From contig JAHJMN010000170.1 in assembly GCA_018821305.1 (NCBI GenBank), positions 1 through 33,104 of the forward strand: a stretch of 33,104 nt of DNA, in the 5' to 3' direction. The position numbers were made by a program, and so were the translations under genes. This DNA is from Myxococcota bacterium (lineage in GTDB: Bacteria > Myxococcota_A > Polyangia > HGW-17). Positions 1-33,104 of this stretch are shown in pieces (positions within the stretch are counted from its first letter, which is position 1; every line of letters starts with the position of its first letter). Below the pieces are notes generated by a model. That model saw only the letters and a program-made list of their open reading frames with translations. It searched no databases and was not told the DNA's origin.

Positions 1-1
1 A

Positions 2-67
2 TATTACTAGTGGCCTGTTAGAAATTTTAATAAATTTCTTCGCGAAGCGAATTACAGGACACGAACT
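2..67 (+). repeat. Hairpin repeat family A, copy A1
   Basis: This copy opens with TATTACTAGTGGCCTGTTAG, followed by a stem (positions 20-27 pair with 32-39, loop TAAT), a second small palindrome CTTCGCGAAG, and the conserved 3' tail ATTACAGGACACGAACT. The same order is seen at 33047-33104 and, on the minus strand, at 11616-11665 and 14424-14486. The stem arms differ from those of the other copies but remain fully paired. A possible methylase remnant on the opposite strand ends three bases beyond the tail. Confidence 0.8.
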
Positions 68-69
68 AT

Positions 70-150
70 TTAGTTATCAACAGGCAGCGTCAGGTCAAGA
101 CCGTATTTAATAATTATTTCATAAAGGAGGTCTTCTGTTGTTCCAGCCAT
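70..150 (-). pseudogene. 26-codon remnant resembling an internal segment of a type III Mod DNA methylase
   Basis: The minus strand encodes a 26-residue frame beginning MAGTTEDLLYE and containing KYGLDLTLP, ending in TAA. The pattern EDLLYE...KYGLDLTLP resembles, from memory, a segment found inside the Mod subunits of type III restriction-modification systems, where hundreds of residues surround it. An ATG with GGAG upstream is present, but the frame also stays open for at least 16 codons upstream, as expected for a fragment of a longer gene. It stops almost exactly where hairpin repeat A1 begins, so a repeat-associated truncation is plausible. It could instead be a chance micro-ORF. Confidence 0.4.
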
Positions 151-645
151 AGATATCTCCGTTAATAAAAAGCGGTTATGATATATCGCAATTAAAAGCA
201 AGTTCAGACAAAAAGACAACTAAAATTTCTATTTTTTTAATATCCGGCATAATGAAAAAATGGGTTGACAAAGATTTTTTCTCCAGTAAAAAGCGGTTCG
301 TCTGTCCCTCAGGTACTTTTTCAGGTTAATCCTGTTTTTATATATGTGTTCTGGATAGCCAAAAGGGCTATTCAGGGCACCTTTACATTATGTTTTTCAT
401 GAATTTTATGGGCACAGGGAGTTCCTTTCCTCTACATTTTGGTAATCTACTCCCCGCCCGCCTTTTTTTCCAAATTTAAAAAACTGAATTTCAGGACAGT
501 TACTCGAAGAGTAAATTTGGGGAAAAAGTATTTTTTTCTATGCCCGGAAGTTAAATTCTATACAAATATGGGATGTTTACCAAAGCAGGGAATTAAGGGC
601 ACATTTTAGAAGTTGGTTTTACCAGCGTATTTTCGGAGGTGTAAA
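151..645. other. Gene-poor leader region upstream of the first gene
   Basis: No convincing gene is seen. The stretch is AT-rich with long T runs. It holds two copies of a TAAAAAGCGGTT-like string (near 165-177 and 293-303), a divergent family A hairpin (345-380), and a CAGGACAGT string near 492-500 that matches the ends of family C. The last 20 bases carry the ribosome-binding site GGAGGT of the gene starting at 646. Confidence 0.5.
345..380 (+). repeat. Divergent family A hairpin (copy A6)
   Basis: The order TGTGTTCTGGATAGCC, AAAA, GGGCTATTCAGGGCAC mirrors the copy at 13889-13964 (TAGTGTTCTGAATAGC, stem, CAGGACAC). ATAGCC (355-360) pairs with GGCTAT (366-371). It is the weakest member of the family and lies on the same strand as the gene starting at 646, about 265 bases ahead of it. 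Confidence 0.45.
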
Positions 646-2589
646 ATGATTAAAGAAACTCTTAAATTATTCAATGCCGTTGTTGTTGAATCAAAAGAAA
701 TGAAGAATCACCCCGAAGCTTTGCTTAAAAAATGCATAGCAAACGGGTATTTCCCGGATCCGGCAATTGACATGGATGATGAGACCGTGGGGGCTCTGGA
801 CAAACTTATCGGTTTAAATGGTGAAAAGGCAAACTCAACCTTTCATAAGTCCTGGAAATTGATTCGTGATACGGATCAGAAGGAACTGTTCCTTCAGGCG
901 GCGATTCATTATTTCACCACTTATGGTTTTGAACGTCTCGGCATTTACAGGGAAGGTCTTGTGTATATTCCGGCGGAAGTTCTGAGAGTACCCGCAATCA
1001 GGGATACCATTCCCTTAGTTTATGTGAGGGCGATGACTGCATCGGAGATACGTGAAGAGATTGTTAAACTCGGCACGAGCGGAGTGGCTTTGTCGGCGGA
1101 TACTCTCGAATGCATAATGAAGATTGTGGAAACAATGAAATATGACAGTTCCTTAGTCGATGGAATCAAAAACCGGGAGTTGAAGGCGAAACTGTGCGAT
1201 TTTTACGACATTGTACCTTCGGAGCCCGTTGAATTCCTGAGATGGGTAATAAGCCGTCTGACAGATACTTCTCTACTGATTAAAAATGATGAACTCATCA
1301 GGAAAATCCGTGAGTCAAACGGGAAATTTCTCGACAGTATGATGAAACGTGCTCCGGCTAATCTGGCTTCAATTTTCTATCGGTATAAACCGTTGTTTTT
1401 AGCCATGAAAAAGATAAGCCGGGATAAGAATTTCTATAACAGACTGCGCAAAGATGCAAAGACAATGCACGTGCCCATGCCTGAGGATTACATGAATTCC
1501 GTGACAGGTAAAATAAAGCGAGGCCGTCTGGACTTTGATGAGTTTGATAAACGTTTAGGCAGAGCGTCTGTATTCCGCAAGATCCGCCTTGCTTACGCGC
1601 TTAAATACCGGCTTTATGATGTTGAAGGCAGGGAGATGGTAGATCCGGCTCATCGGGAAAAGAAAAAGAAACGAACTGAAGCGCTTGAGTATGTCGGCAA
1701 TGAGATCCTGTACCGGATCCGTAACGGTCGAGCCTGGGCTACGGACTTTAAATGGAAAAAGGGTCTGATTGAGTATGCGAAGGCTGCTTATGAAACGGTA
1801 CTTTTATCCATTGCATCGGATGTTGCTCCTGTCGTTGCCGGTCGAACTTTTTATATTCCGAAAGGGATACATTATGCAATGCCCGCTACGGAAAAGCAGT
1901 TTGTTGGAAATCTGCCTTCGGGAAGTTACGTTGAAACCTCAAACGATCTGATTACCGGGATCCACTGGACGAATACAAAACGTCGAATTGATCTCGATTT
2001 GTCCATCGTGAGTGCATCGGAGAAAGTCGGTTGGGATGCCAGTTTCCGGAGTGATACAGGAAAAATCCTCTTTTCCGGAGATATGACGGATGCGCCTGCT
2101 CCAAACGGGGCTACGGAGCTCTTTTACATCCGCAAAGGTATATCTGAGCCGGGTATCCTCATGGTCAATTATTTTAACCATGAGGAAGGTGACCCCGTTG
2201 ATTGTTATTTTCTTGTAGCTCATGAGAAACCGGCGATTTTCAAGCGAAACTACATGGTAGATATCAATAACATTGCTGTACGAACTGCCATGAAGGTAAC
2301 TGCAAAGCAGAATATAATCGGGCTTGTAGACTATTACGATGACAAAGGTCGCGTATATTTCACGAATACATCCATCGGTAATGCGATTACTTCGTCGAAA
2401 GCGAACTATGTATCGAAAGCAAGGAAGTATCTGCTACGCAGTTTGAGAAATCCCATCGATCTCGAGGAGATACTGACACTTGCGGGCGCAACGGTAACTC
2501 ACCGGATGCCCGATGGCGAGTACACTGATTTATCACCGGAAACTCTGAATAAAACTACAATTCTCGCCCTCATGTCTCCCACTCCCTGA
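646..2589 (+). CDS. Cytoplasmic protein of unknown function with a TerD-like DLDLS motif
   Basis: A 647-residue protein with no signal peptide or membrane segment. The ATG at 646 is chosen because GGAGGT sits six bases upstream; a TTG at 613 has no such site. The first two thirds (about 1-410) are charged and probably helical. The last third contains RRIDLDLSIV, GWDASFRSD and a SGDMTDAP..NGATELFYI stretch. This arrangement recalls the C-terminal part of the MXAN_6230/SCO0854 family and, more distantly, TerD-type domains. That assignment is from memory, and no RING-type cysteine cluster is visible. Role unknown. It stands alone: 136 bases separate it from the next gene, and a hairpin repeat lies upstream. 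Confidence 0.75.
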   Translation: MIKETLKLFNAVVVESKEMKNHPEALLKKCIANGYFPDPAIDMDDETVGALDKLIGLNGEKANSTFHKSWKLIRDTDQKELFLQAAIHYFTTYGFERLGIYREGLVYIPAEVLRVPAIRDTIPLVYVRAMTASEIREEIVKLGTSGVALSADTLECIMKIVETMKYDSSLVDGIKNRELKAKLCDFYDIVPSEPVEFLRWVISRLTDTSLLIKNDELIRKIRESNGKFLDSMMKRAPANLASIFYRYKPLFLAMKKISRDKNFYNRLRKDAKTMHVPMPEDYMNSVTGKIKRGRLDFDEFDKRLGRASVFRKIRLAYALKYRLYDVEGREMVDPAHREKKKKRTEALEYVGNEILYRIRNGRAWATDFKWKKGLIEYAKAAYETVLLSIASDVAPVVAGRTFYIPKGIHYAMPATEKQFVGNLPSGSYVETSNDLITGIHWTNTKRRIDLDLSIVSASEKVGWDASFRSDTGKILFSGDMTDAPAPNGATELFYIRKGISEPGILMVNYFNHEEGDPVDCYFLVAHEKPAIFKRNYMVDINNIAVRTAMKVTAKQNIIGLVDYYDDKGRVYFTNTSIGNAITSSKANYVSKARKYLLRSLRNPIDLEEILTLAGATVTHRMPDGEYTDLSPETLNKTTILALMSPTP

Positions 2590-2725
2590 GCCTTTTCCCG
2601 CTTTTTCTGAAAAAAAACAACACTGAAATATTTTTTGAATCGAATCCCCCCGTTGTGGTCTATAGTCGATACAGGTGGCTTTTGTTTCTATTTCCTGAAG
2701 GGTTCAAGATGGAAAGGGAGTGGTT

Positions 2726-4549
2726 ATGAGAAATATATTTATTTTATTAATTTCAGTTATTACGTTTGCCTGCACAGGTAATACAACCGGCGGGGAAAAA
2801 ACCACGAAAAACAATAAAGTATGCGGCCCGGGAGAAGAAAAAACTAAAGATCCGGATCTCGAAAAAGCCCGTAAAACAGAAGTGGATCCATTTGTTTTGA
2901 AAGCAATTACTTATATTCAAATGGATCAGGCTTTTAATGCTTTTCATACTGAAGTTGCCAGACAAAACTGCCATGAGAATCAATTGAAAATCAGTAAAAT
3001 GATTGGAAAACCCCACTTTGACGACAAAGAGAGCTCTCAGGTTAACTGGTATGCAGCAATTGACAATAAGTGTATGGCATTGACTTTGAACTGTGGCGTT
3101 AATCCCGTAACACTCACTCAGACGAAAACCCAGAACGTTTTCTGTGAGAAATATGCGGTGAAAGCAGGGCAGACAGCAGAAGTTCCTCCGGAATTTTCAA
3201 ATCTGAAAACTGAATACAATGCATTTGTAAAACCTGAAGAAGTAAACATTGCGACACAGACACTTGATGAGCGTTCATTGTCTGCAATGCCTCAGACTTC
3301 CCCTGCAGCATCAGTTCAAAAGGATACGACCTACGATGATTTGAAACATCTGGCTTCAAAATCCGAAGGCAGGAAAACTCTGAAGTTTGATAAGCAAGTA
3401 AAAATATACAAAAATAACCAACTGATGCTTGTCCAAGGTACGGTGTATTTCTTTGAAGATACAGGAGCAGTTTCGAGTATTACTGGTCTTCAAAATACAG
3501 TGACTTACTTCCAGGCTGGGCAGACAATCAATTTCCGGAGCTGGATTTCATTTTCTAAAAAAGGTTCTGTTACTTTCGGATTCGGTTCTAAAGACACGGT
3601 TTTTAAAATTGGGAAATACTCCGTGAAGTACAGCCCGACAAATAAAAGCGGCTATACTGCAAAAATATTCTTTTATGAATCCGGGAATATCGCTTCTATC
3701 CACATCCGGGAAGACCAAACCCTGAAAGTCGGAAATCAAAATATTACTTTTACGCATTATCCCGGTTGTGGGGCGGATTTGGGATTTTACGAAGACGGGA
3801 CTTTCAAATCAGGATATGTTGCCCAGGATACGGTTTTTGCTGGTCTAAAATACAAAAAAGGCAAGGAAATCGTTCTATCAAAGCGTGGAAATCCTATCCT
3901 GAGGGGAGATCATGCAAAAATTGATAAGCCGGCTAAAGGAACCTACAAGACATCGGGCGCAAATAGTTACTTCTATGATGTAAAAAACTACAGCGAATCA
4001 ATTGTGGCGACTTACAATTTTTATATGCTGAAATTTATAAACCCAATGGATCTTAAAAAAGACGGTAAATTATTCCGGGTAAAAGGTCAGGTGCTGTTTT
4101 ACCCTGAGTCCGAAACCATTATGAGCATAACGGAGCTCCTTAATGCACCTGTGGTGGAAGTCGGTGGAAAATCAATTGAGATCCACAAACACGCCTTTTT
4201 TTCAAAGGAAGGAAAACTCCTCAGTGCCAAAGCAGTGAAGGATCAGACCTTTAAGGTGGGGGTGAACACCGTTAGTTATAAAGCTAAAGCAAAATACAGG
4301 GAAGCTTCATTGTCGTTTTACGAGTCCGGTAAATTGAAATCTGTTCAGACAGCCGATAATCACACATTGAAGGTTGGAAGTAAAACAGTCACCTGTGGGC
4401 CAAAATTCAGTTATTACACAATGGATCTTGAATTCCATGAAAACGGAGTTTTAAAAACCTGTTACGCCGCAGCGGATACAAGAATCGGAGGAAAAGTATT
4501 CAAAGCGGGAGAAAAAATCGAATTCACCAATAAAGGTCTTGTAAAATAA
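2726..4549 (+). CDS. Lipoprotein with internally duplicated MORN/YwqK-like beta repeats
   Basis: A 607-residue protein. The N-terminus MRNIFILLISVITFAC is a lipoprotein signal with the lipid cysteine at 16, followed by a Gly/Thr/Lys-rich linker. ATG 2726 is preferred over GTG 2720 because AAAGGGAG lies at the right distance. The body contains short modules such as FYESGNIASI, FYEDGTFKSG, FYESGKLKSV and FHENGVLKTC, each followed by a DxTxKVG-like strand. This pattern is reminiscent of YwqK/MORN repeats. The block at roughly 220-400 is repeated at about 440-605, indicating an internal duplication. It is likely displayed on the envelope; ligand and role are unknown. Confidence 0.75.
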   Translation: MRNIFILLISVITFACTGNTTGGEKTTKNNKVCGPGEEKTKDPDLEKARKTEVDPFVLKAITYIQMDQAFNAFHTEVARQNCHENQLKISKMIGKPHFDDKESSQVNWYAAIDNKCMALTLNCGVNPVTLTQTKTQNVFCEKYAVKAGQTAEVPPEFSNLKTEYNAFVKPEEVNIATQTLDERSLSAMPQTSPAASVQKDTTYDDLKHLASKSEGRKTLKFDKQVKIYKNNQLMLVQGTVYFFEDTGAVSSITGLQNTVTYFQAGQTINFRSWISFSKKGSVTFGFGSKDTVFKIGKYSVKYSPTNKSGYTAKIFFYESGNIASIHIREDQTLKVGNQNITFTHYPGCGADLGFYEDGTFKSGYVAQDTVFAGLKYKKGKEIVLSKRGNPILRGDHAKIDKPAKGTYKTSGANSYFYDVKNYSESIVATYNFYMLKFINPMDLKKDGKLFRVKGQVLFYPESETIMSITELLNAPVVEVGGKSIEIHKHAFFSKEGKLLSAKAVKDQTFKVGVNTVSYKAKAKYREASLSFYESGKLKSVQTADNHTLKVGSKTVTCGPKFSYYTMDLEFHENGVLKTCYAAADTRIGGKVFKAGEKIEFTNKGLVK

Positions 4550-4588
4550 CACCTTAACTCCCATTGACCCAAATACTGAAATTGGGCG

Positions 4589-4676
4589 TGTACAAAAACT
4601 GTTCATCTCCAATCAGAATCTTCAGGTTTTGCTCTGTTTTTAAACAAGTGTACAGTTTGAGTTTAACAATTGTACA
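4589..4676. promoter_or_regulatory. Cluster of three TGTACA palindromes
   Basis: TGTACA occurs at 4589-4594, 4649-4654 and 4671-4676; the last is extended to ATTGTACAAT. Three copies of a six-base palindrome within 88 bases is more than expected by chance. The second and third flank the predicted -35 box (4657-4662), so they could be operator half-sites for the lectin lipoprotein gene. The regulator is unknown. Confidence 0.35.
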
Positions 4677-4685
4677 ATCTAATAT
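4657..4685 (+). promoter_or_regulatory. Possible sigma-70 promoter of the lectin lipoprotein gene
   Basis: TTGAGT (4657-4662), a 17-base spacer and TAATAT (4680-4685) make a reasonable match to the vegetative consensus. The inferred leader is about 135 bases long before the ATG at 4828. Prediction by eye only. Confidence 0.4.
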
Positions 4686-4827
4686 CGCGATCAGTCTGCC
4701 TTTTTAACAAATACATTCAAAGATTATAATGATTTGCTGACAATGTGACTCCTTGGCCCTCGTCTTGCGTTGTATACAGCGCCGTTTCAACTGTCCAAGG
4801 TCTGTTGACCTGAAAGGAGAGAATGTC

Positions 4828-6819
4828 ATGAAAAAACTGGCTCTGATATTTGCAGTAATTACCGCAGGTCTTTACTCAGGTGCCTGTTCAAACGACGAGG
4901 GAGATGTTTCTTCCTTTTACGCACAGGGAATAAACATTGTGGAATTCTCCCCGGGACAATCGTTTAAAGCAGTTTATGTCAAGGGAGATGACATGATTGT
5001 TTTGGATGCTCAGCGCGGGAAAAGTACACCCGCAGAATATTCATCGGATCCCACAGTTCCAAAATTTGAAATCGATACTCGAATAACCGATGCCGAAGGA
5101 CGACTGCTATATATCCGCCGTGGTGGTGATGATTTCAATGATCCCACCTGGATGGATGACATCATATGGCAGGACGCGCTTCCTGCTGATCCACGCGGTA
5201 ATCGTCATCTTTTCGAATTGGTAATCGAAGCTGCAGACAAACTCGGCCCTGCCCTTGAAAAAGAAGGTGCAGAGCTTGGCGAAGAAGTTGCCGCATTCCG
5301 GCAGTTCGCTGCGACTTTGCCGGAAACTCTTGCGAGATCCGAAGAAGTTTTCACAGAAAAATTAAATGATATCGGTGTTGATGTTACTAAACCTCTCGCC
5401 GGTGGTGGTGGCACGGATGGTCCGGAAGATGCCCCGAAAGATCTCACCAGCGGTTGGTATTTCATTTCCGTTCATGACAAGAGCATTACCTTCACTTTCG
5501 GAACTGGCCGTCACAGTGCCACTCGAATCAGCAAATATGCCGGGCCCAATTCCTACACGTATTTTGATTTCTGTAATCATGGTACATGTGCAGGGGATAT
5601 GGGACACAAATGTTCTTTGTCCATGATTCACAAACCTGACTGGACAGCCCTTACCTGCAATACGGGATACAGCACTTATTCCAACGACGGTCACAATTGC
5701 CATGATGATACGAGAACCCAGATGGCAGCGTTTGTATATGGTCCCGTTCAGGCACGCAATCAGTTCTGGTGTGGAGACGGCGACAGCGATGTTGACTTGA
5801 GTGGTGGTTTTGAAGAAGGCGGTTCACCGGACTGCAACGATGGCACCAACTCTGGTTACAACCATCCGTCAATGCATAATTTCTCTGAGTCAAATACTGC
5901 ATCAGCAACGGTTTCAACAACTCAGTTCAGTGTTGTTTTATCGGCAAATGTTTCATACACAATCAGTACGTGCGGTTCTACTTCAACAGATACCTATTTG
6001 AGACTCAAGACTGGCGAAACACAGGTTGCCTTCAACGATGATGGCTGCGGTCTGCAATCCAGTATAACTCACACGCCTGCGATGACGGGAACTTATATCA
6101 TCCATGCCGGATGCTTTGGTTCCAACTCCTGCAGTGGTAAGGTTCATATAAAGATGAACAGCTCATCTTCCTCACCCAACTATTACAGTGCATCCGCCAC
6201 ATCCAGTGCAACGGTAAATACATATGATTACAATTTTGCTCTTGAAGCCGGAACAACCTATAAAATCAGTACATGCGGTTCCACATCAACTGATACGTAC
6301 CTGAGACTCTACAGTGGTTCAACTCAGATGGCTTACAATGATGACGGTTGTGGACTTCAGTCCTCGATCTCCTTCACTCCGACTCTCACCGGTACATACA
6401 CGGTTAAAGCTGGTTGCTTCAGTTCCGGGACCTGCAGTGGCGTTGTAAGTGTTGTGAGAACCGGAAACGTATGTGTACCGGCTTCTGACAACCTTTGCCC
6501 AAATGAATCGCTCCTTGTAAATCAATACCGGACTTCCGCAAACGGTGCATATCGACTTACTTATCAGGGAGATGGAAATCTGGTTCTGTACAGACTCTCC
6601 GATTGGTACCCAATGTGGTCAACGGGTTCTAATTCCTCTCCAGCACAGGTAATTATGCAGGATGACGGAAATCTTGTTGTCTATAGAAGCCCCTGGGCGG
6701 CGCAATGGTCATCAAACACCTGGCTCGGCGGTGGCAGCGGTCATTATCTGGTGGTCCAGAATGACGGTGTAGTAAATATGTACAATCCTGCCGGTGCCGT
6801 AGTATGGTCCACAAAATAG
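4828..6819 (+). CDS. Lipoprotein with two PPC-like domains and a C-terminal B-lectin (mannose-binding) domain
   Basis: A 663-residue protein. ATG 4828 is preceded by AAAGGAGA. The signal peptide ends in the lipobox YSGAC with the lipid cysteine at 20. Residues 20-350 are of unassigned type with several Cys and His. Two tandem copies of about 98 residues follow (about 351-449 and 450-546), each with YxISTCGSTSTDTYLRL, NDDGCGLQSSI and TGTY.. strands, in the style of bacterial pre-peptidase C-terminal (PPC) domains. The last about 110 residues carry GDGNLVLY, DDGNLVVY and NDGVVNMY, the QxDxNLVxY signature of bulb-type mannose-binding lectins; the third site is degenerate. It is probably anchored in the outer membrane and may bind glycans; the ligand is inferred from the family. 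Confidence 0.8.
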   Translation: MKKLALIFAVITAGLYSGACSNDEGDVSSFYAQGINIVEFSPGQSFKAVYVKGDDMIVLDAQRGKSTPAEYSSDPTVPKFEIDTRITDAEGRLLYIRRGGDDFNDPTWMDDIIWQDALPADPRGNRHLFELVIEAADKLGPALEKEGAELGEEVAAFRQFAATLPETLARSEEVFTEKLNDIGVDVTKPLAGGGGTDGPEDAPKDLTSGWYFISVHDKSITFTFGTGRHSATRISKYAGPNSYTYFDFCNHGTCAGDMGHKCSLSMIHKPDWTALTCNTGYSTYSNDGHNCHDDTRTQMAAFVYGPVQARNQFWCGDGDSDVDLSGGFEEGGSPDCNDGTNSGYNHPSMHNFSESNTASATVSTTQFSVVLSANVSYTISTCGSTSTDTYLRLKTGETQVAFNDDGCGLQSSITHTPAMTGTYIIHAGCFGSNSCSGKVHIKMNSSSSSPNYYSASATSSATVNTYDYNFALEAGTTYKISTCGSTSTDTYLRLYSGSTQMAYNDDGCGLQSSISFTPTLTGTYTVKAGCFSSGTCSGVVSVVRTGNVCVPASDNLCPNESLLVNQYRTSANGAYRLTYQGDGNLVLYRLSDWYPMWSTGSNSSPAQVIMQDDGNLVVYRSPWAAQWSSNTWLGGGSGHYLVVQNDGVVNMYNPAGAVVWSTK

Positions 6820-6939
6820 CTTGAGACTTTTAATCCCTCTTTAATTCATCAAAATCCAACAGTCAGTCAACAATTGTGAGAATTTTATTGTTTCAGTTTG
6901 CCTTGGGGGTTATGTTCCGGGTACTTTTGAGGCTTTCGG

Positions 6940-8133
6940 ATGCACATTATTATAAGTATTTTCGGAATTGCAGTATTTATAGCACTTGCCTGGCTCATGT
7001 CAGAACACAAACGCCGGGTTCCATGGAAAACCGTAGCTTACGGTCTTCTGAGCCAGTTCGTTTTTGCTCTTTTCATTTTAAAAACAAAACCCGGGCAAAT
7101 GGCCTTCTCATCCATGAAAGACGGTGTCAATCGCCTGATTTCGTTTACAAATGCCGGTAGCGAGTTTGTGTTCGGTGATCTTCTGAAATCTGGATTCAGT
7201 TTCGCTCTTGTAGTGCTGCCAACAATAATTTTCTTCTCTTCTTTGTTTGCGGTTCTGTATTACCTGCGGATTCTGCAGTTTTTCGTCCGCATTTTCACAT
7301 ACCTTTTTACTAAAGGGCTTGGGACAAGTGGAGCTGAATCCCTCGCAAGTGCCGCGAATATTTTCATGGGTCAGACGGAAGCGCCTCTTATGGTCAAACC
7401 CTATGTTGAAAAAATGACCCGGAGCGAACTTATGACACTCATGACCGGTGGAATGGCCACAGTTTCAGGAGGCGTACTTGCGGCGTATGTGGGTATGGGA
7501 ATTGATGCGGGCCACCTGATTGCAGCTTCGGTAATGAGTGCCCCGGCAGCTATTGTTTTCGCAAAAATTATGGTACCGGAAACGGACGCACCCATCACCG
7601 CGGAAGTTACAAAAATTGAAGTGGAGATTCCGGATCAGAACGTTCTTGATGCCGCTGCCCGGGGAGCAGGCGAGGGTGCTGCACTGGCTATAAATGTTGC
7701 AGCTATGCTCATTGCTTTCATTGCTTTTGTTGCCATGTTCAATTATTTCCTGAAGTTTGCCGGCACCTCCATGGAGCAGATTCTGGGATATGTAATGCAA
7801 CCCTTTGCCTGGCTCATGGGTGTTCCCTGGGAAGAAGCGGCCAAAGTTGGCACACTATTAGGTGAAAAAACAATTCTGAATGAATTCATCGCATATAAGC
7901 ACCTCGGGGAAATGACGGCCAGTGTATCTCCTCTGAGTTCCCGGTCTGCAATCATATCTACCTACGCTTTGTGTGGTTTTGCCAATCTGAGTTCAATTGC
8001 AATCCAGCTCGGTGGTATTGGTGGAATTGCCCCGTCTCGCCGTGGTGAAATCGCCGCTCTCGGAATAAAAGCAATGATCGCCGGGACGTTTGCATCATTT
8101 ATCACCGCCTCCATCGCGGGAATCCTGGTTTAG
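6940..8133 (+). CDS. nupC: NupC-type concentrative nucleoside transporter (CNT family)
   Basis: A 397-residue, very hydrophobic protein matching the normal length of bacterial CNT transporters, which import nucleosides with sodium or protons. It has the family layout: an N-terminal helix starting IIISIFGIAVFIALAWL, a segment ending FMGQTEAPLMVKP (the conserved GQTEAPL substrate-site motif), then MTGGMATVSGGVLAAYV, and a C-terminal STYALCGFANLSSIAIQLGG motif. The ATG at 6940 fits the family start; the ribosome-binding site (GAGG) is weak. It lies alone between two lipoprotein genes. Together with ndk it suggests nucleoside use, but they are 5.8 kb apart and not co-transcribed. Confidence 0.93.
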   Translation: MHIIISIFGIAVFIALAWLMSEHKRRVPWKTVAYGLLSQFVFALFILKTKPGQMAFSSMKDGVNRLISFTNAGSEFVFGDLLKSGFSFALVVLPTIIFFSSLFAVLYYLRILQFFVRIFTYLFTKGLGTSGAESLASAANIFMGQTEAPLMVKPYVEKMTRSELMTLMTGGMATVSGGVLAAYVGMGIDAGHLIAASVMSAPAAIVFAKIMVPETDAPITAEVTKIEVEIPDQNVLDAAARGAGEGAALAINVAAMLIAFIAFVAMFNYFLKFAGTSMEQILGYVMQPFAWLMGVPWEEAAKVGTLLGEKTILNEFIAYKHLGEMTASVSPLSSRSAIISTYALCGFANLSSIAIQLGGIGGIAPSRRGEIAALGIKAMIAGTFASFITASIAGILV

Positions 8134-8260
8134 GCACTGTTTAGTCAGCCTGAACGATTTGAATTTTCCTGTTGAAATAATTTCAGTCAGGGGTATTATT
8201 TTTCATGTTGTCGGGTTCAAAATGTTTAATAGAACTGCAGTGTTTTTGAAAGGGGAGAGT

Positions 8261-8707
8261 ATGAAACGTTTTTTAGTTTTTATTATTGTGACAAGTCTTT
8301 TCGCCTTCACAGCCGGTTGCGAAGATGACGAACAATCATCCGAAGCCATGTGTGAAATGTTTGAGGAATGCGAACTTCAAGATTATGACGCATGTCTTGT
8401 TGATCGTGGAAGTCTGGCTCTTTCCGACGAGTGCAAGGATGAAATTTTTGCAGCCAGTTGTGAAGACCATGCACTTTATAACCCGCCCTATATGGATACA
8501 TGCTTTGAACCATGCACAATTCAGAGTATTGACTGTGTGGGTGCCCAACTTCACTACTGTACTGGAACTCATCTGATGAAATATGAATGCGCAAGTATCT
8601 GCTACTACCAGATTGGCGGCGTTTATTCAGGTGTTTGCGGTGAAAGAGGACCAAACGGTGAATACTCATCAAACGGCGGCCCCGTCTGCTGGTGCCACGT
8701 TGACTAG
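8261..8707 (+). CDS. Small Cys-rich lipoprotein
   Basis: A 148-residue protein. The start at 8261 follows AAGGGGAG. The signal MKRFLVFIIVTSLFAFTAGC gives lipid cysteine 20, then acidic residues. The mature part has about 14 cysteines with spacings such as CEMFEEC and CWC near the end, suggesting a disulfide-bonded extracytoplasmic domain of unknown type. Its TAG stop codon lies inside the CTAG that flanks the adjacent inverted-repeat element (8708-9207). Confidence 0.75.
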   Translation: MKRFLVFIIVTSLFAFTAGCEDDEQSSEAMCEMFEECELQDYDACLVDRGSLALSDECKDEIFAASCEDHALYNPPYMDTCFEPCTIQSIDCVGAQLHYCTGTHLMKYECASICYYQIGGVYSGVCGERGPNGEYSSNGGPVCWCHVD

Positions 8708-9207
8708 ACCCAATGCTGCTCGGTAGTACCGTATCAATTGATATTGTTAACAAAACTAAACGCAGTTATTAAGGACTTAAGTATTTCAGGGAATCAGAAA
8801 CAGATTCAGGAACAGGCAATCAGGGGTCATTTATATTCAGCAAAGCATTACTTTATAAAGAATTACACACTCATGTGTTGGCTTTTTAGTCAAGGGCGAC
8901 GGGCAATTTTGCCCGGAACCCGCACGTCATGAAATGACACCATCTTCAATAGCCAGGGGTGAGGGATGCAGAGCATCTGAACCCCTGGTCAAAATGCGCC
9001 AAAACCACAAGCCATGTAATGGCGGCCCAGTCAATAAACAAATTAAATCATTCCTTTAAAGTAAACGCCCTGCTCCTGACTGCTTGCATTCCGCTGTGCG
9101 AAATTGCGTGCCTGTTTTCCTGAATTCCTGTCTGCCTGTAATTATTTTACAAGATTGTATTTATTGACTAATTTTCTCGGAAGTTCACTATCCGAACAGC
9201 ATTGGGT
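8708..9207. mobile_element. 500-bp MITE-like element B1 flanked by CTAG
   Basis: ACCCAATGCTGCTCGG (8708-8723) is matched by the inverted copy CCGAACAGCATTGGGT (9192-9207), 15 of 16 bases. CTAG sits directly outside both ends (8704-8707 and 9208-9211), as a 4-bp target duplication would. There is no transposase gene. A CAGG/AATCAG-rich arm (8784-8828) and a CCTG-rich arm (about 9068-9140) are partly complementary, and similar arms occur in the 237-bp and 205-bp elements at 32299 and 25037. The extra length here is a central cassette of perfect hairpins. The CTAG target is typical of IS5-type transposases; no helper element is in the window. The element fills most of the gap between two convergent genes. 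Confidence 0.7.
8900..9023 (+). ncRNA. Candidate structured RNA: four consecutive perfect hairpins inside element B1
   Basis: Four stems follow one another. CGGGCAA (8900-8906) pairs with 8909-8915. GTCAT (8926-8930) pairs with 8934-8938. CCAGGGGT (8953-8960) pairs with ACCCCTGG (8981-8988), enclosing GATGC (8965-8969) paired with 8973-8977. GCCAT (9011-9015) pairs with 9019-9023. The third stem is interrupted by GAG opposite TGA, compatible with tandem G-A pairs as in kink turns. The strand is arbitrary because stems pair on either; plus is given because the G-A geometry reads well there. No known class was recognised. Confidence 0.35.
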
Positions 9208-9211
9208 CTAG

Positions 9212-9232
9212 ACCGCTTTATGTAATAAGGAT
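9212..9232 (+). repeat. Solo terminal repeat of the ACCGCTT subtype
   Basis: ACCGCTTTATGTAATAAGGAT follows the right-hand CTAG of B1 and resembles the left end of B3 (ACCGCTTGCGTAGTAAAAGG at 32299). No partner end is seen to the right, so this is either a remnant of an older element that received B1 or the 3' end of the neighbouring gene captured by similarity. Confidence 0.4.
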
Positions 9233-9239
9233 TTTTGTG

Positions 9240-11183
9240 TCAGGGGGTTTCGATGGCGCCGATGTCTGGAGCAGAACCGGCATAGTCGTCGTTTATGCCA
9301 GGAATAAGGGCGCCGGAGTCAATTGCAGCGCTTTCTGTAGCCGGTGTGAAGTCATTTGCATCGGGGTCAGTCAGACCAGGATCTTCAGGGTCCGGGCTCT
9401 GATCATCCCATGATGTATCTTCAAGATAGGAAGTCCATTCATTAATTCGCCAACTGTCCGAGGCCGTGGAAACTATGCGCTGGGAGCTGTCTGTTTGCCA
9501 GTAAAGGTTATTGTTGATAGTTGCATATTCATGGGAAGAGCCGGAGAAAGTAATGAGTGAAAGGACCAGATTTGAATTGGGAACATCACCGAAAAGGATG
9601 TTGTTTTGGATAATCAGGTTAGTTGGTTCTCCGGTAACTGTTATGATTCCGCGATAATCCCCGCCGGAATTATGATTCATGCTGTAAAAAGTATTGTGGT
9701 AGACATTCAGGTTTTTAACGTTGCCCACAACAAGACCCTTTTGTTTAATGTATTTCAATGTGTTGCGCAAAACGAGGAAATCTGTAAATGTGGCTGTATT
9801 TCCCGCAAGGTAGATACCCATTGAAGTGAAGTCGTTTGGATGATCAGGGCCGTCATCGAAGTTATCCCATATGAAATTACCGATGAACTGGAAATTGCGG
9901 AAAGTGTCTGTATATCCACCGGAAATATCAAAACCTGTTGTGTGATAACCGTTGTGCAATACGTTATTACAGAAAATGACGTTCTCGAAAACAAGGTTTT
10001 CATCCCGGACATCGCCGTAAACATTATAGGATATGTTTCGGCGGCCGCAGTCATGGATATCGTTGCCTTCAACCAGCATGTCAGAGTGCCAGATTTGCAG
10101 TCCAATGGCGGAAGCGGCGCCCTTTGTTCCCATCCACCCGATGTGGCAGTTTAATACATTAAGGCCCCGGACAACCACGTTCATGGGCCATCCATCATTA
10201 TAACCGTACTGTATGGCGAAAAGCATCTCAAGATTATTGAGAGTAACGTATTCTTCCGGTGGATGATCTGCCGTCTGAACAGCAGAAACACGCTGGGGAA
10301 CTTCAATGAAATCATAGCGAGAGCCTGGATTTTCAGGCGAGTAAACATAGATATGATTGTCTTGCCAGCACCAGTCATATTCTTCGTCCAGTAACTCAAA
10401 CTGAGTTCCCGTAAAGTCACACTCATATATATCCATGGGGGCCCCTTCGGAATTAAGGTGCAGATCTTCCATGTTTCCCCAGGTGACTGATCCGGAATGC
10501 TCACCAAAAAAGATACTGGCGGGATGGTTTGTGACGCTGTTTCCCGTGCGTGCTCTTGGTGCTTCCAGTACTGATTCGGACATCCAGATGTTTGTTCCAA
10601 CTTCAGTCCAGTTTTCGGCCCGCTCGCTGCCGAGAATCTGTGGTTTAGGGCCTTCACCATAAGAAGCGAAGGTAATGTGCTCAGACGCTGTTCCGGAGCT
10701 GCTGATTACGAGAGTTTCTCTCCAGGTACCGCCACTTTCGAACAAAACTGCATCCCCGGGGTTGAGGGTTGCAGAATTTACTTTTGCCACCGTAGCCCAT
10801 GCCGTTTCCGGGGAAAGCCCGTCGTCATCGTCGTCACCGGTATTTGAAACGAAATATACTGTCCCTGAGTAACAATTCCCGCAAGATCCTCCGCAGTCTG
10901 GACTCCATTCACCCAAATTTGCATCAGTGTAACCGTTTGAACAACAATCGGTTTCACAATCACCGCCACAATCTATACCAAGTTCAGAACCGTTGCGAAT
11001 CCCGTCGTCGCAAGAAGGTGTGACGTTGTTTGTGTTGTTAGTCTGATTATTTGTTGAATTATTGTTATTGGTTATGTTGTTTGTCTGATTATTTGTTGAA
11101 TTATTGTTGTTTGATGAACTTGAATCATCGTCACAACCTGCTGCAGCCAGAACTAGAACAAGTGTAAAAATAAATTTTTTCAT
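9240..11183 (-). CDS. Right-handed parallel beta-helix lipoprotein
   Basis: A 647-residue protein. The start is preceded by GGGAGAGAGG. The signal ends in AAAGC (lipid cysteine 17), followed by a run of Asn/Thr/Ser (18-50). Residues about 53-105 form a Cys-rich segment (CDDGIRNGSELGIDCGGDC) common in myxobacterial surface proteins. YFVSNTGDDDDDGLSPETAW opens a DUF1565/pectate-lyase-like fold: regular Asn-rich coils such as NVLNCHIGW, VEGNDIHDCG, FENVIFCNNVL and YHNTFYSMN. These proteins usually bind or cleave polysaccharides; no catalytic residues can be assigned by eye, so enzyme activity is uncertain. A hairpin in the leader reaches into the ribosome-binding site. Confidence 0.82.
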   Translation of the reverse strand: MKKFIFTLVLVLAAAGCDDDSSSSNNNNSTNNQTNNITNNNNSTNNQTNNTNNVTPSCDDGIRNGSELGIDCGGDCETDCCSNGYTDANLGEWSPDCGGSCGNCYSGTVYFVSNTGDDDDDGLSPETAWATVAKVNSATLNPGDAVLFESGGTWRETLVISSSGTASEHITFASYGEGPKPQILGSERAENWTEVGTNIWMSESVLEAPRARTGNSVTNHPASIFFGEHSGSVTWGNMEDLHLNSEGAPMDIYECDFTGTQFELLDEEYDWCWQDNHIYVYSPENPGSRYDFIEVPQRVSAVQTADHPPEEYVTLNNLEMLFAIQYGYNDGWPMNVVVRGLNVLNCHIGWMGTKGAASAIGLQIWHSDMLVEGNDIHDCGRRNISYNVYGDVRDENLVFENVIFCNNVLHNGYHTTGFDISGGYTDTFRNFQFIGNFIWDNFDDGPDHPNDFTSMGIYLAGNTATFTDFLVLRNTLKYIKQKGLVVGNVKNLNVYHNTFYSMNHNSGGDYRGIITVTGEPTNLIIQNNILFGDVPNSNLVLSLITFSGSSHEYATINNNLYWQTDSSQRIVSTASDSWRINEWTSYLEDTSWDDQSPDPEDPGLTDPDANDFTPATESAAIDSGALIPGINDDYAGSAPDIGAIETP

Positions 11184-11191
11184 GAGCCTCT

Positions 11192-11213
11192 CTCCCGAAA
11201 ATATTTTCAGGAG
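11192..11213 (-). promoter_or_regulatory. Leader hairpin overlapping the ribosome-binding site of the beta-helix gene
   Basis: Read on the minus strand, CTCCTGAAAATATTTTCGGGAG forms a 10-bp stem with one mismatch. Its 3' arm GGGAG is part of the GGGAGAGAGG ribosome-binding site, so folding would compete with translation start. The sequence is a near copy of the perfect palindrome at 11747-11767 and lies in the same relation to the preceding paralogue. Confidence 0.5.
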
Positions 11214-11288
11214 AAACTATAACTCGAAAAGTTAATTTTTCAAACAGGAATTATTAATAAATGATGCTGAATCCAGTCAGTATCCTGA

Positions 11289-11600
11289 TCATTTTTTGCC
11301 TCGATAACGGTTCCCGCACATTCCACCACGGGCTGGTCTCATGGGTTTGTTCTTGTTATTATCGTTGGGGCGGCAGTGAAGAACATTATGCCGTGGCATT
11401 TTCTGGCATGTTCCAGAAATATTTTTCTTTTTACAAGACTTGATTGAACATGAATCCCCTTCATTAAGTCCTTTACAAGCATTGACGGATGCCTGATTTA
11501 CTGCGGGTTTCTTCATTGAGGGGGCGCGATTCGATTGAGCCCAAACGGCGGTAGTGATCAGGGCAGCTGCTGCGATAGTAATGATAAAGTAAATTTTCAT
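11289..11600 (-). CDS. Small secreted Cys-rich protein, paralogue 1
   Basis: A 103-residue protein with AAAAGGAG upstream of the start. The Sec signal MKIYFIITIAAAALITTAVWAQ is cleaved near AQ-S. The core has ACKGLNEGDSCSIKSC...SGTC...H.VLHCRP, a six-cysteine motif seen in small exported bacterial proteins of unknown role (ACxGKxxGDxC...GTC...C.P type). The C-terminus is basic. It is a tandem paralogue of the gene at 11803-12201, about 200 bases upstream, whose tail is longer and glycine-rich. Hairpin repeat A2 lies directly in its leader. Confidence 0.78.
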   Translation of the reverse strand: MKIYFIITIAAAALITTAVWAQSNRAPSMKKPAVNQASVNACKGLNEGDSCSIKSCKKKNISGTCQKMPRHNVLHCRPNDNNKNKPMRPARGGMCGNRYRGKK

Positions 11601-11615
11601 GATTTCTCCTTTTGG

Positions 11616-11665
11616 GTTCGTGTCCTGAAATTCGCTTCGCGAAGGATTTTAGGAGAAATCCTAAT
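11616..11665 (-). repeat. Hairpin repeat family A, copy A2
   Basis: On the minus strand it reads AGGATTT, loop, AAATCCT (stem 11656-11662 with 11643-11649), then TTCGCGAAGCGAATT and CAGGACACGAAC. The conserved 3' tail ends about six bases before the ribosome-binding site of the gene starting at 11600, so the repeat forms most of that gene's proximal leader. The copy before ndk is placed in a similar way. Confidence 0.75.
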
Positions 11666-11746
11666 TGACGACAAGCGTTTTCATCGCAAACAGCAGATTC
11701 TGATAAAAATAGAGTTCAGTGAGGCAATAAGAAATATCCTGGACCT

Positions 11747-11767
11747 CTCCTGAAAAATTTTCAGGAG
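11747..11767 (-). terminator. Perfect palindrome downstream of paralogue 2
   Basis: CTCCTGAAAA, A, TTTTCAGGAG: ten-base arms around a single base, 36 bases past the stop of the gene at 11803-12201. No T run follows on the minus strand, so it may act as an RNA-stabilising 3' end rather than a classic rho-independent terminator. The flanking 60 bases match 11192-11255, downstream of paralogue 1. Confidence 0.5.
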
Positions 11768-11802
11768 AAGCAATAACCGACAAAACAATTTTCAAACAGG
11801 AA

Positions 11803-12201
11803 TTACCAGCCCATTCCCCAGCCCATGCCGAAACCACGACCGCGTCCGTATCCGTAACCATGTCCATAACCCTGACCTTTGCCATAACCATTACCTCGAC
11901 CTGCGTGCATTCCTCCACGTCCCGGTCGGGAAGGACGGTTTTTATATCCGCGGTTGTCGTCAGGGCGGCAGTGAAAAACTCCGTGTCTGCGTCCTGTTGT
12001 ACATGTTCCACTTCGTTTTTCATTCCGGCAGGAAATAAAAGAACACTTATCGCCATCTTTGAGCCCTTTGCAGGCATTGATCGACGCCTGCTTTGGTCCG
12101 GCATTTTTCGATGCGGGCGATGAGGAATTGGTTGTCTGTGCCCAAACGGCGGTGGTGATAAGGGCTACAGCAGCTAATGTGGTGATAATGATCGTTTTCA
12201 T
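11803..12201 (-). CDS. Small secreted Cys-rich protein with Gly/Tyr/Arg-rich tail, paralogue 2
   Basis: A 132-residue protein with AAGGAG upstream. The signal MKTIIITTLAAVALITTAVWAQ is nearly the same as in its neighbour. The core reads ACKGLKDGDKCSFISC...SGTC...HGVFHCRP with the same six cysteines. From residue about 95 it has a low-complexity tail of GYGKGQ, GYGHGYGYGRGRG and GMGWGMGW units, absent from paralogue 1. This suggests a flexible, possibly cell-surface or matrix-binding tail. Function unknown. Confidence 0.78.
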   Translation of the reverse strand: MKTIIITTLAAVALITTAVWAQTTNSSSPASKNAGPKQASINACKGLKDGDKCSFISCRNEKRSGTCTTGRRHGVFHCRPDDNRGYKNRPSRPGRGGMHAGRGNGYGKGQGYGHGYGYGRGRGFGMGWGMGW

Positions 12202-12518
12202 GACTTCTCCTTGAATCAGTCCGGATGGACTTCAGATAAAATGATCCCGAAAGTGGGCACGTTCTTTGACCGGTGAAGAAGTTAAAAAGGTTCCATCAAA
12301 ATAATAAGTTTTTGTCAAAAGACTGAAAAAAAGTTACTGGCGAAGAAAATTAACGTTTAAAAGTAAATACTTGAGAAAATTCTGTCCTGAAAGACTCTCA
12401 AGACAGCATTAAATTTTTAATGTACTGAGTGATTTTTTTTTCGATTTATGGATTCACACTGAAGAATCCGGTTGACTATATTCTGCTTTTACTGAAAATT
12501 CCGCTCTGGAGGTGTTTT
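12202..12518. other. Divergent intergenic region before the YgeY-type gene
   Basis: No gene seen. It contains overlapping inverted repeats: CTTGAGA (12370-12376) with TCTCAAG (12396-12402), and CTGTC (12382-12386) with GACAG (12402-12406). These could form alternative hairpins. The YgeY-type ribosome-binding site GGAGGT is at 12508-12513. Promoters of both flanking genes should lie here, but none matches the consensus well. Confidence 0.45.
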
Positions 12519-13718
12519 ATGTCATACACAGAAATTAACAGCAAAGCAGCAGGATATCTTCATGATTGTAAAGAATTCTTGAAAGATATCATCTCAATAA
12601 AAAGCGTTTCCTGCCAGGAAAAAGAAGTAGTGGAACGCATCGCCGAGGAAATGAAGAAAGTCGGTTTTGACGAAGTGAAGATCGACGGACTGGGAAATAT
12701 TCTCGGTCGCGTAGGAACCGGCCCCGTCCAGATCGCTTTTGACGCTCATATCGACACCGTTGATGTTGGTGACCCCGAACTGTGGGAAATTGATCCTTTC
12801 AAGCCCGTTGAAAAAGATGGTATCATCTATGGTCGAGGTGCTTCGGATCAGAAAGCCGGCATGGCTGGAATGGTTTATGCCGCTAAAATGATTAAAGAAC
12901 TGGGGATCGATGAAGGCTGCAGCGTTTGGATGGTCGGCTCTGTAATGGAAGAAGACTGTGACGGACTTTGCTGGCAGTACATTATAAAAGAAAAAGTCCT
13001 CAATCCTGAAGTCGTTGTTCTGACGGAACCCACAAACCTGAATCTCTATCGTGGTCATCGCGGTCGTATGGAAATCGAAGTGGAAACCAAGGGCATTTCC
13101 TGCCATGGCAGCGATCCTACACGTGGCGACAATGCTGTTTATAAAATGGCTCCTATTATCAATGATATCGACAAACTCAACAATCGCTTGAAACCGACTC
13201 AGTTCCTTGGAAAAGGCACTGTTACCATCAGTCATATCCGTTCCACAAGTCCGTCCCTTTGTGCTGTAGCTGACTCCTGTACAATTCACCTTGATCGCCG
13301 CCTGACGGAAGGTGAAAACGAAGAAGTAGCTGTATCCCAACTGGCAGAGCTCGACAGTGTTAAAAATGTAAACGCTCGTATCCGCGTACTGGATTATGCT
13401 GAAAAAGCCTATACAGGCCTTGTTTACCCCACAAAGAAATTCTACCCCACCTGGAACCTCGCAGAAGATCATAAAGCTGTACAAGCTGGCGTAAAAGCCG
13501 GTGATGCGGTGCTTGGTCGTAAGATCGTTGTTGATAAGTGGGTGTTTTCCACTAACGGAATAGCTACTGCAGGAATGTTCAATATTCCCACAATCGGTTT
13601 TGGTCCGGCGAACGAAATTCATGCCCATTCTCCAAAGGATCAATGCCCTGTAGAGCACCTCGAAAAAGCCATGGCATTCTACACCGGTTTTGTAATGGAA
13701 TATATGAAAGCCCGTTAG
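12519..13718 (+). CDS. ygeY: YgeY-type M20 metallohydrolase linked to selenium/molybdenum hydroxylase metabolism
   Basis: A 399-residue cytoplasmic protein starting at ATG 12519, with GGAGGT six bases upstream. M20 metal-site motifs are in order: FDAHIDTVDVGD (H77, D79), GRGASDQKAGMAG (D110), VMEEDCDG (E144-E145), LTEPTNLNLYRGHRGR, and a C-terminal NEIHAHSPKDQ with the last metal histidine. The EPTNLNLYRGHRGRMEIEV and DQKAGMAG forms match the YgeY subfamily, which in Escherichia coli and clostridia sits in clusters with selenium-dependent molybdenum hydroxylases and their maturation genes. The substrate is not established. Here the XdhC/MocA-like pair lies 2.2 kb downstream on the other strand, and no hydroxylase is adjacent. 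Confidence 0.88.
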   Translation: MSYTEINSKAAGYLHDCKEFLKDIISIKSVSCQEKEVVERIAEEMKKVGFDEVKIDGLGNILGRVGTGPVQIAFDAHIDTVDVGDPELWEIDPFKPVEKDGIIYGRGASDQKAGMAGMVYAAKMIKELGIDEGCSVWMVGSVMEEDCDGLCWQYIIKEKVLNPEVVVLTEPTNLNLYRGHRGRMEIEVETKGISCHGSDPTRGDNAVYKMAPIINDIDKLNNRLKPTQFLGKGTVTISHIRSTSPSLCAVADSCTIHLDRRLTEGENEEVAVSQLAELDSVKNVNARIRVLDYAEKAYTGLVYPTKKFYPTWNLAEDHKAVQAGVKAGDAVLGRKIVVDKWVFSTNGIATAGMFNIPTIGFGPANEIHAHSPKDQCPVEHLEKAMAFYTGFVMEYMKAR

Positions 13719-13746
13719 TAAGGACGACAACGTGCATTTTAATTAG

Positions 13747-13962
13747 TTACTGTCCTGTAATACCGAAAATCAAAATTTTTCGCCGATTTTTTGCTCAGGA
13801 CAGTAAGAATGAAGGTCGCTATCGGCATCTGCTATGCAGTTGCCTTTCGCCTCCGCGCTTCGCTGCGCGAGAGCGCTATGCTTGAAATTATTATAGTGTT
13901 CTGAATAGCATGTTTTCGTAAACATGCTCAATTTTGATAAAAATTGAATTACAGGACACGAA
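13747..13962. repeat. Composite inverted-repeat element (family C hairpin plus family A copy A3)
   Basis: The left end TTACTGTCCTGTAAT (13747-13761) is an inverted match, 13 of 15, to the right end ATTACAGGACACGAA (13948-13962). The first 60 bases form family C: TTACTGTCCTG, then CAGGACAGTAA at 13796-13806. The right part (13889-13964) is family A copy A3 with stems AGCATGTTT/AAACATGCT (13907-13915/13920-13928) and CAATTTT/AAAATTG (13929-13935/13940-13946). GC-rich palindromic sequence lies between. The same C-then-A order is seen from 32971 to the window end. The element ends about 12 bases before the ndk ribosome-binding site. Confidence 0.65.
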
Positions 13963-13985
13963 CTAATTACTGAAAGGAACTGTAG

Positions 13986-14411
13986 ATGATTCAGAGAACA
14001 TTTGCCATGATTAAGCCCGATGCCGTCAAAGCCGGCAATATCGGTAACATTATTAACATTGCCCAGGAAGCTGGTCTCAAAATTGTCGCCATGAAAATGA
14101 TGAAATACACAAGAGCTCAGGCGGAAGGATTTTATGCAGTGCATAAGGGAAAGCCTTTTTTTGAAGGTCTTATGAACTACATTACTGAAGGTCCTCTGGT
14201 AGCAATCATTTTTGAAGGCGAGGACGCCATCAGCGTATGGCGCAAGACCATGGGGGCCACGGATCCGACAAAAGCTGAACCAGGCACTATCCGGGCTCTT
14301 TATGCTGAATCAACCACAAGAAATTCTGTACACGGATCCGATGCCGTGGAAACAGCCGCTGCAGAAATCGCCTACATCTTCTCCGGCCTCAGCCTCGTAA
14401 GCCTCGAATAA
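13986..14411 (+). CDS. ndk: Nucleoside diphosphate kinase
   Basis: A 141-residue protein, the usual length for bacterial Ndk, which transfers the gamma-phosphate of ATP to other (d)NDPs through a phosphohistidine. It begins MIQRTFAMIKPDAVK (the TxxxIKPDAV motif, K10) and has the active-site NSVHGSD with His116, and the RALYAES.TRN nucleotide-binding segment. The C-terminus is complete. ATG 13986 follows GAAAGGAA. It is preceded directly by the composite hairpin element, which would form the 5' leader of its transcript. Confidence 0.97.
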   Translation: MIQRTFAMIKPDAVKAGNIGNIINIAQEAGLKIVAMKMMKYTRAQAEGFYAVHKGKPFFEGLMNYITEGPLVAIIFEGEDAISVWRKTMGATDPTKAEPGTIRALYAESTTRNSVHGSDAVETAAAEIAYIFSGLSLVSLE

Positions 14412-14423
14412 TCTTCAAATTAG

Positions 14424-14486
14424 CCTGTGTACTGTAATTCTCTTCAATAAGGATTTTCGTAAAAATCCTAACAGCCCACTATTATT
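14424..14486 (-). repeat. Hairpin repeat family A, copy A4
   Basis: On the minus strand it reads AATAATAGTGGGCTGTTAGG, a stem AGGATTTT/AAAATCCT (14469-14462 with 14457-14450, loop TACG), then GAGAATTACAGTACACAGG. It is a diverged copy lacking the CTTCGCGAAG palindrome. It lies between the convergent ndk and thioredoxin genes and could serve as a two-way 3' hairpin. Confidence 0.65.
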
Positions 14487-14514
14487 GTGCTTTATTCAGT
14501 TTGGGAAACTACAA

Positions 14515-14925
14515 TCAGTGGTGGTGATCGTGGCCGCAGCCTTCGCAACCGTGGTCGTGGTCGTGATTTTTGTGTTCTTCAATTTCTTTACGGACTTCGT
14601 CCATATTGAGTTCCTGGACCTGCTTAATTACATCATGCAGGGCAGCTTCCGGAAGGGCTCCGGGTTGCAGAAAAAGCAGAACCTGTTCACGGAAAATGGC
14701 CGTTGTAGGAATTGAACGAATTCCAAAGGAGCCGGCTACTTCCTGCTCTTCTTCCGTGTTGCATTTCATAAACTTGATATCCGGGTATTTTTCTGAGGCT
14801 TTTTCAAAAACCGGTCCGAAGGATCTGCAGGGTCCGCACCACGGAGCCCAGAAATCTATTATAACCATGTTATTGTCACTGATTGTCGACTCAAGATTGG
14901 CAGCAGTAAGAGGTTGTGTTGCCAT
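14515..14925 (-). CDS. Thioredoxin with a His/Cys-rich C-terminal tail
   Basis: A 136-residue cytoplasmic protein with the active site WAPWCGPC (Cys30, Cys33) and cis-proline in SIPT (Pro73). The ATG at 14925 is chosen because GGAG lies six bases upstream, within the short stretch after another ATG at 14937. The thioredoxin fold ends near residue 105. The remaining 30 residues include EEHKNHDHDHGCEGCGHDHHH-like sequence: eight His and a CEGC pair in the last 19 residues. Typical thioredoxins are about 105-110 residues and lack such a tail. Metal (Zn, Ni, Cu) binding or storage is inferred. The gene is alone on its strand, convergent with ndk. Confidence 0.9.
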   Translation of the reverse strand: MATQPLTAANLESTISDNNMVIIDFWAPWCGPCRSFGPVFEKASEKYPDIKFMKCNTEEEQEVAGSFGIRSIPTTAIFREQVLLFLQPGALPEAALHDVIKQVQELNMDEVRKEIEEHKNHDHDHGCEGCGHDHHH

Positions 14926-15389
14926 TTTCAACTCCATATTTCTTTGCGAAAAAAAGATTTAATTTTCGCGGTCTCATTCAAATGCACCATTGCATTCCTT
15001 GAGGCAATATGGGTCTTATTTTTTCCGTGGCAATAACTTGAGATGAAAAAAAGCCTTCAGAGTCTGAAATTTATTACGAAGAGCGCGAATAGTATGAAAA
15101 AGCGTGAGACTGAGGCGATGAATTTTTGTCTCTGTCCATTGATGGTGCGTTTAACATCGCCTCAGTCTCCGGGGAAAAGCCAGTGGAGTTGCACCATCAG
15201 AGATTGCCTTGCGGGACCCGACCGCGCAGCGATTTACTGATAAGCACGGGATATGCCAACGAATCCCATGAAGTAAAGTTATGAAATTGCTGATGTAAAT
15301 TTTAGTCGTTTGGAGTTAGAAGCGTCAAAGTTTTGGCAGATCGTCAGAAAAATAGCGGAAGTCAGGTGGTAACTGATTGGCAACTAAGT
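14926..15389. other. Intergenic region of about 460 bases with a pseudoknot-like inverted-repeat pair
   Basis: No gene with a credible start and composition was found. GAGACTGAGGCGATG (15106-15120) pairs perfectly with 15155-15169. Within its loop, TGATGGTGC (15140-15148) pairs with GCACCATCA at 15191-15199 outside the stem, which gives the crossed order of an H-type pseudoknot. Downstream sequence to 15389 is featureless by eye. Confidence 0.5.
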
Positions 15390-15851
15390 TCAGTATTCTG
15401 TGCCTGTTTTGCGGATTTGGATGCATTTGCTGTTTTCGCACTTTGCCGTTCCAGGTATGCGACAATTGAGTTTGGGGCAACCGGCAAATTTGCCTCCGTT
15501 GTATTTATTACACTTTTGGACCATCATCGACCGCCATGATTTATTAGCGGGATACCAGGGGCAAGAGAAACAACAGAAGTCGTCTTCAATTGTTGGCGTG
15601 GAAGAAATAACACAATCAGCATCGCTTTTGCAGGCAGTATCAACAGGCGGAAGGCCAAGTTTTTTAAGGGCGGAGTCAACCTTCTTTTCGTAGGGAGACT
15701 TCATAACTTCTGGACTTGTTTTTGCCGAGGCCCCTGTGGCAGAAGGCGAGTTACTTGACGTCTCACCGGAATTGGTACCATCGGTTTTGGAACCGCCATC
15801 TTTGCCACACCCAACAATTATTAACGATATTATGACAATGTAGTTTTTCAT
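15390..15851 (-). CDS. Small Cys-rich lipoprotein
   Basis: A 153-residue protein. The start at 15851 gives MKNYIVIISLIIVGCGKDGG, a short lipoprotein signal with lipid cysteine 15; a TTG five codons upstream is possible, and neither has a strong ribosome-binding site. A Ser/Thr/Gly linker follows. The C-terminal 75 residues contain about nine cysteines with ACKSDADCVIS, DFCCFSCPW and AKCENSKCIQ. This Cys pattern is common in myxobacterial-type surface lipoproteins and its function is unknown. Confidence 0.72.
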   Translation of the reverse strand: MKNYIVIISLIIVGCGKDGGSKTDGTNSGETSSNSPSATGASAKTSPEVMKSPYEKKVDSALKKLGLPPVDTACKSDADCVISSTPTIEDDFCCFSCPWYPANKSWRSMMVQKCNKYNGGKFAGCPKLNCRIPGTAKCENSKCIQIRKTGTEY

Positions 15852-15895
15852 AGGGATAATATACAATCCGTCGTTATATTATGCAAACTGAAAAT

Positions 15896-16474
15896 TCAGA
15901 GTTTAAGGTCTTTAGAGAAGTTTATGTTTCGTGTGACGGAATCCGCAGTGGGGACCGAAAGGCGACGATAGAAGTGAGAGTTTAAAAAACCTCGAAGTCC
16001 GTCGGTTTGCACGGTGGAAACAGCCCGGGTGAGGATGCGACGATGAAATAAAACCGGATGACCATGTCGATTGCCTGAAATGGGCGCTGCAAAATCAAAG
16101 TCTTCAAAAGGGGAAGTAATTACAGTGGTTACGTCACCTATTGAGACAAATGGAAAATCAACGGGCCACAAAAGTACGTGGGTTGTATTCCATGGCACCA
16201 TAGACATTCCGGCGATGATGGAAGAAAACATGTCGCTTCCGGGAATGGGATTCAAAGTGTAAACTGCATCGCGGTGCATATTGTGAGTCGAAAAAACGAT
16301 ATTTGCCGTTTCGATTGATGAAAAAACCCATACTGATGGAAGGTCAAGACCCTTCAGTACTGCTGATATCATTGTATGAAACGGAATACCTTCATGAACT
16401 GCTGTAACTTTAGGTCCGCCGAAACGTTTTCCTTGACCTGCAGCGGTAATCAGGGCACAGATGCGTGGATTCAT
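15896..16474 (-). CDS. MocA-like molybdenum cofactor nucleotidyltransferase
   Basis: A 192-residue cytoplasmic protein of the MobA-like NTP transferase family. The nucleotide loop LITAAGQGKRFGGPK is at 8-22. WPVDFPFVS (about 103-111) matches the metal-binding D.P segment, and GNRHGHPVLF (134-143) the substrate loop. The family (MocA, YgfJ) adds CMP or GMP to molybdopterin for xanthine-dehydrogenase-type enzymes. Its start overlaps the end of the xdhC-like gene by four bases (ATGA), implying translational coupling. Which nucleotide it uses cannot be told by eye. Confidence 0.85.
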   Translation of the reverse strand: MNPRICALITAAGQGKRFGGPKVTAVHEGIPFHTMISAVLKGLDLPSVWVFSSIETANIVFSTHNMHRDAVYTLNPIPGSDMFSSIIAGMSMVPWNTTHVLLWPVDFPFVSIGDVTTVITSPFEDFDFAAPISGNRHGHPVLFHRRILTRAVSTVQTDGLRGFLNSHFYRRLSVPTADSVTRNINFSKDLKL

Positions 16475-17238
16475 GACAGGGTTCTGCCGTATTTAACCGA
16501 AAGCATCTGAGAGGCAATGGATACGGCTATTTCGCCCGGGGTAGTACCGCCAACGGGAAGACCAACGGGGCAGAAAATTCCACTTACTTTCTCCCGGTCA
16601 AATCCCGCTTCAATAAAATTATTGCGGTATTTTTCCGCTTTACGGCGGGATCCAATTATACCCAGGAAGGCAAGATTTTTGTTTATAAGCTCACGCCCCA
16701 CAGCCTCATCCTGAATGTGATTGTATGTGGTTACTAGAGCGAAGACCCCCGGACCGTCAGAGATCAGGGCTGCCTGTTTAGCCATATCGTCTTTTGTGAA
16801 TTGACACCCGAATTTCTCAGAAACAAATTCAAATCCATCACGGTCGTCATAAACTTTTACGGCAAACCCGGCGCCAGTCATAACGGGAATTAATGCCTGA
16901 CACACGTGTCCAGCTCCGAAAATGTGCAAAACAGACGCAGCAAACGACTCGAAAAACATCGTTATCTGTCCACCACAGGCCATATTCAGGTCTTTTTCCA
17001 GTGAAAATGTCTTTGTTATTGAGATGTTCTGACCGATAAGGGACTTCGCTGTCGTAATCGCTTCGGACTCAAGGGCACCGCCTCCCACGGTACCATGAAG
17101 TGTGCCGTCGGATTCCACGATCATCCGAAATGATGTTTTCGCAGGAGTGGATCCGGAAGCCTCAATAACGGTAACCATTACAAAATGTGTATTTTTATCA
17201 ATAAGTCTGGAAGCAAGATGAAATAAATCGTAATACAT
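16471..17238 (-). CDS. XdhC/CoxI-family molybdenum hydroxylase maturation factor
   Basis: A 255-residue protein. The N-terminal XdhC_CoxI domain includes IEASGSTPAKTSFRMIV, GTVGGGALE and NMACGG (86-90), whose cysteine corresponds to the conserved one in this family. The C-terminal Rossmann domain starts LHIFGAGHVCQAL (108-113 GAGHVC), with GIIGSRRKAEKYR and PVGLPVGGTTPGEIAVSI. XdhC proteins bind the molybdenum cofactor, help its sulfuration and insert it into xanthine dehydrogenase-like enzymes. GAAAGGG lies about nine bases upstream. With the downstream MocA-like gene it forms a two-gene operon whose client enzyme is not in the window. Confidence 0.9.
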   Translation of the reverse strand: MYYDLFHLASRLIDKNTHFVMVTVIEASGSTPAKTSFRMIVESDGTLHGTVGGGALESEAITTAKSLIGQNISITKTFSLEKDLNMACGGQITMFFESFAASVLHIFGAGHVCQALIPVMTGAGFAVKVYDDRDGFEFVSEKFGCQFTKDDMAKQAALISDGPGVFALVTTYNHIQDEAVGRELINKNLAFLGIIGSRRKAEKYRNNFIEAGFDREKVSGIFCPVGLPVGGTTPGEIAVSIASQMLSVKYGRTLS

Positions 17239-17308
17239 GTCTAAAACCCTTTCGGCACCAATATTGGAAATTTATGGAAAAAAAACAATTGAAAACTGAA
17301 AAATTATC

Positions 17309-17336
17309 TTGACAACTTTCGTTTTTATTTTATAAC
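17309..17336 (+). promoter_or_regulatory. Sigma-70 promoter of the tRNA gene
   Basis: TTGACA (17309-17314), a 16-base spacer and TATAAC (17331-17336). Transcription would start just before the tRNA at 17350. Confidence 0.75.
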
Positions 17337-17349
17337 CCATTTCGCTTGC

Positions 17350-17423
17350 GGCGATGTAGCTCAGCTGGCCAGAGCAAGCGGCTCATATCCGCTGTGTCCG
17401 GAGTTCAAGTCTCTGCATCGCCA
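17350..17423 (+). tRNA. tRNA with anticodon CAT, probably elongator tRNA-Met
   Basis: It folds as a full cloverleaf: acceptor GGCGATG/CATCGCC, D stem GCTC/GAGC, anticodon stem AGCGG/CCGCT with loop CTCATAT (anticodon CAT), T stem CGGAG/CTCTG with loop TTCAAGT, and discriminator A. CCA is not encoded. CAT may read as elongator Met, initiator Met or lysidine-modified Ile; the paired acceptor end excludes a typical initiator, and the acceptor/D arm resembles elongator Met. Confidence 0.93.
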
Positions 17424-17426
17424 CTG

Positions 17427-17455
17427 AAAACCCGACTTAGGTCGGGTTTTTTTTT
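17427..17455 (+). terminator. Rho-independent terminator of the tRNA gene
   Basis: AAAACCCGAC (17427-17436), loop TTAG, GTCGGGTTTT (17441-17450) and five further T: a perfect stem with a T run, four bases after the tRNA. Confidence 0.93.
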
Positions 17456-17579
17456 GCCCGGAATTCTCATTTTTAGTATTTATTATTTGAAGCCTATGGT
17501 AGGTTTTGCCTGTCTGAAATTTATCTCATGGGAGAGATGGTTTCGATTTTACATTGCGCACATTCAAGAAAGGGAAGTC

Positions 17580-19961
17580 ATGAACCTTCAATTTATTTCA
17601 AATGAGGAAGCAGTAGAGCGTTTTTGTCTGGATGAGCACGAACCATTTGGTGACATGGGCTTTGAGACGGTAATTCTTCTCGAAGGAGATACGGTCATTG
17701 ACGGTAATCTTGATACCGAGTGGTACGAAAAATTAATGGAAGAAAATGATCGGGAGCCGGATCAGGACCTCATCTTAGTCAATGGGAATCTCACAGTTAA
17801 TGGTACGGTAACACCCGGTGGCGACGGCCTCCCATTCCTGTTTGTCAATGGCAATATTACTTGTGATTTTCTCCTGAGTTACGATGAGTGCATCTGCATT
17901 ACAGGAGATGCTGATATAAAGTACGCTTTTTATGGGGAATACAATGATGGTATGATTGAAATATGCGGAAAGACGCGAGTGCCATGGCTTTTAAACTCTG
18001 ATCACTATTCACAAATCAATCATGAGGGCGCAATTACTATTAATTGTTACAGTGACTATTATGATCATTTTGACTATGATTTCTCCAGGAAAGATTTTAT
18101 CAGAGCGTTTCGCGATGAGGTTCTCGACTTTTCTGATACTGATGCTCGTATTGACGTTGATAAGTTTCTCGCAATTTTAAAATCCGGCGAAACACCTCTT
18201 AAGCCTGGCGCAAAAACTGAACGAATGCTTATATCTGAAGAAATTGATCGAATTATAACTGATGGTCTCGCAACGGAAATTGATTTTTCAAACAAGAAAC
18301 TTAATGATTTCCCAGCAGGTTTTACAAGCTTAAAGAATCTCAGGATACTCAACCTTGCAGGAAATAATATTAAAATACTCCCTGATTCCCTTGGTGATCT
18401 TGTGAACCTTGAAGAACTGGATATATCAGGCAACCCTGTGTGCTTAATTCCGTCGACAATTGGCAATTTACGCCATCTCAAAAAGCTTAATCTCGGAAAC
18501 ACTGTTATTGAGAAGCTTCCTGAGTCTGCGACTCAGTGTCCCCTGAAAGAATTGATTCTGCAGGAATGTCCATTGAATATGGATGCTTTTGTCAAAGTAG
18601 AATCGCTAGAATTACTGGATTTATCCGGAACAACTGATGATGACCCCGTGGATTTTCCCGAAGCAGTATGTGGACTTAAAAACCTGAAAAAACTGGATAT
18701 TTCGGATACCACTTTCAAAGAACTTCCTGATTCATTCAGGGAACTGACTAATCTTGAAGATTTGAATCTCAACCGGGCTCTTCAATATATCAAAGAACTT
18801 CCTGACCTTTCAGGCTTACGTTCCTTGAACAAAGTTTCTGTTAATGGACAGATTAAATCCGGTATCCTGTATCCACTTATTAACGTGATAAAACCAATAT
18901 TCAAGGTAACAAGTCTTAAACGTCTCGATATTGACCGATTCGGAGAAAGAACAGAAGAACTTGATGACGATGATTACGCCGAGCTCCTCAGGGACGTTGA
19001 AAATGACCCTGAACTATCCCGGATTATAAATGGTTCTTTTGTGAAAACTATTTACGACGATGGCGACGAAATATGGAAGGGTATTGTCAGGCCTGCTCCA
19101 TCTTACCTGGATCTGGAAGGAATCGGGGCTCTTGAAAACCTGGAGTTTCTCGACATTTCATTCAATGGGCTCAAAGAACTACCTGCGGAATTCAGTGAAC
19201 TAAAAAACCTGAAGTTTGTTGATTTGCAGTATAACTGCCTTAATCTGAAAAAACGTCTCGAATTGAAAAAGCAAATGCCACAAACCATCTTTGATTTCAG
19301 GTTTAATAAAGATGACGAAACTGAAAAAGGGCCGGAGATTCAAGCTTTCAAAACGATGCAGACACTTATAAAAGAAGCCAACTCCGCCATGGCCCGAAGG
19401 AATGACTTTGACAGTCTGGTCAGTGCCATTGAAAAATATGATGCGGTTTTAGCAATGTTCAGTTCTGGTGAAGTCGTGGATGAGTATAACCATCTTTATG
19501 CTCATTATGGGCGTCTTTACTCTCTTACATACATACTTGCGAATTGCAGTGGTGGCCTTAAAAAGAAGGAAATTCTTGAAAACCGTCACGAACAAATTAA
19601 ATGGGGGACCAAACTCATGGAGTTAGTTCCAGGTATTATATGGCATTTTACTGATATTGGTCAGTTCCACAGGGAATGTTTGAGAATCGCTGCCAATTCC
19701 GTTGCGTGGCAGATGTACGAACTATGTAGTGACAGAGAAAATCTGGAAAAAGCTCTTGAAATAATCGACCGAGGGGTAGAGCACATCGACAATACCAGTC
19801 AGTATTTTATATTTGATACAAAGGTGAGAATTCTGCTTAAACTTGGAATGGAACAACAGGCCTGGGAAATTGTAAAAATCTGTCTCAAAAATGATCCAGA
19901 TTTTCAGGATTTTACCGATCTGAGAAACGACCCCCGATACATTGCATGGCTTGAGAATTAA
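17580..19961 (+). CDS. Leucine-rich-repeat protein with N-terminal beta-strand module and C-terminal helical domain
   Basis: A 793-residue protein without signal peptide, so probably cytoplasmic. ATG 17580 follows AAAGGGA. Residues 1-185 include an array of short strands (LILVNGNLTVNG, PFLFVNGNI, ECICITGDADI) suggestive of a beta-helix or bactofilin-like module. Residues about 230-630 are leucine-rich repeats of the bacterial LxxLxxLxLxxNxLxxLP type (LKNLRILNLAGNNIKILPDS, LVNLEELDISGNPVCLIPST, LENLEFLDISFNGLKELPAE), interrupted at about 450-500 by an acidic insert with DELDDDDYAEL-like sequence. Residues 640-793 are alpha-helical and TPR-like. This suggests a protein-binding scaffold; no enzymatic domain is seen. 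Confidence 0.8.
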   Translation: MNLQFISNEEAVERFCLDEHEPFGDMGFETVILLEGDTVIDGNLDTEWYEKLMEENDREPDQDLILVNGNLTVNGTVTPGGDGLPFLFVNGNITCDFLLSYDECICITGDADIKYAFYGEYNDGMIEICGKTRVPWLLNSDHYSQINHEGAITINCYSDYYDHFDYDFSRKDFIRAFRDEVLDFSDTDARIDVDKFLAILKSGETPLKPGAKTERMLISEEIDRIITDGLATEIDFSNKKLNDFPAGFTSLKNLRILNLAGNNIKILPDSLGDLVNLEELDISGNPVCLIPSTIGNLRHLKKLNLGNTVIEKLPESATQCPLKELILQECPLNMDAFVKVESLELLDLSGTTDDDPVDFPEAVCGLKNLKKLDISDTTFKELPDSFRELTNLEDLNLNRALQYIKELPDLSGLRSLNKVSVNGQIKSGILYPLINVIKPIFKVTSLKRLDIDRFGERTEELDDDDYAELLRDVENDPELSRIINGSFVKTIYDDGDEIWKGIVRPAPSYLDLEGIGALENLEFLDISFNGLKELPAEFSELKNLKFVDLQYNCLNLKKRLELKKQMPQTIFDFRFNKDDETEKGPEIQAFKTMQTLIKEANSAMARRNDFDSLVSAIEKYDAVLAMFSSGEVVDEYNHLYAHYGRLYSLTYILANCSGGLKKKEILENRHEQIKWGTKLMELVPGIIWHFTDIGQFHRECLRIAANSVAWQMYELCSDRENLEKALEIIDRGVEHIDNTSQYFIFDTKVRILLKLGMEQQAWEIVKICLKNDPDFQDFTDLRNDPRYIAWLEN

Positions 19962-19975
19962 GGAATTTTAGCGGG

Positions 19976-22027
19976 TTATAGTTTTGTGGCGTTGCGGATG
20001 TTTTTTCTTTCTCCGGCAATCAGGAGAAAGTCTCCTTCCGCAAGCATATCTGTAACTCCCGGTACCCGGCGGGTGCGGACTTTTCGTCCAGTTTCGTCCG
20101 TCAAAATACGGGAAACCAGAACCACCTGAATCCCAAGTCTACGGCGGATATCCAGATCAGCGAGAGTCTTTCCGATGGCATGAGGCGGCACCTGAATTTC
20201 TATCATTGCATGATCATCACCCAAATCAATTTCCCCCAGCCGTTCCGTCATGGAAATAGCATCGACTGTAGATGACGGAAGATCCATGTATATAATATTA
20301 TTGTTATACGCTTCGATGATGTCTCCCATGACAAGATCCCCGAGGAATTTGTTATCGCTGTCTGCTACGGGAAGAGAATCAGCTTTTCGAGAGCTTAAGA
20401 GCTGCACCGCGATACTCAGGTCGTCCATTGGTGAAAGTGTTCCCGTCAGGGGTTGTGCAAGGTCGATGGCGAGTACGACGTCATCAAGATACATGCGGTT
20501 TACAATGCTGTAACGCAGATCCTGGCCAGAAATAGAAGCTATTACTTTGCCATCGTCATCAACAATGTAACCCCGGGCAGCACCAGTGCGGAGGAACTCA
20601 TCAATTACTTCAGTTAATGATGAACTGCGTTTAAGCACCGGGGCACGCTCCCGTTGGAAAACTTCGGAAACGAGAATGTGTTTAAGAACATTTCGTTCGA
20701 GATGGCGATCCAGTTTTACGCCCTTTAGAAGCAGTTTAACATGGTAAATACTTTCACTTTTAAGCCATGAACTCAGAATTGTGGCGGGAATACAGGCCGC
20801 CATGAGAGGAAGAATGACGCTTGGATGCGCTGTCATCTCGAAAATCATTAAAGTGGCAGTTATGGGCGCCCGGGTAGTGGCAGCAATGAAGGCACCCATG
20901 GCAATAAGTACATACGAAGCGGGCTGGGCTGTCATTCCAGGCCAGATGTGATTAACCAGGACTCCCAGGATGTAACCGGACATGGCCCCTAAAAACAGAG
21001 AGGGTGCGAAGACACCACCGCTTGCACCGCTGCCGATGCTCACAGAAGTAGCAAATACTTTGGCGAATAGAATTGCTGCTGCGGTGGCAAGGGTAAATGA
21101 GCCTCCGGTGCCTAGAACTGTGTTTATCTGTTCATACCCGACACCGAAACTGTGTGGTGTCAGGAGAGCTGTAAGCCCAACCAGTAGACCACCGATAGCT
21201 GGATGAAAAATCTCATTCACCGGAAGGCGGGAGAAGACAGAACCTGAAAATTGCATGATTTTAATGAAGTAAGCACCGGCAAGTCCACTGGTGAGGCCCA
21301 TGAGCAGGTAGAAAATAAGTTCCCAGTTACTCACCATCTGGAAGTTTACATGGGCAAGGGCCGGGAAGTTTCCGAGATAGTGGTGTGACACAACGGTACC
21401 GACAACGGATGATATAACAATGGGCCCGATTTTCGCACTTCCAAAGTCACCGACAACTACTTCCACAGCAAACATCGCCCCGGCAAAAGGTGTGTTGAAA
21501 GTGGCAGCTATGCCCGCGGCAGCTCCGCAGGCAACAAGGGTTCTGAGTTGTTTGACGCTGGCTCTAAGAAACTGAGAAATAGAACTTGCGATACTTGCTC
21601 CAATTTGAACGATGGGGCCTTCGCGACCGACGGAGAATCCAGTTCCAAGGCTAATGGATGCTGCCAGTGCCTTTACAAATGCCACCCGCTTTCGGATGAC
21701 GCCTCCACTTGTGGCACAGGATTCGATGACTTCGGGGATGCCACTGCCACGGACTTCCCATGAAATATATCGTATTATTGGACCAAGAATCAGTCCACCG
21801 ACTACGGGAAGAATCAGTACGCCATACCAGGGGAGTGATGAAAACCCGGATGAGCCGAAGATATGAGGGAAAAACCAGGACGCAAACTTCACGAGATATC
21901 GAAATCCTATGGCAGCATATCCACCGGCGATGCCGATTACAACGGAAGCTGCCAGCATTATTGCAGCCTCAGTTGTTAAAGCGCCTTTCCAGATTCCCTG
22001 CAGGGAAAAATACTTTTTCAGGTCCAT
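19976..22027 (-). CDS. ClC-family anion channel/transporter with CBS pair and RCK-C-like domain
   Basis: A 683-residue membrane protein. The ion-path motifs are GSGIPEV (94-100), GREGPIVQIG (gating glutamate Glu136) and GSGASGGVFAPSLFLGA. GAAAGIAATFNTPFAGAMFAVEV is the fourth; its Glu189-Val190 aligns with Glu202-Glu203 of E. coli ClC-ec1. Serine in GSGIP favours chloride over nitrate. After the membrane part come two CBS motifs (about 455-575; adenine nucleotide binding in other ClCs) and a C-terminal TrkA-C/RCK-C-like segment (about 600-683), as in some prokaryotic ClCs. The ribosome-binding site is weak. It is convergent with the LRR gene, with 14 bases between the stops. Confidence 0.93.
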   Translation of the reverse strand: MDLKKYFSLQGIWKGALTTEAAIMLAASVVIGIAGGYAAIGFRYLVKFASWFFPHIFGSSGFSSLPWYGVLILPVVGGLILGPIIRYISWEVRGSGIPEVIESCATSGGVIRKRVAFVKALAASISLGTGFSVGREGPIVQIGASIASSISQFLRASVKQLRTLVACGAAAGIAATFNTPFAGAMFAVEVVVGDFGSAKIGPIVISSVVGTVVSHHYLGNFPALAHVNFQMVSNWELIFYLLMGLTSGLAGAYFIKIMQFSGSVFSRLPVNEIFHPAIGGLLVGLTALLTPHSFGVGYEQINTVLGTGGSFTLATAAAILFAKVFATSVSIGSGASGGVFAPSLFLGAMSGYILGVLVNHIWPGMTAQPASYVLIAMGAFIAATTRAPITATLMIFEMTAHPSVILPLMAACIPATILSSWLKSESIYHVKLLLKGVKLDRHLERNVLKHILVSEVFQRERAPVLKRSSSLTEVIDEFLRTGAARGYIVDDDGKVIASISGQDLRYSIVNRMYLDDVVLAIDLAQPLTGTLSPMDDLSIAVQLLSSRKADSLPVADSDNKFLGDLVMGDIIEAYNNNIIYMDLPSSTVDAISMTERLGEIDLGDDHAMIEIQVPPHAIGKTLADLDIRRRLGIQVVLVSRILTDETGRKVRTRRVPGVTDMLAEGDFLLIAGERKNIRNATKL

Positions 22028-22078
22028 TTGATTCTCTGAAGACTCTCCTGCGAGCGATTTATGAACAAAACATTTTTC

Positions 22079-22107
22079 ATAATACTATACCGCGTCCCTT
22101 ACTCCAA
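22079..22107 (-). promoter_or_regulatory. Possible promoter of the ClC gene
   Basis: On the minus strand TTGGAG (22107-22102), a 17-base spacer and TATTAT (22084-22079), about 50 bases before the start codon. By eye only. Confidence 0.42.
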
Positions 22108-22129
22108 ATATTAAAATCATTCAAAAGGG

Positions 22130-22158
22130 TTGAAATAATTTTTAATACAATGTAAATT
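22130..22158 (+). promoter_or_regulatory. Possible promoter of the 22210 lipoprotein gene
   Basis: TTGAAA (22130-22135), a 17-base spacer and TAAATT (22153-22158), about 50 bases upstream of the ATG. It is divergent from the ClC promoter. Confidence 0.4.
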
Positions 22159-22209
22159 AACAAACAGCAATTGGTGGTCTTGGAATAATCTAAATACAGG
22201 AGGAGAAAC

Positions 22210-23034
22210 ATGAGATATTCACTGATTTTCATTGGCATCTTTTTAGTAGTTGGTTGCGAAAAAAAGGATCCAGCGGGTAAAGAGGCCGACGCGATCCAGT
22301 CATACTCACGGAAAGTTATGGGAAATATGAAAGATGAGCTGGGTTTCATACCGCAGACTCTCATGTTTATTGACCTTAAAGCCATTAGAAACAGCCCACT
22401 TATGGCGATTCTCAAAAACAATATGACGAAATTTAAGTCGGACTCAGACTGTATGAGTAAGATTTTTGAAACTGCCGATACCATTGAGCTTTTTTCAGAC
22501 AATTCCGGGACGGCAATAGTTACTGGAAAAAATATGAATCAGCCTATTCTCGCTTTCTACCGTGGTGTAGATCCTAAAGAAACTGAAACTTGTATCCAAA
22601 AAACATACCCAATAATGGCAAAAGGCAAACTATGGGCGGTTTCAGATAACGTACTCGCAATGGCTACGGGGAAATTCGCTGAAAAAATCGTTCCGGGTAA
22701 AGGCAAACTTGGAAAGGGGATTATTGACTCATCAATGAAACGAAAATCCCTCATGTTTCTGGTAGAGGGAGATGAATCACTGCCCATTGCTACTGGTTAT
22801 ATTGATCTTTCAAATGGTCTCGCCCTGGACTGGAAACTTAAATTTAATAAGGAACTTGAAGCAAAATCCATTGAATCCCAATTCAATAGACTTTCCGGAG
22901 CACTGAAGCTTTGCCCAAGGCGTAAAGATCTGGTTGAAAAAATAAAGTTTATCCGTAGAGGTGATCTCATAATCATCAACACAAAATTGTCCCGCTATGA
23001 ATTACGTCAGTTGACAGGCCTTATGAGATTGTAG
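22210..23034 (+). CDS. Lipoprotein of unknown function
   Basis: A 274-residue protein with a strong ribosome-binding site (AGGAGGAG). The signal MRYSLIFIGIFLVVGC has lipid cysteine 16, followed by EKKDPAGKE. The mature part is a mixed alpha/beta sequence of about 250 residues with few cysteines, unlike most other lipoproteins here. It contains strand-like segments TLMFIDLKAI, TAIVTGKNM and KLWAVSDNVLAMATGKF, typical of DUF3352-like or myxobacterial exported proteins; no family was recognised with confidence. It ends nine bases before the convergent RCC1 gene. Confidence 0.75.
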   Translation: MRYSLIFIGIFLVVGCEKKDPAGKEADAIQSYSRKVMGNMKDELGFIPQTLMFIDLKAIRNSPLMAILKNNMTKFKSDSDCMSKIFETADTIELFSDNSGTAIVTGKNMNQPILAFYRGVDPKETETCIQKTYPIMAKGKLWAVSDNVLAMATGKFAEKIVPGKGKLGKGIIDSSMKRKSLMFLVEGDESLPIATGYIDLSNGLALDWKLKFNKELEAKSIESQFNRLSGALKLCPRRKDLVEKIKFIRRGDLIIINTKLSRYELRQLTGLMRL

Positions 23035-23043
23035 AGATTATTT

Positions 23044-24936
23044 TTAAATATCGGTGATAAGGTCGGGAATTGCGGAATCCCCGTCGGTGCCGTTTCCCAG
23101 TTGTCCCGTTGAATCACTTCCCCAGCACCAGATGCCTCCACTTTCTTCAACGGCACAGGTATGAAACGGGCCCACTGCAACGTCAGTGAAGATGGTTCCC
23201 GGACTGACTTGTTGAGGCTCATTGTGGGATGGGGCGACTGTTCCCAGCCCCAGTTGATCTGCTCCGTTGTTTCCCCAGCACCATAAACCCCCGGCAGTAT
23301 CTATGCCGCATACATGCGTTGAATGCAGTGAAAGTTTAACAAACTGATGGTTGCCAGTAACTTGAACCGGAGAATTGTATGTATTCGATGACCCACCGTT
23401 ACCAATCTGGCCATACTGATTTGACCCCCAGCACCAGGCGTAATTGCCGCTGTCAATGGCGCAGGATATACTAAGACCTGCATATATTTCGGAAACTTCC
23501 GTTAACCCTGATGCAGTAACATGGTCAGAATTTGAAATTGATTGACCATCTCCAAGTTGACCTTCCGAACCTGCGCCCCAACAGTGCACTACTCCTGTAT
23601 CAGAGCGAACGGCACATGTATGGTAACCACCTGCGGCAATTTTGCGGTAATCGGTACCCGAAACGGAAGGTGTAAGTCTGTCAGTTGAAGGGAATGTTGA
23701 ATAAATCTGAAATTGTGTATTGCTTCCCCAGCATTTTGCAACGTTGTTTATTGTAATTCCGCATGCGTGGGAATGACCAGCGCTAACTTCTTTATAAAGA
23801 GTTGAATCCGCCACCACAGTTGGCGAACTACGATTTGCGGCGTCATCTACACCTAGTTGTCCATCGGAATTATTCCCCCAGCAATAAATTGCACCACCTG
23901 TGGAAAGGGCACATGTAAACTTATTGCCGCCATTTGTAAGTTTGGTAAATACAACTGAAGTATCTCCATGTACTGGAATTGTTGAACTGATGTTGTCACC
24001 GTTGCCCAACTGTCCAACGTCGTTATAACCCCAGCAGAAAAGATTGTCCTCAGTATCCACACCACAACCACTAAATCCGGTTGCTCCTACCATTTGATAG
24101 CGTTTTCCGTAGCAATAATCCTGGGAAGTTAACAATACACATGCGGTGTTACACAGGGGCTCACCATAAGCTTTGTTTGCTACAGACAGGCATGTCTGGT
24201 CACCCAGATCCGTGCCATCGCAGCCTTCAAAATCAGTGTTATATATACCATCTCCGCACATTCCATATGACTCACAGGAGGAGAGGTCATATGTGCAGTC
24301 ATTTCGGCAACTCAGATTGCCCCCATGGTATCCCATCAATTCACATGTGGTCCCAAGGTTCGTCCCGTCACATTCTTCATTGTGTTCAGTTTGTATATCC
24401 CCATCACCACAACTGCCAGCAGATGCGCAGGATGCAAGATCAAAAGTGCACTCGTCAGTGCATGAGAGGTCCCCACCGTAGTAACCAAGGGAAGTGCAGG
24501 ATTGACCGTCAAAGTTTGTTCCGTCGCAATCTTCAGTACCCTGAATTTCATCGTCTCCGCAGCGACCTATGGCTGCGCAATTGGTGAAATCAAATTTGCA
24601 GCGGTTATCGCAGGACAAAGTGCCGCCATAATAGCCGTGATCTTCACAAGTTTCATTATTCAGGTTGTTTCCATCACACTGCTCCATATGAACTACCTGA
24701 ATAAGTCCGTCCCCACAACTGATTGACTGATCACAGGTTGAATAGTCCACGGTGCAATCAGAACTGCAGGTGGGGGTACCTGAATAAAACCCTTCGTCGA
24801 TACAGCGGGCTCCGTTGATATTACCGCTATCACACTGTTCTTCCGGATCAAGTATTCCATCACCACAGGTATCTACAGTGGTGCTGTCATCACAGGCAAC
24901 AAAAAGTAAAAGCGCAATAAGAAAAAGATTCTTCAT
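23044..24936 (-). CDS. RCC1-repeat lipoprotein with Cys-rich N-terminal repeats
   Basis: A 630-residue protein. The signal MKNLFLIALLLFVAC has lipid cysteine 15. Residues about 23-270 hold five to six copies of a Cys-rich module, CGDGxxxxxExCDGxNL..xTCxxxGYYGGxLSCxxxCxxDxSxC, widespread in myxobacterial surface proteins. Residues about 280-625 form about seven RCC1-type blades, each with CxVxxxGxxxCWGxNxxGQLGxG (for example NLFCWGYNDVGQLGNGD, AIYCWGNNSDGQLGVDD). RCC1 folds are beta-propellers that mediate protein interactions; extracellular bacterial versions have no known single role. AAGAGGG precedes the start. Confidence 0.88.
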   Translation of the reverse strand: MKNLFLIALLLFVACDDSTTVDTCGDGILDPEEQCDSGNINGARCIDEGFYSGTPTCSSDCTVDYSTCDQSISCGDGLIQVVHMEQCDGNNLNNETCEDHGYYGGTLSCDNRCKFDFTNCAAIGRCGDDEIQGTEDCDGTNFDGQSCTSLGYYGGDLSCTDECTFDLASCASAGSCGDGDIQTEHNEECDGTNLGTTCELMGYHGGNLSCRNDCTYDLSSCESYGMCGDGIYNTDFEGCDGTDLGDQTCLSVANKAYGEPLCNTACVLLTSQDYCYGKRYQMVGATGFSGCGVDTEDNLFCWGYNDVGQLGNGDNISSTIPVHGDTSVVFTKLTNGGNKFTCALSTGGAIYCWGNNSDGQLGVDDAANRSSPTVVADSTLYKEVSAGHSHACGITINNVAKCWGSNTQFQIYSTFPSTDRLTPSVSGTDYRKIAAGGYHTCAVRSDTGVVHCWGAGSEGQLGDGQSISNSDHVTASGLTEVSEIYAGLSISCAIDSGNYAWCWGSNQYGQIGNGGSSNTYNSPVQVTGNHQFVKLSLHSTHVCGIDTAGGLWCWGNNGADQLGLGTVAPSHNEPQQVSPGTIFTDVAVGPFHTCAVEESGGIWCWGSDSTGQLGNGTDGDSAIPDLITDI

Positions 24937-25036
24937 AGGACCCTCTTTTCCGGAGTATTAAACCCGAAGTCAGGAAAAACGATAATTTATATTATTACAA
25001 AACGATAATTTTTCAACCGTGGAGTTTCAGTTTTAT

Positions 25037-25241
25037 ACCGATTGCGGAGTGACAGGATTGAAATTGGTAAATTGAATTAAAATTACGTTCTTTTAAATTA
25101 TTACTTGATATTAAATGGTTAAGTCCTGGACTTGAACCTATCTTCCTGTTGAAAACAATCAGGGCACAGGTAATCAGTAGCAGGATCAGGCAAGCAGGTC
25201 TTTAACCTGAGGCTTTATCTTGGTGTTACTCCGAAAGCGGC
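25037..25241. mobile_element. 205-bp MITE-like element B2
   Basis: The left end ACCGATTGCGGAGTGAC (25037) is an inverted match, about 13 of 17, to the right end GTTACTCCGAAAGCGGC (25225-25241). The right flank is CTAG (25242-25245); the left flank is TTAT, so the target duplication, if present once, has decayed. The interior has the family's AATCAG/CAGG-rich arm (25157-25203). The right-hand CTAG supplies the TAG stop of the diguanylate cyclase gene. No ORF inside. Confidence 0.6.
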
Positions 25242-27308
25242 CTAGATTTCGAGGCCGTCGATATCTTCCCGGGTTTCCAGTTCTTTACTGCGGACACGAT
25301 TTCTACCGGAAGTTTTAGCATCATAAAGGGCGTGGTCAGCGCGGATAATGGCAGAATCGGCGCTATCCCCACGTTTGGGATAAAGTATTGTGGCTCCAAA
25401 ACTCGCAGTGATCTTAAGGGCTGCTTTTTCTTCACCGAGGGAAGTTTCCATGTCCTGAACAAAGGCTCGAATACGCTCAGCTATCTGCGTTGTCTGCTCT
25501 TTGCTCGATTCCGGCAAACATATGATGAACTCTTCTCCACCGTGGCGACCTACGAAATCATATTTGCGACAATTGCGTTCCAGAGCATCGGAGAAGTTTT
25601 TAAGAACACGGTCCCCGGCTTCATGACCCCATGTATCATTAACTCGTTTAAAGTGGTCGATATCCGTAAGAATGATGCCGATGGGCCTTCCTTCCCTTGC
25701 GGCCCGGGAAATTTCACTGTCAAGGCGTTCCATGAATGCCCGACGGTTTAACAGACCTGTGAGGAAATCTGTGCGGGCGAGGTATTCAGCTTTCTCCTGA
25801 GCGCTTTCCGCATCCATTTTCGCCAGTTTCAACTCATATTCCATTAGTTTACGCTGGGTTATATCCTGAATCATTCCAATGGCGTAGATAGGAATACCCC
25901 GTTCGTCATGGACGGCGCTGGCACTTAAAATACCCCAGACGGTTTTCCCGGATGTTCCGTTGTAGCGTTTTTCTACATGGTAATAAGCGATTTCACCCGC
26001 CATGAGTCGATCTTTAAGTGCTTTGTCTTTATCCCGGTCTTCTTCATACGTGATTGCTTCCAGACTAAGGCCAATGGCTTGACCTTCGCTTATTTCAAGC
26101 ATTTCACAGAAGCTCCGGTTTACTTTAATCAAAACACCATCAAGATCAGATAGTGCGATACCCACGGCGGCATTTTCAAAGGCACTGCGGAAGCGTTCTT
26201 CACTTTCCCTCAGGGCATTTTCAAGTTTCCGGCGCCAGGAGATATCCTGGGAGAAAACCGCCACGCTTGTAACATAGGTTTCTTCCCCCACGGGATAGAG
26301 GCTGTAGGTTAGATGTTTATTACCGTCATCCCGTTCAAAATGCTCAATGCGCCGTCGATCCACGACGTCTTTACGGCGGACCATGAGCTCCCGTGCTTCT
26401 TCTCCCGAAAGTTCGAAAAGAGTTTTTCCTTTGATTTCATGGGGCTCAAGACCCCACTGACCCGCCATTGCTGTGTTGGAATCCTGGATTTTACCTTCCA
26501 CGTCCATAAGAAGGATTGATTCCGTGGCACTGTTTAAAAGGACTCGCTTGGTTTCTTCGCTTGCTCGCAAAGCACGCTGGCTTTCGTCGAGTTCTTTGTA
26601 AGATTTCACAAGGTTTTCGTGGGTTTCAAGACGGTGCTGTTCCGTTCGGCGAATAACAACGGTACTCAAAATAGTAGCTGTCATTCCCAGAAGTGTAATA
26701 ACAAAAATCAAAAATCCGAAAAAATGGCTTCGATCGGAAATTGCCTTCATAACCAGAGACATTTCGTGGTCAGCACCCAAAAGAGCCACAAGGTTTCCCG
26801 TTTTATCTACGAGGGGATAATAAACCGTCAGCATATGCCCCCATTTAGCTGAAGAGCTTGATTCCACAAGGGGTTTGAGGTTTTTACTGATTTTGTCATA
26901 TCCCGGTTGTTCGTCTGCCGTTGTTATATCACACAGTTTGGAAAATCCTTTTTCTTTCGGGTCTCCACCATCTACAACATAAATAAGCTGTCCTTTTGCA
27001 CTGAGAGAAACGGTGTAAAGATACTTGAATCGCCCGGAATTACGGACTTTTGCAAAATACTGTCTCAGTTCTTCGTAGTACGGATCCTTTTGGTCACAGT
27101 TGGCAACAAGGTTTTTGAACTTTTCAAGGTCGATTTGAGGAGCGACGGCGAGTAAGGTCGTGAGGGTTTTATCTGCAATATTGGAGCGAACCTGCTCCTT
27201 GACATCTTTATAAACGAAGAAAAATAGTACGATGTTGGATACCAGGGTTACCGTCATAATGATGCCGGCAATCCATGTGGTGAGCGTTCGCTGAGGTTTT
27301 TTAGACAT
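25242..27308 (-). CDS. Membrane-bound PAS-GGDEF diguanylate cyclase
   Basis: A 688-residue protein. ATG 27308 is chosen over one 17 codons upstream because AGGAGGA lies at proper distance. A transmembrane helix (about 11-33), an external sensor region of about 150 residues, and a second helix (about 188-212) come first. Two PAS domains follow (TESILLMDVEGKIQDSN; AAVGIALSDLDGVLIKVN with a PAC segment), then a GGDEF domain with the active-site GGEEF at 590-594. RKYD at 581-584 is spaced like the RxxD inhibitory site, so product inhibition is likely. It should make cyclic di-GMP in response to an extracytoplasmic or redox/ligand cue. Transcribed alone; the TAG stop falls in element-flanking CTAG. 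Confidence 0.92.
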   Translation of the reverse strand: MSKKPQRTLTTWIAGIIMTVTLVSNIVLFFFVYKDVKEQVRSNIADKTLTTLLAVAPQIDLEKFKNLVANCDQKDPYYEELRQYFAKVRNSGRFKYLYTVSLSAKGQLIYVVDGGDPKEKGFSKLCDITTADEQPGYDKISKNLKPLVESSSSAKWGHMLTVYYPLVDKTGNLVALLGADHEMSLVMKAISDRSHFFGFLIFVITLLGMTATILSTVVIRRTEQHRLETHENLVKSYKELDESQRALRASEETKRVLLNSATESILLMDVEGKIQDSNTAMAGQWGLEPHEIKGKTLFELSGEEARELMVRRKDVVDRRRIEHFERDDGNKHLTYSLYPVGEETYVTSVAVFSQDISWRRKLENALRESEERFRSAFENAAVGIALSDLDGVLIKVNRSFCEMLEISEGQAIGLSLEAITYEEDRDKDKALKDRLMAGEIAYYHVEKRYNGTSGKTVWGILSASAVHDERGIPIYAIGMIQDITQRKLMEYELKLAKMDAESAQEKAEYLARTDFLTGLLNRRAFMERLDSEISRAAREGRPIGIILTDIDHFKRVNDTWGHEAGDRVLKNFSDALERNCRKYDFVGRHGGEEFIICLPESSKEQTTQIAERIRAFVQDMETSLGEEKAALKITASFGATILYPKRGDSADSAIIRADHALYDAKTSGRNRVRSKELETREDIDGLEI

Positions 27309-27499
27309 CTGTGGTTCCTCCTGCGCGAAAAAAACCTGAAAAAACTTCAAGATAGACATTTCTTGTTCAGGATTTGTCGTGCTGGTTTGATCTTTGCCGC
27401 CTGTGAAGGGGGCTCCCCCCGGAGTAACCCTGAGTGTGAATAATTTCCCTTTTTATGTCAAGCTGACGCGTGAATTTTTTCGTAGTGTGCAAGAAACAG

Positions 27500-29218
27500 T
27501 TATTCGACGGTGCTGAAGGTGATTGAACTTATTCCCCCGGCATAGATGGTGGTTGTGCTGACAGCGGGAGCCGGAGCTTCGCTCAAAAAATCATTTCCGG
27601 TGTTGGGATTTACGTCAAAACGCTCGAAATTTGAACCAGTTATGATGAGCCCAAGACGCCATCCGGCAGGGAAAGCATAGCCGTGGTGGTTCACTGCTTT
27701 GATATTTACCGTATAGAGTTGAGCCGCAGTCAGAAGGGAGGGAGTGGAATTGGAATCCCTCAGTTTGAGTCGCTGGATGCCTTCAGCTATGAGGAGATGA
27801 CGTCCTTGCGGATCCACAGCGGTGATTCTTACGGCGATATCTGTATCCGGTACATCGGTCTCAATTTCCAGGGTAACAACTACTTCACCACCAACAATAA
27901 AACCCGGCGCTACTGAAGATTCGTAAACGAGACTGTCTGACCGCGCAATGATTTCATCCAGATACTGAGGTCCGTGATGGTAGTTACCCATGAGGGTCTG
28001 TCCCCCGATGGTAGGCGACGGATCATCGGGGTCTGAGCTGAATACACGATCGGTTTCTGTCGTTGGAGCCTCATCCGAAAGGGTGTTTTCCCTCAGGTAC
28101 ACGACTTGAGTATTTACCGTTGGCGGCCAGGTATCAGAGAACCTTGGTGTCGTTTCGTTGTCGACGATGTACTCTACTTTTTGTGCTTGAGACTCACCGA
28201 TTTCGCGTAAATGAACATTAAAGAACGCGAGGGAGCGCTCCTGAATGATTTTACTGCTATCCACGTACTTCTTTTCCTGATCCGTAAGTGGTCTTCCCAT
28301 GGAGGTTTCGCCTCCAGTAGCCTGATGAATCCATGGTCCGATTAAAAGTTGGTGTTTGTCCCGAACTGCTTGTGCAGATTGTGTACGTAAAGACAGCCAG
28401 TCGCCTATTCCACCTTTATTATTCAGGTCATACCAGCCGGCAACCACAAGGGATGGTGCTTCCACTTTTGTATAACTGTACTGACCTTCCAGCCAGGCCC
28501 ACAGCGTATCACGGTATGGGTGGGCTTCGTACACGGACGCGGAAACGCCGTAATACATTTCCATGAAGTTGATGTACTCCCGACGTAAAACTCCCCCGGG
28601 GTAATGCTCTTCCCAGGTCTGATTCATGCCACAGAAAATTGGCACCATGGCTTTGAGTCCTGATGGTTTAATCTGGGCTGTCTGATATTGAATCTTACAC
28701 AGAGCACTGACTCCCCAGGTTCCAACCTTCCCATCGGACCAGTCCTGAGCTGTTATCCAATCTACAGCATCGGCACCGTCGTAGCCAAGATCCCGATCAT
28801 TACTCACGGGAACGCCTGCGGAACCGAAGAATCCTCGCCAGTCCATTACTACAAAATTGTAGTCCCGGCTATCAAACAGTGGTTCACCACCAAAGAGAAA
28901 CCAGATGCTACGGGCATTTTCCTTGTTGTAGGGAGTCTGGATTAATATTGTAGGTAACCGGCAGTCAGGATTTAAAGGCTTACGGACGAAGGCGCTGAGT
29001 TCATAACCGTCGCTCGTGGGAATCATGACATCTGTGAAGGCATGCTCGGAGCAGTCATCAGACCCTCCGTCGGCATCGGGGCCCGCATCATTATTTATAT
29101 TATTAGAATTGTTAGAATTATTCGAATTGTTCAAATTGTTGTTGTTTTCCGCGCTGGACGTATCATCGCAGCCCGAAAACGCAAGGAAAAGCACGGTAAA
29201 TATAATAAAAAGTTTCAT
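27500..29218 (-). CDS. CocE/NonD-type (peptidase S15) alpha/beta-hydrolase lipoprotein
   Basis: A 572-residue protein. ATG 29218 is preceded by GAGGTG. The signal ends FSGC (lipid cysteine 17), then an Asn-rich linker (25-43) and DAGPDADGG. The S15 alpha/beta-hydrolase domain has TPYNKE and VVMDWRGFFGSAG (oxyanion region). The expected triad is Ser171 (GTWGVSAL), Asp264 (AGWYDLNN) and His298 (IGPWIHQA). A C-terminal PepX-C jelly roll follows. The family includes X-Pro dipeptidyl-peptidases and cocaine esterase-type acylases; the substrate is unknown. The nucleophile elbow GVSAL lacks the usual GxSYxG tyrosine. Its 5' end is tandemly duplicated upstream. Confidence 0.87.
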   Translation of the reverse strand: MKLFIIFTVLFLAFSGCDDTSSAENNNNLNNSNNSNNSNNINNDAGPDADGGSDDCSEHAFTDVMIPTSDGYELSAFVRKPLNPDCRLPTILIQTPYNKENARSIWFLFGGEPLFDSRDYNFVVMDWRGFFGSAGVPVSNDRDLGYDGADAVDWITAQDWSDGKVGTWGVSALCKIQYQTAQIKPSGLKAMVPIFCGMNQTWEEHYPGGVLRREYINFMEMYYGVSASVYEAHPYRDTLWAWLEGQYSYTKVEAPSLVVAGWYDLNNKGGIGDWLSLRTQSAQAVRDKHQLLIGPWIHQATGGETSMGRPLTDQEKKYVDSSKIIQERSLAFFNVHLREIGESQAQKVEYIVDNETTPRFSDTWPPTVNTQVVYLRENTLSDEAPTTETDRVFSSDPDDPSPTIGGQTLMGNYHHGPQYLDEIIARSDSLVYESSVAPGFIVGGEVVVTLEIETDVPDTDIAVRITAVDPQGRHLLIAEGIQRLKLRDSNSTPSLLTAAQLYTVNIKAVNHHGYAFPAGWRLGLIITGSNFERFDVNPNTGNDFLSEAPAPAVSTTTIYAGGISSITFSTVE

Positions 29219-29325
29219 GAGTTTCACCTCTTGTTGTTGTTTTCCGCGCTGGACGTATCATCGCAGCCCGAAAACGCAAGGAAAAGCACGGTAAATATAA
29301 TAAAAAGTTTCATGAGTTTCACCTC
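29136..29325. repeat. Exact 95-bp tandem duplication of a gene 5' end
   Basis: 29136-29230 and 29231-29325 are identical base for base, with one further base of match at 29231/29326. The unit spans the ribosome-binding site, start codon and first 24 or so codons of the CocE-type gene. Identity over 95 bases with no substitutions implies a recent event, or an assembly artefact. Confidence 0.92.
29224..29313 (-). CDS. 29-residue mini-lipoprotein created by the tandem duplication
   Basis: The upstream copy of the duplication keeps the ribosome-binding site, ATG, signal peptide (MKLFIIFTVLFLAFSGC) and first residues DDTSSAENNN. Because 95 is not a multiple of three, it then shifts to KR and a TGA stop. 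The stop lies five bases before the ATG of the full-length gene and overlaps its ribosome-binding site, so the two should be translationally coupled. The product would be a complete lipoprotein signal with a 13-residue mature peptide. It may be translated, but no function need follow. Confidence 0.5.
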   Translation of the reverse strand: MKLFIIFTVLFLAFSGCDDTSSAENNNKR

Positions 29326-29329
29326 TGAC

Positions 29330-31906
29330 TCATTCAATATTCGTGCACATTATCGGACCTGCGGAAGAAGAGTTGTTGGAATCACTGCATTCTTCAAGCA
29401 CGGCTCCTTCGTTTACTACGGCGGTGAATGTCATATCCACACCGGTTTCCACGTTTTCATATACGGTGTTTACGCGCTCCCAGCCTCCCGGTAGAATTAT
29501 TCCCGTTGTCAGAACGGTTTCAATCAGTTCCGGGGGATCCACATCGGTGCGGTAGAACGAAACTGTCGCTCCCGTAGCGGCGCCGGCACTTCCGTTGTTG
29601 AAAATCACCGCACTCAGATTCACCGTATCCGGGCATCGAGCCGCAGCCTGCAGTGTCGCCATGAGATCCGGAACGGGGAAAAGGGCTCCTCCCTGAACAT
29701 TCTGCCGATAGTTGTTATATGTGAGCCAGGAGTGTTCTTCATAAAGAGGAACGTCCCACAGGCCGCTGGCAAAGGAAATATTCGTCACGTGGTAATTGAA
29801 CTGGTTCCAAACGGGGCGTGTGCGAACCCAGCGATCATTTGCATCACCGTAAACGCGAACTCCCATTGTTCCGCCGGGATACTGACATGTGCCCGCCGCA
29901 TCACACACGTAATCTCCAGTGCAGGTGCCTCCGGGGCCACCTGCACATGGATCACCAGGAGTGCAGTCCGTGAGGGCGCAGAGAGTCTCTGCAGGAATAC
30001 CTGCAGCTTTCCATGCTGCTCGGCAATTAAGATAAGTAACAGCATATTTATTTGAAACAATAATCATTTCGGCGTTACCATCGCCATCCACGTCCGCCAC
30101 CAGTGGATACTCAGCTAAAGTTCCTGTGGATGATGGAATCATTGGAGAAACGAGTTCAGCTCCCGTCAGACCGTCGTAAATATGGAAGAAACATTCATCA
30201 TTGTATAATACTTCGGCGGCACCATCTCCCTGGAAGTCGAAAACCGAGGAGCCCGTCATGGATGAACTGAGGTCCTGAGTTGGGGTTTCCCATAAAATGA
30301 GATCCGTCCGGCCACTGTTGCACAGGCCTCCTGTACGCAGGGGTGGATCATAGCAGTCAGGATCGTAAACAACATAAGCTGCTCTTCCTGCTGTGCTGAT
30401 TTCCGGAAGGCCGTCTCCGTCAAAATCTGCAACGGTGGGGGCTCCTCCGTTTCCAGTTCCTGGAATTGGAACAGTCACGTCTGCCAGAGTTCCTCCGGGG
30501 CCGATTAGAACCTGCCCCGTCTGACCGTCCATGAGGTAGAAATTATTGTAAATATTCACAACTTCCGGGCCTGAAATATCCGGAATGATGTCAGCAACGG
30601 CAACAAAACTCGATGACACAGCATTATTTGTGGTCCAGAAGGGCACTCCCCCGAGGACTGCGGGGTCAATGGTAATTGCGTGAGCCGCATCAACAACTTC
30701 AAGTTTTCCATCGGTGTTTAAATCCGCAATTGCAGTATTTTTTCCACACTCTGATGAATTAACAAAATCCAGGGCAGGGTTTGAGATATCTCTGCCGTTC
30801 ATGACATGGCAGGCAATTATTACATCGGGTATACCATCGTGGTCCACATCTGCCACGGAAGGCCCGCCGTGAATGTGGCGCATACTACCACCGGAAAAAC
30901 GTGCTCCCGTGCATGATGGATATAAATTGCGGTCGCAGACGTCGCCGATACCGTCATTATCTGCGATGCGCACACCACCTCCCTGAACATTGTATACAAT
31001 TTCAAGGCCGGGATCATCGTCAAAATTGGCCAGAGCTACGGACGCACCACCGAAGGGTTTGGGTGCTGTGGGGTCCTGATCCGAAGGAATGGTGAATAAA
31101 ATTTCTCCGCCTCCGGCACCGTCACCGGCACCGTTTAACACAACAATTATTGAATCGGAGTCGTAGAGATTCAGATGGAAAAGTACAACTACCACATCGG
31201 GAATACCATCACCGTTCACATCGCCGATGATTGGAGAGGCCATGGAATCAGTATATTCCTTCCCGAGATAACTTGTGCCCCTCCAGTACCACTCCAGGAC
31301 TGGTTCTATTGCTGTAAAATTTGGTTCGCCCTGACAAAGCACACCTTCCGGCAGGGGAAGACATATATTCATGTTAAGTTCACAGTACCACTCATCACTA
31401 GGACAGTCGTAATTATCCATGCAGAAGGAGCCCGGCTGAACACACTCGTTATTCAAGCACAAACGCCCGAAAGGACAACAGATGTCCAGATTTTCCCCAC
31501 ACAGAGGGTTATTTGTTCCGCAATCTGCGGCGCATTGGACGCCATCAAGGCATATCTGCCCGGCATTGCAGCAATCCACAAGGTTTTCCCCGCATCTCAG
31601 TGTCTCGCAAACCGGAAGACACTGCATGTTATTTACGCACTCTTCCCCTTCGCCGCAGCATACGCCACGACAACGCTCCTGAGGGCAAATGGGCTCGCAG
31701 GTGCCGAAAATGCACTCCTGTTCGTCAGTACAGCAGTTTACCCCGCATACATTCTGAACGGGACAGTCACCGCCGTCGCCATCGGGACCTGCGTCATTGT
31801 TGGAATTGTTGGAATTATTTAAAATACCCGCTTCTCCACTGCAGCCCGAAAACCCAAGGAAAAGCAAAGTCATAATGAATGCAAAAAAAGGAACAGTTTT
31901 CTTCAT
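29330..31906 (-). CDS. FG-GAP/VCBS beta-propeller lipoprotein with Cys-rich and CARDB-like domains
   Basis: An 858-residue protein with AGAGGT nine bases upstream. The signal ends FSGC (lipid cysteine 22), then an Asn/Asp/Gly linker. Residues about 48-190 are Cys-rich, with repeated CG..CC...C and ECxxxxC units. Residues about 200-640 hold at least six FG-GAP repeats with calcium-type DxDxDG loops (GDVNGDGIPDVVV, ADVDHDGIPDVII, ADFDGDGLPEIST, ADVDGDGNAEMII), an integrin-like propeller. Residues about 740-850 resemble a CARDB adhesion domain (DTVNLSAVIFNNGSAGA). It probably has an adhesion or surface role. Its stop lies 17 bases before the mini-lipoprotein, so it may head an operon with the CocE-type gene. 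Confidence 0.87.
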   Translation of the reverse strand: MKKTVPFFAFIMTLLFLGFSGCSGEAGILNNSNNSNNDAGPDGDGGDCPVQNVCGVNCCTDEQECIFGTCEPICPQERCRGVCCGEGEECVNNMQCLPVCETLRCGENLVDCCNAGQICLDGVQCAADCGTNNPLCGENLDICCPFGRLCLNNECVQPGSFCMDNYDCPSDEWYCELNMNICLPLPEGVLCQGEPNFTAIEPVLEWYWRGTSYLGKEYTDSMASPIIGDVNGDGIPDVVVVLFHLNLYDSDSIIVVLNGAGDGAGGGEILFTIPSDQDPTAPKPFGGASVALANFDDDPGLEIVYNVQGGGVRIADNDGIGDVCDRNLYPSCTGARFSGGSMRHIHGGPSVADVDHDGIPDVIIACHVMNGRDISNPALDFVNSSECGKNTAIADLNTDGKLEVVDAAHAITIDPAVLGGVPFWTTNNAVSSSFVAVADIIPDISGPEVVNIYNNFYLMDGQTGQVLIGPGGTLADVTVPIPGTGNGGAPTVADFDGDGLPEISTAGRAAYVVYDPDCYDPPLRTGGLCNSGRTDLILWETPTQDLSSSMTGSSVFDFQGDGAAEVLYNDECFFHIYDGLTGAELVSPMIPSSTGTLAEYPLVADVDGDGNAEMIIVSNKYAVTYLNCRAAWKAAGIPAETLCALTDCTPGDPCAGGPGGTCTGDYVCDAAGTCQYPGGTMGVRVYGDANDRWVRTRPVWNQFNYHVTNISFASGLWDVPLYEEHSWLTYNNYRQNVQGGALFPVPDLMATLQAAARCPDTVNLSAVIFNNGSAGAATGATVSFYRTDVDPPELIETVLTTGIILPGGWERVNTVYENVETGVDMTFTAVVNEGAVLEECSDSNNSSSAGPIMCTNIE

Positions 31907-32298
31907 GGTAATAACCTCTAAAGCGTTTTTTGCGAAGCAAAAAACGCGGTCCTCAAAAGCAAAAAACGCGGGCCTCTCTATCCTGAAACCCTGAAATTCA
32001 TTTCAGATTCAGGATATGAACCCGAATAGAGTATCCCATGATAACGGAACCATTGCAAACAGGAAAAATAGAAGGGAATATAAAAAAGATTGAATCCCCG
32101 GGGGTAACTGAACTGAGGATTCAGTTAATAGGAGAGAAAAGGTGAGGGAGGCCCCCGGTGATTCAGGTTTCACATTGACAATAATTCCGCAATACAGTCA
32201 AGACTGAAAATCAAAAAAAGAACACAGGCGGAGGCAGCAACGACCCAGACATCTTTTAGAGTAATAAAAAGTCGGAGTCGAATCCCGAAAATTGCTAG
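31907..32298. other. Intergenic region with leader hairpins and a startless hydrophobic frame
   Basis: No complete gene. Near the FG-GAP gene, GCGTTTTTTGC (31923-31933) pairs with GCAAAAAACGC at 31937-31947, and the latter arm recurs at 31959-31969. AACTGAA (32106-32112) pairs with 32120-32126. On the minus strand a stop-free frame (32173-32361) without ATG, GTG or early TTG start encodes a membrane-helix-like stretch and ends with TGA at 32170-32172; it may be a gene remnant. Confidence 0.45.
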
Positions 32299-32535
32299 AC
32301 CGCTTGCGTAGTAAAAGGATCGAAATCTAATATTTGAATATTTTATTCCATTTTTGTAATTTTACTTTGATGTTAAATGTTTATGACCTGATCCTGTTCC
32401 TGTTTGCCTGACTACCTGTGTCCCTGTTTAAAATTTCAGGGAACAGGAAATCAGTAGCAGGAACAGGACAATCAGGGTCTTTCTCCTGAAGCCTTTCTTT
32501 AGAATAACTCACAATCGTATTACTCCCCAAGCGGT
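32299..32535. mobile_element. 237-bp MITE-like element B3 flanked by CTAG
   Basis: ACCGCTTGCGTAGTAA (32299-32314) and the inverted TTACTCCCCAAGCGGT (32520-32535) match at 14 of 16 bases. CTAG is present on both sides (32295-32298, 32536-32539). The interior has a CCTG-rich arm (32388-32428) and a CAGG-rich arm (32434-32478) that are largely complementary around an AT-rich loop, so the whole element can form one long hairpin. No ORF of its own. It lies 11 bases beyond the stop of the next gene. Confidence 0.7.
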
Positions 32536-32550
32536 CTAGAAGTTACAACG

Positions 32551-32853
32551 TTATCCCCATTCTCCACCTGAAGTACTGTACATTAATTCCTTGTGGTTAT
32601 GATCGACGATACGTCCTGTGTAGCGGTTGCTTGATTTTTTGCGAGCGCATTTGGGGCAATAAAAGAAATGCATTACATGATAATCACCTGATACAGTACG
32701 GATTTCACAATCGCTGATGGGTACTTGTTTCTCACAATCGGGACAAACGGGCAAAGTAACAGTATTCCGGGAAGGATAATACGCCTGTGATACTGATGGT
32801 AACAGGGCCAGAAGGACAAACGCAACAAAACTTTTAAATTGTAATTCCCTCAT
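32551..32853 (-). CDS. Small exported zinc-ribbon-like protein
   Basis: A 100-residue protein. The start at 32853 is chosen because GGAG lies upstream and a clean Sec signal follows (MRELQFKSFVAFVLLALLPSVSQA, cleavage before YYPS); an in-frame start 35 codons upstream would bury it. The mature part has VCPDCEKQVPISDCEI and FYCPKCARKK, two CPxC knuckles about 30 residues apart, as in zinc ribbons. Zinc ribbons are usually cytoplasmic, so an exported one is unusual; the cysteines might instead be redox-active. Function unknown. Not linked to other genes. Confidence 0.72.
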   Translation of the reverse strand: MRELQFKSFVAFVLLALLPSVSQAYYPSRNTVTLPVCPDCEKQVPISDCEIRTVSGDYHVMHFFYCPKCARKKSSNRYTGRIVDHNHKELMYSTSGGEWG

Positions 32854-32970
32854 AAAAACTCCTTTTTTAAGAATTGCTATTCTGACAATGACCTCCAGGC
32901 AGTCAGAAACTTTCTGGACACTCTGTTTATATCCTGAAAAAAAAATTTTAAAAGCCAAATTCGTAAATAG

Positions 32971-33029
32971 TTACTGTCCTGAAATACCGGAAATCAAAGT
33001 TTTCACCGATTTTTTGCTCAGGACAGTAA
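32971..33029. repeat. Family C inverted repeat
   Basis: TTACTGTCCTG (32971-32981) and CAGGACAGTAA (33019-33029) bracket a 59-base unit. The interior (AATACCGGAAATCAAA, CCGATTTTTTGCT) nearly matches 13747-13806. As at that locus, a family A hairpin follows. Confidence 0.75.
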
Positions 33030-33046
33030 CCGCAAGGTGTTGAATT

Positions 33047-33104
33047 TATTACTAGTGGCCTGTTAGGATTTTTAATAAAATCCTTCGCGAAGCGAATTAC
33101 AGGA
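33047..33104 (+). repeat. Hairpin repeat family A, copy A5, cut by the window end
   Basis: TATTACTAGTGGCCTGTTAG, stem AGGATTTT/AAAATCCT (33065-33072/33077-33084, loop TAAT), CTTCGCGAAG and AATTACAGGA, where the window stops. It matches copy A1 at 2-67 except in the stem arms. Confidence 0.8.

Follow-up and report, generated by a model that had tools for sequence, protein, structure and literature searches.

A four-hairpin cassette in the window, the 33,104-nucleotide stretch of Myxococcota DNA analysed here, is very probably (a probability of about 0.85, judged from sequence comparison) a composite REP-like target of subclass-1.2 TnpA-Y1 transposases in single-stranded DNA, riding in a mini-transposon with TA ends. 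The cassette belongs to a dispersed repeat family, termed F1, whose core consists of a hairpin (P2), a tetranucleotide tag at the 5' foot of a long imperfect hairpin (P3), and a further hairpin with a GNA loop (P4). By sequence, the hairpins, their dispersal, the common plan and its head-on arrangement around subclass-1.2 genes elsewhere are all evident. This P2–NTAG–P3–P4 plan brackets subclass-1.2 genes both in other genomes of this class and in Bacteroidota, suggesting that F1 is likewise a single-stranded transposase target. In all likelihood the cassette is DNA that such a transposase acts on, carried along as a passenger, rather than a gene for a new RNA.

The carrier element

The cassette lies in a MITE-like element delimited as follows:

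8705–9210, no strand assigned: MITE-like non-autonomous inverted-repeat element, 506 bp including the TA at both ends
8705–8718, plus strand: left terminal inverted repeat (TIR) TAGACCCAATGCTG, perfect, 14 bp
9197–9210, minus strand: right TIR, a perfect 14-bp match to TAGACCCAATGCTG

The sequence-only reading of this DNA had recognised the inverted-repeat element but drawn it too short; its ends are the perfect 14-bp TIRs with TA. The arms of the carrier are long, partly complementary and CAGG-rich. Its proposed kinship with the element B3 (about 32295–32540) holds for the CAGG-type arms only, as B3 has ends of its own (TAGACCGCTTGCG...). A MITE-like nature, in contrast, was borne out by the perfect TIRs, the TA ends and the dispersed relatives. 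In the host genome (216 contigs, 5.22 Mb) the TIR core TAGACCCAATGCT has 62 exact copies, against none for the reversed control, and relatives of the carrier occur at 56 places. Short TIRs, a target duplication, many copies and the lack of a transposase gene are the marks by which a MITE is recognised, and the carrier agrees with them in its TIRs, TA ends and copy number; the ORF list contains no frame of at least 80 aa within 8754–9210. The TA at the ends would represent a target duplication, no empty site having been seen. Among the 62 exact cores of this draft assembly there was no obvious TIR pair 1–2 kb apart that could mark an autonomous partner. The carrier is presumably comparable to TA-targeting MITEs (Correia-like, related to IS630/Tc1-mariner). 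It resembles them in being gene-free with short TIRs that start at TA, but differs in holding the cassette as an independent module.

The cassette is missing from some other elements that have these TIRs and arms; one of them, C140, aligns to the carrier at element positions 6–56, 354–381 and 412–516, while the cassette part remains unaligned. The fold of the whole element exceeds that of shuffled sequences on both strands (z=-5.9 on plus, -8.2 on minus).

Two further repeats were observed in the window. Positions 2–59 and 33047–33104 are 93% identical; the contig therefore starts and ends in the same repeat, and at both edges of the window the assembly broke off at a MITE. A perfect 95-bp tandem duplication at 29136–29325 extends over the start of a minus-strand gene, and a piece of it recurs at 31841–31866.

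Structure of the cassette

The cassette comprises:

8894–9023, plus strand: F1 cassette core of four hairpins, a repeated module with 66 covariance-model matches in its own genome
8894–8921, plus strand: P1 hairpin with a tandem G-A internal loop, absent from other families
8926–8938, plus strand: P2 hairpin GTCAT-GAA-ATGAC, invariant in F1
8949–8952, plus strand: tag ATAG, immediately 5' of P3; other F1 copies have GTAG and the family F2 has TTAG
8953–8988, plus strand: P3, a long imperfect hairpin, CCAGGGGT-GAG-GGATGC..GCATCT-GA-ACCCCTGG
9011–9023, plus strand: P4 hairpin GCCAT-GTA-ATGGC, its GNA loop being GTA, GAA or GCA among copies

The core plan of F1 is P2, then 12–15 nt ending in (A/G)TAG, P3, about 22 nt, and P4 with its GNA loop. 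The four hairpins described from sequence alone are real, but the structured part spans about 130 nt (8894–9023) and not about 230. An internal loop compatible with tandem G-A pairs had been read in the third hairpin, and it is present in P3 as GAG/GA; other copies have AAA/GCG at this place and one is fully paired. The position and short stem of P2 are common to F1 and to the transposase-flanking elements described below. By analogy with the guides of REP and IS200 elements (PMC8266576), the ATAG tag may be a guide-like tetranucleotide.

Against dinucleotide shuffles the cassette folds unusually well, whether treated as RNA (z=-4.0, 0 of 200 shuffles as good) or as DNA (z=-3.3, 1 of 200). Within the family F1 there is only weak covariation, since P2, P4 and the lower part of P3 are nearly invariant. 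The search for compensatory changes suggested by the sequence-only reading accordingly gave little inside the family except in P1, an F1 helix with pairs exchanged on both sides (a GGTT/AACC variant occurs in C116). With so little variation available within F1, its structure was judged instead by comparison between families.

A dispersed repeat family

A covariance model built from 17 copies (A1/R1) gave the 66 matches in the host genome. These include a few opposite-strand shadows and the split halves of interrupted copies, and correspond to roughly 50–60 copies, intact and fragmentary. Such a number excludes the possibility that the cassette is part of ordinary unique sequence. Copies are found within the arms of this carrier and in (CAGGGA)n-like arrays; others adjoin further repeats or stand by themselves. 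Across these unrelated contexts the conserved core is the same and extends over all four hairpins, P1 through P4. F1 thus often occurs away from these MITE arms, and the cassette does not define this MITE. Since copies occur with and without the arms, and elements without the cassette exist too, the earlier view of the cassette as a distinct structured module stands. Of 23 copies checked, 16 lie clear of any ORF of at least 100 aa, and the copy in the window lies between convergent genes.

The family appears confined to its host. The model, applied to 12 further genomes of the order, one of them of the same genus, found nothing, and blastn with the cassette in 58 relatives returned its own genome only. 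The pattern GTCATGAAATGAC..TAGCCAG was absent from IMG/VR; its two occurrences in GTDB, in Shewanella and a MAG, did not fit the model and were set aside as chance.

Many F1 copies are truncated or interrupted, and the assembly breaks up at these repeats. Nine copies or fragments share, in whole or in part, an extra stretch of about 90 nt with two hairpins, at a single site between P2 and P3 (L104:1568-1792, L071:3205-3430, L106:1505-1730, L070, L073, L103, L109, L110 and L111); this may be an inserted element or a longer ancestral form. In L058 (G000:C196:11719-12002) a different MITE (GTTCGTGTCCGG...CAGGACAGTAACT), with the short direct repeat TCAATAG, separates P2 from P3 of the F1 copy. 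A subgroup (L073, L075, L061, L064, L067, L099 and L100) sits in simple arrays of CAGGGA type, behind GATGGATCGATTCTTATTCTCATTCTTTT, and mostly has P3 internal loops of AA/GC type, like E. coli REPs. The P3 of L065 (end of G000:C91, minus strand) resembles a chimera, with an F2 left half AGCGAAGGGATCAAAGATGCC and an F1 right half GCATCCGAACCCCTGG, which suggests exchange between the two families.

Resident Y1 transposases and their flanking elements

P3 and the (A/G)TAG that precedes it are reminiscent of a REP, which prompted a search for Y1 transposases. The host genome has three Y1_Tnp genes, on contigs C131, C8 and C84, encoding proteins of 156, 142 and 142 aa respectively. The C131 gene lies at L151:2411-2881 and the C84 gene at L150:3814-4242. 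All three proteins have DHIH, WQ and Y---Q--HH (YIQNQEVHH, YIEKQEIHH and YIEKQELHH) and thereby match TnpA-Y1 subclass 1.2, defined by DH[IV]H, WQ, Y---Q--HH and a length of about 148 aa (PMC6006769). They exceed the NCBIfam IS200 cut-off (NF033573) but reach only 24.6, 23.4 and 23.1 bits with REP_Tyr_transpos, where the cut-off is 80; by this score, and with Y---Q--HH in place of Y---NP, they fall outside class-2 TnpA-REP, a point against a REP-like target. On inspection, no tnpB was noticed beside them.

At the C131 gene an F1 copy lies 222 bp upstream, pointing away from the gene, and a copy of F2 about 700 bp downstream; F2 follows the plan P2–TTAG–P3–P4 on different stems. By our own estimate, one of the 66 F1 copies would fall this close to a given gene with a chance of about 1%. 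No transposase gene was found with F1 on both sides, which weighs against F1 as its target. Inverted copies of a further family, F3 (43 BLAST hits), stand on both sides of the C8 and C84 genes; its layout is a hairpin, CCTTTGGATAG, a hairpin, a C-rich linker and a long hairpin. At the C8 locus (L149, G000:C8:10500-15060, about 2960–4561) a CRISPR array with a 36-nt repeat ATTTCCGCTTCTGAAAAGAAGCGGCTCCATTGAAGC, adjoining a Csb1-type cas gene (Cas_GSU0053), is interrupted by the subclass-1.2 gene and its F3 elements. One repeat–spacer unit containing F3 is duplicated there.

The same plan in other genomes

Of 317 genomes of the class, 12 encode homologues of the C131 protein. Among the subclass-1.2 loci sampled, nine have inverted flanks at E<1e-8. 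The plan was sought with a strict descriptor: a P2 stem of at least 5, 8–15 nt ending in [TC]AG, a P3 stem of at least 7, and a P4 with a GNA loop. This replaced a looser first descriptor that gave a threefold excess over shuffles. The strict form gave 12 hits in 16 transposase loci (the hit in L210 being a false match). In 13 control loci of matching total length there was no hit, and shuffles gave 0.37. The descriptor itself partly prescribes the GNA loop and the spacing ranges; the control and shuffle counts are the fair measure of this effect. In the window the descriptor has a single hit, at 8926–9023, and none in shuffles.

Elements of the same plan flank the Y1 genes of the F3 loci and of L200, L203, L204, L211 and L214; in L200, L203, L204 and L211 the element stands head-on on both sides of the gene. 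In the relative G006 the transposase is bracketed by elements of another hairpin family, F4, which has 15 hits in that genome. Of their stem pairs, 9 of 21 are changed on both sides, and the covariation score is 0.325 against 0.129 in shuffles (0 of 500 shuffles as high).

The plan extends beyond the phylum. In Persicobacter sp. JZB09 (Bacteroidota) a P2–NTAG–P3–P4 element, ACCCC-AAA-GGGGT..TTAG-CGATGGGT..ACCCATCG..AACCCTGAAGGGGTT, and a partner with ATAG bracket a Y1 gene; the element occurs at 10 places in the strain's replicons. The descriptor was tuned after some of the flanks had been seen, and the Persicobacter locus, alone in being found afterwards, is the independent test. A subclass-1.2 gene on the Bernardetia plasmid NZ_CP147018 (also Bacteroidota) is flanked instead by another repeat, the recurring palindrome (A)GCTGCGTAGCTGCGTAATATTTGTAG, which stands in opposite orientations on the two sides. 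No relatives of subclass 1.2 were found in viral contigs.

Between families the stems are wholly different, while the distance from P2 to the tag (11–15 nt), that from P3 to P4 (21–26 nt) and the GNA loop of P4 are constant. That spacing and loop are kept on differing stems is the strongest evidence of selection on the structure itself.

Comparison with known systems

F1 shares several features with the REPs and REPtrons of class-2 TnpA-REP (RAYT; E. coli Y/Z REPs). It is dispersed and mostly intergenic, and elements related to it bracket a Y1 transposase gene, F1 itself standing beside one such gene as a single upstream copy. A GTAG-like tetranucleotide stands at the 5' foot of its imperfect hairpin, as in the GTAG superfamily, the ATAG majority being a relaxed form, and some copies have an internal mismatch of the AA-GC type of E. 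coli REPs (PMC8266576). However, a REP is a single palindrome of 20–40 nt, whereas F1 is a unit of 98–130 nt with three to four hairpins conserved together; the tags of F1-type elements are ATAG, GTAG, TTAG or NCAG; and these elements go with subclass 1.2 (Y---Q--HH) and not with class-2 TnpA-REP (Y---NP). The three resident genes share the signature and low copy number of subclass 1.2, for which Quentin et al. 2018 list no REP (PMC6006769), but differ in being bracketed by dispersed three-hairpin elements.

IS200/IS605 and their non-autonomous derivatives likewise combine an HUH Y1 transposase with single-stranded hairpins and guide tetranucleotides; the flanking elements here differ in being inverted on both sides and dispersed alone in large numbers. 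TIRtrons (TIRYT) are also similar. According to Di Nocera et al. 2013 (PMC3733652), their Y1 genes, mostly of subclass 2.1, have long inverted-repeat flanks, some of them dispersed, but the text consulted makes no mention of a three-hairpin plan with NTAG.

Alternative explanations

The sequence-only reading took the cassette for a new RNA in an RNA-carrying MITE, possibly related to HEARO or omega RNAs. A MITE-borne structured non-coding RNA acting in trans would account for the stable RNA fold (z=-4.0), the G-U wobbles at several stem positions, the tandem G-A internal loops, and the extra two-hairpin domain at one fixed site in some copies. G-T pairs are, however, reported in REP stems too (PMC3733652), and many F1 copies are truncated or interrupted. 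Searches of Rfam with the window and the element, at the gathering threshold and at E<=10, gave no relevant match to any covariance model, HEARO included. Together with the weak covariation in F1 and the occurrence of the same plan, on unrelated stems, around Y1 genes, this makes an RNA improbable.

A role as a transcription terminator or mRNA-stabilising element kept at gene ends is very unlikely. The window copy does lie between convergent genes, the 16 of 23 copies outside ORFs of at least 100 aa point the same way, and REPs can take such side roles (PMC3733652). Yet no T-run follows P4, F1 occurs in both orientations relative to genes, copies lie within MITE arms and repeat arrays, and the fixed P2–tag–P3–P4 spacing around transposase genes would be left unexplained. 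That spacing and position beside Y1 genes in other genomes also speak against a recombination site of some other single-strand system, attC-like or an unrelated IS-end fragment, which we regard as highly implausible even though repeated hairpin sites part unrelated genes on C133, C107 and C108. An integron array on these contigs was rejected: ordinary genes lie between the copies, at spacings of kilobases, unlike integron cassettes.

Proposed mechanism and implications

In REP and IS200/IS605 systems the Y1 transposase binds a folded hairpin on a single strand, and cleavage is guided by a tetranucleotide at the hairpin foot (PMC8266576). For F1 as a transposase target, we infer binding, cleavage and movement by TnpA; any of the three resident transposases may serve it. 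Once the plus strand is exposed as single-stranded DNA, as happens in replication for instance, P2, P3 and P4 would fold and be recognised by TnpA-Y1. P3 and its NTAG tag would form the core contact, with (A/G)TAG at the foot as guide, while P2 and P4 would provide further contacts. Cleavage and rejoining nearby by the transposase would then spread F1 copies between genes. The copy in the window could also be moved passively by its TA-ended host MITE.

More generally, and with somewhat less assurance, we favour a model in which the subclass-1.2 Y1 transposases as a class act on composite three-hairpin REPs (P2, P3 with its NTAG guide, and P4 with a GNA loop), with genome-specific amplification of families and hitch-hiking in TA mini-transposons. 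The partnership of a REP with a Y1 transposase is of a known kind; what appears to be new is a REP composed of three hairpins, and the link of such a REP to subclass 1.2. No later description of subclass-1.2 REPs was found in the open literature, a search that leaves subscription journals and preprints largely outside.

Subclass 1.2 was reported in 2018 as close to IS200, with neither a REP nor IS features, so that its substrate was an open question. The comparison also carries a caution, in that compensated multi-hairpin repeats which emerge from genome scans need not be RNAs. If the present reading is true, the substrate of subclass 1.2 would be recognisable from sequence across at least two phyla, and would be larger and more elaborate than known REPs.
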